The notes under the pieces were generated by a model that was given only the letters and a program-made list of their open reading frames with translations, ran no database searches and was not told the DNA's origin. This document shows, piece after piece, positions 1 to 48,845 of a DNA stretch of 48,845 nucleotides. The position numbers and the translations under genes were made by a program. The stretch comes from Prochlorococcus sp. AG-670-O13 (GTDB lineage: Bacteria; Cyanobacteriota; Cyanobacteriia; PCC-6307; Cyanobiaceae), in NCBI GenBank assembly GCA_003209055.1, contig QCTB01000002.1, forward strand, positions 1 to 48,845, given 5' to 3'. Position 1 is the stretch's first letter. Every line of letters begins with the position of its first letter.

Positions 1-84
1 AATACTATTTTATATATTGCTGAACAACCAGAAACACAAATTATAGAAGATCTAACTCTCATGCCTGCTGGAGGAGCTTTTTGA
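1..84 (+). CDS. C-terminal end of an upstream gene (partial)
   Basis: Frame 1 is open from the window edge to a TGA at 82-84 and gives 27 residues ending in LTLMPAGGAF. Only the tail is visible, so the product cannot be identified. The ending resembles C-termini of cyanobacterial short-chain dehydrogenases, which is a weak impression and not a domain match. It is followed by 154 bp of AT-rich DNA leading to folE, without a clear terminator. Confidence 0.5.
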   Translation, partial: NTILYIAEQPETQIIEDLTLMPAGGAF

Positions 85-238
85 TTATATTTCATAAAGT
101 TCTAATATGGATAATGTGATCTTTTTTAGGTATAAATGACCCCGATTAAACATAAGAATGTGATATAGTGTATAAGCAAATAAGCCCAAGATAGATACAG
201 TTAATTAAGTTTACATACTATTTTCTGTTTAGAATTTT

Positions 239-979
239 ATGACTTCTACATTACCCAACGATAATATTAAGAATTTTGATGAACAAATTACTAATAAATT
301 AATCTCTGAAATAATTAGGGATCGTATTAAGAGTAAAGGGGTTAGATTTAGTGCGAATGATAATATTGCTGATTTTATTAATCCTGGGGAGCTAGAAATA
401 CTTGAAAAAGAGGTAGCTTCAAGAATAAGAGACTTATTAAAATCATTAATTATTGATATCGACAATGATCATAATACTTTAGAGACAGCAGAAAGAGTCT
501 CAAAGATGTATTTAAACGAAGTTTTTAAAGGTAGATACTATGAACAACCAAAAGTTACAAGCTTCCCTAATGATAAGAATCTAGATGAAATTTATACTGT
601 TGGACCTATATCAGTAAGGTCTGCCTGCTCACACCATCTAGTTCCTATTTTAGGAGAATGTTGGATAGGAATTAAACCAGGTAATAAAGTAATAGGTCTT
701 TCTAAGTTTGCAAGAGTGGCAGATTGGGTATTCTCTAGACCACATATACAAGAAGAAGCCGTAATGATTCTTGCAGATGAAATAGAAAAATTATGTGAGC
801 CCAAAGGTCTTGGCATCATAGTAAAAGCACAACATTACTGTATGAAATGGAGAGGAGTTAAAGAACCAAATACTAGTATGATAAATTCAGTTGTTAGAGG
901 CGATTTTAGGCATGATATAAGCTTAAAACAAGAATTCTTTGAACTAGTTAAACAACAGTCTTCTAATAATAATTATTAA
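239..979 (+). CDS. folE: GTP cyclohydrolase I
   Basis: Converts GTP to 7,8-dihydroneopterin triphosphate and formate, the first step of tetrahydrofolate and pterin synthesis in the cytosol. The 246-residue protein shows the family signature around residues 128-160 (SACSHHLVPILGE, then SKFARV). The expected zinc ligands are visible as Cys130, His133 and Cys201 (HYCMKWRG). The first 40 residues are an extra, poorly conserved extension compared with the shortest bacterial enzymes. The ATG at 239 sits after an AT-rich leader with no strong Shine-Dalgarno. The stop codon overlaps the stop of convergent trpF by 3 bp. Confidence 0.97.
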   Translation: MTSTLPNDNIKNFDEQITNKLISEIIRDRIKSKGVRFSANDNIADFINPGELEILEKEVASRIRDLLKSLIIDIDNDHNTLETAERVSKMYLNEVFKGRYYEQPKVTSFPNDKNLDEIYTVGPISVRSACSHHLVPILGECWIGIKPGNKVIGLSKFARVADWVFSRPHIQEEAVMILADEIEKLCEPKGLGIIVKAQHYCMKWRGVKEPNTSMINSVVRGDFRHDISLKQEFFELVKQQSSNNNY

Positions 980-1638
980 TAACTGATATTTTTTAATTCT
1001 TTTATAATCAGCCCAACTTTATCAATATCTTTTATACCTGGAGAAGACTCAACACTACTCGAAATATCTATGCCGTTAGGTTTAATTTTTCTTAAAATCT
1101 CATCTATCCATTCTTCAGAAACACCTCCAGCAAGCCACCAAGGTTTACTAAAACTTAAATCTTCTAAATATGTTTGTTCTATTCTCTTCCCCGAACCACC
1201 ATAAAGATCTTTGTTCCATGAATCCAAAAGTATTGCATCTACGAAATTTTCATAGATTTTAATTTTACTAATATCGTTTTTGTTTTTTATTCTAAAAGCT
1301 TTCCATAAAGTAATGTTTGGAATTTTTTGCTTTAATTTTTGACAATAATCAATATCCTCATCTCCATGAAGTTGAATTATACTTTCGTTTGGTTCTCCTA
1401 AGAAATTTTTAATAATTGAATCAATAGGGGTATTTTTTACAACGGAAACCCTCTCAATATTTGGATATAAATCTTTTAAAGTTTTGAAGATTTCTTTTTT
1501 CTTTTCTGGGGAAATATATCTTGGAGATTCACTAACAGAAATGATGCCAATAGCATTAGTCCCTAATTCGGCAACTTGAATAGCTTGATCAAGAGTTGTT
1601 ATTCCGCAAATTTTAACTAAAGTTTTGGTCTTAAGCAT
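976..1638 (-). CDS. trpF: Phosphoribosylanthranilate isomerase
   Basis: Catalyses the Amadori rearrangement of N-(5-phosphoribosyl)anthranilate to CdRP in tryptophan synthesis. The 220-residue TIM-barrel has the catalytic Cys11 in KICGIT, QLHGDE at 89-94, the general-acid Asp139 (LLDSW), phosphate-binding GGSG at 147-150 and the DISSSVESSPG stretch near 191-201. It is monofunctional, not fused to trpC. trpA lies about 31 kb away in the window, so tryptophan genes are dispersed. Its start is 55 bp from the start of the divergent M50 gene, so the two promoters must share that short gap. Confidence 0.96.
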   Translation of the reverse strand: MLKTKTLVKICGITTLDQAIQVAELGTNAIGIISVSESPRYISPEKKKEIFKTLKDLYPNIERVSVVKNTPIDSIIKNFLGEPNESIIQLHGDEDIDYCQKLKQKIPNITLWKAFRIKNKNDISKIKIYENFVDAILLDSWNKDLYGGSGKRIEQTYLEDLSFSKPWWLAGGVSEEWIDEILRKIKPNGIDISSSVESSPGIKDIDKVGLIIKELKNISY

Positions 1639-1693
1639 ATCTTTATCCTATAGGTAGAATTAATATTATTTGTAAATATAACGGAGATTATTT

Positions 1694-2917
1694 TTGAGAA
1701 GTTTGCAAATTTTTAAAATATGGGGGATTCCCTTTAAAGTTCATCCTTATTGGTTTGTAATTCTTTTTTTATTCTCATGGAGTATTTCTAATCAAGTTAA
1801 TTTAATCTCAGGCCAAATTTATAATATTAAGGAAGCTTGGTTAATTGGTTTTTTAACTTCTTTTTTTTTATTGAGCACGATCATATTCCATGAGATCCTT
1901 CATACTTTTGTTTCGTTAAATCAAGGTGTAAAAATAAAAACAATTACTTTTTACTTCCTAGGTGCAATATTACAAATAGATAAAGAGTGTCAAACAGCCT
2001 TAGGTAATATAAAAATCTCTATTGTAAGGCCTTTATTATGCTTCTTTACGGCATTAATTCTTTTCTTCATAAGTTATCTAAGTGAATCAAATGAATCAAT
2101 ATTAATGAATATAATTAACAGATTAGCCATATTAAATCTGTTTTTGGCCTTTTTAAACTTAATACCTATAGGATCTTTAGATGGAGGAAATTTGTTAAGG
2201 AGTATTATTTGGTATTTCTCAGGGAGTAAAAATAAAGGAAGAAATTTTTTAAATAAAACAACTCTAATTTTGTCAACTTTAGTTCTTTTATTTGGAATTA
2301 TATATTTATTTAGTTATAATTTTTTCTCTGGTTTGTTATTGTCTTTTTTAGGTTTATTTGGTATTAATTCATCAAAATCTGAAAGTCAATTTTTTAAAAT
2401 TGAGAATATTTTAAAATTAAGTAAAGTTTCTGATCTTAAATTTAAGCCATTAATAAAAATCGAATCCAATTCAAATTTGGTCGAGTTAAATAATTTTCTT
2501 AAAAATAAAAAGGAAATCCAAGATAAATATATATTTTTGACTAATAGTGGAAGATGGGACGGCTTTATTGAGGAAAAGATTTTAAAATCTGTTTCAGTAA
2601 AAAAGTGGGAGAGCAGTTTTGTTGGAGATTTTAAGCAGCCAATTAATAAATTTATGAGTGTAAAAAGTGGTTCTGAATTATGGAGAGCTATAGAAAAAAT
2701 AGAAAATACTAATGAAGGTTTCTTATTAGTTATAAATTCTGGCGGTATACCATTAGGGATTCTTGACAGAAATAAAATTGGTTATTTTGTATTTAATAAA
2801 TTAGGCCTAAATTTACCTTCTAATCTTATTAGTAAATTCAATAATAAGAATCAGTATCCATTAGGAATTGAATTAACTAAAATCGTAAAGATGATGAAAA
2901 AGAAAGGAGATATTTAA
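1694..2917 (+). CDS. Membrane zinc metalloprotease, M50/site-2 protease family with CBS-like tail
   Basis: A likely intramembrane protease of 407 residues. Several hydrophobic segments lie between about 18 and 225. The zinc site is HEILH at 66-70 in one of them, and a second conserved element, N156-x2-P followed by LDGG at 163-166, supplies the third ligand Asp. The C-terminal 170 residues are soluble and contain a CBS-like strand-helix unit near 335-360 (GFLLVINSGGIPLGILD), as in M50B-CBS proteins of cyanobacteria. The start is TTG, supported by GGAG at 1683-1686, seven bases upstream. Substrate unknown; anti-sigma or stress-response cleavage is only a family-based guess. Confidence 0.88.
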   Translation: MRSLQIFKIWGIPFKVHPYWFVILFLFSWSISNQVNLISGQIYNIKEAWLIGFLTSFFLLSTIIFHEILHTFVSLNQGVKIKTITFYFLGAILQIDKECQTALGNIKISIVRPLLCFFTALILFFISYLSESNESILMNIINRLAILNLFLAFLNLIPIGSLDGGNLLRSIIWYFSGSKNKGRNFLNKTTLILSTLVLLFGIIYLFSYNFFSGLLLSFLGLFGINSSKSESQFFKIENILKLSKVSDLKFKPLIKIESNSNLVELNNFLKNKKEIQDKYIFLTNSGRWDGFIEEKILKSVSVKKWESSFVGDFKQPINKFMSVKSGSELWRAIEKIENTNEGFLLVINSGGIPLGILDRNKIGYFVFNKLGLNLPSNLISKFNNKNQYPLGIELTKIVKMMKKKGDI

Positions 2918-2927
2918 TAAATATAAT

Positions 2928-3635
2928 TCACAATAATTCTTTAATATCTTCTTTTTTGTAGCTGATATTTTCAATCTTTAAATTTGATTTGGTTTCTAAA
3001 AATGAATTAATCAAATGTTTTATTATTTCCTCATGTTTGAGATGCAAATCAATCTTTTTGGGAGGTTCTTCTTCAAATAACTTGATCCACAAGTCTCTTG
3101 GAGGATTAAGTTGAATTTCCCCATGTTGAAGAAATCCTCCTTTCTTTCTATATTGGGCGCTTCCTATCCTTTTAAATCCATATTGATCAACCAAATCAGA
3201 TTGATAGGATGATCCAAAACAGTTTTCTCTTATAAGTGATTTTCTTAAATGACCTTTTTTTAAAGGTAAACCTAATTTCGTAAAACTTTTTATTAACCAA
3301 TTATTTACAAGTTCATAACTAAAGCTTTTATAAGAGTTTTTTTTAAATGTCAAAGCATATGTTAATCCTCCAGAATGAAGTACTGCTCCACCTCCTGAAG
3401 GTCGTCTTACGATTTTAATAACCCCATCCTCAGATAGTCTTTTCCAATTAGGCGGAATTTCTTTTTGATGGTAACCAAGAGAAAGCCAATCTCCCACCCA
3501 ATAATAAAATCGTAATGTAAAAAGAATTTCAACCTTGGAAATAGTCTTTTCTAAAAAATGCAAATCCAAAGCCATTTGCTCTACACCAGATAATTCCAAT
3601 GTTGAAATAATTAAAGCTTGATTATTAATTCTCAA
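2928..3635 (-). CDS. Lipoate/octanoate protein ligase family (LipM/LplA-like)
   Basis: Transfers or ligates octanoyl or lipoyl groups onto lipoyl domains of 2-oxoacid dehydrogenases or glycine cleavage H protein. The 235-residue protein has the family motif RRPSGGGAVLH at 77-87, and a lysine-containing GFKRIGSAQ segment at about 153-161 followed by LQHGEI. A CF pair at Cys139, upstream of the GSAQ segment, is placed like the catalytic cysteine of LipM octanoyltransferases, so an octanoyl transferase role is more likely than an ATP-dependent ligase. Start is TTG at 3635. It converges on the M50 gene with a 10-bp gap. Confidence 0.82.
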   Translation of the reverse strand: MRINNQALIISTLELSGVEQMALDLHFLEKTISKVEILFTLRFYYWVGDWLSLGYHQKEIPPNWKRLSEDGVIKIVRRPSGGGAVLHSGGLTYALTFKKNSYKSFSYELVNNWLIKSFTKLGLPLKKGHLRKSLIRENCFGSSYQSDLVDQYGFKRIGSAQYRKKGGFLQHGEIQLNPPRDLWIKLFEEEPPKKIDLHLKHEEIIKHLINSFLETKSNLKIENISYKKEDIKELL

Positions 3636-3728
3636 AATTATTTTTGATTTAATTACGTAACATCATTTTGTAATAGTGTATCAATTTTTCACTTTTGGGT
3701 AGAGAATATAGAAAAATATTTATTAATT

Positions 3729-3833
3729 ATGGAGCCTTCCCAATCAATCAATCTAATAATACTAGGTCTTATTGTAGTTATGCATGCCGGAGTATTGGCT
3801 TTAAGACTTGGAATAAGTTTAAGTAGAACATAA
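3729..3833 (+). CDS. psaM: Photosystem I reaction centre subunit XII (PsaM)
   Basis: A 34-residue protein starting at ATG 3729 and ending with TAA at 3831-3833. It is a single transmembrane helix with the PsaM pattern: a short polar N-terminus (MEPSQS), a hydrophobic core ([21 protein letters not shown]) split across the membrane, and a polar end. Known PsaM proteins are 30-34 residues and sit at the trimer interface of photosystem I. The gene stands alone between the convergently read acyl-transferase gene and the small membrane protein at 3917, and is followed by a hairpin terminator at 3873-3899, so it is probably transcribed as a short separate mRNA. Confidence 0.92.
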
Positions 3834-3872
3834 AATTATTTTTGATTCCTAAAAAACTTTATGGTATTAATT

Positions 3873-3899
3873 AAAAAGACTTTGTTTTTTAGTCTTTTT
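3873..3899 (+). terminator. Hairpin terminator after psaM
   Basis: AAAAAGACT (3873-3881) can pair perfectly with AGTCTTTTT (3891-3899) around a T-rich 9-base loop. The 3' arm ends in a T run, as in a Rho-independent terminator. It lies 40 bp after psaM and 18 bp before the next start codon, so it should end most psaM transcription. Confidence 0.75.
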
Positions 3900-3916
3900 A
3901 AAATGCCAAAAATAAT

Positions 3917-4264
3917 GTGACTAAATATTTTAAGAATGTTAGTAATACAGATAAAAGATCTCAGGCATCTGCTATTCAATTAAACTATAAAGAACAAGAA
4001 GAATTTGTAAGTTCTGTTTTACTAGGATTGAAAGTTTGTTTTTCTCTTTTAGCAATAGTGAGTGTAATAAAGATTGGACATAGTTCAAAAGTTAGATTAA
4101 CTAGATTGAGAGAAATTAAAGACTCTTATTTATATGAAAAGTCAAGGTTTGAGGGTTTAACACGAAGATTTGATGACTTAATCTCTTTTGAAGGCGAGCA
4201 AAGATTTATGAAGGATCAAGATCAAATGATTTCTAGAGACATAATCAGGGTAATATGGCGTTGA
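3917..4264 (+). CDS. Conserved small membrane protein of unknown function
   Basis: 115 residues beginning at GTG 3917; an earlier ATG in this frame runs into a stop at once, so GTG is the best start. Residues about 30-53 form one hydrophobic segment (SVLLGLKVCFSLLAIVSV). The following charged half (about 58-110, rich in R, E, K, D) looks helical and cytoplasmic. No catalytic motif is visible. It lies between psaM and por in the same direction, 60 bp before por. The layout of one membrane anchor plus a charged helix resembles FtsB-like or assembly-helper proteins, but I do not assign a function. Confidence 0.75.
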   Translation: MTKYFKNVSNTDKRSQASAIQLNYKEQEEFVSSVLLGLKVCFSLLAIVSVIKIGHSSKVRLTRLREIKDSYLYEKSRFEGLTRRFDDLISFEGEQRFMKDQDQMISRDIIRVIWR

Positions 4265-4323
4265 TAAGTATGATTAGAAAGTCATTTTATTATCAAAATT
4301 TTTTTAATTAATTTTTATAGCTA

Positions 4324-5328
4324 GTGGTAAAAAAATTTAAAGGTTTAGTTCTCATTACTGGAACAACCTCAGGCGTAGGACTCAATACATTAAAACCTTT
4401 GCTTAGATATGGATGGGAAGTTATAGCAGTTAATCGCTCAAACAAGAGGGCATTAGAAATAGCTCAGCAATCTTTGACAGATTCCGAAATAAAAAATGTA
4501 AATTTTATTGAAATTGATTTATCTGATTTAGATGATGTAAGAAATGGTTGTAGTGAAATATTAAAAAAATTTAAAAATCCCATAAACTCTATTATTTGTA
4601 ATGCTGCAGTTTATAAACCAAGATTAAGAAACCCTGAAAGGTCTCCTCAGGGATTTGAAAATTCCATGGCTGTTAATCATTTTGGTCATTTTCTTTTGAT
4701 AAGTCTTCTTCTAGATAATATCTTGTCCTCTCAGAAAGAAATTGAATTAAACGGTAAAACAATTACATTCACGCCAAGGATAACTGTATTGGGAACTGTT
4801 ACTGCAAATTATTCAGAACTAGGTGGAAAGATCCCTATACCTGCTCCAGCTAATCTTGGTAATTTATCTGGCTTTAAAAATGGATTTTTACCTCCAATTA
4901 GTATGGCTGATGGACAAAAATTTAAACCTGGGAAAGCCTACAAAGATAGTAAACTATGTAACATGGTCACAGTACAAGAATTATCAAAAAGATATTCTAA
5001 AGAAAAAATAATTATTAATTCTCTATATCCCGGCTGTGTTGCAGATACAAAACTTTTTAGAGATACCCCTTGGCTGTTTAGATTTTTGTTCCCAATCTTT
5101 CAAAAATTCATCACAAGAGGATATGTATCTCAAAGATTAGCAGGAGAAAGAGTTGCTCAAGTAGCTACATTTAAACAATATGCAAAACCGGCTGTTCATT
5201 GGAGTTGGGGCAATCGCCAAAAATTAGGTAGAAAAGCTTTCTCTCAGAAATTATCAAATAGAATTATTGATTCAGATATTTCAAAACAAACTTATGAATT
5301 AACTAGAAAATTGGTTAGGTTAGATTAG
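4324..5328 (+). CDS. por: Light-dependent protochlorophyllide oxidoreductase
   Basis: Reduces protochlorophyllide to chlorophyllide with NADPH and light, at the membrane surface. The 334-residue short-chain dehydrogenase has the NADPH-binding ITGTTSGVG at 11-19, NAA at 93-95, and the catalytic Tyr206/Lys210 in YKDSKLCN, with the conserved Cys212. An in-frame stop at 4318-4320 leaves GTG 4324 as the only plausible start, without a clear Shine-Dalgarno. It ends 5 bp from the stop of convergent chlL, the subunit of the enzyme doing the same step in the dark. No terminator is seen in that gap. Confidence 0.96.
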   Translation: MVKKFKGLVLITGTTSGVGLNTLKPLLRYGWEVIAVNRSNKRALEIAQQSLTDSEIKNVNFIEIDLSDLDDVRNGCSEILKKFKNPINSIICNAAVYKPRLRNPERSPQGFENSMAVNHFGHFLLISLLLDNILSSQKEIELNGKTITFTPRITVLGTVTANYSELGGKIPIPAPANLGNLSGFKNGFLPPISMADGQKFKPGKAYKDSKLCNMVTVQELSKRYSKEKIIINSLYPGCVADTKLFRDTPWLFRFLFPIFQKFITRGYVSQRLAGERVAQVATFKQYAKPAVHWSWGNRQKLGRKAFSQKLSNRIIDSDISKQTYELTRKLVRLD

Positions 5329-5333
5329 TAAAG

Positions 5334-6221
<888 letters not shown>

Positions 6222-6232
6222 TTAAGGCTAAA

Positions 6233-6246
6233 ATTAACGCGTTAAT
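6233..6246. promoter_or_regulatory. 14-bp perfect palindrome upstream of chlL
   Basis: ATTAACGCGTTAAT is a perfect palindrome 12-25 bp before the chlL start codon (minus strand). It has a GC-rich centre (ACGCGT) in very AT-rich surroundings. Placement fits an operator or a 5'-leader structure for chlL. No regulator can be named from the sequence. Confidence 0.4.
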
Positions 6247-6410
6247 ATATATTCTTGCAGGTATATGCTTCTTGGAATGTATTTCTCAACAAATAGTTAT
6301 TTATTAAGATTAAAGATACAAGTTTTATGTTTGGAACTAGATATTCATAACTTTTTATTCTCACTTTAAGTGAAAATACTCATGCTTAAATAATAGTTTT
6401 TTTATAAGAA

Positions 6411-7991
6411 TTAGCCAAAAAATGCTTTCGCGTCATATAGTGTCTCGTCGCTAATTTCAGGGAGACCTTTTGAAAGCGCGTATTTCTCAGTATTTGATTT
6501 GACCTTACCTCTTACAAAAAAAGGAACTTTTGTAAGTTCTGCTCTTCCAGATTCTGTCCAATGAATACTCTCTTTCTTCTCAACATTTGTAGGACTTTGC
6601 TCATGCTCGGTTTTTATATTTTCAGGCAATTTTGTTGCAGTATGACCTAGATGACTTTGATGGCCATCAACAAATTCAAAGTCATGTTTGAACATATCGA
6701 TAAGGTGTTCTTCAAGACCCATCATTAAAGGATGAACCCAGTCATCAAAAATCACGTTCGCTCCTTCCCATCCCATTTGAGGACTATATCTAGCTGGAAC
6801 ATCTTGAACATGCATTGGAGTACTTATTACTGAGCATGGAATACCAAGTCTTTTTGCGCTATGCCTCTCCATTTGAGTGCCTAAAACCAATTCAGGACAT
6901 GCTTTTTTCATAGCATCTTCAACTTCTAGATAGCTATTAGTTATTAGTGCTTCTATATTTAGGTCCTTAGCGGCAGCTCTGACTTGCCTTGCCATCTCTC
7001 TACTGTAGGTTCCAAGCCCCACGACCTCAAAACCAAGTTCATCCTTAGCAATTTTGGCAGATGCAATGGCATGAGTACCGTCACCAAATATAAAAACCCT
7101 TTTTCCAGTCAAGTAATTTGAATCAACTGACTTGGAATACCATGGAAGTTTTGACTTATGCTCTAGTTCCTGTTTATTCGTTAAAGGGAGGTTAAGCTTC
7201 TCATGAACTTCATTAATAAAACTAATTGTATTTTTTATACCAATTGGAATAGTAGTGGTATATTCCATTCCAAAATTACGTTTAAGCCATTCACAAGAAG
7301 TCTCAGCAATCTCGTGGTAAAGACAAACATTAATATCGGCATCAATTAATCTTGTAATATCATCTGGGCTTGAACCCAGTGGTGCGACAACATTAGTATC
7401 AATTCCTTGCTCAGAAAGTATACGTTGAATCTCAATTACATCATCCCTACATCTGAATCCTAATAATGTAGGACCTAATATATTCACTTTAGGTCTTCGA
7501 CCTAAAGACTTCCATCTTTGAGGATTAATATTGTCAATTTCATTTGCTTTATCTTTTAAAAGAGTTCTAATTATTTGATAAAAGGTTTCTGAAGCACCCC
7601 AGTTTTCCTTTTTGCTATAAGCAGGGAGTTCAAGATTAACTATTGGGATATCAAAACCCATACCCTTAGCAAGAGCTCCTGGTTGATCTTGTATGAGTTC
7701 TGCCGTACAACTTTCACCTACTAAAAGAGTTTTTGGTTTAAATCTTTCAACCGCCTCAGAAATATTCCTTTTAACTAATTCCGCTGTATCTCCCCCTAAA
7801 TCTCTAGCCTGAAATGTTGTATAAGTTACAGGGGGTCTTTGACCTCTTCTCTCAATCATTGTGAAAAGAAGATCTGCATAAGTATCTCCCTGAGGAGCAT
7901 GGAGAACATAATGAATATCTTTCATTGATGAGGCTACTCTCATCGCACCTACATGAGGAGGCCCTTCATATGTCCAAAGAGTTAATTCCAT
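6411..7991 (-). CDS. chlB: Light-independent protochlorophyllide reductase subunit B
   Basis: The NifK-like subunit of the catalytic ChlN2ChlB2 component, reducing ring D of protochlorophyllide without light. At 526 residues it is of normal cyanobacterial length. Asp36 (HAPQGD) is the unusual aspartate ligand of the NB 4Fe-4S cluster described for this family. The C-terminal part after about residue 455 is a poorly conserved linker followed by a conserved small domain ([20 protein letters not shown]). Translation is probably coupled to chlN, whose stop is 4 bp before its ATG. Confidence 0.97.
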
Positions 7992-7995
7992 AATC

Positions 7996-9276
<1,281 letters not shown>

Positions 9277-9410
9277 TCAAGCTTGCATAAACTTTTGGAT
9301 TTAAGCAGTAATTGATAAGTTCTCTTACAAAATGTATACATTTAAAAAACTTATATGAATGTTTAAAAACTTTAATAAGAATAATTAAATTAATTTATTT
9401 CACCTAAAAT

Positions 9411-9779
9411 TTAATTTCTGTAATAAGAACTTCCTTGGCCTGATTTAGATAATTTCCATACATTTCTAGCAACTTTTGTAGCTAATAATCCACCTCTTTC
9501 TATTTTGGATTTACCAGGCTTTGCTCCCATTAAAATTGATACTTCAGAAGTTGTTAAAGGTGCTCCTGTCTTAATAGCTAATTCAGTTAATTCTAATCTA
9601 TCTCTGAGATTTTTCAGATTTGATTGGTCTGATTTATCATCTACCAACCAACTAAATGAAGGATCTTTCTGAGATAACTTTTGCATTAAACTTAAGCTCA
9701 CTAAACCGAGGGTTTGATCAGGGCTTAATTCATTTTCTGAAGAAGAGGAATCTGATGCTTTTTTTTGAGAAGTTACCAT
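9411..9779 (-). CDS. Conserved hypothetical protein
   Basis: 122 residues from ATG 9779. The first 22 residues are Ser/Glu-rich and probably disordered. The C-terminal half (about 70-110) is basic and has a helix-turn-helix-like rhythm (TTSEVSILMGA, then KPGKSKIERGG and ARNVWKLSK), which could suggest nucleic-acid binding, but no family is recognised with confidence. It sits between chlN and csoS1D, is read in the same direction as chlN, and starts 96 bp from the divergent csoS1D start. Confidence 0.75.
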   Translation of the reverse strand: MVTSQKKASDSSSSENELSPDQTLGLVSLSLMQKLSQKDPSFSWLVDDKSDQSNLKNLRDRLELTELAIKTGAPLTTSEVSILMGAKPGKSKIERGGLLATKVARNVWKLSKSGQGSSYYRN

Positions 9780-9875
9780 AAAATTGCATATCTTTAATTT
9801 GAAGTTATCGTTTCGTACGAAGCATGCAAGTTAATTTAATAGAAAAAAGAACCTTAATCCGTTATAGTCTCCTGA

Positions 9876-10655
9876 ATGGAACCTACTTCTAGCTTAAATA
9901 GAGGAGAACGACGAAAAGGGAAAAAAGGAAGTTCTCTTGTGACTGGATCTGAAGTTCAATCTCAGGCCAATGGAGCAAGCTGTTTTATTACAACTGATTC
10001 TGAAAAGTCATTAGTTTCTAGACAAGCAAGTCAAGTTGAACAAATAGAATTGAGGACATATGTTTTTTTAGACTCTCTACAACCTCAGTTAGCTGCATAT
10101 ATGGGCACTGTTAGTAGAGGTTTTTTACCAATCCCCGGTGATTCCTGCTTATGGATGGAAGTATCTCCTGGAATGGCAGTTCATAGAGTCACCGATATCG
10201 CTTTAAAAGCTAGTAATGTAAGGCTTGGACAGATGATAGTGGAAAGAGCCTTTGGTTCTTTAGCTCTTTATCACAAGGACCAAAGTACGGTTTTGCATTC
10301 TGGAGATGTAGTTTTAGATGCTATTGGTAGTGAAGTGAGAAAAAGAACAAAACCATCTACAAGCTGGACAGAAGTAATACGTGCTATTACTCCAGATCAT
10401 GCAGTTTTAATAAATAGGCAAAATAGAAGTGGATCTATGATCCAATCTGGAATGAGTATGTTTATTCTGGAGACAGAACCAGCCGGATATGTTCTAAAGG
10501 CTGCTAACGAAGCTGAAAAAGCATCTAATATAACCATTGTTGATGTAAAGGCTGTTGGAGCCTTTGGAAGATTAACTCTTGCTGGGAAAGAGGGAGACGT
10601 TGAAGAGGCTGCTGCAGCTGCAATAAGATCAATTGAGCAAATATCAAATTATTAA
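9876..10655 (+). CDS. csoS1D: Carboxysome shell protein CsoS1D (BMC-T, tandem-domain)
   Basis: A tandem bacterial-microcompartment domain protein that forms trimeric pseudohexamers, stacked in pairs with a gated central pore, in the alpha-carboxysome shell. The 259-residue protein has two BMC-like domains after about residue 53: the first around [14 protein letters not shown] to about 150, the second around [18 protein letters not shown] to the Ala-rich helix at the end. Residues 1-52 are an extra basic and polar tail ([10 protein letters not shown] followed by SSLVTGSEV) that resembles CsoS2 motifs. It is separated from the main carboxysome operon by the oppositely read rdgB gene, so it has its own promoter. 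Confidence 0.93.
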
Positions 10656-10662
10656 ATAAGTT

Positions 10663-11247
10663 TTAATCAATTCCAAATTCTTTTTTTAAAAAAGGGGCCA
10701 TATTTTTTGCTGCTTTACCTCTGCTTCCCAGTTTACTTAATTGAGAATGACTTAATTGGCCATAAACACAATTCGCTTCCTTAACCCAAAAAATAGATTC
10801 AAATTCACCATTAGGATATTTGGGTTCTTTCAGGATTTCCCCCCAGCAAATTCCAGTCGTATCTTTTACTAAATTTCCTTCTGGATCACATAAGACCATA
10901 CAACTAATAAATTTTGCACTCCTGTATGGGATTTCACTTAGTTCTTTAAGTAACTTACTAAGCTTTTCATTATTGTCCTTCGCATATCTTGCAGAATATA
11001 TACCAGGCCTACCATCTAAATAATCGACCTCAAGTCCCGAGTCATCTGCTAAGGCCCAAGTTTTAGTTTCTAAAGAAGCTGCTTTTGCTTTTAAAAAAGC
11101 ATTGTCAAAATAAGTTTTACCTTTCTCTTCAACATTCAAATAATCTGGTTGTTGTTTAACTTTTAAAGAAAGAACATCTAACATTTCTAATATCTCGGAT
11201 ACCTTTTTTGGATTTCCGCTGGCGATTGTAAGAACAGAATTGTTCAA
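10663..11247 (-). CDS. rdgB: dITP/XTP pyrophosphatase (RdgB/HAM1 family)
   Basis: Removes non-canonical purine nucleoside triphosphates (ITP, dITP, XTP) from the nucleotide pool. The 194-residue protein has the family's SGNPKK at 10-15 and the metal-binding and base-recognition segment ADDSGLEVDYLDGRPG at about 67-82, followed by SARYA. Start is TTG 11247. It lies between csoS1D and csoS1 on the opposite strand, 7 bp after the end of csoS1D; its start faces csoS1 across a 326-bp regulatory region. The link to carboxysomes appears positional only. Confidence 0.93.
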   Translation of the reverse strand: MNNSVLTIASGNPKKVSEILEMLDVLSLKVKQQPDYLNVEEKGKTYFDNAFLKAKAASLETKTWALADDSGLEVDYLDGRPGIYSARYAKDNNEKLSKLLKELSEIPYRSAKFISCMVLCDPEGNLVKDTTGICWGEILKEPKYPNGEFESIFWVKEANCVYGQLSHSQLSKLGSRGKAAKNMAPFLKKEFGID

Positions 11248-11296
11248 AATATTGTAAAAATTTCTAGAATATTACTTTACTTTAAAACTTGATACA

Positions 11297-11346
11297 GAGA
11301 CAGGAAAGGTTGAACATTCCACACCTGTGTAGACAGGGCCTGTCTC
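11297..11346. promoter_or_regulatory. GC-rich inverted-repeat cluster upstream of the carboxysome operon
   Basis: GAGACAGG (11297-11304) is the exact complement of CCTGTCTC (11339-11346), and a third copy of the core forms the palindrome GACAGG-G-CCTGTC at 11332-11344. The cluster stands out in AT-rich DNA, starts about 50 bp from the rdgB start and encloses one copy of the 14-bp direct repeat. It could be an operator or an RNA leader structure for rdgB or for the carboxysome side. Confidence 0.4.
11310..11323 (+). repeat. Direct repeat copy 1 (TTGAACATTCCACA)
   Basis: An exact 14-base match to 11542-11555, 232 bp apart in the same intergenic region. Such a match is unlikely by chance in 326 bp, so it is a candidate protein-binding site. 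Confidence 0.55.
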
Positions 11347-11422
11347 GTACGGAAATAACATAATGTAAATTTTTTATTAACACAACAGTATGTTTTGATG
11401 CTCTAACTAATTCTCATAAGTA

Positions 11423-11465
11423 TTGACATATCAATAGTAGCAAGGGTGATAAGTTTAACTTATCA
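11423..11465 (+). promoter_or_regulatory. Candidate promoter with overlapping palindromic operator for the carboxysome operon
   Basis: TTGACA (11423-11428) and TGATAA (11447-11452), 18 bases apart, fit a sigma-70 promoter. The -10 element is the left edge of a perfect inverted repeat, TGATAAGTT-T-AACTTATCA (11447-11465). A regulator bound there would act directly on initiation. RbcR/CbbR LysR-type proteins control carbon-fixation operons in cyanobacteria and bind TA-rich dyads, so they are the first candidates, but this is inference. ATAAGT recurs at 11416, 11449 and 11514. Confidence 0.45.
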
Positions 11466-11541
11466 ATCATAGAAAAAACATTAATAGGGTTTTTAGTGAA
11501 AAACGCTTGACTTATAAGTACTTTATGGACCATTCTTCGAA

Positions 11542-11555
11542 TTGAACATTCCACA
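11542..11555 (+). repeat. Direct repeat copy 2 (TTGAACATTCCACA)
   Basis: The second exact copy of the 14-base element, ending 18 bp before the csoS1 start codon. In this position it is probably in the 5' leader if transcription starts near 11460, so it could act in RNA as well as in DNA. Confidence 0.55.
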
Positions 11556-11573
11556 TTTAGTAATTAGTAGGCA

Positions 11574-11885
11574 ATGGCTACAGAAACAATGGGTATCGCA
11601 CTCGGCATGATCGAGACACGCGGACTTGTACCTGCAATCGAAGCAGCAGACGCAATGACCAAGGCAGCAGAAGTTCGTCTTATTGGTCGTGAATTCGTTG
11701 GTGGCGGTTATGTCACAGTTTTAGTTAGAGGAGAAACAGGTGCTGTTAACGCAGCTGTAAGAGCTGGAGCTGATGCATGTGAGAGGGTTGGCGACGGTCT
11801 TGTTGCAGCTCACATCATTGCTCGCCCTCATAGAGAAGTTGAGCCAGCACTTGGTAATGGTGATTTCCTTGGTCAAAAGGACTAA
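11574..11885 (+). CDS. csoS1: Major carboxysome shell hexamer protein CsoS1
   Basis: Single BMC-domain protein of 103 residues (METRGLVPAIEAADAMTKAA start region, then RLIGREFVGGGYVTVLVRG and VGDGLVAAHIIARPH), the main flat-face tile of the alpha-carboxysome shell. Hexamers have a small positively charged pore for bicarbonate and RuBP. It is the first gene of the operon, the arrangement of marine cyanobacteria, where csoS1 precedes rbcL. The first 150 bases are visibly richer in G+C and C-ending codons than the neighbours, as expected for a very highly expressed gene. A weak Shine-Dalgarno-like TAGTAGG precedes the ATG. Confidence 0.97.
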   Translation: MATETMGIALGMIETRGLVPAIEAADAMTKAAEVRLIGREFVGGGYVTVLVRGETGAVNAAVRAGADACERVGDGLVAAHIIARPHREVEPALGNGDFLGQKD

Positions 11886-11895
11886 TTAAATAAAA

Positions 11896-11912
11896 GCAAA
11901 ATCTAATTTTGC
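11896..11912 (+). promoter_or_regulatory. Intercistronic hairpin csoS1/rbcL
   Basis: GCAAAAT (11896-11902) pairs perfectly with ATTTTGC (11906-11912) over a 3-base loop. It lies 11 bp after csoS1 and 39 bp before rbcL. No T tract follows, so RNA stabilisation or processing is more likely than termination. Confidence 0.4.
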
Positions 11913-11951
11913 AAAAAAATAATTTCCCTTAATAGACCTAAATTTATCCTT

Positions 11952-13367
11952 ATGAGTAAGAAGTATGACGCTGGGGTAAAGGAGTACAGAGATACCTACT
12001 GGACTCCTGAATATGTCCCCCTTGACACTGACTTGTTAGCCTGTTTTAAATGCACAGGCCAAGAAGGTGTCCCAAGAGAAGAAGTGGCAGCAGCGGTAGC
12101 AGCTGAATCTTCTACTGGTACTTGGTCAACTGTTTGGTCCGAGTTACTTACAGACCTTGAATTTTACAAAGGTCGTTGTTATCGAATTGAAGACGTTCCA
12201 GGAGATCCAGAAGCATTTTATGCATTTATTGCATATCCTTTAGATCTTTTTGAAGAAGGCTCAATTACAAACGTATTAACATCACTAGTTGGAAACGTTT
12301 TTGGATTTAAAGCTTTAAGACATTTACGTCTTGAAGATATTAGATTCCCAATCGCTTTTATTAAAACTTGTGGTGGACCACCTAACGGAATAGTTGTTGA
12401 AAGAGATCGACTTAATAAGTATGGAAGACCTCTTCTTGGTTGTACCATTAAACCTAAATTAGGATTATCTGGTAAGAACTACGGTCGGGTTGTATATGAA
12501 TGCCTTAGAGGTGGTCTTGATCTGACTAAAGATGATGAGAATATTAATTCTCAGCCATTCCAACGTTGGAGAGAAAGATTTGAGTTCGTTGCCGAGGCAG
12601 TCAAACTTGCTCAGCAAGAAACTGGAGAAGTTAAAGGTCATTACTTAAATTGTACCGCAAATACTCCTGAAGAATTATACGAACGTGCAGAGTTTGCTAA
12701 AGAACTTGATATGCCAATCATCATGCATGATTACATAACTGGTGGATTTACTGCAAATACTGGATTAGCTAACTGGTGTCGTAAAAATGGCATGCTTCTG
12801 CATATACACAGAGCTATGCATGCTGTTATTGATAGACATCCAAAGCATGGTATCCATTTCAGAGTTTTAGCAAAATGTTTGAGACTATCTGGTGGAGATC
12901 AATTACACACTGGAACCGTTGTTGGAAAACTAGAAGGTGACCGTCAAACAACTCTTGGTTATATTGATAACTTAAGAGAATCATTTGTTCCTGAAGATAG
13001 ATCAAGAGGTAATTTCTTTGATCAGGATTGGGGATCAATGCCTGGAGTTTTTGCTGTTGCATCTGGTGGTATCCATGTTTGGCACATGCCAGCACTACTT
13101 GCAATATTTGGAGATGATTCTTGTCTCCAATTCGGAGGAGGAACTCATGGTCATCCATGGGGTTCAGCTGCCGGAGCCGCTGCAAACCGTGTAGCATTAG
13201 AAGCTTGCGTGAAAGCACGTAATGCAGGTCGCGAAATCGAAAAAGAGAGTAGAGACATTCTAATGGAGGCTGCTAAGCATAGCCCTGAATTAGCTATTGC
13301 ACTCGAAACTTGGAAAGAAATCAAGTTTGAGTTTGATACCGTTGATAAGCTTGACGTTCAAGGCTAA
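11952..13367 (+). CDS. rbcL: RuBisCO large subunit, form IA
   Basis: Fixes CO2 onto ribulose-1,5-bisphosphate inside the carboxysome. The 471-residue protein has all catalytic residues: Lys167 (TIKPKLG), the carbamylated Lys193 with Asp195 and Glu196 (LTKDDEN), His286, and loop-6 Lys326 (VVGKLEGD). Sequence and placement with cso genes are those of proteobacterial-type form IA, acquired by the ancestor of marine alpha-cyanobacteria. ATG 11952 has no clear Shine-Dalgarno. A hairpin pair separates it from rbcS. Confidence 0.99.
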
Positions 13368-13383
13368 TTCAGATTTCAATCAA

Positions 13384-13405
13384 GAGGAGAAAATTGTTTC
13401 TCCTC
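13384..13405 (+). promoter_or_regulatory. Strong intercistronic hairpin rbcL/rbcS
   Basis: GAGGAGAAA (13384-13392) is exactly complementary to TTTCTCCTC (13397-13405) with a 4-base loop, the most stable-looking short hairpin in the window. It begins 16 bp after the rbcL stop. No T run follows, so protection of the rbcL mRNA 3' end or RNA processing is more likely than termination. Confidence 0.55.
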
Positions 13406-13417
13406 AATTTCTAAAAC

Positions 13418-13431
13418 CTCGTTTTTACGAG
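13418..13431 (+). promoter_or_regulatory. Second small hairpin before rbcS
   Basis: CTCGT (13418-13422) pairs with ACGAG (13427-13431) over TTTT. It follows the stronger hairpin by 12 bases and lies 25 bp before the rbcS ATG, which has no Shine-Dalgarno, so it may influence ribosome access. Confidence 0.35.
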
Positions 13432-13456
13432 AATTTCATTCACAAATCATTTAATT

Positions 13457-13798
13457 ATGCCTTTCCAGAGCTCAGTTGGTGACTATCAAACAGTTGCTAC
13501 CCTGGAAACATTCGGTTTTTTACCACCGATGACCCAGGAAGAAATATACGATCAAATTGCTTACATTATTGCTCAAGGATGGAGTCCTGTTATTGAGCAT
13601 GTACATCCAAGTGGAAGTATGCAAACTTATTGGTCTTATTGGAAGCTCCCTTTCTTTGGGGAAAAAGATCTTAACCTAGTTGTTAGTGAGTTAGAGGCCT
13701 GCCATAGAGCATATCCTGATCATCACGTAAGAATCATTGGTTATGACGCTTACACACAAAGTCAAGGTACAGCTTTCGCTGTTTTCCAAGGACGCTAA
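13457..13798 (+). CDS. rbcS: RuBisCO small subunit
   Basis: 113-residue small subunit of the L8S8 form IA enzyme. Recognisable elements are ETFGFLPPMT near residue 15-24, QIAYIIAQGWSPVIEH, the YWSYWKLPFFGE segment and VRIIGYDAYTQSQGTAF near the end. Start is ATG 13457. The gene lies 89 bp after rbcL and 92 bp before csoS2, both gaps carrying hairpins, which may tune its mRNA relative to the downstream structural genes. Confidence 0.98.
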   Translation: MPFQSSVGDYQTVATLETFGFLPPMTQEEIYDQIAYIIAQGWSPVIEHVHPSGSMQTYWSYWKLPFFGEKDLNLVVSELEACHRAYPDHHVRIIGYDAYTQSQGTAFAVFQGR

Positions 13799-13820
13799 AT
13801 TTTTATTTAGTTGTTAATAT

Positions 13821-13867
13821 CTTTCTCCTTATAAAAAAATTAATTTTTTTTTGGAGAAAGTTTTTTT
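13821..13867 (+). terminator. Terminator-like attenuator hairpin rbcS/csoS2
   Basis: CTTTCTCC (13821-13828) pairs perfectly with GGAGAAAG (13853-13860). Inside, a run of seven A pairs with seven T around TTAA, and a 7-base T tract follows at 13861-13867. This is the form of a Rho-independent terminator. Since csoS2 and the genes after it have no evident separate promoter, partial read-through is expected. Confidence 0.6.
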
Positions 13868-13890
13868 AAAGAGTTACAAATTTGAAGATT

Positions 13891-16188
13891 ATGTCAACAA
13901 AAACCAGTAGAGAGATTGCATTAGAAAGAAGAAAAGCCATGAGTGATGGTGGAAAAAAAGCTGCCTTAAATTCTTCTTCTACTAAAGATAGAGTTAGATC
14001 TTCTCATGATATAAAAACATCTGGATCAACATCTTCGAATGAAAAAGTTTTGACACCACAAAGTAAAACTCATATACCTGCTATCAAAGTTTCTACAAAA
14101 CCTTCTACATCAAAATTATCAAGTAAAGAACTGGGTATAGAGAGAAGAAAAGCAATGTCTTCACATGGTAAATCAGCTATAAACTCTGCAGATAGAACAA
14201 GGACTGAGGTCAAAAGTAGTAGTCAAGTAAATAAAGTTATTCCAACTAAAAAAACTCAGACTTCAGAGGTACACAATACTGATACTAAAGATACTCAAGT
14301 AGTTAAACAGAATATCAAAAGAAGGATTAATCAAAAGAGAAAACCAATAACAAATACAAGTAGAGATATCGTTTTAGCAAGAAGAGAGGCTCAATCTAAA
14401 CATGGAAAATCAGCTTCTAAACAAAATACTAGTGCTGCTTCTTTAGCTAGAAGAGGAGATCCGGATTTGTCTAGTAGGGAAATTTCTCAGAGGGTCAGAG
14501 AACTGAGAAGTAAAACTGGAGCTACTTCAAAACAAGGGAATGGTAAGTGTAGGCCATGTGGTCCAAATAAAAATGGCTCAAAATTAAATATTGCTGATGC
14601 AAGTTGGAAAGTTGGAAAAAGTGAAACAGATTCAGGACAAACTGTTACGGGAACTCAAGCAAATAGATCTTTAAAAACTACGGGTAATGAAGCTAGTACC
14701 TGTAGAACAGTAACTGGGACTCAATATATGGGAGCAGAAGTTAATGATCAATTCTGTCAAGATAAACCAAATTATAAACAACCTCTTAGATCCTCTGTTA
14801 CAACGACAACCTCTGGTAACAAAGTTACTGGTAACGAAGTAGGCAGATCTGAAAAAGTTACTGGAGACGAACCTGGAACTTGCAAAAACTTGACTGGAAC
14901 TGAGTATATTTCAGCTAATCAGTCAAAAAAATATTGTGGAGAAGTAGCGAAAAAACCATCAAAGGTAAAGCAAAGCATGACAATTGATGGGTTAAAAGTA
15001 TCTGGATCTTTGCCAGGAAGATCATCATTAGTTACAGGAGATGAATCAGGTTCTGGAAAGCAGTTAACGGGGGATCAATATCTTGGCTCAGAGCCTAACC
15101 CAAAAGGAAAATCATTTGAAAAAGTTGGTAATTATGACACATTAAACGGAAATAACGTCACAGGAACTGGTGTAGGCAGGTCAGATTATGTAACAGGTAA
15201 CGAAAATGGAAGCTGTAAAAATGTGACAGGAGATGAGTATATTGGCTCCCAGCAATATGAAAAATTCTGCGGATCTACTCCAAAGCCTGAGGCAAGGAAA
15301 GTTGGTTTGAGTCTTTCTGCAAAATCTAATTTGATAAGTGGAACCATGACAGGTAGATCAACAATTGTGACAGGAGATGAGCCTGGGTCATGCAAGGTAT
15401 TAACTGGAACGCCTTATGCTGGTTTAGATCAGATGAATGATAATTGTAATGCTGAAATTGTTGATGATATGAAATCTCGAGCAACAGTTAACTCAGGAAA
15501 TAACTCAAATGCCAGATTGACTGGACAACAACCAGGCATTGGTGGAGTAATGACTGGGGCCAAGAAAGGTGCTTGTAAGAATCTGACTGGAACTCCTTAT
15601 ATTGGAGGAGATCAGTTTGACTCAAATTGTCAAAGTCCATCAAATGATCCTTCATACGCAAATAAAGAGAAATCAGCTGCTAATTCTTGGAAAGAATTCT
15701 CTGTAAATTCACCATCAAGAGATAAATATGCAGCTAAAAATACGCAAGGTGTTACTGGTAATGAGTATGAGAATGGCTCAAAGATAACAGGTCCTTTTGA
15801 TATGGCAGTAGATAAAGTTACGGGCACAGAACAATTTAGATTTGAGCCAAATAAAAATATTACTTACAAGCAAAAGATGCAACTTGAAGAAAGCAAAATT
15901 AATGACAATGTAAAAGATAAGGAAGTTGTATCAAAAATTACTGGGGAAGGACAATCTGTTGGGAATGTAACTGGTGACGACTGGGATCGTGGGGATAAAG
16001 TTACAGGGACTGAAGGTGCTTCTGCTAGAAAAAGAAACCCATCAAGAGCTGGAATGATGAGCGCAATGCCTCCATTGGAAAACAAAAGGAATGAAGAGAA
16101 AGAAAAACCAGATTTTCTAATAACTGGATCTAGTGGCAACACTCGTGATGGACAACTCGTTACCTTTTCCGGTGGTGCAAGAGGTTAA
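13891..16188 (+). CDS. csoS2: Carboxysome scaffold protein CsoS2
   Basis: Intrinsically disordered scaffold that binds RuBisCO with its N-terminal part and the shell with its middle and C-terminal parts. An upstream TTG (13882) is open, but ATG 13891 gives the conserved start MSTKTSREIALERRK (765 residues). The N-domain has four basic repeats (S-R/K-E/D-I...RRKAMS..GK type), then CRPCG. The middle region has six modules of about 45 residues, each with spaced V/I-T/S-G motifs and usually two cysteines (GTCK/GSCK and a closing C). The third module (about 14974-15114) lacks both cysteines. The C-terminal region has further VTG units and ends in a conserved TFSGGARG peptide. No programmed frameshift is evident. 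Confidence 0.96.
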   Translation: MSTKTSREIALERRKAMSDGGKKAALNSSSTKDRVRSSHDIKTSGSTSSNEKVLTPQSKTHIPAIKVSTKPSTSKLSSKELGIERRKAMSSHGKSAINSADRTRTEVKSSSQVNKVIPTKKTQTSEVHNTDTKDTQVVKQNIKRRINQKRKPITNTSRDIVLARREAQSKHGKSASKQNTSAASLARRGDPDLSSREISQRVRELRSKTGATSKQGNGKCRPCGPNKNGSKLNIADASWKVGKSETDSGQTVTGTQANRSLKTTGNEASTCRTVTGTQYMGAEVNDQFCQDKPNYKQPLRSSVTTTTSGNKVTGNEVGRSEKVTGDEPGTCKNLTGTEYISANQSKKYCGEVAKKPSKVKQSMTIDGLKVSGSLPGRSSLVTGDESGSGKQLTGDQYLGSEPNPKGKSFEKVGNYDTLNGNNVTGTGVGRSDYVTGNENGSCKNVTGDEYIGSQQYEKFCGSTPKPEARKVGLSLSAKSNLISGTMTGRSTIVTGDEPGSCKVLTGTPYAGLDQMNDNCNAEIVDDMKSRATVNSGNNSNARLTGQQPGIGGVMTGAKKGACKNLTGTPYIGGDQFDSNCQSPSNDPSYANKEKSAANSWKEFSVNSPSRDKYAAKNTQGVTGNEYENGSKITGPFDMAVDKVTGTEQFRFEPNKNITYKQKMQLEESKINDNVKDKEVVSKITGEGQSVGNVTGDDWDRGDKVTGTEGASARKRNPSRAGMMSAMPPLENKRNEEKEKPDFLITGSSGNTRDGQLVTFSGGARG

Positions 16189-16195
16189 CTAAATA

Positions 16196-17725
16196 ATGCC
16201 TTTGAGAGGACTGGCCAAAGCCAAGAACTTCACATTGGGGCCAACTGCTCCAATGAAAACTTTCACAGAAAATATTCATGCTCAGAATAATTCAGTAGAT
16301 AATTTAATAAATCTTGGTAAGACTCATAACTTAACTAATAATCCTCAGAATGAAAAACTTTATAAATATGAAAGTCAAATAAAAAGTAGTTTTGACAGAA
16401 TTGTCCCCACTTTGAAAGAAATTGCTCGTATACAACATCATGAGGATTTCATAAATAGAGCTCAATCAATATCTAAGCAGAATTTGGGAATAGATTTGCC
16501 AACACACATTCTAGATAAATCTTGGGTTAAACCATTAGATATGAGGGCCTTATATGCATGGTGCGCTTTTAAGCAGCATGAGAAATTAAGCGATAATTTT
16601 TTTGAAAATGATCCTTTAGAGGGTTCTTCTGAGAGTAGTAACGCAAATAATTTTGAGGCAACACTTCTAGATTGTGGAATTCACTTATTAGACATAACTC
16701 CCTGTTCAGACGGAAGATTAGCTCATTCCGTAGCTTACGTAATGAGAATTCCATTTAGTGCCGTCAGAAGAAGATCACATGCAGGAGCACTCTTTGATAT
16801 TGAAAATACTGTTAATAGATGGGTAAAAACTGAACATAAAAGATTTAGAGAAAACAAGCCAAATGCACCCCATAAAGATACAAGGTACTTAAAAATCGTC
16901 ACATATCACTTTAGTTCTGTTGATCCTTTGCATCAGGGATGTGCTGCTCATGGTAGTGATGATAAATTAGCAGCTAAAGAAGGTCGTGAAAAATTACTTG
17001 CTTTTAAGGAGGCTGTAGAAAATAGCTTCTGTTGTGGGGCTTCAGTAGATCTTATGTTAATCGGTCTTGATACTGATACTGATTCGTTGAAGATTCATTT
17101 ATCTTCAAGTGACGGCAAGATAGATTTAGAAAATACTATTTCTAGTTTAGATATCTATAATTCCACAATAAATTTCTCAAAAGAAGAAGCAGAAAAAGAA
17201 ATTTGTCAGATTATTGCAGGAACTTTTAGTAAGGAAAAACTTAAGGGGTTGGATAAGTTTGTCTTTAAATTAATAGTCAACAATATTTCTCAGATTGATT
17301 ATGTTAAGAAATTTCATAAAGGATCGTATGAAGATATTGGTCATTCTGAGAGGTTTATTGGAGTGGGGATTGGTTTCAAAGAGGTACATTTAAGAAATTT
17401 AACATATTTTGCTCATCTTGATACAGTTGAAGAAGGTGCTCCTGATTTGGATGTAGGAGTAAAGATTTTTACGGGATTAAATGTATCTAAAGATCTCCCT
17501 ATACCAGTAGTAATAAGATTTGATTATTCTGGTAAAGTTCCTGGTGCAAAAGAAAGGGCTGCAGAAGATTGTAATAGAGTAAATAATGCGATATCAATTA
17601 GATATAAAAGTTTAGTTGATAAAGGGTTGTTGCATACTTGTCTTACTATTAGAGATAGGGACAACATTCATTCCGCCCAAATTATTGGAATGTCTTTAGA
17701 TCAAAAAACAAAGGAGGTCCATTAA
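16196..17725 (+). CDS. csoSCA: Carboxysomal carbonic anhydrase CsoSCA
   Basis: Converts bicarbonate to CO2 inside the carboxysome; also called CsoS3. The 509-residue protein is a divergent beta-class enzyme. Zinc ligands Cys170 (TPCSDGR), His238 (TYHFS) and Cys249 (HQGCAAHG) show the same 11-residue His-Cys spacing as characterised CsoSCA, and Asp172/Arg174 form the usual dyad. The C-terminal half is the degenerate domain without metal ligands. The N-terminus (MPLRGLAKAKNF, then a low-complexity stretch to about 55) is where RuBisCO or CsoS2 contacts are known in relatives. The start is 7 bp after csoS2, with AGAGG 11-15 bases upstream. Confidence 0.96.
   Translation: MPLRGLAKAKNFTLGPTAPMKTFTENIHAQNNSVDNLINLGKTHNLTNNPQNEKLYKYESQIKSSFDRIVPTLKEIARIQHHEDFINRAQSISKQNLGIDLPTHILDKSWVKPLDMRALYAWCAFKQHEKLSDNFFENDPLEGSSESSNANNFEATLLDCGIHLLDITPCSDGRLAHSVAYVMRIPFSAVRRRSHAGALFDIENTVNRWVKTEHKRFRENKPNAPHKDTRYLKIVTYHFSSVDPLHQGCAAHGSDDKLAAKEGREKLLAFKEAVENSFCCGASVDLMLIGLDTDTDSLKIHLSSSDGKIDLENTISSLDIYNSTINFSKEEAEKEICQIIAGTFSKEKLKGLDKFVFKLIVNNISQIDYVKKFHKGSYEDIGHSERFIGVGIGFKEVHLRNLTYFAHLDTVEEGAPDLDVGVKIFTGLNVSKDLPIPVVIRFDYSGKVPGAKERAAEDCNRVNNAISIRYKSLVDKGLLHTCLTIRDRDNIHSAQIIGMSLDQKTKEVH
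17711..17718 (+). promoter_or_regulatory. Consensus Shine-Dalgarno for csoS4A
   Basis: AAGGAGGT is a full match to the anti-Shine-Dalgarno, 10 bases before ATG 17729 and inside the end of csoSCA. Other genes in this operon have weak or no such site, so translation of this low-copy vertex protein is unusually well specified. Confidence 0.7.
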
Positions 17726-17728
17726 ATC

Positions 17729-17995
17729 ATGCTTATTTGTAAGGTACTAAAACCACTTGTTTCAACAAATAGAATACCTGGATTCGAGCATAAGCATCTT
17801 CAAGTAGTTTTAGATGGCTCTTCTAATAAGGTTGCTGTTGATGCTGTTGGATGTAAACCAGGAGATTGGGTTATTTGTGTTGGTAGTTCTGCCGCAAGAG
17901 AAGCTGCAGGTAGCAAATCTTATCCAAGTGATTTAACGATTGTTGGAATAATTGATCATTGGGATCCTGATAGTCCAAAACAAATTGAGGTCTAG
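17729..17995 (+). CDS. csoS4A: Carboxysome vertex pentamer protein CsoS4A
   Basis: An 88-residue BMC-P (EutN/CcmL) protein forming pentamers that cap the twelve vertices of the icosahedral shell. Typical elements are MLICKVLKPLVSTNR at the start, the KHLQVVLDG strand, VDAVGCKPGDWVICVGSSAAR and the closing LTIVGIIDHWD. It starts 3 bp after csoSCA, with a strong Shine-Dalgarno. Only about 60 copies per particle are needed. Confidence 0.95.
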   Translation: MLICKVLKPLVSTNRIPGFEHKHLQVVLDGSSNKVAVDAVGCKPGDWVICVGSSAAREAAGSKSYPSDLTIVGIIDHWDPDSPKQIEV

Positions 17996-18000
17996 AAATT

Positions 18001-18249
18001 TTGGAAATAATGAGAGTATGTGGAAGAATGGTGTGCACTCAAAGAGTGGCAGGATTGGGACATATGAATTTGAGAATTTTAGAGAATAATAAAGGTAAAA
18101 AAGTTGTAGCAGTTGATCCTGTTGGAGCTAGAGAAGGTAATTGGGTTTTTACGTCTAGTGGTTCAGCGGCAAGGTTTGCATGTCCAAACCCAGAAGTTCA
18201 AACTGATTTAACTATTGGCGGAATTATTGATTATTGGGAATCTAATTAA
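18001..18249 (+). CDS. csoS4B: Carboxysome vertex pentamer protein CsoS4B
   Basis: Second BMC-P pentamer protein, 82 residues, paralogous to CsoS4A (CTQRVAGLGHMNLRIL, VAVDPVGAREGNWVFTSSGSAAR, LTIGGIIDYWE). TTG 18001 is chosen over ATG 18010 because GAGG at 17987-17990 is 10 bases from TTG but 19 from ATG, and because MEIM is conserved at the start of homologues. The Shine-Dalgarno overlaps the last codons of csoS4A, so translation is probably coupled to and weaker than csoS4A. Confidence 0.94.
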   Translation: MEIMRVCGRMVCTQRVAGLGHMNLRILENNKGKKVVAVDPVGAREGNWVFTSSGSAARFACPNPEVQTDLTIGGIIDYWESN

Positions 18250-18257
18250 AAAAATTA

Positions 18258-18497
18258 ATGTGGAATCAAAGAGAATTACCTTTAAGAGTTGAAAAAAGGT
18301 TTGAATTTGAGGAATATTCAAGAATTAGTAAATTCATGAAAATGGTTGATGAATTATGCAAGCAGAAAAACATCTATCCAAATATTAGTTTTGGTAAGAA
18401 TTTTGTAAGTATTACAGTTTTTTTAGGTTCAGAAAAATTATCAAAAATTGAAAAAGATTTTTCTAATCAAATAGATAGTTTTTATTCAGAAATTTAG
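18258..18497 (+). CDS. RuBisCO assembly factor acRAF (pterin carbinolamine dehydratase-like)
   Basis: A 79-residue protein with the fold pattern of pterin-4a-carbinolamine dehydratase: a strand with RVEKRFEFEEY, a helix (SRISKFMKMVDELCKQKN), then the strand pair ISFGKNFVSITVF. The position where true dehydratases carry the catalytic His-His-Pro reads NIYPN, so catalysis is not expected. Members at this place, last in alpha-carboxysome operons, are known as acRAF and assist RuBisCO folding or assembly. It starts 8 bp after csoS4B. Confidence 0.85.
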   Translation: MWNQRELPLRVEKRFEFEEYSRISKFMKMVDELCKQKNIYPNISFGKNFVSITVFLGSEKLSKIEKDFSNQIDSFYSEI

Positions 18498-18502
18498 GTC
18501 AT

Positions 18503-18730
18503 TTAATAATGATTAGGTTTATTTATATCTCTTTTAATAAGAGCCATTAAATAAGTAGGGGCTTTATATCTTCCAGGAAGGCACCTATTTAATGTTTCAA
18601 GATGACCCCAACAAACTGTCTTCTCAATTTCTTTAAGTGTGTTGCCTTTTAAAATTAATAATCTTAGAGCTTTACAAAATAAAGGGTAACCTGCTTCTAG
18701 TTCATCTATATTAAGCTTTGCTGCTGTCAT
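18503..18730 (-). CDS. Small conserved cyanobacterial protein (DUF3136-like)
   Basis: 75 residues, starting at ATG 18730 and ending 5 bp from acRAF, tail to tail. The sequence (ELEAGYPLFCKALR, TVCWGHLETLNRCLPG, YLMALIKRDI) matches my memory of the DUF3136 family of marine cyanobacteria. Three cysteines are spread along a mostly helical protein. No membrane segment or catalytic motif is visible. Adjacency to the carboxysome operon is notable but does not prove a role. Confidence 0.75.
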   Translation of the reverse strand: MTAAKLNIDELEAGYPLFCKALRLLILKGNTLKEIEKTVCWGHLETLNRCLPGRYKAPTYLMALIKRDINKPNHY

Positions 18731-18815
18731 AGATCAAAAAAGAATTGTTAAATATTAATCTATACAAATATGGTGCACAATTGGCTCTTATTTCAAATTT
18801 CTAAATATTTATAAA

Positions 18816-19208
18816 TTAATCTAAAAATGCGACACAATCTATTTCAATTAAAACATCTTTTGGTAAAGAGGAAACTTCTACACATGCTCTTGCAGGGGGG
18901 ACCTCTACATTAAAGAAATCACTATATATTGCATTAACGGTTTGAAAGTTTTTTAAGTCAGTTAAATATATGGTTGTTTTAATAACATCTTCTGCTTTTG
19001 CTCCTCCCGCATTAAGAACAGCTAAAAGATTTTTTAAAACTTGATTAGTTTCTTCCTCAATATTACCTAAGCAGTTTATCCTATTTGAAATTGGATCAAT
19101 CGCAATTTGACCAGAACAATAAATAAAATTTCCTGCTTTGATTGCTTGGTTGTAAGGACCAACAGGGTCTGGTGCATTAGAGGTCTTAATTACTTTTTTT
19201 GTAGACAT
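18816..19208 (-). CDS. ridA: RidA/YjgF reactive enamine-imine deaminase
   Basis: Hydrolyses reactive 2-aminoacrylate and related enamines released by PLP enzymes, protecting other enzymes from damage. The 130-residue protein is of family length and has the SGQIAIDP signature at 32-39, the conserved Arg107 (PPARACVEV) that binds the substrate carboxylate, and the closing IEIDCVAF. It forms trimers in the cytosol. ATG 19208. The gene is read in the same direction as gloB, 25 bp after it, so they may be cotranscribed. Confidence 0.94.
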   Translation of the reverse strand: MSTKKVIKTSNAPDPVGPYNQAIKAGNFIYCSGQIAIDPISNRINCLGNIEEETNQVLKNLLAVLNAGGAKAEDVIKTTIYLTDLKNFQTVNAIYSDFFNVEVPPARACVEVSSLPKDVLIEIDCVAFLD

Positions 19209-19232
19209 TTGATTAAGGGTATTTTTATAAAT

Positions 19233-19973
19233 TTAAACCCATGTATCTTTATTTGCTCTTAAAAATGAAAATCCGTTTAAATTATCTGCTCTTAAAAAAA
19301 GATTAATTTTCATCTCTTCTTCCAATAGAAATGGAATTGTTAGTTCTTTTAAAGCAATTTTCTTTTCAACTTCAATAAGTTTCTTTTTTATGCTTTTATT
19401 TTTGGGTTCAAGATTTAATGCCCATAATAGATTTGCCCTTGTATATTCATGAGCACAGTAAATGAGAGTATTCTTTGGTAAATCCTTGATTTTTTTTAGA
19501 GAATTATACATTTGTTTATAAGTGCCTTCAAAGACTCTTCCACAACCGGCTGAAAATAATGTATCACCAATAAAAAGAACAGGGAATTTATCTTTAAAAT
19601 AGAAAGCTATGTGAGATTTCGTATGTCCTATTACTTCGATGACTTGAACTTCTTTATCTAATAATTGTAATTTGTCTCCATCCTTTACAGATAAATTTTG
19701 AAAGGGTATCCTACTTTTTTCTTTTGCGGAAGCCACAATTTTAACATTTGGCCATTCTTTTTCTAGCTTTTTTGTCCCTCCAATATGATCTGAGTGATGA
19801 TGCGTTTGTAAAATAGCCACTAAATTTAGATTATTGGCTTTAAGGTATTCTATTACAGGTTGAGAAACCGCAGGATCAACAACTACTGCTGAGTTATTTT
19901 TTTTCCAAAGCCAAATTATATTATCACTTAGAACTCTAATTCCAATTATTTTTTGCTCTTTATTAAATTCCAT
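19233..19973 (-). CDS. gloB: Hydroxyacylglutathione hydrolase (glyoxalase II)
   Basis: Hydrolyses S-lactoylglutathione to lactate and glutathione in methylglyoxal detoxification. The metal-binding motif THHHSDH is at 57-63, followed by downstream His/Asp ligands in [17 protein letters not shown] and CAHEYT. The frame is open upstream to 20117, but that would overlap hisG; ATG 19973 gives 246 residues, the normal length, and leaves a 43-bp divergent promoter gap to hisG. The glutathione link continues with the S-transferase-like gene and gor at 25.9-28.5 kb. Confidence 0.93.
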
Positions 19974-20016
19974 TATTACCTTAGAATTAAAAAAATTGTG
20001 TGAAAGAAATTGATCT

Positions 20017-20655
20017 ATGATTACTATAGCTTTACCTAAAGGAGCTCTGTTAGAAGATTCAATTTTAATTTTTAAAAAAGCAGGATTGAACTTCTCTGAT
20101 GCATTGCTAAAGAACAATAGATCATTAACTATTGAATCAAAATGTAAAAGAGCTAAAGCCTTATTAGTAAGAAATGGAGACGTTCCTGTTTATGTAAGTT
20201 ACGGTCAAGCTGATTTAGGAATCGTAGGATATGACGTATTACAGGAATCTGAATTGAAAGTTGCTAAGTTACTTGATTTAGAGTTTGGTGGTTGTCATAT
20301 GTCACTAGCTGTGAAAAATAATAGTAATTATCTAAAACCTACTGATTTGCCTGCTAATTGTAAAGTGGCAAGTAAATTTACAAAAACGGCAAGAGCCTAT
20401 TTTGATGATTTAAATATACCAGTTGAGATTGTTCATTTAACGGGTTCAGTAGAGCTTGGCCCTATAACAGGGATGGCGGAAGCGATAGTTGATTTGGTCG
20501 CAACAGGTAAAACTCTCAAAGAAAACGGTTTAAATAAAATTGACGATCTTTTTTATTCCACTGCTAGATTAATTGCTAATCCTCTTTCTATTAGATTAGA
20601 TAGTAATCCTCTCCGAGATGTTATTTTATCAATAGAATCTTTTAGAGGTAAATAA
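20017..20655 (+). CDS. hisG: ATP phosphoribosyltransferase, short form
   Basis: Catalyses the first step of histidine synthesis (ATP plus PRPP). At 212 residues it is the short HisGS form, lacking the C-terminal regulatory domain, so it needs a HisZ partner encoded outside this window. Features include the start [25 protein letters not shown] at about 67-76, and the PRPP-binding region [25 protein letters not shown]. It starts 43 bp from gloB, divergently. The ABC transporter gene follows after 13 bp in the same direction. Confidence 0.95.
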
Positions 20656-20668
20656 CTTATTTAAATAA

Positions 20669-22465
20669 ATGTTTTTGAATGATTTTAATAGAATCAAAAA
20701 GTTAGGTAGATATTTAACTAAAGATAAAAAAACAATTTATCTTATTTTAATAGTCTTAATACCTGTTTCTTTTGCAGGTGCAATTCAACCATTATTGGTA
20801 GGTCAGGCGATAACTATCTTAAAAAATGAGAGCACTGATGTTTGGTTAAGTAAAACATTCTTTGGGCAATCCATAAATACAATTATTATTACTTTATTTC
20901 TAACTGTTCTATTTAGATTGGTTTTGCAAGGATATCAATCTTATAATATTCAATCTGTAGGACAAAGGTTGACAGCAAGGATTAGAAGGGAGCTTTTTGA
21001 ACACTCTATTTCTCTCTCACTTAAGTATCACGATAAAATGCCTGTAGGAAAATTGCTAACAAGACTTACCAATGATGTAGATGCCTTGGCTGAGGTTTTT
21101 GGTAGTGGGGCAGTTGGGGTTATTGCTGATTTTGTAAGTCTTATAGTTATTTCATTAACAATGCTTTCTATAGATAGAGGATTGGCTATTTTGCTACTTT
21201 TAACTCAAATACCGGTTTCATATTTTATAGTTTGGCTTCAAAAACGCTATAGAAAAGCAAATTATCAAGTAAGGGAGGAATTATCTCAGCTAAACTCTGA
21301 TTTCCAAGAGAATCTTCAAGGTTTAGAGGTAGTTCAAATGTTTAGGAGAGAGTTTTTCAATAGCCAAAAATTTTCTAATACAGGTATTGCATACCAAAAA
21401 GCTGTTAATGGGACCATTTTCTATGATAGTAGTATATCTGCTTTTATAGAGTGGATATCTCTTGCGGCAGTTTCATTGGTATTAGCGGTGGGAGGCTATC
21501 TAGTAACTTCTGGTAGTATTGGTTTAGGAACATTAACAACTTTTATTCTATATTCTCAAAGACTTTTCGAGCCTTTGAGACAGTTAGCAGAGAGATTTAC
21601 ACAGATTCAGGGAGGACTTACTGCTGTAGAGAGAATAAATGAATTGTTAGATGAGGAAATTGAGATTAAAGATTCTATTTCTAATAAAAAAATGCCAGGA
21701 GTCCTCTTAAATAAGGATTATAAATTTAAAGGTAAAATTGAATTTCGGAATGTCAATTTTTTTTATAAAGAAGGTGAACAGGTAATTAAAGATTTATCAT
21801 TTATAGTTAATCCAGGAGAACATGTAGCTTTTGTCGGCCCAACTGGTTCTGGCAAATCGACTATCATAAGATTACTTTGCAGATTATATGAGCCTCAAGA
21901 AGGCCAGATTTTAATAGATGATATAAACATTCAAAATATACCAATAGCAAGACTCAGAAATATGCTTGGTGTAGTTCTTCAAGATACTTTTATTTTTAGT
22001 GGGGATGTTGCGAATAACTTAAAATTAAATACCAATATTAATAATCAACAATTAGAAAATATTTGTAAAGAGCTTGGATTAGATGATTTATTGAGAAAGT
22101 TGCCATATGGTTTGAACACTTATCTTAGAGAGAGAGGAGGTAATCTTTCCTCAGGAGAAAGACAACTTCTTTCAGTGGCCAGGGTAGCAATAAGAAATCC
22201 AATTATTTTGATAATGGATGAAGCTACTGCATTTATGGATCCCTCTACAGAAGCGACTTTACAAAAAGATCTTGAAAGAATTTTACACAAAAAAACGGCA
22301 TTAGTAATAGCACATAGATTAGCTACTATTGAAAAATCTGATAGGATATTTGTCTTAAAAGGGGGAGTTTTAATTGAAGAAGGAAATCACAAAGACCTTA
22401 GACTCAAAAAGGGCTTATATTTTCAATTATCTGAGCTTCAAGAAAAAGGATTTGCTAAATTTTAA
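20669..22465 (+). CDS. ABC exporter, fused membrane and ATPase domains (MsbA-like)
   Basis: A 598-residue half-transporter expected to work as a homodimer. The membrane domain (about 1-330) has six hydrophobic segments. The ATPase domain has Walker A GPTGSGKST near 389-397, signature LSSGERQ near 493, and Walker B ILIMDEATA near 512-520, with the switch His in IAHRLATI. Such proteins export lipids, peptides or drugs; the substrate cannot be read from the sequence. Its TAA shares one base with the ATG of the next gene, a sign of translational coupling. Confidence 0.9.
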   Translation: MFLNDFNRIKKLGRYLTKDKKTIYLILIVLIPVSFAGAIQPLLVGQAITILKNESTDVWLSKTFFGQSINTIIITLFLTVLFRLVLQGYQSYNIQSVGQRLTARIRRELFEHSISLSLKYHDKMPVGKLLTRLTNDVDALAEVFGSGAVGVIADFVSLIVISLTMLSIDRGLAILLLLTQIPVSYFIVWLQKRYRKANYQVREELSQLNSDFQENLQGLEVVQMFRREFFNSQKFSNTGIAYQKAVNGTIFYDSSISAFIEWISLAAVSLVLAVGGYLVTSGSIGLGTLTTFILYSQRLFEPLRQLAERFTQIQGGLTAVERINELLDEEIEIKDSISNKKMPGVLLNKDYKFKGKIEFRNVNFFYKEGEQVIKDLSFIVNPGEHVAFVGPTGSGKSTIIRLLCRLYEPQEGQILIDDINIQNIPIARLRNMLGVVLQDTFIFSGDVANNLKLNTNINNQQLENICKELGLDDLLRKLPYGLNTYLRERGGNLSSGERQLLSVARVAIRNPIILIMDEATAFMDPSTEATLQKDLERILHKKTALVIAHRLATIEKSDRIFVLKGGVLIEEGNHKDLRLKKGLYFQLSELQEKGFAKF

Positions 22466-22995
22466 TGATTTTTAGGAACAAAGCGACATCAATCAAGAAA
22501 ACAAATACTCTTTCACCAGAAAAGCTAGTAAAATATTATGGTTTAAATTCCTACGAATTTAGCCATAAAGAAAAAAATGAGGTTTTTGTTTGTAGTAAAT
22601 ATAAGGAGTTCGATCTCATCGAATTAGATCAACTCTTGCAGACTGTTGGATGGAGTAGGCGTCCAATAAGGAGAGTTAAAAGAGCACTAGAATTCAGTAT
22701 TTTAGTAGTAGGTTTGTGGCGTCATGATGAAAAATTCCCCAGGCTTGTAGGCTTCGCTAGATGCACTGGTGACGGGGTTGTTGAAGCGACTATTTGGGAT
22801 GTAGCTGTCAATCCTGTTTATCAAGGCCTAGGTTTAGGAAAAGAATTGATGAATTATATATTGAAAGAGTTAAAAAAAATTGGAATATTAAAAGTTACTC
22901 TATTTGCAGATGCAGAAGTGGTTTCGTTTTATAAAAGACAAGGTTGGGTTTTGGAACCAAAAGGTTCAAAATGTGCTTTTTGGTATGCAAATTAA
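22465..22995 (+). CDS. GNAT family N-acetyltransferase (Ycf52/NSI-like)
   Basis: 176 residues. The acetyl-CoA-binding core is at about 117-138 (VAVNPVYQGLGLGKELMNYIL; R/Q-x-x-G-x-G type), preceded by LVGFARCTGDGVVEATIWD and followed by FADAEVVSFYKRQGW. The middle segment (LLQTVGWSRRPIRRVKRAL) is typical of the plastid/cyanobacterial Ycf52 group, whose plant members acetylate chloroplast proteins. Substrate here is unknown. Overlap of one base with the ABC exporter gene implies cotranscription. Confidence 0.88.
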   Translation: MIFRNKATSIKKTNTLSPEKLVKYYGLNSYEFSHKEKNEVFVCSKYKEFDLIELDQLLQTVGWSRRPIRRVKRALEFSILVVGLWRHDEKFPRLVGFARCTGDGVVEATIWDVAVNPVYQGLGLGKELMNYILKELKKIGILKVTLFADAEVVSFYKRQGWVLEPKGSKCAFWYAN

Positions 22996-22996
22996 T

Positions 22997-23680
22997 TTAC
23001 TTTTTATAGTAATCATAATATAAAGACTTTATAGATTCCCCTCTCAACCACCTTGACCGGAAATTCCAATTCTTAAAAGCTTGAAAAATAATATTAGTTT
23101 TTTCCCATTTTCTACTACTTGTATAAATTGGAATATTTAACATTTTTAAAGGTAATTTATTTTTTATTCTTTTTATAAAATCTACATCTTCCATCAAAGG
23201 AATTTTTTTAAACCCTTTATTTTTAAAATAAGTAGTTCTGTGAATTAAGAGTCCTTGATCTCCGTATGGATCTTTAAAAATGTAGCTTCGAAGGTTTACA
23301 ACAATTTCAAGAACTCTGTAAATAAACTTTTTATTGTTAATCTTAAATTTAAAAAAATAAATAATATTTTCATTGTTACTAATTAATAACTCTACTTTTT
23401 TAAACCAACCATTATCAAGCCTAGAATCTGCATGTATAAATAAAAACCATTCACCTTCAGCTTTTGTGGCTCCAATATTTAATTGTAACCCCCTGTTCTT
23501 CTCTATTGAGTTAAATAACTTTGTCTCATATATTTTTGCTATGTCTCTAGTCTTATCTAAACTATTACAATCTACAATTATAATTTCTATTTCCTGATTA
23601 ATTATGGATAAATCTGAGAGGAGTAAAGGTAAATGTTGAGATTCATTATATGTAGGAATAATAATTGAGATTTTGGGCAA
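22997..23680 (-). CDS. Family 2 glycosyltransferase
   Basis: 227 residues with a GT-A fold start (KISIIIPTYNES, residues 3-14), a nucleotide-binding Asp in IIIVDCNSLDKT, and the metal-binding DxD-like HADSRL near 77-82. The C-terminal basic segment (NWNFRSRWLRGESIKSLYYDYYKK) might lie on a membrane. TTG start at 23680. It pairs with the DUF2064 gene 5 bp upstream. In databases such pairs are often named arsenosugar biosynthesis glycosyltransferases (TIGR04283 and TIGR04282). No arsenic-methylation or radical-SAM gene is in the window, so this substrate is not supported here. Confidence 0.85.
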   Translation of the reverse strand: MPKISIIIPTYNESQHLPLLLSDLSIINQEIEIIIVDCNSLDKTRDIAKIYETKLFNSIEKNRGLQLNIGATKAEGEWFLFIHADSRLDNGWFKKVELLISNNENIIYFFKFKINNKKFIYRVLEIVVNLRSYIFKDPYGDQGLLIHRTTYFKNKGFKKIPLMEDVDFIKRIKNKLPLKMLNIPIYTSSRKWEKTNIIFQAFKNWNFRSRWLRGESIKSLYYDYYKK

Positions 23681-23685
23681 AATAA

Positions 23686-24318
23686 TTATTCCCTTCTTTC
23701 AATATCTGATACTGTATCAATATCTATTTTCCTATGAAGGAATTCATGTTTTAGTTCTATTGAAGAAAAGTTATTAATAGTTTGTTTAAGTACATATTCT
23801 TTACTCCATTTAATGTTAATAAAAGGTAAATACAAATCAGTAGATAATAATCTTTCTGAAAATGCGATAAGCCAATATCCACCATCATTTGATGGACCTA
23901 AAATAAGATCATTTTTTTTTAGTTTTGAAAGGGCATTTAATAAATCCATATGACAAAGATCTGGCAGATCAGTCCCAATTAAAATAATATTGGTTGCCTT
24001 TTTAAAATTAGATTTTTTATTTATTAAAATTTGCCTACGCATCTTTTCTCCTAAGCATCCTCTTCCTTGTAAATTAAAGTTTTTAATGCCTAACTCATTA
24101 GACCACCTTTTAGCCTTTTTGAATCCTATACCAGATATTGCTAAGGAGATATCTATTAACCCTTTCTTTTCAAGAAATTTGGCAACTGAAATCGTATGTT
24201 CTGTCATTATTCTTTGCAGATTTGCAGACTTAAATTTCCCAATATCTTTTGATAGTCTACTTTTACAACGACCGTAAGCATGCCACTTAGCCATTACTAT
24301 GAGCAGTGCTTTGTCCAA
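23686..24318 (-). CDS. DUF2064 / GT-A-like nucleotidyltransferase-fold protein
   Basis: 210 residues. Family marks are LLIVMAKWHAYGRCKSRLSKDIG near 5-27, IGTDLPDLCHMDLLNAL near 113-129 and LGPSNDGGYWLIAF near 138-151. Members have a glycosyl/nucleotidyl-transferase fold and commonly occur beside a family 2 glycosyltransferase, as here. TTG 24318 is preferred over the internal ATG because the first eight residues belong to the conserved first strand. Its start is 169 bp from dnaA, which is read divergently. Confidence 0.82.
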   Translation of the reverse strand: MDKALLIVMAKWHAYGRCKSRLSKDIGKFKSANLQRIMTEHTISVAKFLEKKGLIDISLAISGIGFKKAKRWSNELGIKNFNLQGRGCLGEKMRRQILINKKSNFKKATNIILIGTDLPDLCHMDLLNALSKLKKNDLILGPSNDGGYWLIAFSERLLSTDLYLPFINIKWSKEYVLKQTINNFSSIELKHEFLHRKIDIDTVSDIERRE

Positions 24319-24487
24319 AAAAATAAAAATGTTGTAAATATTATAAGCTTTATATAATAAATTGATTTTATTTTTTAAAATATTTAATTTCCATTGTTAA
24401 TAAATTTTAAATTTATCATGATCTTATGATTAGAGACTGACCAATTAATAAATTCCTACTAGATTAAAAATCTATTAAATAAATTTA

Positions 24488-25879
24488 GTGCAAGCAACCA
24501 ATCCTATTTGGGCGGAAGTTCAACAATTACTTCAAAAAAATTTAAGCAAACCTTCGTTTGAAACTTGGATAAGGCCTGCTAGGTTTAATTGTTTTGAAAA
24601 TGGCTTGTTGACTTTGATTACCCCAAACAACTTTACAAGTGATTGGCTAAGAAAAAATTATAGTGAAACTATTGAAAAAGCCGCAGAAGAAATTTGTGGT
24701 CATAATGTAAAAGTAATTTTTAAATCTGAAATTAATATCAACAACAAAGCAAGTACTCCCAATATTGTCTCCCAACATAATAGTAATTCTCAGACAAAAT
24801 CTTTTTCTACAAGTCATGGCAATATTTCAATTAAAAGATCAAAAAAGTCTCATTCTTTAAATACGCGTTATGTCTTTAAAAGATTTGTTGTAGGTCCTAA
24901 TAGTCGAATGGCACATGCAGCAGCTTTAGCAGTTGCCGAATCTCCAGGAAGAGAATTTAATCCATTATTTATTTGTGGTGGTGTTGGCCTTGGGAAGACT
25001 CACTTAATGCAAGCTATTGGTCATTATCGAGTTGAAATTGAACCAGAAGCAAAAGTTTTATATGTTTCAACTGAAACTTTTAGTAGTGATTTAATTCAAT
25101 CTATAAGAAAAGATGGAATGCATGCCTTTAAGAATAAATATAGATCGGTTGATCTATTATTAATTGACGATATTCAATTCTTGGAGGGCAAAGAATATAC
25201 ACAAGAAGAATTTTTTAATACTTTCAATGCTTTATATGAAGCAGGTAAACAAATTGTTATTGCCAGTGATAGACCTCCTAATCAAATACCTAAATTACAA
25301 GAAAGGCTAATCTCTAGATTTTCAATGGGATTAATAGCAGATATTCAACCTCCTGATATAGAGACAAGAATGGCAATTCTGCAAAAAAAAGCTGAACAAG
25401 AAAGAATGAATCTTCCAAGAGATTTGATTCAATTTATCGCAGGAAGATTTTCATCAAATATTCGAGAATTAGAGGGGGCTTTTACCAGGGCAGTAGCATT
25501 TGCATCAATAACTGGATTACCTATGACAGTTCAATCAATCGCTCCAATGCTTGATCCAAACAGTGTTGGAGTAGTAGTAACCCCTAAGCAGGTAATCAAA
25601 AAAGTCTCAGATTTCTTTAAAGTTTCATCTGAAGAACTAGTTAGCTCCAGTAGGAGAAAGCCAGTTAGTCAAGCAAGACAAATAGGGATGTATCTCATGA
25701 GGCAAGGAACTGATCTAAGCCTTCCAAAAATTGGAGATGAATTTGGAGGGAAAGATCATACAACTGTAATGTATGCTATTGATCAAGTTGAAAAAAAATT
25801 GTCTATTGATCCAAATGTTGCCAGTCAAGTTCAAAAAATAAAGGATTTGCTTCAAATCGATTCAAGAAAAAATTTATAA
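24488..25879 (+). CDS. dnaA: Chromosomal replication initiator DnaA
   Basis: AAA+ initiator that binds the origin and loads the helicase. The 463-residue protein has domain I (1-80), a variable linker (about 85-120), the ATPase core with GGVGLGKT near 163-170, [12 protein letters not shown] near 226, and domain IV with the DNA-binding signature [15 protein letters not shown] near 424-438. Start is GTG 24488. The upstream 169 bp contain no recognisable DnaA-box cluster and dnaN is not adjacent, in line with the dispersed arrangement of picocyanobacteria; I see no origin in this window. Confidence 0.97.
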
Positions 25880-25883
25880 TCTT

Positions 25884-27113
25884 TTATTGCAAAATAAATT
25901 TTGCAGGATCTTGATCATATCTATGCTTATCTGGGATTTGATCTATTTTGCAATTAACATTAGGTGACACAATTTTATTTAATGATTGCCTTAACAATCT
26001 TGCAGAAATAATAGGCATATCTCTCGGTACTGAAATTCTATTTTTTAAGTAATTGATAGATAAAAATGCATTATTTGGTACTTTATTAATTTCAGAGGTG
26101 AGCATATAAGTGAGAGCAGATCTTAATGATTCCTCAAATAAGTCTTTTTCATAAGGATTAGCGTTGATGATATTATTTTTATGTTTTAAGACTCTTTTAA
26201 GAGCAAATCTAGCATAATAATTCAAGTCTGTACTATGGTTGAATTCCAAGTTCCCAAGTCCCTCCCCATTATCTATTAGATTAGAAAAGTAAATTTGTTG
26301 ATCATTGACATACTTAAAGCAACCTCCCATTTGAGGAGGTAAGTCATGAGAATGCGTATGGAAGTCACTTTGAGTTCCTCTATAAGTACTTAGATTTTCA
26401 AGAAGGGTAAGCCATTTATCAATAAAAGGATAATTAATTCGTAAATTGAATCCTTTGTAATAACTTAAAGAAGCATTCATTCTCTCTATATAGGGAATAA
26501 AAATTATGTCTCCTGTTCCTGGTTCTGATGTTTCTGATTCATTTATTGGTGAATCAATAAATCCAGTTTTGGATGCACTTAATATTTTTTCTAATTTCAA
26601 AATAGATTGTCTAAATTTATTTTTACTAAAGGATTCATCTATAAAATTAAGGCTTTTTCTGCAAAGCCAATTACACCAAGATCTAAATATTTCTCTTTCT
26701 AAATTTCTAACTTCTTGAATATCATCTGATACGAGTGATGAGCCAAGTGGACCGAATTCATTTTCTAAGAAAGTAATTATATGATCACTTTCAGTTATTA
26801 TCTTCCCACTAAATTCTATCGCAGGTAATTTACCCGATCTAACTTTTTGGAGATACCATTTTTCCTTTTGTCCATAACAATACATATTTATTTTCTTTAC
26901 TTTGTATGGAATTCTCTTGAATTCAAGCCATAACCATATCTTTTGGCAGTAAGGGCACCAAGAATGTCTATCTCTATAGAAAATTAGATCGATATCTTTC
27001 TCATTATGGCCAAATAATCTTAAGTTTGAGTAAGAATTATTTACTCCATTAACTCTGTCAAAATCTTCAATTGCGAACTTACTTAAAGCGTCCCAACTCA
27101 AAACTTTATTCAT
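25884..27113 (-). CDS. Glutathione S-transferase-like protein
   Basis: 409 residues, longer than usual GSTs (about 220). An N-terminal extension of about 40 residues precedes a thioredoxin-fold domain with CPYC at 53-56, the cis-Pro segment GKLPAIEF near 97-104 and TESDHIITFLENEF. A helical GST C-terminal domain follows, then about 150 extra residues with no recognised motif. The CPYC site suggests glutaredoxin-like or reductase chemistry. It is divergent from gor with a 51-bp gap, which suggests joint redox regulation. Its 3' end holds a hairpin that may serve dnaA. Confidence 0.82.
   Translation of the reverse strand: MNKVLSWDALSKFAIEDFDRVNGVNNSYSNLRLFGHNEKDIDLIFYRDRHSWCPYCQKIWLWLEFKRIPYKVKKINMYCYGQKEKWYLQKVRSGKLPAIEFSGKIITESDHIITFLENEFGPLGSSLVSDDIQEVRNLEREIFRSWCNWLCRKSLNFIDESFSKNKFRQSILKLEKILSASKTGFIDSPINESETSEPGTGDIIFIPYIERMNASLSYYKGFNLRINYPFIDKWLTLLENLSTYRGTQSDFHTHSHDLPPQMGGCFKYVNDQQIYFSNLIDNGEGLGNLEFNHSTDLNYYARFALKRVLKHKNNIINANPYEKDLFEESLRSALTYMLTSEINKVPNNAFLSINYLKNRISVPRDMPIISARLLRQSLNKIVSPNVNCKIDQIPDKHRYDQDPAKFILQ
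25888..25905. terminator. Hairpin between convergent dnaA and GST-like gene
   Basis: TGCAAAA (25888-25894) pairs with TTTTGCA (25899-25905) over four bases. It lies inside the last codons of the GST-like gene and 9 bp after the dnaA stop. There is no long T tract on either strand, so termination is plausible but weak. Confidence 0.35.
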
Positions 27114-27164
27114 TTGTTCATATTAATTTTAAGATTTACGTTATAATAAATGATTTAAAAGGTT

Positions 27165-28529
27165 TTGGAATTCGACTTTGATTTAATTGTAGTTGGTGCT
27201 GGTTCAGGGGGATTGGCTGCAGCAAAACGAGCTGCAAGTTATGGTGCAAAAGTCGCAATAATTGAAGTTAACAAAATAGGTGGGACATGTGTTATCAGAG
27301 GTTGTGTCCCAAAAAAACTAATGGTTTATGCAGCTAAAAATAGAATAAACATGGTTTCTTCTGAAGGGTATGGATTAAAAAGTAAAGAAATAACTTTTAA
27401 ATCTAAGATTTTACTTAGTAATATTAGAGAAGAAGTTTCTAGATTAAGTGACTTACATTCAAACTCTTTAAAGAAATTAAACGTAAAAGTTTTTGAGGGT
27501 CTTGGAATATTTTTAAATCAAAATACAATACAAGTAGTTTGTCCAAAAACAAAAAATATTTTAAGGGAAATAAGCTCTAAAAAAATTCTTATTTCAGTTG
27601 GAGGTAAACCAAAACAATTAAATATTCCTGGGAAAGATCTAGCATGGAGTAGCGATGATATTTTTGAATTAAAAGACTTTCCTAAGACATTATTAATAGT
27701 TGGGGGAGGCTACATAGCATGTGAATTCGCTTCAATTTTTAAAAACTTAGGTACTGAAGTTACACAATTAATTAGAGGTAAGAACTTGCTGAATGGTTTT
27801 GACAAAGACTTGTCAGAATGCTTAGAAAAGACAATGATTTCTTTGGGCATAGATTTAAAATTCCAAAATCAACTAAAATCTATTAAGAAAATGAATGGTA
27901 ATTTAGAATCGACATTGGAATCAGGGACTAAATTGTTAACCAATAATGTACTTATTGCAACTGGAAGGGAACCTGCACTCAAAAGATTGAATCTAGATAT
28001 TTTTAATCTCAAAATGGATGGTATGTATTTAAAAGTCAATGAACTTAATCAGACAACTAATTCTAATATATTTGCTATTGGAGATATAATAAAAAAGCCA
28101 AATTTAACTCCAGTAGCAATAGAGCAAGGGAGAGTTTTTGCAGATAATTTTTTTGCTGATAAAAAAAGAAAAGTTAATTATGAAAATATTCCCAAGGCGA
28201 TCTTTACAATTCCTGAAATTTCAACAGTTGGGCTTAGTGAAGAAGATGCAAAAGGAATTTATAAGGAAGAAAATATAAAAGTTTTTAAATGTAGTTTCAC
28301 TCCTATGTCTAATACCTTTAAGAAAAATAAATATAAATGTATGTTAAAACTTGTTGTTAACAAAAAGAATGATAAGGTTTTAGGCTGTCATATGTTTGGA
28401 GAAGCAGCATCTGAGATTATACAAATGGTTTCAGTCTCTTTAAATGCAGGAATAACTAAGAAGGAATTTGATATTACTATGGCCTTGCATCCAACCATTT
28501 CAGAGGAATTTGTAACTATGTATGGATAA
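27165..28529 (+). CDS. gor: Glutathione reductase
   Basis: NADPH-dependent flavoenzyme that reduces oxidised glutathione. The 454-residue protein has the FAD-binding GAGSGGLAA at 11-19, the redox-active disulfide Cys42-x4-Cys47 (GGTCVIRGCVPKK), a second dinucleotide-binding site (VGGGYIACEFA near 175-185), FAIGD near 304 and the catalytic C-terminal His442/Glu447 (HPTISEE). Start TTG 27165 has AAAAGG 5-10 bases upstream; the short 51-bp gap to the divergent GST-like gene carries both promoters. Confidence 0.94.
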   Translation: MEFDFDLIVVGAGSGGLAAAKRAASYGAKVAIIEVNKIGGTCVIRGCVPKKLMVYAAKNRINMVSSEGYGLKSKEITFKSKILLSNIREEVSRLSDLHSNSLKKLNVKVFEGLGIFLNQNTIQVVCPKTKNILREISSKKILISVGGKPKQLNIPGKDLAWSSDDIFELKDFPKTLLIVGGGYIACEFASIFKNLGTEVTQLIRGKNLLNGFDKDLSECLEKTMISLGIDLKFQNQLKSIKKMNGNLESTLESGTKLLTNNVLIATGREPALKRLNLDIFNLKMDGMYLKVNELNQTTNSNIFAIGDIIKKPNLTPVAIEQGRVFADNFFADKKRKVNYENIPKAIFTIPEISTVGLSEEDAKGIYKEENIKVFKCSFTPMSNTFKKNKYKCMLKLVVNKKNDKVLGCHMFGEAASEIIQMVSVSLNAGITKKEFDITMALHPTISEEFVTMYG

Positions 28530-28534
28530 CAAAG

Positions 28535-29614
28535 TTATCTTCTAGATATTTTTAGACTTTCTTGAGCTAAAAGAAATACTGTGAAAAATGAGAAATAAAT
28601 AAAAGTAAATACTCTCAATTGATAGAGATTATTAAATCCGTTTAAGAATAATAATTTATCCATGATGTAAAAAATATAAAGATTTAAGAGTATAAAACCT
28701 TCAATTCTGGTAATTTTCCCCTTGGTCCAAAAAATTGGAAGGCAGGCAAAAGTAGTTAAAACCATAAATGGTAAGTCAACTTTTATTAGGCTTGGATCAA
28801 TTGTTAAACCTTTTAATCCAGAAAAAATACTGCAACTTCCAAGAATAAGAAGTTGATTGAGCAAATTACTTCCAATAACATTACCAATAGCAAGATCTGT
28901 TTTACCTTTAAAGGCTGCAATTATTGAAGTAACTAGCTCTGGCAGTGAGGTGCCAGTCGCAACTATAGTTAGACCAATAATAATTTCATTTACTCCTAAT
29001 AGAGCCGCTAAAGATTGAGAACCATTTACTAAAATATTTGAACCAAAGCTTAGAAGAAGAATTCCAGATATCAACTTTAATCCAATATTAAGCTTACTTC
29101 TCTTATTCCCTTGAACATCTTTTATCTCAGGCTCAGCATTTTTAGTATTCTCTTCATTTTCTTTCATAGTATTTATTTCCCAAATTGTATTTAAAGTTAA
29201 ACAAAATATGAGAAAAATTCCTGCTTGCCAAGTCAATAGTCCAGTTGATGACATTGCCCAGACTGCACATGATATGGCTATTAGAAGAGGGACATCTCTA
29301 CGGACAATTCTGCTTTTTACTTTTAAAGGTGTTATTAATGAGCTTATTCCTAATACAACAAGAACATTAAAAATATTGCTTCCTATTACATTACTTGCTG
29401 CGAGTGAATCACTCCCCTTGAAGATTGAATTTAAACTTACTAACAATTCAGGAGAGCTTGTCCCTAAGGAAACAACAGTTAAACCTATCACTATTTGAGG
29501 TATTCCTAAGATTAGCGATAAAGAAATTGCCCCTTGAATGAATAATTCCCCTCCTGCAAAAAGTAATACTATTCCTATTATTATCTCTACTATTGGCAAT
29601 ATAAACTCACTCAT
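28535..29614 (-). CDS. Calcium/sodium:cation antiporter (CaCA family, YrbG-like)
   Basis: 359 residues with about ten membrane segments. The two inverted alpha repeats are clear: GGELFIQGA with LTVVSLGTSSPELLVSL and NVIGSNIFN in the first half, and GSNILVNGS with LTIVATGTSLPELVTS and NVIGSNLLNQ in the second. The GTS-PE motifs hold the cation-binding glutamates. A charged loop of about 40 residues separates the halves. The exchanged ion, Ca2+ or another cation, cannot be decided. It ends 5 bp from gor, convergently. Confidence 0.9.
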   Translation of the reverse strand: MSEFILPIVEIIIGIVLLFAGGELFIQGAISLSLILGIPQIVIGLTVVSLGTSSPELLVSLNSIFKGSDSLAASNVIGSNIFNVLVVLGISSLITPLKVKSRIVRRDVPLLIAISCAVWAMSSTGLLTWQAGIFLIFCLTLNTIWEINTMKENEENTKNAEPEIKDVQGNKRSKLNIGLKLISGILLLSFGSNILVNGSQSLAALLGVNEIIIGLTIVATGTSLPELVTSIIAAFKGKTDLAIGNVIGSNLLNQLLILGSCSIFSGLKGLTIDPSLIKVDLPFMVLTTFACLPIFWTKGKITRIEGFILLNLYIFYIMDKLLFLNGFNNLYQLRVFTFIYFSFFTVFLLAQESLKISRR

Positions 29615-29721
29615 ATTTAAAATATTTATTTAAATAATTATATCTTGAATTTATTCAATAATTATCTTAAAACTATTGTCAAATTTTATTTGCTGTTAAA
29701 ATTAATTAAATTATTAAAATT

Positions 29722-30771
29722 TTGAAAGAATTAACTATATCAAAACCAGACGATTGGCATTTACATTTAAGGGAAGGCATTGTTTTAAAAAATATTATCA
29801 GATTTACATCTGAAGTTTTTGGCAGGGCTATTGTTATGCCAAACACGAAGAAACCAATCATATCAATTAAAGAATGTATTTCTTATAAAAAATCTATATC
29901 TGAAGCATTGCCTAAAAATTCTACTTTCGAGCCATTAATGACAATATATCTGACAGACGAAACAATAAAAGATGAATTATTAGAAGGCTTTAATAATAAT
30001 GTTTTCTTTGCTGCTAAATTGTATCCTGCTAATGCGACAACAAACTCAAGTCAGGGAGTTAAAAAAATAGAAAATCTTTATGAAATATTTGAAGTTATGC
30101 AAGAAATTGGAATGCCTCTTTTAATTCATGGAGAAGTGACCGATCCTGAAGTCGATATCTTTGATAGAGAACACGTATTTATAGATAAAGAACTTTCACC
30201 TTTAATAAAAAGATTTCCAAAATTGAAAATTGTTTTAGAACATATAACTACCTCTCATGCCGTTGATTTTGTTCAGGAGAATAATTTAGGAGCTACTATT
30301 ACACCACATCATTTACACATTAATAGGAATGCGATGTTCTTTGGCGGTTTAAACAGTGACTTTTACTGTTTACCAATTGCTAAGAGAGAAAATAATAGAA
30401 TTGCTTTAAGGAAGGCTGCTACTGGCGGAAAAGAATGTTTTTTCTTAGGTACGGATTCTGCTCCTCATCTAAGACAGTGGAAAGCATTTTGTGGTTGTGC
30501 AGGTATTTTTAACTCTCCAGTAGCCATAGAAAGTTACATAAAAGTTTTTGAGGAGGAAAATGCTCTTGATCAATTCGAAAAATTTGCAAGTTTGAATGGA
30601 CCTAATTTTTACAATCTACCTATTAATAAAGAAAAAATAAGATTAGTATCTAAGCAAAATGAAATTCCAGAATTTATTGATGTAATTGAGAACAATAAGG
30701 TTGTTGGACAAATAAAACCTTTTCATGGAGGAGAAACTTTAACATGGCAACTCGAGGGACTAATTAAATAA
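29722..30771 (+). CDS. pyrC: Dihydroorotase (type II)
   Basis: Cyclises N-carbamoyl-aspartate to dihydroorotate in pyrimidine synthesis. The 349-residue protein has metal ligands His13 and His15 (DDWHLHLREG), a likely carbamylated lysine in FFAAKLYPANATTN near 98, further ligands in PLLIHGE and LEHITT, and the catalytic Asp in LGTDSAPH near 251-258. Start is TTG 29722, 107 bp from the divergent antiporter gene. A hairpin follows 75 bp after the stop. Confidence 0.95.
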   Translation: MKELTISKPDDWHLHLREGIVLKNIIRFTSEVFGRAIVMPNTKKPIISIKECISYKKSISEALPKNSTFEPLMTIYLTDETIKDELLEGFNNNVFFAAKLYPANATTNSSQGVKKIENLYEIFEVMQEIGMPLLIHGEVTDPEVDIFDREHVFIDKELSPLIKRFPKLKIVLEHITTSHAVDFVQENNLGATITPHHLHINRNAMFFGGLNSDFYCLPIAKRENNRIALRKAATGGKECFFLGTDSAPHLRQWKAFCGCAGIFNSPVAIESYIKVFEEENALDQFEKFASLNGPNFYNLPINKEKIRLVSKQNEIPEFIDVIENNKVVGQIKPFHGGETLTWQLEGLIK

Positions 30772-30845
30772 AATATAAAAACATTAAATTAACTTTTGAA
30801 AAAAATAAATACTAAACTCTTTATTTGATTAAAAAAATTTTTTGA

Positions 30846-30868
30846 TTGAAAGATAAAATCTTTTTCAA
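30846..30868 (+). terminator. Terminator-like hairpin after pyrC
   Basis: TTGAAAGAT (30846-30854) pairs with ATCTTT..CAA (30858-30868) over AAA, with a 2-base bulge. The descending arm contains a T5 run. Likely the end of the pyrC transcript; pairing is imperfect and AT-rich. Confidence 0.35.
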
Positions 30869-30901
30869 GATTCTGAGAAAATGTAAATATTGGGTTAACT
30901 T

Positions 30902-30931
30902 TTGGTTGATTGAGGTTCTTTCCGCTACGCT
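30902..30931 (+). promoter_or_regulatory. Promoter-like duplicate upstream of the tRNA-Leu fragment
   Basis: TTGGTT (30902-30907), an 18-base spacer and TACGCT (30926-30931), then 21 bases to the fragment's first G. The intact tRNA-Leu at 31590 has the same layout: TTGGTT, 18, TACGAT, 21. The conservation of spacing suggests that the fragment still has a usable promoter. Confidence 0.5.
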
Positions 30932-30938
30932 TAGAAAA

Positions 30939-30992
30939 CGCAAATTCCTTTTGGGTGTGTGGCGGAATTGGTAGACGCGCCGGACTTAAAAT
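30939..30992 (+). repeat. 54-bp direct repeat, copy 1 (truncated tRNA-Leu)
   Basis: Matches 31576-31629 in 53 of 54 positions; the two copies are 637 bp apart, in the same orientation. It covers 14 bp of leader plus 40 bp of tRNA. Confidence 0.9.
30953..30992 (+). pseudogene. tRNA-Leu 5' half (truncated duplicate)
   Basis: The 40 bases match the intact tRNA-Leu(UAA) from its first base through the D arm and anticodon loop (ending CTTAAAAT), then the sequence departs completely. The match continues 14 bases upstream of the tRNA, making 54 bases with one mismatch: T30956 against A31593, which breaks the fourth acceptor pair. No variable arm, T arm or acceptor 3' strand follows, so it cannot make a tRNA. 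Its break in the anticodon loop is where tyrosine recombinases often cut tRNA genes. It may also be the 5' part of a short RNA ending at 31060. Confidence 0.8.
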
Positions 30993-31030
30993 GAAATTGA
31001 TAACCTAATACAATAGCGAACAGGTCAATT

Positions 31031-31065
31031 AGGGATTGGGGTAAAACTCAGTCCCTATCTTTATT
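31031..31065 (+). terminator. Terminator-like hairpin downstream of the tRNA-Leu fragment
   Basis: AGGGATTGGG (31031-31040) pairs with CTCAGTCCCT (31047-31056), ten pairs including two G-T, with the loop GTAAAA; the sequence ATCTTTATT follows. It has G+C well above its surroundings. A transcript from the duplicated promoter would be about 100-110 bases long if it starts near the tRNA fragment and ends here. Confidence 0.5.
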
Positions 31066-31198
31066 TATAACCTATCCACATTGGAATAAATATCCAACAC
31101 ATAATCTAGCGACTTATAAACCATTAAATTTCGCAGTATTTTTAAAAGAATTTTATTAATTTTGAGTTTTTTTAACTTTTGACCACTAGCTGAAATAT

Positions 31199-31390
31199 TT
31201 ACTCTGATTTTTCAATAGGAAAAATAACAGCTAATCCAAGATATATCAAAATTGGAATGCCAAAGGTGAAACATCCAGAGATGAAAAAAACTAATCGCCA
31301 GAAAAAAACATTTCCTCTGTTAGATTTTTCGAGACCTTTGCAAACGCCTAAAAACCAGGAACCTTTTTTCGCTCTGATAATGCTCGACAT
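31199..31390 (-). CDS. PspC-domain small membrane protein
   Basis: 63 residues with the PspC pattern: a short start (RAKKGSWFLGVCKGLEKS), then two hydrophobic stretches (VFFWRLVFFISGCF and FGIPILIYLGLAVIFP). Family members are membrane proteins linked to envelope stress; single-domain short forms are common and poorly characterised. It is the only gene between the two tRNA-Leu copies and is read opposite to them. The DNA on both sides (31066-31198, 31391-31538) holds no other gene that I can support. Confidence 0.8.
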   Translation of the reverse strand: MSSIIRAKKGSWFLGVCKGLEKSNRGNVFFWRLVFFISGCFTFGIPILIYLGLAVIFPIEKSE

Positions 31391-31538
31391 TTATTTTTTC
31401 AATTAAGAATAATTATTAATAACATATCAGCGATCTTATTTTTTACTAGTAAATATTTGCATAATTCTAAATAACCTAATTCTAAAAATATCCAGCGCGT
31501 CTATTGCTTCCTTAAAAGTGTAAATATTCGCATTTTTC

Positions 31539-31568
31539 TTGGTTAAAAGTGATACTTTCGGCTACGAT
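31539..31568 (+). promoter_or_regulatory. Promoter of tRNA-Leu(UAA)
   Basis: TTGGTT (31539-31544) and TACGAT (31563-31568) with an 18-base spacer, 21 bases before the tRNA. The duplicate upstream of the tRNA fragment keeps both hexamers (one base changed) and both distances. Confidence 0.5.
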
Positions 31569-31575
31569 AAAAAAG

Positions 31576-31629
31576 CGCAAATTCCTTTTGGGAGTGTGGC
31601 GGAATTGGTAGACGCGCCGGACTTAAAAT
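31576..31629 (+). repeat. 54-bp direct repeat, copy 2 (within intact tRNA-Leu)
   Basis: Partner of 30939-30992; includes 14 bp of leader and the first 40 bases of the intact tRNA. Confidence 0.9.
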
Positions 31630-31675
31630 CCGTCGAGCGCTTTAGCTCGTGGGGGTTCAAGTCCCCCCACTCCCA
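31590..31675 (+). tRNA. tRNA-Leu (anticodon UAA)
   Basis: 86 bases forming a complete class II cloverleaf. Acceptor arms GGGAGTG (31590-31596) and CACTCCC (31668-31674) pair fully, with discriminator A. The anticodon loop CTTAAAA gives UAA, reading UUA leucine codons. The variable arm is GAGCGCTTTAGCTC and the T arm GGGGGTTCAAGTCCCCC. CCA is not encoded. It has no group I intron, although many cyanobacteria have one at this anticodon. Confidence 0.97.
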
Positions 31676-31754
31676 TTCTTAAACTATTTATTTTTAGTTC
31701 TTACGATAACTTTTAATAATTGTTATGTTTTAACTAAGTAAACCAGAATTTTAA

Positions 31755-31988
31755 ATGGAAAGTATTTTTAATAATTCATTTGCGACTTTAATTACCTACG
31801 TTGGTATTATTTCTATTTATTTATTATTTATACCGTTAATCCTTTTTTACTGGATGAATAATAGATGGAATGTTATGGGCAAATTTGAGAGATTATGCAT
31901 TTATGGATTAGTCTTTCTTTTTTTTCCAGGTTTAATTTTATTTGCTCCATTTTTAAATCTCAGATTAAGAGGAAATAGCAAAGGGTAA
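31755..31988 (+). CDS. ndhL: NAD(P)H-quinone oxidoreductase subunit L
   Basis: A 77-residue membrane subunit of the cyanobacterial NDH-1 complex, which moves electrons from ferredoxin to plastoquinone in respiration and cyclic flow. Two hydrophobic segments (about 10-33 and 46-66) surround the conserved [16 protein letters not shown]. Length and motif match NdhL. It is followed after 4 bp by a DUF3007 gene, a common pairing in cyanobacteria, then by trpA. Confidence 0.92.
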
Positions 31989-31992
31989 CTAA

Positions 31993-32313
31993 TTGACTAA
32001 AGGTAAAGTTGTACAAATAGGTTTATTAATCTCTTTATTAGGAATATTAAGTTACAAGTTAGTGCCACAATTTGGTATAGATAACTTTACTGCTAGTACT
32101 ATCTCAAACTTTATCTTAATTGTGATTGTAATAAGTTGGGTCTCATCTTATGTTCTTAGAGTTTTCAACGGAAAAATGACTTTTATGGAACAAAGGAAGC
32201 GTTACAGAAAAGAATATGAAAAAATTGTGAATGATAAACTAGAAACTAAATTCAACTCATTATCAAAAGAAGATCAGAAAAAACTAATGGAAGATTTAGA
32301 GAAAAAATCATAA
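31993..32313 (+). CDS. DUF3007 membrane protein
   Basis: 106 residues from TTG 31993, 4 bp after ndhL. Two hydrophobic segments lie at about 8-25 and 39-57, followed by VLRVFNGKMTFMEQRKRYRKEYE and a charged helical tail. This matches the DUF3007 family of cyanobacteria and plastids as I recall it. Linkage to ndhL suggests a role in photosynthetic membrane complexes, but this is inferred from position only. Confidence 0.8.
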   Translation: MTKGKVVQIGLLISLLGILSYKLVPQFGIDNFTASTISNFILIVIVISWVSSYVLRVFNGKMTFMEQRKRYRKEYEKIVNDKLETKFNSLSKEDQKKLMEDLEKKS

Positions 32314-32349
32314 ACTCCCTAAGAATTTCAAATAAAAATCTAAAAATTC

Positions 32350-33189
32350 ATGAAAGAAAACAAGAAAAATCAAATCACTAAAAATGAAACTTTATCAAAA
32401 ATAGATAAGAAGTTTTTTGAATTAAAAAATAATCAGAAATTAGCTTTAATGCCCTTTCTCATGGCAGGGGATCCTAATATTGAAATAACTTCTAAAATAT
32501 TATTAAAGCTACAAGAAAAGGGCGCAGACTTTATTGAACTAGGAATCCCCTATAGTGATCCTCTTGCAGATGGTCCAATTATTCAATTTTCAGCATCTAG
32601 AGCTTTAAAGTCAGGCACTACTTTAATAAAGGTGATCCAGTTATTAGAGTCTCTTAAGGATAAGTTGCATATTCCAGTAATACTTTTTTCTTATTTTAAT
32701 CCTATATTAAATTTTGGACTTGAGAATTTTTGTGAGTTAGCATCTAAAGCTGGTGTCGCCGGATTAATAATTCCTGATCTTCCCTTGGAAGAAGCCTATA
32801 AATTTTCAAAAATTATTAGTTCTTACCATATAGATTTAATATTATTAGTGGCACCTACAACTCCCTTTGAGAGAATGAAAATGATATCTAATAATACAAA
32901 AGGATTTACTTATTTAGTAAGTGTAACAGGAGTAACAGGAGAGAGAAACAAAATGGAAAATAGAGTAGAAAGTCTTATTAGTAAATTAAAAGAAATAAGC
33001 ATTAATCCAGTTGCCGTTGGTTTCGGAATATCTTCACCTGAACATGTTAATAAGGTTCGTAAATGGGGGGCAGATGGAGTAATTATTGGAAGTGCATTTG
33101 TTAAAAGAATTTCTGATTGTAAAGAAATTGAAGTTGTAAATAAAATTGGCAACTTTTGCGAAGAAATGCGTATAGCTGCGGATCAATAA
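32350..33189 (+). CDS. trpA: Tryptophan synthase alpha chain
   Basis: Cleaves indole-3-glycerol phosphate to indole for the beta subunit. The 279-residue TIM-barrel has catalytic Glu63 (FIELGIPYSDP) and Asp74 (LADGP), the phosphate-binding GFGISSPEH near 226-234 and GVIIGSAFVK near 246-255. ATG 32350 follows the DUF3007 gene by 36 bp. trpB is not in the window. Two hairpins follow before convergent cyAbrB. Confidence 0.96.
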   Translation: MKENKKNQITKNETLSKIDKKFFELKNNQKLALMPFLMAGDPNIEITSKILLKLQEKGADFIELGIPYSDPLADGPIIQFSASRALKSGTTLIKVIQLLESLKDKLHIPVILFSYFNPILNFGLENFCELASKAGVAGLIIPDLPLEEAYKFSKIISSYHIDLILLVAPTTPFERMKMISNNTKGFTYLVSVTGVTGERNKMENRVESLISKLKEISINPVAVGFGISSPEHVNKVRKWGADGVIIGSAFVKRISDCKEIEVVNKIGNFCEEMRIAADQ

Positions 33190-33200
33190 ATGTAATTTTA

Positions 33201-33254
33201 AAGCTATATTTATAAGCTTATTTTATTAAAAAACCCACTATAAAAAGAGGGTTT
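33201..33254. terminator. Tandem hairpins between convergent trpA and cyAbrB
   Basis: First hairpin: AAGCT (33201-33205) with AGCTT (33215-33219), followed by TTTTATT. Second: AAACCC (33231-33236) with GGGTTT (33249-33254) over a 12-base loop, followed on the minus strand by an A/T stretch. The pair probably ends transcription from both sides. Confidence 0.5.
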
Positions 33255-33283
33255 AAACAATAAAATTCAAAAAAAATTTTTTT

Positions 33284-33643
33284 TTATTCTGATCCTTTAG
33301 CTGGTAATAATCTTATTTGTTTCCTACCTAATTTTATTTCAAACTCATCACCTGCTTTTAAGTCTAAAAGTGCAGTATATGCTTTCCCAATTAAGAGATT
33401 TCCATTACCTTGAACTGTTGCTATGTAACTTAATTTTCTACCACCCTTCCCAATTCCTGCTACTCCAGCATCACCAAGATTAACTCCTTTTGCTTCAAGA
33501 AGTGATTCATAAAAAGCGGTGAAATTTAAACGTTCGCCTCCGTTTTTTTTTGTGGAAACATATCCACAAGCACGAACAAGATCCGACTTGCTAACATCAC
33601 CTAGTTCTTTAACTTTAGCAAGAAGATCGCTACCAGTGAGCAT
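33284..33643 (-). CDS. AbrB-like transcriptional regulator (cyAbrB)
   Basis: 119 residues typical of cyanobacterial AbrB regulators: an N-terminal region (GSDLLAKVKELGDVSKSDLVRACGY, then FTAFYESLLEAKG) and a C-terminal AbrB-type DNA-binding domain (GNLLIGKAYTALLDLKAGDEFEIKLGRKQIRL). cyAbrB proteins are abundant nucleoid-like regulators of nitrogen, carbon and stress genes. Two types exist in many cyanobacteria; which type this is cannot be decided here. It faces trpA tail to tail. Confidence 0.9.
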   Translation of the reverse strand: MLTGSDLLAKVKELGDVSKSDLVRACGYVSTKKNGGERLNFTAFYESLLEAKGVNLGDAGVAGIGKGGRKLSYIATVQGNGNLLIGKAYTALLDLKAGDEFEIKLGRKQIRLLPAKGSE

Positions 33644-33741
33644 AATAAATTAATAAAAAGTTATTCTTAATTAACATAGCAATTAGAGTGTAATTTGTGC
33701 AATTATTAATTATGTATTTATTCAATTATTATCTTTTTAAA

Positions 33742-34011
33742 ATGGAAAAATTTATAGTTTTTGGTAACTACTGTGAGGATGCAATTAGTAAAAGGGAACC
33801 GTTTCGTAAACAACATTTAAATAGACTTGAAAATTTAAAAGATAGAAATATTTTAGTTACTTTAGGTCCTACAAAATGTACAAAATATTTATTCGCTATT
33901 TTTAATGCTAATGATGAAAATGAATTAAAAAAATTAATTGAGAAAGATATTTATTGGCAAAAAGGAATATGGATTTCTTTTAAAATTTATCCCTGGATCC
34001 AAGCATTTTAA
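33742..34011 (+). CDS. YciI-like protein
   Basis: 89 residues from ATG 33742 (MEKFIVFGNYCEDA). The frame is open to a GTG at 33697, but the added 15 residues are not part of the family. The YciI pattern is visible in FRKQHLNRLENLKDRNILVTLGP, with the conserved His, and in the closing KIYPWIQAF. The fold is a ferredoxin-like alpha/beta barrel of uncertain enzymatic role. It starts 98 bp from cyAbrB, divergently. Confidence 0.82.
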   Translation: MEKFIVFGNYCEDAISKREPFRKQHLNRLENLKDRNILVTLGPTKCTKYLFAIFNANDENELKKLIEKDIYWQKGIWISFKIYPWIQAF

Positions 34012-34094
34012 TGTAGGTTTTTATAAAAATATCTTTTATAATATTTTAAAAAAGAAAAAAGTTTTAAATAACATATTGTCTAAAGTTTTATATT

Positions 34095-34415
34095 TTATTT
34101 ACTACTATCTTTTCTTATTTGATTTACTAAAGAGTCTATGTCTAATTGATTATATGGATGGGTTTTGTTTACTTCTAGAGAATTAATTTGTATATTTTTT
34201 AGCCAATTCTGCTCTATCTTTATAAGATTTTTTGCTAAGTTAAAAATTCCACCTTTTTTATAAATTTCTTTAACTTTTTGAGTAATTTCATATGTTCTGC
34301 TTGATTTTATTTTTAATTCATTAGCTAGATCTTTTTGAGTATATCCATGCGATTTCAACCAATCTTTAATAAAGACTATTATTTCTTTCTCTTCTTCTTG
34401 AGATAGTTTACTCAT
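34095..34415 (-). CDS. Small protein with helix-turn-helix-like segment
   Basis: 106 residues. Residues about 24-45 (YTQKDLANELKIKSSRTYEI) have the spacing of a helix-turn-helix, suggesting a DNA-binding regulator. The rest is charged and helical, with no other motif. Its ATG overlaps the TGA of the YkvA-type gene (ATGA, 34412-34415), so the two are translationally coupled. Function unknown. Confidence 0.7.
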   Translation of the reverse strand: MSKLSQEEEKEIIVFIKDWLKSHGYTQKDLANELKIKSSRTYEITQKVKEIYKKGGIFNLAKNLIKIEQNWLKNIQINSLEVNKTHPYNQLDIDSLVNQIRKDSSK

Positions 34416-34786
34416 TTCATGAAAGGGAATAATTTATTAAGTTTCCTTTCTGCTCTAGCTCTTATTGAAGGAGTCATATACTTACTCCATATACTTAAAA
34501 CTGCAGTTAGGGCAACGAAGTCATCACTAAAGCCTACTAAAGGCATAAAGTCAGGGAACAGATCAAAAGGCATGATTAAATAAGCTAGTGCAGCCATTAA
34601 TGAAACTCTTACTTGTGATGGAGTATATGGATCTAGCGCCATTTCTAAAACTTCTAAAGCAGGTTTTGAAATTGTTCTCCCAGCCCTTATTAGGATTTTT
34701 ATAATTATATTTTCATCCAATGACGAACTTTCCAAAACCTCTGCTTCATAGATTCTTTCTTTTTTTTGGTAATAACTCTTACTCAT
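34412..34786 (-). CDS. YkvA/DUF1232 family membrane protein
   Basis: 124 residues with the DUF1232 core VRVSLMAALAYLIMPFDLFPDFMPLVGFSDDFVAL near 58-93, whose PxDxxPDxxP-type motif defines the family. The central hydrophobic part may be membrane-inserted. Family role is unknown. It is coupled to the HTH-like gene after it, and lies 25 bp downstream of the sigma factor gene on the same strand, so the three may form one unit. Confidence 0.82.
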   Translation of the reverse strand: MSKSYYQKKERIYEAEVLESSSLDENIIIKILIRAGRTISKPALEVLEMALDPYTPSQVRVSLMAALAYLIMPFDLFPDFMPLVGFSDDFVALTAVLSIWSKYMTPSIRARAERKLNKLFPFMK

Positions 34787-34811
34787 ACTTTTAATTAGTA
34801 AAAAAAATTTT

Positions 34812-35735
34812 TTAGCTAATACTATCTACAAGTCCATTTTGAATTCCTGCTTTCCTAAGCTTTCTTAATGCCCTTTGTACAACTTGTCTGCAATATTCTC
34901 GGCTGCAACTCATATGCCTTGCAACTTCAGCTAAAGTTCTCCATTCATTTGAACCATCTAAACCGAATCTTAGACTTACAATCTTTCTCTCTTTTTCAGT
35001 AAGATTAGCTTTATCTAATAAAGTCCAAGCAGAGGCTGTTCTTTCAGCTAGTTCTGCTAATTCCATTGGAGGGGTTTGATCACTTGGCAAAATATCAACA
35101 AGCTCAGATGGATCGGATTTTGATTTTACAGTACCTTGAAGACTAACTGTTATACTTCGCAACTCGCAAGAAAGTAGTTCATCAATTTCCTCTTTAGTAA
35201 TTTTCATCTCTTCTGCTAACTCAATACTTGAAGGAGGAAACCCTTTAAGTTGCATTAGCTTTGATTTTGCTGCTCTTAATTTAGTTAGCTTTTCATTTAT
35301 ATTTACTGGTATTCTTATGGTCCTGCTTTGAGTTGATAGTGCTCTATTTAACCCTTGTCTTATCCACCAATAAGCATAAGTGGAGAATCTATGTCCTCTT
35401 GCAGGGTCATATTTTTCTACAGCTCTTGTAAGACCAAGAGTCCCCTCTTGAATTAAATCCAATAATTCTAAACCTTTCCCCTGATATCTTTTGGCAAGAT
35501 TAACAACTAATCTAAGATTTGCTGTAATCATTTCATTCTTGGCCTTTTCGCCAACTTTTATTTTCTTTTTTTCCTCTTGAGAATATTCACAAGCAGGGCC
35601 TTTACCACCTGCAATTTGACATCTATTTATAAGTACAACCATTTCTTGAACTTTTCTCCCCATCGTGAGTTCTTTCTCTGGGGTTAAAAGTTGATGACGA
35701 CCTATTTCTCCAAGAAAATCGCTTAATGAACTCAC
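34812..35735 (-). CDS. Group 2 sigma-70 family RNA polymerase sigma factor
   Basis: 307 residues: region 1.2 (LSDFLGEIGRHQLLTPEKEL), region 2 (LRLVVNLAKRYQGKGLELLDLIQEGTLGLTRAVEKYDP, then YAYWWIRQGLNRAL), region 3, and region 4.2 HTH (LAEVARHMSCSREYCRQVVQRALRKLR). It lacks the long region 1.1 of the main sigma factor, so it is a non-essential, stress- or light-type group 2 factor. Start is GTG 35735. The 148 bp upstream are extremely AT-rich. Confidence 0.93.
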   Translation of the reverse strand: MSSLSDFLGEIGRHQLLTPEKELTMGRKVQEMVVLINRCQIAGGKGPACEYSQEEKKKIKVGEKAKNEMITANLRLVVNLAKRYQGKGLELLDLIQEGTLGLTRAVEKYDPARGHRFSTYAYWWIRQGLNRALSTQSRTIRIPVNINEKLTKLRAAKSKLMQLKGFPPSSIELAEEMKITKEEIDELLSCELRSITVSLQGTVKSKSDPSELVDILPSDQTPPMELAELAERTASAWTLLDKANLTEKERKIVSLRFGLDGSNEWRTLAEVARHMSCSREYCRQVVQRALRKLRKAGIQNGLVDSIS

Positions 35736-35883
35736 GATTTACACCTTTAGTTAATATATTTAACTTATAGTTAATTTCTAAATAAGCTATACATGTAATA
35801 ATTAATTAATATTTAGTTAATAATTATTATTTAATTATTTGATTTAATTAAATAATTTACAGTTTCAAATATCTTTAATTTGG

Positions 35884-36546
35884 TTATCCTTTTTTTCTCC
35901 TTGATTCAAGAACAGCTAGCACATCTCTCCACTCAACTCCCTTATGCAGCAATGCAACTTGTAGATGATAAATTATATCAGCAGCTTCATTTGAGATTGA
36001 ATTTTTGTCATTATCTTTGCAAGCCATAATAAATTCTGCCGTTTCTTCACCCATTTTTTTTAAGATAGTATTACTACCTTTTGTTAATAAATGATTTGTA
36101 TAACTTTTTTCTAAACGATTAATTGATCTTTCATTAAGAGTATTAAATAATTCTGAACAAATATTAGAAAAAGGATTTGTTTTCTTTTCTTTTTTATTAC
36201 TTAACTTATTATCTATTTCATTAAAAAAGCAACTTTTTTCGCCTGTATGGCATGCTCCAGAACCATTCTGTTCTATAGAAAGAACAAGTGCATCATTGTC
36301 ACAATCAAATCTAATTTCTTTAAGTATTTGGGTACTACCGCTTGTTGCTCCTTTTCTCCATATCTCAGATCTTGACCTGCTCCAATAATGGACATTTTTT
36401 GTTTCAAGTGTTTTAGTTAATGATTCTTTATTCATCCAAGCAAGCATAAGAATTGATCCGTCTAGCCAATCTTGTGCTATTGCAGGGATTAATCCATAAT
36501 TGTCAAAGCGAAGTTCTTCTATCGAAAAATTAGTTGAATAAGCCAT
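35884..36546 (-). CDS. hisIE: Bifunctional phosphoribosyl-AMP cyclohydrolase / phosphoribosyl-ATP pyrophosphatase
   Basis: Second and third steps of histidine synthesis in one 220-residue protein. The HisI domain (1-about 115) has WMNKESL, HYWSRSRSEIWRKGATSG and the zinc-site CDNDALVL and CHTGEKSCF. The HisE domain (about 128-220) has the MazG-like GEETAEFIMA and NEAADIIYHLQV metal-binding helices. ATG 36546. It is 63 bp from the divergent QueD-like gene. Confidence 0.95.
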   Translation of the reverse strand: MAYSTNFSIEELRFDNYGLIPAIAQDWLDGSILMLAWMNKESLTKTLETKNVHYWSRSRSEIWRKGATSGSTQILKEIRFDCDNDALVLSIEQNGSGACHTGEKSCFFNEIDNKLSNKKEKKTNPFSNICSELFNTLNERSINRLEKSYTNHLLTKGSNTILKKMGEETAEFIMACKDNDKNSISNEAADIIYHLQVALLHKGVEWRDVLAVLESRRKKG

Positions 36547-36608
36547 TATATTAAATGTGTTAACTCTTTCACCTTTGTTTTACTAGAAATTATCTTAACA
36601 GCTAATTA

Positions 36609-37073
36609 ATGAATATTCATTCTTCACAATTTTCTTGCAGTAAAAGTTTTGAGGATTTTCCATGTTCTCACAGGCAATGGCGTCATGCGGGACATTGCAG
36701 ATTTGTTCATGGCTACTCGAGATCATTTACTTTTTGGTTTATTGCGAAAGAATTAGACGTAAATGGTTTTGTTGTTGATTTTTCTAGATTAAAGCCTCTT
36801 GAAAAAAAACTAAAAGAACAGTTTGATCATACATTTCTAGTGAATAAAGATGACCCTTTATTAAATTACTGGAAGGAGTTAAATGACTTAGAGGCTTTAA
36901 ATTTGAGGATTATGGATAATGTTGGAATGGAATTCTCTTCCAAAGTTATTTGGCAATGGGCTAATGAATATTTAAAGGAAAAAGATAAAGGAAGAACATG
37001 TTGCTGGAAAACTGAATCAAAAGAAAACAAATCTAATTCTGCGAGTTATGAAAATTTACCGACATGGTACTAA
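36609..37073 (+). CDS. 6-carboxytetrahydropterin synthase-like protein (QueD/PTPS family)
   Basis: 154 residues. By alignment to E. coli QueD, zinc ligand His16 corresponds to His21 (PCSHRQ), catalytic Cys27 to Cys30, and His31 to His34, but the third zinc ligand His33 is Tyr36 (HGYS). The catalytic Asp-His pair is Asp73-His74 (FDHTFL). The conserved middle (GFVVDFSRLKPLEKKLK) is intact, and the tail after 130 is lysine- and serine-rich. The substrate would be dihydroneopterin triphosphate, the product of FolE. A queuosine role is uncertain because no queC, queE or queF is in the window. Confidence 0.8.
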   Translation: MNIHSSQFSCSKSFEDFPCSHRQWRHAGHCRFVHGYSRSFTFWFIAKELDVNGFVVDFSRLKPLEKKLKEQFDHTFLVNKDDPLLNYWKELNDLEALNLRIMDNVGMEFSSKVIWQWANEYLKEKDKGRTCCWKTESKENKSNSASYENLPTWY

Positions 37074-37128
37074 ATATTTAATAAAAAGTTTTTATTAGAA
37101 ATTTAAAAATAATGCTTTATACAAAATA

Positions 37129-39711
37129 TCAATCTACAAATATTCCTCCGTCCTTAATTGAAATAAAAACCTCTTTTTTATTTAAATAATTGTTATTTAA
37201 AATATTATTTGCAATTTTTGTCTCAATTTCTTTTTGAATAATCCTTTTCAAAGGCCTTGCTCCATAACTGCTATCGAAACTATTTTTAACTAGATGGTCA
37301 ATCACTTCTTCTGTCATTTGTAAATTCAAGTCTTTTTTGATGAGCCTATTTTCTAGCCTTTTTAATTGAATTTTTGCAATTTCTTTTAGTTCATTTAACT
37401 CTAGAGTTTTAAAAATTACTATTTCATCAAGACGATTGAGGAATTCAGGTTTAAAGAATTTCTTCAATTCAACATCCACAATGTTTTTTATTTCATTTGC
37501 GTCTTCATTTCTAATAGATAAATCATTTATGGATTGACTACCTAAATTACTTGTTAGAACAATTATTGAATTTTTAAAACTTATGGTTCTCCCCTGCCCA
37601 TCAGTAATAATCCCATCATCAAGTACTTGTAATAAAATATTTAAAACATCTTTATGCGCTTTTTCTATTTCATCTAGGAGTATTAATGAATAAGGATTTT
37701 TCCTAACTGCATCCGTTAATTGACCTCCAGATTCAAAACCTATATACCCTGGAGGGGCACCAATAATTTTGCTAAGAGAATGCTTCTCCATAAATTCAGA
37801 CATATCTAATCTCGTAATCGATGAATTTGAATCAAATATTGTTTTAGCTGTTACTTTGCTTAGTTCTGTTTTCCCTACTCCTGTTGGGCCCAAGAATAAA
37901 AAACTAGCTAGTGGCCTATTTGGATCATTTAGTCCTGTTCTTGATCTCTTAATTGAATCTGCAACAATGGAAATAGCATTATTCTGACCAATAATTTTTT
38001 CTTTAAGAGTTAATTCAAGTTTTAAAAGCTTTTCTTTCTCAGATTGGTTTAGATTATTGACAGGAATAGAAGTCCACTTCGAAACAACTTCTGCAATATC
38101 ATCAAAATTCACCTCTTGCCTTAAAAGATTCTTTTCCCCATTTTTGAAAGAATCTACTAAACCCTCACTTTTTTTCTTTAAATTTTTTTGCAAAGTATTT
38201 AGGGTTCCAAATTCTAATTCTGCGGCTTTGTTGAGATCAAAGCTTCTTTTAGCTTGTTCTATTTGTAATTGGGTAGATTCAATTTCTTCTTTTAGATTAC
38301 TAATCTCATCAATTTCTTCTTTCTCCTTCCTCCATTGAGTATTTAATTCAGATTGTTTAATCTTGAGTTCTTTCAGCTCATTATTAATTCTTTTAAGCCT
38401 TTCTAAAGAAAAATTATCTGATTCCCTTTTTAAGGATAGATTTTCCATTTCTAGTTGCAAAACTTTTCTATCAATCTCATCAATTTCTTCTGGTTTGGAA
38501 GTTATTACCATATTTAATCTTGAAGCAGCTTCATCAATTAGATCGATTGCCTTGTCAGGTAAAAATCTATCGTTAATATATCTTTCACTAAGGCTGGCAG
38601 CCGCAACTAAAGCATTATCTGAAATTCTTACACTATGATGAACTTCATATTTTTCTCTTAGTCCTCTAAGTATTGAAATCGTATCATCTACTGAAGGAGC
38701 ATTAATTTTTATTTTTTGAAATCTTCTTTCAAGTGCAGGATCCTTCTCAATATTTTGTTTATGTTCATTAATTGTTGTAGCCCCAATGCATCTCAATTCT
38801 CCTCTCGCTAGCATAGGTTTTAAAAGATTACTAGCATCTAATGATCCCCCACTTGCACCTGCTCCAACAACTGTATGTATTTCATCTATAAATAAAATAA
38901 TCTTACCTTCAGAACTTTTTACTTTTTTTAAAACATTTTTTATCCTTTCTTCAAATTCACCTCGGTATTTTGCTCCAGCTATTAGTGAACCCATATCGAT
39001 TGAAATTAATTGTCTATTATTTAAAGAAGAAGGCACATCTCCATTAACTATTCTTTGAGCTAAGCCCTCTACTATCGCAGTTTTGCCTACACCTGGTTCT
39101 CCTATTAGAACTGGATTATTTTTTGTTCTTCTGCTTAATATTTGGATCGTCCTTCTGATCTCTTCATCTCTGCCAATTACTGGATCTAAGATCCCATCTC
39201 TTGCCGATTTTGTGAGATCGATACCGAATTTATCTAAAGATTCATTAGAACTGTCAAAATTATTTTTTATTGTGGAATCAGATTGCATCTCTTGTATAAT
39301 TTCTAAAAATTCTGGAATTTCTTTTTTATTTAAAATTAATTCCCCGCAAACCACATCATATGTTAAACCGTACAGTATGTGATCTGTTGATATCACTACA
39401 TCATTTAAATTTTCTCTTAAATCATTTGCTTTTAAGAAAACTTTTTGTGTGTTTTCATCTATAAATAAACTTTTTTGCTTTTTCTTCATCTTTGCTTTCG
39501 CATGCAATAAAGAAATTAATTCTGTTTCTAATCTTTTAATATTAATATCATTCTTTTTAAGTATTTTGATTGTAAGAATATCTTTTTTTATTAATGCAAG
39601 TAATAAATTTTCAGAATCTACATTTTGTTGAAAATTATTAAGAGCTATTTCCTTTGATAAAAGAAAAGAATCCCAAGCAGAATTAGAAAATTCACTTGGG
39701 ACTATCTTCAT
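37129..39711 (-). CDS. clpB: ClpB-type disaggregase ATPase
   Basis: Hsp100 chaperone that works with DnaK to dissolve aggregates. The 860-residue protein has an N-domain (1-150), AAA1 with [13 protein letters not shown] near 205 and [13 protein letters not shown], the long coiled-coil middle domain (about 405-525) that distinguishes ClpB from ClpC/A, and AAA2 with [12 protein letters not shown] near 605 and [13 protein letters not shown] 39711 is preferred to the adjacent TTG 39714. The N-domain is divergent, so this may be the second, less canonical ClpB paralogue of cyanobacteria; I cannot decide without the other copy. Confidence 0.92.
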
Positions 39712-39789
39712 CAAAGTTAAAGGAAATTACTCTAAATAGTTCGAAAATATTCAAACGTTTGATGAATATTTTAAATCAATAAAAGCTTG

Positions 39790-40140
39790 TTACTCAACAA
39801 TTACTTTTCCTACCATACCTGCTCCTCTATGAGGCTCACAGTAGTAGTCATAAGTACCAGCTGTATCAAAGGTTTCTTCCCAAGATTCCCCTGGAGCAAA
39901 AGCTAGATCAGCATGACTAAGTTCTTCATGGCCATCAAAAACAGCATTATGAGGAGCTAATTTATTATTGATGAATTTGACAGTATCACCCGCACTGATA
40001 GTTACAGAGCTAGGTTCGAAAGCTAGCATTCCAGCATCAGTACCAAGTTTAACTTCAACAGTTTTAGCTGAAACAGATGTGATACCTAGACCCAGAGTTA
40101 AAACAATTGCAAAAAATCCAGCAAAAATTGAACGTAACAT
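39790..40140 (-). CDS. petE: Plastocyanin precursor
   Basis: Copper protein of the thylakoid lumen that carries electrons from cytochrome b6f to photosystem I. The 116-residue precursor has a signal peptide (1-25, cleaved after SVSA). Copper ligands are His64 (APHNAVF), Cys101, His104 and Met109 ([11 protein letters not shown]). The mature part is about 91 residues, shorter than most plastocyanins. It stands alone, 75 bp after the start of clpB. Confidence 0.97.
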
Positions 40141-40198
40141 AATTTAAATTTACTATTTATACATATTACAAGGTTTTTGGAACTAAATCGCGAGAAGT

Positions 40199-41182
40199 TT
40201 AATTGATATTACAACCTGGTAACTTTGCTAACCTTAAGATATCTTCGAGTGATTTTGCATAACTTTTCATATTAAATGTCTCTGGATTAGTTATGGGAAC
40301 ATGATTAAAGTCATATTTTTTAATGCTGAAACTATCCCAAGGAGTAGTTTGAATAGGAAGCACTCTTAATAAAATCTTCATTATTTTTTTTGTTAGGGGG
40401 ATAGAAAAATATCTAGTCATATGATTTCTTTTTAAAAGTATATTTATTGAATCATCAATAGAAATAAAGTTTTGTCCCAATACAAATTTCTTGAATCCTT
40501 TATAAGCATCTAATTTATAATTTCTAATTAGAAATCCACAAATTTGAGCAATGTCATTGGCATGTATAAAGTGAAATTTTGAATTAAGTTTTAGAAATCT
40601 TGCTAACCAAAGCCATTTATTAATTTCTTTCAATCCGCTGGTTAAATAACTTACCGGAAATTTACTTCTTTTATTAAGAGTTCCTCCGAAAACTAATGTA
40701 GGGAAAACCACGAAAGTTTTTTCTGCAAATGAGCTCTCTTTAAGTCTCTCAAAACACTTATATTTTGTTTGAATATATTCTGTTCCATAAATTAAGGATT
40801 CCCTCATTAACTCAGTTTCTTTATTAAGTATGCTCGCTGTTGAAAAATAAATTATTTTCTCTAATTTATTTTTTTCAAGCATTCCTAATAATTCTTCAAA
40901 CGCTTTTATGTTTACTTCGTAGGCTCTTTTTGGATCACCCCAAGCTGTCGCAGTGTGTATAAGAAAATTTATTTGACTAATTTCTTTACTAAATTTATGA
41001 CATTCTCGAATATCACAGATTAATAATTTAATTCGTTTGTTTTTTTGGATAGATAAGGGTAGCTTATTCCTATCTCTAACCATAAGATATAGCCTAAATC
41101 GAGTTTTTTTTAAAAACCAATCAATTAAATATTGACCAACACATCCGTTAGAGCCAGTTATTAATAAGTTTTTAATTGCCAA
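40199..41182 (-). CDS. NAD-dependent epimerase/dehydratase family protein (extended SDR)
   Basis: 327 residues, TTG start at 41182. The Rossmann motif ITGSNGCVGQYL is at 8-19. An active-site Tyr/Lys pair is in YIQTKYKCFERL (Tyr136/Lys140 region), and IHTATAWGDP follows the cofactor pattern. Substrate unknown; sugar-nucleotide or other small-molecule reduction is possible. It lies 8 bp after hemE on the same strand, so it is probably in the hemE transcript. Confidence 0.82.
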   Translation of the reverse strand: MAIKNLLITGSNGCVGQYLIDWFLKKTRFRLYLMVRDRNKLPLSIQKNKRIKLLICDIRECHKFSKEISQINFLIHTATAWGDPKRAYEVNIKAFEELLGMLEKNKLEKIIYFSTASILNKETELMRESLIYGTEYIQTKYKCFERLKESSFAEKTFVVFPTLVFGGTLNKRSKFPVSYLTSGLKEINKWLWLARFLKLNSKFHFIHANDIAQICGFLIRNYKLDAYKGFKKFVLGQNFISIDDSINILLKRNHMTRYFSIPLTKKIMKILLRVLPIQTTPWDSFSIKKYDFNHVPITNPETFNMKSYAKSLEDILRLAKLPGCNIN

Positions 41183-41190
41183 AATATAAG

Positions 41191-42231
41191 TTAGTAAGTA
41201 AGTGTTTTTCCATGTTCAAAAAATGTTTTAGCATTTTCTTCAGGTGTGCCTGGTAAAATCCCATGACCTAAATTAAGAATATATTTTCTTTCTTTTACTT
41301 TATTAAAAGTATTATCTATTCTATTTTTTATTGATTCTTTATCCCCAAATAATATACCAGGATCAACATTGCCCTGAATCCCAATTTCAGAAGGAATTCT
41401 CTTACAAGCCTCCTTAATATCCACTGTCCAGTCCAGCGAAATTATATCCACACCAGTATTAGCCATTCTTTCTATTACCCCAGCACTCCCTGATATATAT
41501 AAAATAATTGGAGTATCGGGGTATTCTTCTTTAACAATTTCAACAACCTTTTTTTGATAAGGACCAGCAAAAATATCGTAGTCTTCAGGACTTAATTGTC
41601 CCGCCCAGGAGTCAAAAATCTGTACAACTTGAGCACCAGATTTTATTTGATATTTTAAATACTCACCTATTGATTTTGCAAAGTGTTCAAGAAGTTTGTG
41701 AAGCAAATCTGGCTCTTTGAAAGCCATTGATTTGATTAAAGAATAGTTCTTACTGCTTTTACCTTCAACAACATATGCAGCAAGAGTCCAGGGTGCTCCA
41801 ACAAAGCCAAGAACTGTTGCTTCATTTTTTACATCTTTTTTTAATGATGAAAGGACTTCCCCAACAAAACTTAAACTTTCATTTGGAATTAATTCTTTTA
41901 AATTTTCTATTTGATGAATATTTCTTATGGGATCCTCTATAATTGGGCCCTTACTTTCAATTATTTCAAAATTAATACCCATACCAGGCAGAGGAGTAAG
42001 AATATCTGAAAAAAGAATCACACCATCTGGCTTGAAAGCCTTAAAAGGTTGCATTGAAATTTCATAAGAAAGTTCTGGGTTCTCAGACCTTTCCCTGAAG
42101 CTTGGATAGCGCTCTCTTAAATCTCTATAAATTTTCATATACCTACCAGCTTGTCTCATCATCCATACTGGAGGCCTATTAACTTTATTACCTAAGGCAG
42201 CAGAAAGTAAAAGTGGTAAATTATCACCCAT
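41191..42231 (-). CDS. hemE: Uroporphyrinogen decarboxylase
   Basis: Removes four carboxyl groups from uroporphyrinogen III, giving coproporphyrinogen III for haem and chlorophyll. The 346-residue protein has the signature [14 protein letters not shown] near 19-32, [16 protein letters not shown] near 142-157, QIFDSWAG near 204, and the closing [12 protein letters not shown] near 325-336. It lies between glgB and the SDR gene, all on the minus strand; the 122-bp gap after glgB probably holds its promoter. Confidence 0.97.
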
Positions 42232-42353
42232 TTTTGGAGTTCAATGTATTTTAAAAAAAAATTAAAAATTTCTAACTTAAAAATTTTACAACGTAGAGCA
42301 GATTAAAATCATTATGTGAAGAATTAAATGAAATTCACTAATTCAGAATTTAA

Positions 42354-44618
42354 TTATTTCTTTGTTTGATGCTTGAAGATGCTTACACTTAGGGGAGGTA
42401 AAACAATTTCAAGAGCATTTTCATAATTATGAATATTAAATTTTAAAGTTTTTTTACCTCCCATGTTCCCTTTATTACTCCCTCCATATCTAGATCCATC
42501 TGAATTGAAAATTTCTTTATAAAACCCCTCAATTGGAACGCCTATTTTATACGATCCATGAAAATTCGGCGTAAAGTTTGCAACAACTACAAGCCATTCA
42601 TTGCTATTAGTTTCTCTTCTCATAAAACTTATTACTGAATTAGATGTATCATCGCAATCTATCCATTGGAATCCATAAGGATCAAAGTCATTTTTCCATA
42701 GAGAAGGTTCATTTTTATAAAGTTTGTTTAAGTCATCAACCAAGTTCCTAATGCCTTTGTGAGGTTCAAATTTTAGGAGCTCCCATTGAAGATCATCCCA
42801 AACATTCCATTCTTGCCTCTGTCCAAATTCCATTCCCATAAAAATTGTTTTTTTACCAGGATGTGTCCACATATAGGTTAATAGAGCCCTTGTATTAGCA
42901 AATTTTTTCCAATCATCTCCAGGCATTTTGTGTAAAAGATGACTTTTCCCATGAACTACTTCATCATGACTAAGGGCTAGCATAAAATTTTCTGTGTAAT
43001 TATAAGTTATCGAAAAGGTCACACTATTTTGATGGAACTGTCTAAACCAAGGGTCTATTTCAAAGTAATCGAGCATATCATGCATCCAACCCATGTTCCA
43101 TTTCAAATTGAAACCTAGTCCTCCTACATTTGTAGGCTCGGTAACCATTGGCCAAGTTGTAGATTCTTCCGCTATAGATAGAGCTCCAGGAAAATGTTGA
43201 AAAAGAACATGATTTGCTTGCTGGAGAAATTTAACGGCTTCTAAATTTTCATTACCACCATTTTCATTTGGAATCCATTCTCCATTAGGGCGTAAATAAT
43301 CTCTATATAACATTGAAGCAACAGCATCTACTCTTATCCCATCAATATGGAATTCCTCAAACCAATAAACAAGATTTGCTACTAGAAAATTCCTTACTTC
43401 GTTTCGACTATAGTTAAATATTAAAGTACCCCATTCTTTGTGCTCTCCAATGCGAGGATCACCATGCTCATAAAGGTGACAGCCATCAAAAAAAGCTAAA
43501 CCATGTTTATCTTTTGGGAAATGACCAGGGACCCAATCGAGAATTACACCTATGCCTTCATCATGACATCTATTTATAAATTCTTTGAATTCATTTGGAG
43601 TTCCATATCTACTTGTTGGTGCATACCAACCTGTAACTTGATATCCCCAGGAACCGTCAAAAGGATGTTCTGAAATAGGCATTAATTCGATATGAGTAAA
43701 GCCTCTTTCTTTTACATAAGGAATTAGTTTTTCCGTTAACTCTGGATATGTTAAAAACCTTGAACCAGGTTTTAAATCTGCAGCAGGGACAGGATCTCTT
43801 TGTTGCCCATTTTTTTCTTTATATTTATTATCGATCGAATCATGCATCCAACTTCCTAGATGCATCTCATAAACAGAAATGGGTTTATTAATTTGACTAG
43901 AAGCATCTCTATTTTTTATCCAAGAAGTATCTTCCCAATTAAAATTATTTAGTTTAGATATTATCGAACCATTTTGGGGTCTGATTTCATGAAGGAAACC
44001 ATATGGATCTGCTTTTTCATAAATATGCCCTTCTTGAGTTCTTATTTCATATTTATATGCATCCCCTTCTTTCATTATTGGCATAAATAATTCCCAAATA
44101 CCACCAAGCCTTTTTTGCATAGGATGATGTCTACCATCCCAAGAATTTATATTTCCAATTATTGAGATTGATTTTGCATTTGGGGCCCAAATACAAAACA
44201 TAACACCTTTTTGGTCTCTATCTTCAAGGATATGAGCCCCCATTTTCTTCCAAATATGATGGTGATTACCTTCAGCGAAAAGGTGTCTATCAACCTCCCC
44301 CATCCATTCTTCTTTAAAAGCCCACGGATCTTGCTGTGAATGAGAAACCCCTCCTCTCAAAACGTTTATTTGATAATTATTTTCCGGATTCTCAGGAAGT
44401 TTTACCTCAAAAAGCCATTTATGATTCGAGGTTTTCGTATTATAGGTTTTATCTTTAAAAATTATATTTACTTCATCTGCTTCTGGCATCCATACTCTTA
44501 CAATCCATTGATCATTATAAAAATGGGGCCCTAAAATATTTAATGGATTATCATTGCAACAATTTTCGAGGTTGAAAGCTTCTGATTTAATCCAGTCTGC
44601 TTGAATAGTTTCTTTCAT
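42354..44618 (-). CDS. glgB: 1,4-alpha-glucan branching enzyme
   Basis: Makes alpha-1,6 branches in glycogen. The 754-residue GH13 protein has N-terminal carbohydrate-binding modules (about 1-230), the barrel with [20 protein letters not shown], the nucleophile Asp in [15 protein letters not shown], the acid Glu in [10 protein letters not shown] and the third Asp in [13 protein letters not shown], and a C-terminal beta domain. Length is typical of cyanobacterial GlgB. It is 56 bp downstream of the S15 hydrolase gene. Confidence 0.97.
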
Positions 44619-44674
44619 GACTGGTAGTTATTAAGGAATTATCTTATCAAATCATCAACCAAATAAAAATAAAA

Positions 44675-46252
44675 TTAATTGAAAAAAGGATGCATTTTCA
44701 TAAATGTTTTATTAAGTTCAAAACTTAAAGTTATAATTTTGTGATTAATTGTGGGAGCCCCAAGGTTATCGTCTCCAAAGCCTGGGTTGACTCCAATTGA
44801 TGGGTATGCCGCAGCTGATATTGATAACCTAAGTTTTGTACCCTCGAGAAGCAAAATATTAGTAGGATGCATTTCAATTTTGCATTTACATTCTTCATTA
44901 TTTATTGAGTTTTTAACTCTTAAAAATCCAGTTGAAAATTGATTAATGGTTTTTTCTTCATCATTAACCACAGAAAGAGCAAGACATATGTCAAAGCTTT
45001 TCTGATCACTCTTTACCGAGGTTTCAAGTATTGGAATCCCTGAAAGCTGAAGATCTTCCTTGAAAGAATTGGTTTGAAAAACACCTACATCTAATCTTTT
45101 ATCAAAAGTATATCTATTAAACATCCCAGGATTTGGACCTAAATGCCCCCCGTCGCCATAAAATGGTCTCCACGGATCATGAACAATCGAAAACCATCCT
45201 GACCCTTTTGAATTTAATAGAAGACTCCCATCAATAATTTCGACATTTGCTGTTCCATTACTTTCAAGGCCAAACTTGTATTCAGGAACTTTTCCCTCTT
45301 CAAGTTCATCCCATTTTTTTAATGAAAGATTCCAAATCTTTTTATGTTTGAAAGAATTGTTTTGATTATCTTCTTCACCACTTTTTAGATGGGTATCAAA
45401 AAATTTTAATAAGGTTTTTTGTGATCCTTCCCACCAATTCAGATGAGTAGCTTCCCCTATAATTATATCTGGATTTCCTCCGGCAGCTTTTGATCTTTTA
45501 TAGAGGTCAAATGCACCTCCTAGATGAGGATCCCAAAGACCACCAATAATTAACATTGGTTTTTTTAACCATGATGAAATTAGCTTTATTTCAAAAAAAT
45601 CATCCTCGTTATTTAGATTTTTAAGCCATTCAAGGACAAAGTTATTAGGATCGTATTTTTTTAAAAGATTTAATCCTTTTCTTAAATAACTTTTATTTTC
45701 CAGAGCTGATACTATTTCTTCCCATCCTAAAGAATTATTTTCTCTTCTCATCTTTAAGGCAGCGATTTGTAATCCCCACGCAATATTATTATTCCACCAA
45801 AAAGCACCTCCATCTGAGCTCCAATGATTTTTTAAATCAATTCCCGTCATTGCAGGGGATAAGCAATCAGGAGGCTTTGAATTTTTTGTACCTGTTAGTT
45901 GAGTTAATCCTTGATATGAAAAACCGTATAAACCAAGTTTGCCATTGCATTCTTTTAGAGATCTTACCCATTCGTGTGTTTCTGAAGTATCACTAGCCTC
46001 TTGAGAAAAACCTTTGAAAATACCTCCAGATGATCCTTGACCTCTAACATCTTGAATTATTACTAAATAACCTTTTGATGCCCACCACTCAGGATGAGAA
46101 TATGTGATTGTTGAAGCTATTTCTCTTCCGTATGGTTGCCTCATTAATAAAGCTGGCCAAGAACCCTTTTCTCTAGGTGTCCAAATTCTTGATACGAGCT
46201 CTATTCCATCCTTTAATCTTAAAGACTTGTCAATCCATTTTACTTCCCGCAT
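44675..46252 (-). CDS. S15/CocE-type alpha/beta hydrolase
   Basis: 525 residues of the X-Pro dipeptidyl-peptidase/CocE-NonD superfamily. The nucleophile is Ser112 in GFSYQG, with QDVRGQGSSGG (67-77) just before. The likely acid is in GGLWDPH and the His in ATHLNWW. A C-terminal jelly-roll domain (about 330-525, containing RLSISAAAYPSIGVNPG) is typical of the family. No signal peptide, so it is cytoplasmic. The substrate, a peptide or an ester, is unknown. The small secreted-protein gene starts upstream with an 8-bp gap. Confidence 0.85.
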   Translation of the reverse strand: MREVKWIDKSLRLKDGIELVSRIWTPREKGSWPALLMRQPYGREIASTITYSHPEWWASKGYLVIIQDVRGQGSSGGIFKGFSQEASDTSETHEWVRSLKECNGKLGLYGFSYQGLTQLTGTKNSKPPDCLSPAMTGIDLKNHWSSDGGAFWWNNNIAWGLQIAALKMRRENNSLGWEEIVSALENKSYLRKGLNLLKKYDPNNFVLEWLKNLNNEDDFFEIKLISSWLKKPMLIIGGLWDPHLGGAFDLYKRSKAAGGNPDIIIGEATHLNWWEGSQKTLLKFFDTHLKSGEEDNQNNSFKHKKIWNLSLKKWDELEEGKVPEYKFGLESNGTANVEIIDGSLLLNSKGSGWFSIVHDPWRPFYGDGGHLGPNPGMFNRYTFDKRLDVGVFQTNSFKEDLQLSGIPILETSVKSDQKSFDICLALSVVNDEEKTINQFSTGFLRVKNSINNEECKCKIEMHPTNILLLEGTKLRLSISAAAYPSIGVNPGFGDDNLGAPTINHKIITLSFELNKTFMKMHPFFN

Positions 46253-46260
46253 TTAAGTTT

Positions 46261-46527
46261 TTAAGTAACCTTGGGGCAATGAAGCCCAATCACATAAATA
46301 GATAGAATTTCAGCATTGATAGGGCTAAGTTTATTTTTTTTTGAAACAAACTCTATTGCTTTATCTGAAGTCGCTGAGATTCCTTTTGCGTTTAATTCTT
46401 TAAATTTATTACACATTTTGATTGCATCATCTGGATTTTTTTTGACGCTTTCCAAAAGATTTGATTGACTTGAAACAGGATTAATAGAAGCTAATGATAG
46501 AAACAAAAATAAACAAAAGTTCTTCAT
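46261..46527 (-). CDS. Small exported protein of unknown function
   Basis: 88 residues with a clear signal peptide (MKNFCLFLFLSLASINPVSSQ, cut after about residue 20 across SSQ/S). The mature part of about 68 residues is mainly helical and has two cysteines (MCNKF and GLHCPK) that could form a disulfide in the periplasm. No family is recognised. It is 8 bp from the S15 hydrolase gene and probably cotranscribed with it. Confidence 0.72.
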   Translation of the reverse strand: MKNFCLFLFLSLASINPVSSQSNLLESVKKNPDDAIKMCNKFKELNAKGISATSDKAIEFVSKKNKLSPINAEILSIYVIGLHCPKVT

Positions 46528-46579
46528 TTTTTATAATATTTACTGAATTCTACATTAAAAAAATCTTTTAACCAAGATG

Positions 46580-46987
46580 TCAAACAGATTTACAAATTTG
46601 ATTAGCTCTTTTTATCCAATCTTTTAGAATGGCTAAAGTTATTTTTGTCTGAGTTTTAGTTCTAAGAGTTCTTTCCAATCTTCCAATTCTTTCTTTTAGC
46701 TCATAGGGATTTAACCTTGAAAGTGATTTAATAGAACCTATTCCACAGTGTAAAAGTAAGTAAGACTCATTAGGAGAAATTGAAAGCTCATTTCTAAAAA
46801 TGGCAACTGCTCTAATTTTTTTTAAATTATTTATGGTACATAATGAATGAGATTTTTGAATAATATTTAATTCAGAATCTTTAAGCTGACTTAATTTTTT
46901 AAAGTCGTTTAATTTTTTTCTTATTAAAAAAGATTTTTCATGTCTGAAATTTTCAGGCAAAACTTCTAAAAATTTTTCTTCTATCAT
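46580..46987 (-). CDS. DUF4332-like small protein
   Basis: 135 residues. The segment YLLLHCGIGSIKSLSRLNPYELKERIGRLER near 75-105 is a helix-hairpin-helix-like unit typical of DUF4332, and a similar but weaker unit (KLNDFKKLSQLKDSEL) occurs near 26-41. These units resemble DNA- or RNA-binding HhH modules, but activity is not known. It starts 8 bp after ycf51 on the same strand. Confidence 0.75.
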   Translation of the reverse strand: MIEEKFLEVLPENFRHEKSFLIRKKLNDFKKLSQLKDSELNIIQKSHSLCTINNLKKIRAVAIFRNELSISPNESYLLLHCGIGSIKSLSRLNPYELKERIGRLERTLRTKTQTKITLAILKDWIKRANQICKSV

Positions 46988-46995
46988 TTATTCAA

Positions 46996-47439
46996 CTAAT
47001 TCATACTAAAGCTTTTTTCGATTTCCCCAATAATTACTGGCTTACTAACATCATTAGAAATCTTCTCAAGTTTTCTAATTTTGATTTTTACTTTTGATCC
47101 TGACCTACTCCCTTTTTTAAGATTTTCAGATAATTGTTTCAAAGTTGGATCAATTGCTTCTTCTGGAAAATCACTATCAGCTTTTGTAACAATTAAATCA
47201 AACCCATTATCATAAACAGTTGGGATATATTTAGCTCCATCAATTTTTATATTTTCTGTATAGCTTTGTATAAAAGCCCAGCTACTTAAAGATAGTAATA
47301 TTGAAAATATAGTAGCACCAGTAATTCTAAATTTAAAATTAAAATTGAAAATAAATGAAATCAAAGTACCAAGAAAAAGAAATATTCCTATATATCCAAA
47401 TATTTTAGGTGTATTTTCTAATAGTTCAAAAAAAGACAT
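46996..47439 (-). CDS. ycf51: Ycf51/DUF2518 membrane protein
   Basis: 147 residues with two hydrophobic segments near the N-terminus (about 12-32 and 38-58), followed by a soluble domain (YIPTVYDNGFDLIVTKADSDFPEEAIDPTLKQL). The pattern and length match Ycf51 (DUF2518), found in cyanobacteria and some algal plastids; function unknown. It is divergent from the TamB-like gene with a 64-bp gap, and is the first of a likely unit with the DUF4332-like gene. Confidence 0.82.
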   Translation of the reverse strand: MSFFELLENTPKIFGYIGIFLFLGTLISFIFNFNFKFRITGATIFSILLSLSSWAFIQSYTENIKIDGAKYIPTVYDNGFDLIVTKADSDFPEEAIDPTLKQLSENLKKGSRSGSKVKIKIRKLEKISNDVSKPVIIGEIEKSFSMN

Positions 47440-47503
47440 TTACTGGCTTTGACCTCATTAATTTCTTATATTTTGTAAGACTACTATATTTCGGGATTCT
47501 AAC

Positions 47504-48845
47504 TTGAAAAAAATTAGATCTCTAAATTTTAATAAAAAACTTTTTTTCTTAGGGACTGTTTTGTCTATAAGTTTTGTAGGCACATTGCTATTAAATAAAT
47601 TTTTTGAGAATTTTTATAAGATGAAAAAAATAGTATTAGAAGAAAAAATAGAGAATTCTTTAAATAAAAAAGTAGAACTGGGAAATTATTCTGGAATCAG
47701 ATTTCTTGGAATTTCCTTATCTGATTCAAAAATTGTTGATAAACGGAATTTAAATTCCGAAATAGTATCGCAGAATATTTATATAGGTATTATGCCAATT
47801 AGATCATTTTTAAATCAAAGATGGATTTTTAATATAACCCCAAAAAAAACAAGAATCGAAATTAATAAAGACTTTTTTAAAAAAGAAGATTATATTAATA
47901 ATGAAAAAAAATTTAATAGCAATAAAGTAAAATATGATTTGAATTTCAATCTAAAAGAAGCTACAAACTTAAAAATAAATGATCTTGGAATAGAAACTAG
48001 TCTAAAGGGTAATTTAGTATATAAATCAAAATCTAATCAGTTTATTGGAAATATAAGTTCATATTCTAAAGGTAAAGGAAATTTAAATTTAAAACTAAAT
48101 GCTAATTTAAATAAAGATGTTTTCAATCTCGAAATATTATCTAGAGGGATAAATTTAAAAGGTACTCAGTATAGTTTTGCTAATAGGAAATTTGATTTAA
48201 TACAAGGAAAAATTAAATCTAATTTTAAATTTTTTAAATCACCTAAAGAGACCTTTTGCAAAGGAAATATTTCTTTAAGTAATTTAAAATTTAAAACCAC
48301 AAATTTAGTTGAAAATATTACAAGTGATTCTATTAGGTTTTTATGCAAAGGAAATCATTTAATTGCCAATACAAAAAATCTTAACTACGGTACTTTAATT
48401 TCAGATTTTAATCTAAATGTTCCTTTAAATGAAAATATTAATAATATAAATTTAAAAGGGAGTATTGGATATTCAGATAGTTTTAATCCTGAAATACAAT
48501 TATCAGGAAATATGCCTTATTGGTTTGATAAAAGGGGATTAAATTTTGGAAATATTAATTCAAGTTTTATTCTTAATAGAACCCAACTCTCTAATTTAAA
48601 TATTTTCCGAAAAAATGGTATTAGAGGTTTTATTACTGCAAATGGAGAGTTAAAAGGTGAGATAAATAAACCTGATATTCAAATAAATTTTAATGTTGAT
48701 TATCCTCATTATAAAGGGATAAGAATTAGAGAAATATGGGAGGGTGAGATCAAAAATGAAAATAAAAAATTCGTCCTTAATATGAAGAATACATATTCAA
48801 GAGTACCCTCATTTATATCTTTAAATTTTGATTCAAATGTTAATT
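47504..48845 (+). CDS. TamB/DUF490-like envelope protein (partial, 3' end outside window)
   Basis: The frame is open from TTG 47504 to the window end, 447 codons without a stop. It begins with a basic start and one membrane anchor (about 13-28, FLGTVLSISFVGTLLL). A repetitive beta-rich sequence follows (NLNLKLNANLN, NINLKGSIGYSD, PEIQLSGNMPYW), as in TamB/AsmA-like proteins that form long periplasmic beta structures for lipid or outer-membrane protein transport. GNYSGIRFLGISLSDSKI near 62-79 matches the usual start of the cyanobacterial group. The missing part is probably large, as homologues exceed 1000 residues. Confidence 0.82.
   Translation, partial: MKKIRSLNFNKKLFFLGTVLSISFVGTLLLNKFFENFYKMKKIVLEEKIENSLNKKVELGNYSGIRFLGISLSDSKIVDKRNLNSEIVSQNIYIGIMPIRSFLNQRWIFNITPKKTRIEINKDFFKKEDYINNEKKFNSNKVKYDLNFNLKEATNLKINDLGIETSLKGNLVYKSKSNQFIGNISSYSKGKGNLNLKLNANLNKDVFNLEILSRGINLKGTQYSFANRKFDLIQGKIKSNFKFFKSPKETFCKGNISLSNLKFKTTNLVENITSDSIRFLCKGNHLIANTKNLNYGTLISDFNLNVPLNENINNINLKGSIGYSDSFNPEIQLSGNMPYWFDKRGLNFGNINSSFILNRTQLSNLNIFRKNGIRGFITANGELKGEINKPDIQINFNVDYPHYKGIRIREIWEGEIKNENKKFVLNMKNTYSRVPSFISLNFDSNVN

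Follow-up and report, generated by a model that had tools for sequence, protein, structure and literature searches.

A partial tRNA-Leu copy in Prochlorococcus as the apparent edge of small, integrase-less cassettes at a cyanophage attachment site

We analysed a stretch of 48,845 nucleotides from Prochlorococcus sp. AG-670-O13 (contig QCTB01000002.1; the whole stretch is called the window below; GC 31.6%) in which tRNA-Leu(UAA) and a partial upstream copy of it both sit between pyrC and ndhL. The question raised by this locus is why a copy of the promoter region and first 40 nt of the tRNA gene, joined to a hairpin, should be placed 637 bp upstream of the intact gene. An initial annotation had taken the copy for a candidate chimeric small RNA that combines a tRNA-Leu 5' half with a terminator hairpin. 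The features of the locus, in window coordinates, are as follows.

29722-30771: amidohydrolase gene, taken as pyrC (Pfam)
30902-30931, forward strand: native host tRNA-Leu promoter (TTGGTT-18-TACGCT), left upstream of the putative attL junction (sequence; same layout at empty sites of relatives, eight shown)
30953-30992, forward strand: tRNA-Leu(UAA) 5' half, attL copy of the attachment core (alignment to the intact gene)
30993 to about 31111, forward strand: phage-type P' arm of attP (77.1% to P-SSP7; 95.7% to IMG/VR contig L126)
31010-31023, forward strand: ACAATAGCGAACAG, P'-arm motif (mostly ACTAGCGNACAG in related phages), possible integrase arm site
31030-31057, forward strand: 11-bp terminator hairpin (folding; conservation in phage arms against controls; compensatory pairs in phage arms)
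31104-31111, forward strand: ATCTAGCG, second P'-arm motif, at +143 from the core start (exact in 19 of 23 A/B cassettes, defined below, at +142 or +143)
31199-31390, reverse strand: cassette cargo, 63-aa PspC-domain protein (Pfam PF04024, E 8e-10)
31491-31503, forward strand: TCCAGCGCGTCTA, P-arm motif at -107, cassette right end (motif chosen post hoc; at most four mismatches in 24/24 A/B cassettes)
31539-31568, forward strand: host-type tRNA promoter now before the intact tRNA (TTGGTT 31539-31544, 18 nt, TACGAT 31563-31568; sequence)
31590-31675, forward strand: intact tRNA-Leu(UAA), with the attR core copy at 31598-31628 (ARAGORN; Rfam RF00005, 59.8 bits)
31755-31988: ndhL (Pfam)

The alignment of the copy with the real tRNA gene spans 115 bases. 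In the copy, TTGGTT (30902-30907) is followed after 18 nt by TACGCT (30926-30931) and after another 21 nt by GGG at 30953; the initial annotation had described this layout as shared with the real gene, and it does recur there as TTGGTT-18-TACGAT. Compared with the intact tRNA, whose G1 is at 31590, positions 30953-30992 show a single difference over the first 40 nt, an A-to-T change at tRNA position 4, and the attL copy of the 31-mer core lies at 30961-30991. The stem pairs 31030-31040 with 31047-31057 (-17.5 kcal/mol) and is followed by TCTTTATTT, the T-rich tail occupying 31058-31066. With the 40-nt half aligned and the hairpin and its tail folded, the annotated chimera of tRNA half and terminator hairpin is confirmed; the hairpin itself stood, but its stem has 11 pairs by folding, not the 10 first counted. 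An ungapped scan of the window found no second copy of the tRNA 3' half.

When positions 30890-31070 were compared with phage records by blastn, three records of P-SSP7 came out at the top, with a match of 130 bases that includes the hairpin (77.9% identity, phage positions 5850-5977) and that lies between the integrase gene and the T7-like RNA polymerase gene. With the tRNA half removed from the query, the match to P-SSP7 remained at 77.1% over 85% of the query (E 6e-11), and the IMG/VR contig L126 is 95.7% identical to the window arm over 163 nt, core included. Against 400 genomes sampled from the family, the window's own arm matched only 5, every one a member of the same genus. For the T7-like cyanophages P-SSP7 and S-TIP37, attP is reported to correspond to the first half of tRNA-Leu, and PCR has shown that P-SSP7 integrates into the tRNA-Leu of MED4 (PMC8776855). 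Because of the arm match and this known attP position, positions 30953-31111 are identified from their sequence as an attL-type junction, in which the host promoter and the tRNA-Leu 5' half are followed by the P' arm belonging to the attachment site of a T7-like (P-SSP7-type) cyanophage; on the same kind of evidence, the matching right end is assigned to the intact tRNA-Leu at 31590, with its arm motif at 31491. A T7-like cyanophage prophage was considered for the window and rejected: an att junction of phage type is present at tRNA-Leu, but only the PspC gene, without phage or PHROG match, lies between attL and attR.

To characterize the attachment site in phages, IMG/VR was scanned for the exact core, which gave 103 stretches; a homologue of the integrase lies ahead of the core in 75 of them, and a homologue of the P-SSP7 RNA polymerase begins 130-210 nt after it in 88. 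Setting aside 13 stretches (tRNA genes or unrelated sequences) and two that were too short downstream left 88 arms, 73 of them distinct. Every phage arm (88/88) carries a hairpin below -8 kcal/mol with at least five T in the next nine bases. A hairpin below -11 kcal/mol with a T-rich tail is found in 73/73 distinct arms, compared with 1/365 dinucleotide shuffles and, by the same -11 kcal/mol criterion, 1/320 random stretches from the same contigs. Since the post-tRNA part alone matches P-SSP7 and the hairpin beats both shuffled and random controls, the arrangement of fragment and hairpin is beyond chance. For covariation, a single arm family was assessed with 28 of the 29 distinct members assigned to it by a rough text rule; there, 98.0% of 252 cells are paired and 12 are changed on both sides; none of 500 shuffles was as high on paired cells and two-sided changes, while two of the five covariation measures do not exceed shuffles. 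In a third arm group, 16 of 18 arms were left unaligned, and in alignment A2 four seemingly misassigned arms were omitted and L102 and L127 were added from the third group. Because MAFFT misplaced the loop gap between two hairpin lengths (A2, A3), the pairs of all arms were counted from the hairpin ends, giving 366 of 369 cells paired over 41 distinct hairpins. Judged by these patterns, the hairpin has the marks of an intrinsic terminator, conserved by compensatory change in phage arms. The initial annotation had suggested a covariance analysis; pairing is kept in phage arms, and the hairpin is weakened in several host copies. Of the switch that the annotation proposed between CCTAAT (31004-31009) and ATTAGG (31028-31033), both segments are present, but in alignments viewed by eye their pairing is not kept in relatives. 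The 28-arm family (L045, L047 and other A4 rows) is the best match to none of the 37 host junctions described below, though it is common in viral contigs, and the arm of P-SSP3 (L032) is similar to it.

In 83 of 84 phage modules, the end of a -10-like hexamer lies 19 or 20 nt ahead of tRNA G1, a count made without a control. To judge from its layout, the free phage attP is a self-contained module composed of promoter-like sequence, tRNA-Leu 5' half and terminator hairpin, after which the RNA polymerase gene follows. An integrating element would have to bring a promoter, because the 5' part of a needed tRNA gene is replaced; the new promoter and 5' half would allow the apparently single tRNA-Leu(UAA) to keep working after integration, and once a phage had integrated, the hairpin would shield its polymerase gene from transcription started at the tRNA promoter. 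One IMG/VR contig (L131) carries a host-type flank, the core, and then a phage arm and polymerase gene (1-123 and onward). It aligns with genome G618 through the flank, of which it contains only about 120 bases, and looks like the attL of a really integrated T7-like cyanophage caught in a metagenome.

To examine the prevalence of the arrangement, we searched 266 genomes of the genus. The core was present within three mismatches in 205 genomes, with at least two matches in 35, and a same-strand tRNA half was located 250-2649 bp upstream of an intact tRNA-Leu in 33 of the 266, after exclusion of G482, where identical copies lie inverted on the same contig, and of G620, whose cores sit at the ends of contigs. 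One carrier is Prochlorococcus MIT 9302, with a cassette of 1525 bp. The upstream copy is more decayed in three further genomes (G011, G349 and G494); that of G022 was too decayed for this count, and genomes with a PspC gene near tRNA-Leu but without a recognisable attL copy (e.g. G585, G529 and G488) were left out. Contig C22 of G482 (L236, L237) has two tRNA-Leu regions in opposite orientation, identical over about 1000 bases, which is likely an amplification or an assembly artefact. The attL-type pattern also matched the alphaproteobacterial MAG contig LFER01000068.1 (L249), which may be chance.

A phage-type arm follows the upstream copy in 37/37 junctions (36 genomes), and these host arms end at +114 to +171, or in four cases at +199 to +211, which is close to where the polymerase gene begins or slightly within it. 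Ahead of the downstream copy, a phage-type arm starting near the end of int was found in 14 of the 37 junctions, seven of which reach into int; in the other 23 a host-type promoter stands there, and these 23 together with G022 make up the 24 A/B cassettes. The -107 arm motif, which in phages of the P-SSP7 type directly follows int, occurs at -106 to -108 with at most four mismatches in all 24 A/B cassettes, whereas 38 of 39 empty sites have at least six mismatches and one has three; this test is post hoc because the motif was chosen after the data had been seen. The attL core is mutated in 24 of the 36 genomes, and the downstream copy has the exact core in all 36. Two cassettes in a row were found in three genomes, G618 (1590 and 1335 bp), G024 and G530 (L226, L254, L255). 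The core farther from the tRNA is the more decayed one in G024 (five versus two mismatches) and in G530 (four versus none), as expected if arrays grow at the tRNA end.

The window cassette, 637 bp long, carries a single gene (PspC domain) and no integrase, and cassettes in general contain one to a few genes. Pfam analysis of 11 cargo proteins (PspC and 10 ORFs) identified PspC, TPR, MORN, OMP-type beta-barrel, YadA-like anchor, DUF4234 and DUF3721 types. Relatives of PspC are present in 20 of 266 genomes (some weak or interrupted), pairwise dN/dS among 11 copies ranges from 0.04 to 0.29 (three pairs not computable), and the 63-aa protein of the window is under purifying selection. Relatives of the YadA-like protein are present in 68 of 266 genomes, at other loci too, and in some genomes as several genes close together (L258-L267). 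The cassette of G546 (L214) has three consecutive ORFs of 165, 126 and 62 aa, the first of which has no Pfam, PHROG or PADLOC match. A crude export and membrane scan, run with no background set, placed 29 of 47 ORFs above threshold. A phage origin of three cargo genes was considered and rejected, PspC having no match in phages or IMG/VR and the TPR and YadA-like genes no relative in viral contigs; known defence genes were likewise discarded, with no PADLOC match for five proteins. Among 10 proteins compared with PHROGs, matches were obtained for MORN (1.8e-25), TPR (6.5e-17) and a 209-aa protein of G018 (1.8e-5), the best families all being of unknown function; the YadA-like protein was marginal (0.009) and PspC had no match. 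A tblastn search of 37 genome stretches with P-SSP7 Int and RNA polymerase gave only one, chance-level match (E 8.6), so that at most short int or polymerase ends remain in the cassettes.

Next, cassettes were compared with the neighboring pyrC gene. The TPR cassettes of G021 and G500 share 94.6% identity, against 81.1% for their pyrC genes, and this pair is best explained by transfer. Cassette identity is above that of pyrC in 13 of 71 pairs, by more than five points in four; since most cassette pairs are no more alike than pyrC, the PspC cassette of the window looks largely vertical within its clade. In a tree of the pyrC 3' part with 74 rows (41 labelled empty, with one core seen; G018, G011, G024 and G530 absent because pyrC is missing), cassette-type labels change 28 times, compared with a shuffled mean of 30.2 and values as low in 27 of 200 shuffles; because only 7 of 71 inner branches are well supported, the tree shows patchiness, not history. 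A match to P-SSP7 Int was found in 0 of 266 host genomes, a search that had no positive control and whose query had found 75 of the 103 viral stretches; if cassettes move, the integrase would therefore probably come from a phage. In the A/B cassettes, including that of the window, a host-type promoter and not the phage P arm adjoins the tRNA, an arrangement that simple integration of a phage does not produce.

If the tRNA promoter and 5' half had simply been duplicated in place and the hairpin had arisen by chance, the promoters of both copies would be similar, as they are; this explanation is contradicted by the phage match, since the DNA downstream of the half is 77-96% identical to attP arms of phages, and by the recurrence of the arrangement across 36 genomes with differing phage-type arms and cargo, and we give it practically no credence. 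Another proposal takes the chimera for a functional small RNA that imitates the D-arm and anticodon loop of a tRNA and titrates enzymes which process or modify tRNA. In its favor, the window has the promoter layout, a nearly intact tRNA half and a strong terminator, and phage genomes contain the promoter-half-terminator unit, complete with a promoter-like sequence of its own. However, core conservation in phages is explained by the need for an attachment site (and the scan demanded an exact core), the mutated host cores and the weaker hairpins of several host copies reveal no conservation beyond the att requirement, the switch pairing is not conserved, and no Rfam family covers the region. As the host copy is decaying and its parts are accounted for by the phage explanation, we reject a regulatory or enzyme-sequestering RNA as the main reading and consider it very improbable; site-specific integration explains the junction. 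In that case, the displaced host promoter would fire into the tRNA half and stop at the hairpin. As the attL core is mutated in most of the genomes and the hairpin weakened, while the downstream core is exact throughout, the host copy appears to be under little constraint, and a chimeric RNA, if made, is probably a short by-product. A by-product was also among the options of the initial annotation, and with the hairpin shared with phages it fits best among its readings. A chimeric RNA made by the phage is possible.

The cassettes could be remnants of integrated cyanophages or of larger satellites, from which the phage genes have been deleted, leaving att arms and captured genes without present mobilisation. 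Consistent with this, DNA homology extends slightly past the polymerase start in four genomes (to +199 to +211) and overlaps the 3' end of int in seven (-181 to -232), decay is seen in many attL cores, the PspC cassette is mostly vertical, and the MORN, TPR (repeat-type) and one other cargo match PHROG families of unknown function. On the other side, the tblastn search for Int and polymerase returned nothing above chance level, arms end at similar points in unrelated cassettes, the three tested cargoes (PspC, TPR, YadA-like) have no relative in viral contigs, arm motifs keep fixed positions even where the intervening promoter is of host type, and tandem arrays exist, so that we hold the remnant explanation to be unlikely. 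A bolder reading, somewhat less likely than not, is that Prochlorococcus and its T7-like cyanophages share this site as a port for gene exchange, at which the integrase of an infecting phage would insert and excise cassettes of 0.25-2.65 kb at tRNA-Leu(UAA), each with a self-insulated att module, and arrays would grow at the tRNA end. The cassettes, which mainly hold one or two genes, frequently encoding exported or membrane proteins, would then resemble an integron whose integrase is lent by a virus. Taken as a whole, an attL-type junction bounding an integrase-less cassette, with any RNA as a by-product, is probably the right explanation of this locus; less surely, the integrase of infecting T7-like cyanophages may mobilise cassettes in trans, and arrays may grow at the tRNA end.

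With these observations, a puzzling tRNA fragment is explained as the boundary of a small element that recurs in Prochlorococcus, which ranks among the most abundant phototrophs. According to PMC8776855, no stable lysogens were found, and traffic of small genes at the shared site is a possible reason why lytic-type cyanophages retain an integrase and attP. The attP of these phages gains a concrete layout of promoter-like sequence, tRNA half and terminator ahead of the RNA polymerase gene, and the insulation hypothesis becomes testable. A published estimate puts integration at 1.6% for group I. Metagenomic reads across host-att-phage junctions could also stem from resident cassettes, which might inflate that estimate.

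The cassettes resemble integron arrays, in which small gene cassettes are inserted successively at one end, but no resident integrase was found here. The elements share the tRNA-Leu target half with the attP and attB of P-SSP7 and S-TIP37 (PMC8776855), and with P-SSP7 also the arm type and its position between int and the RNA polymerase gene. Unlike these phages, the host elements are 0.25-2.65 kb long and have no integrase or polymerase gene, and neither the promoter-half-terminator module nor host cassettes are described in the available text of PMC8776855. A literature search found no paper on these cassettes, and PMC2784084, in the part available, concerns a different phage and site. The tycheposons of Prochlorococcus are likewise cargo carriers at tRNA genes, of 4-200 kb and with a tyrosine recombinase (PMC10872708); the window cassette, with 637 bp, one 63-aa gene and no tyrosine recombinase of its own, was rejected as a tycheposon. 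In an additive genomic island of Methylophilaceae, repeats of part of a tRNA gene likewise mark the units, in that case 20-bp repeats of tRNA-Lys; the repeat corresponds to the last 20 bp of the tRNA, and phage arms are not described in the available text (PMC10872708). The elements also resemble CIMEs, described as decayed ICEs or IMEs that keep attL and attR, lack integration and transfer genes and accrete in tandem at one target (PMC5704250). The cassettes are flanked by attL and attR, and no integration or transfer genes were found inside that of the window; unlike CIMEs, their att arms derive from lytic-type cyanophages, the tRNA 5' part is restored, and the cargo is one to a few genes. 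Because the arms match T7-like cyanophages and not ICEs or IMEs as ancestors, we call the elements CIME-like rather than strict CIMEs. Collectively, they are best read as CIME-like, integrase-less cassettes at a cyanophage attachment site, whose movement, perhaps in trans by a phage integrase, we infer.
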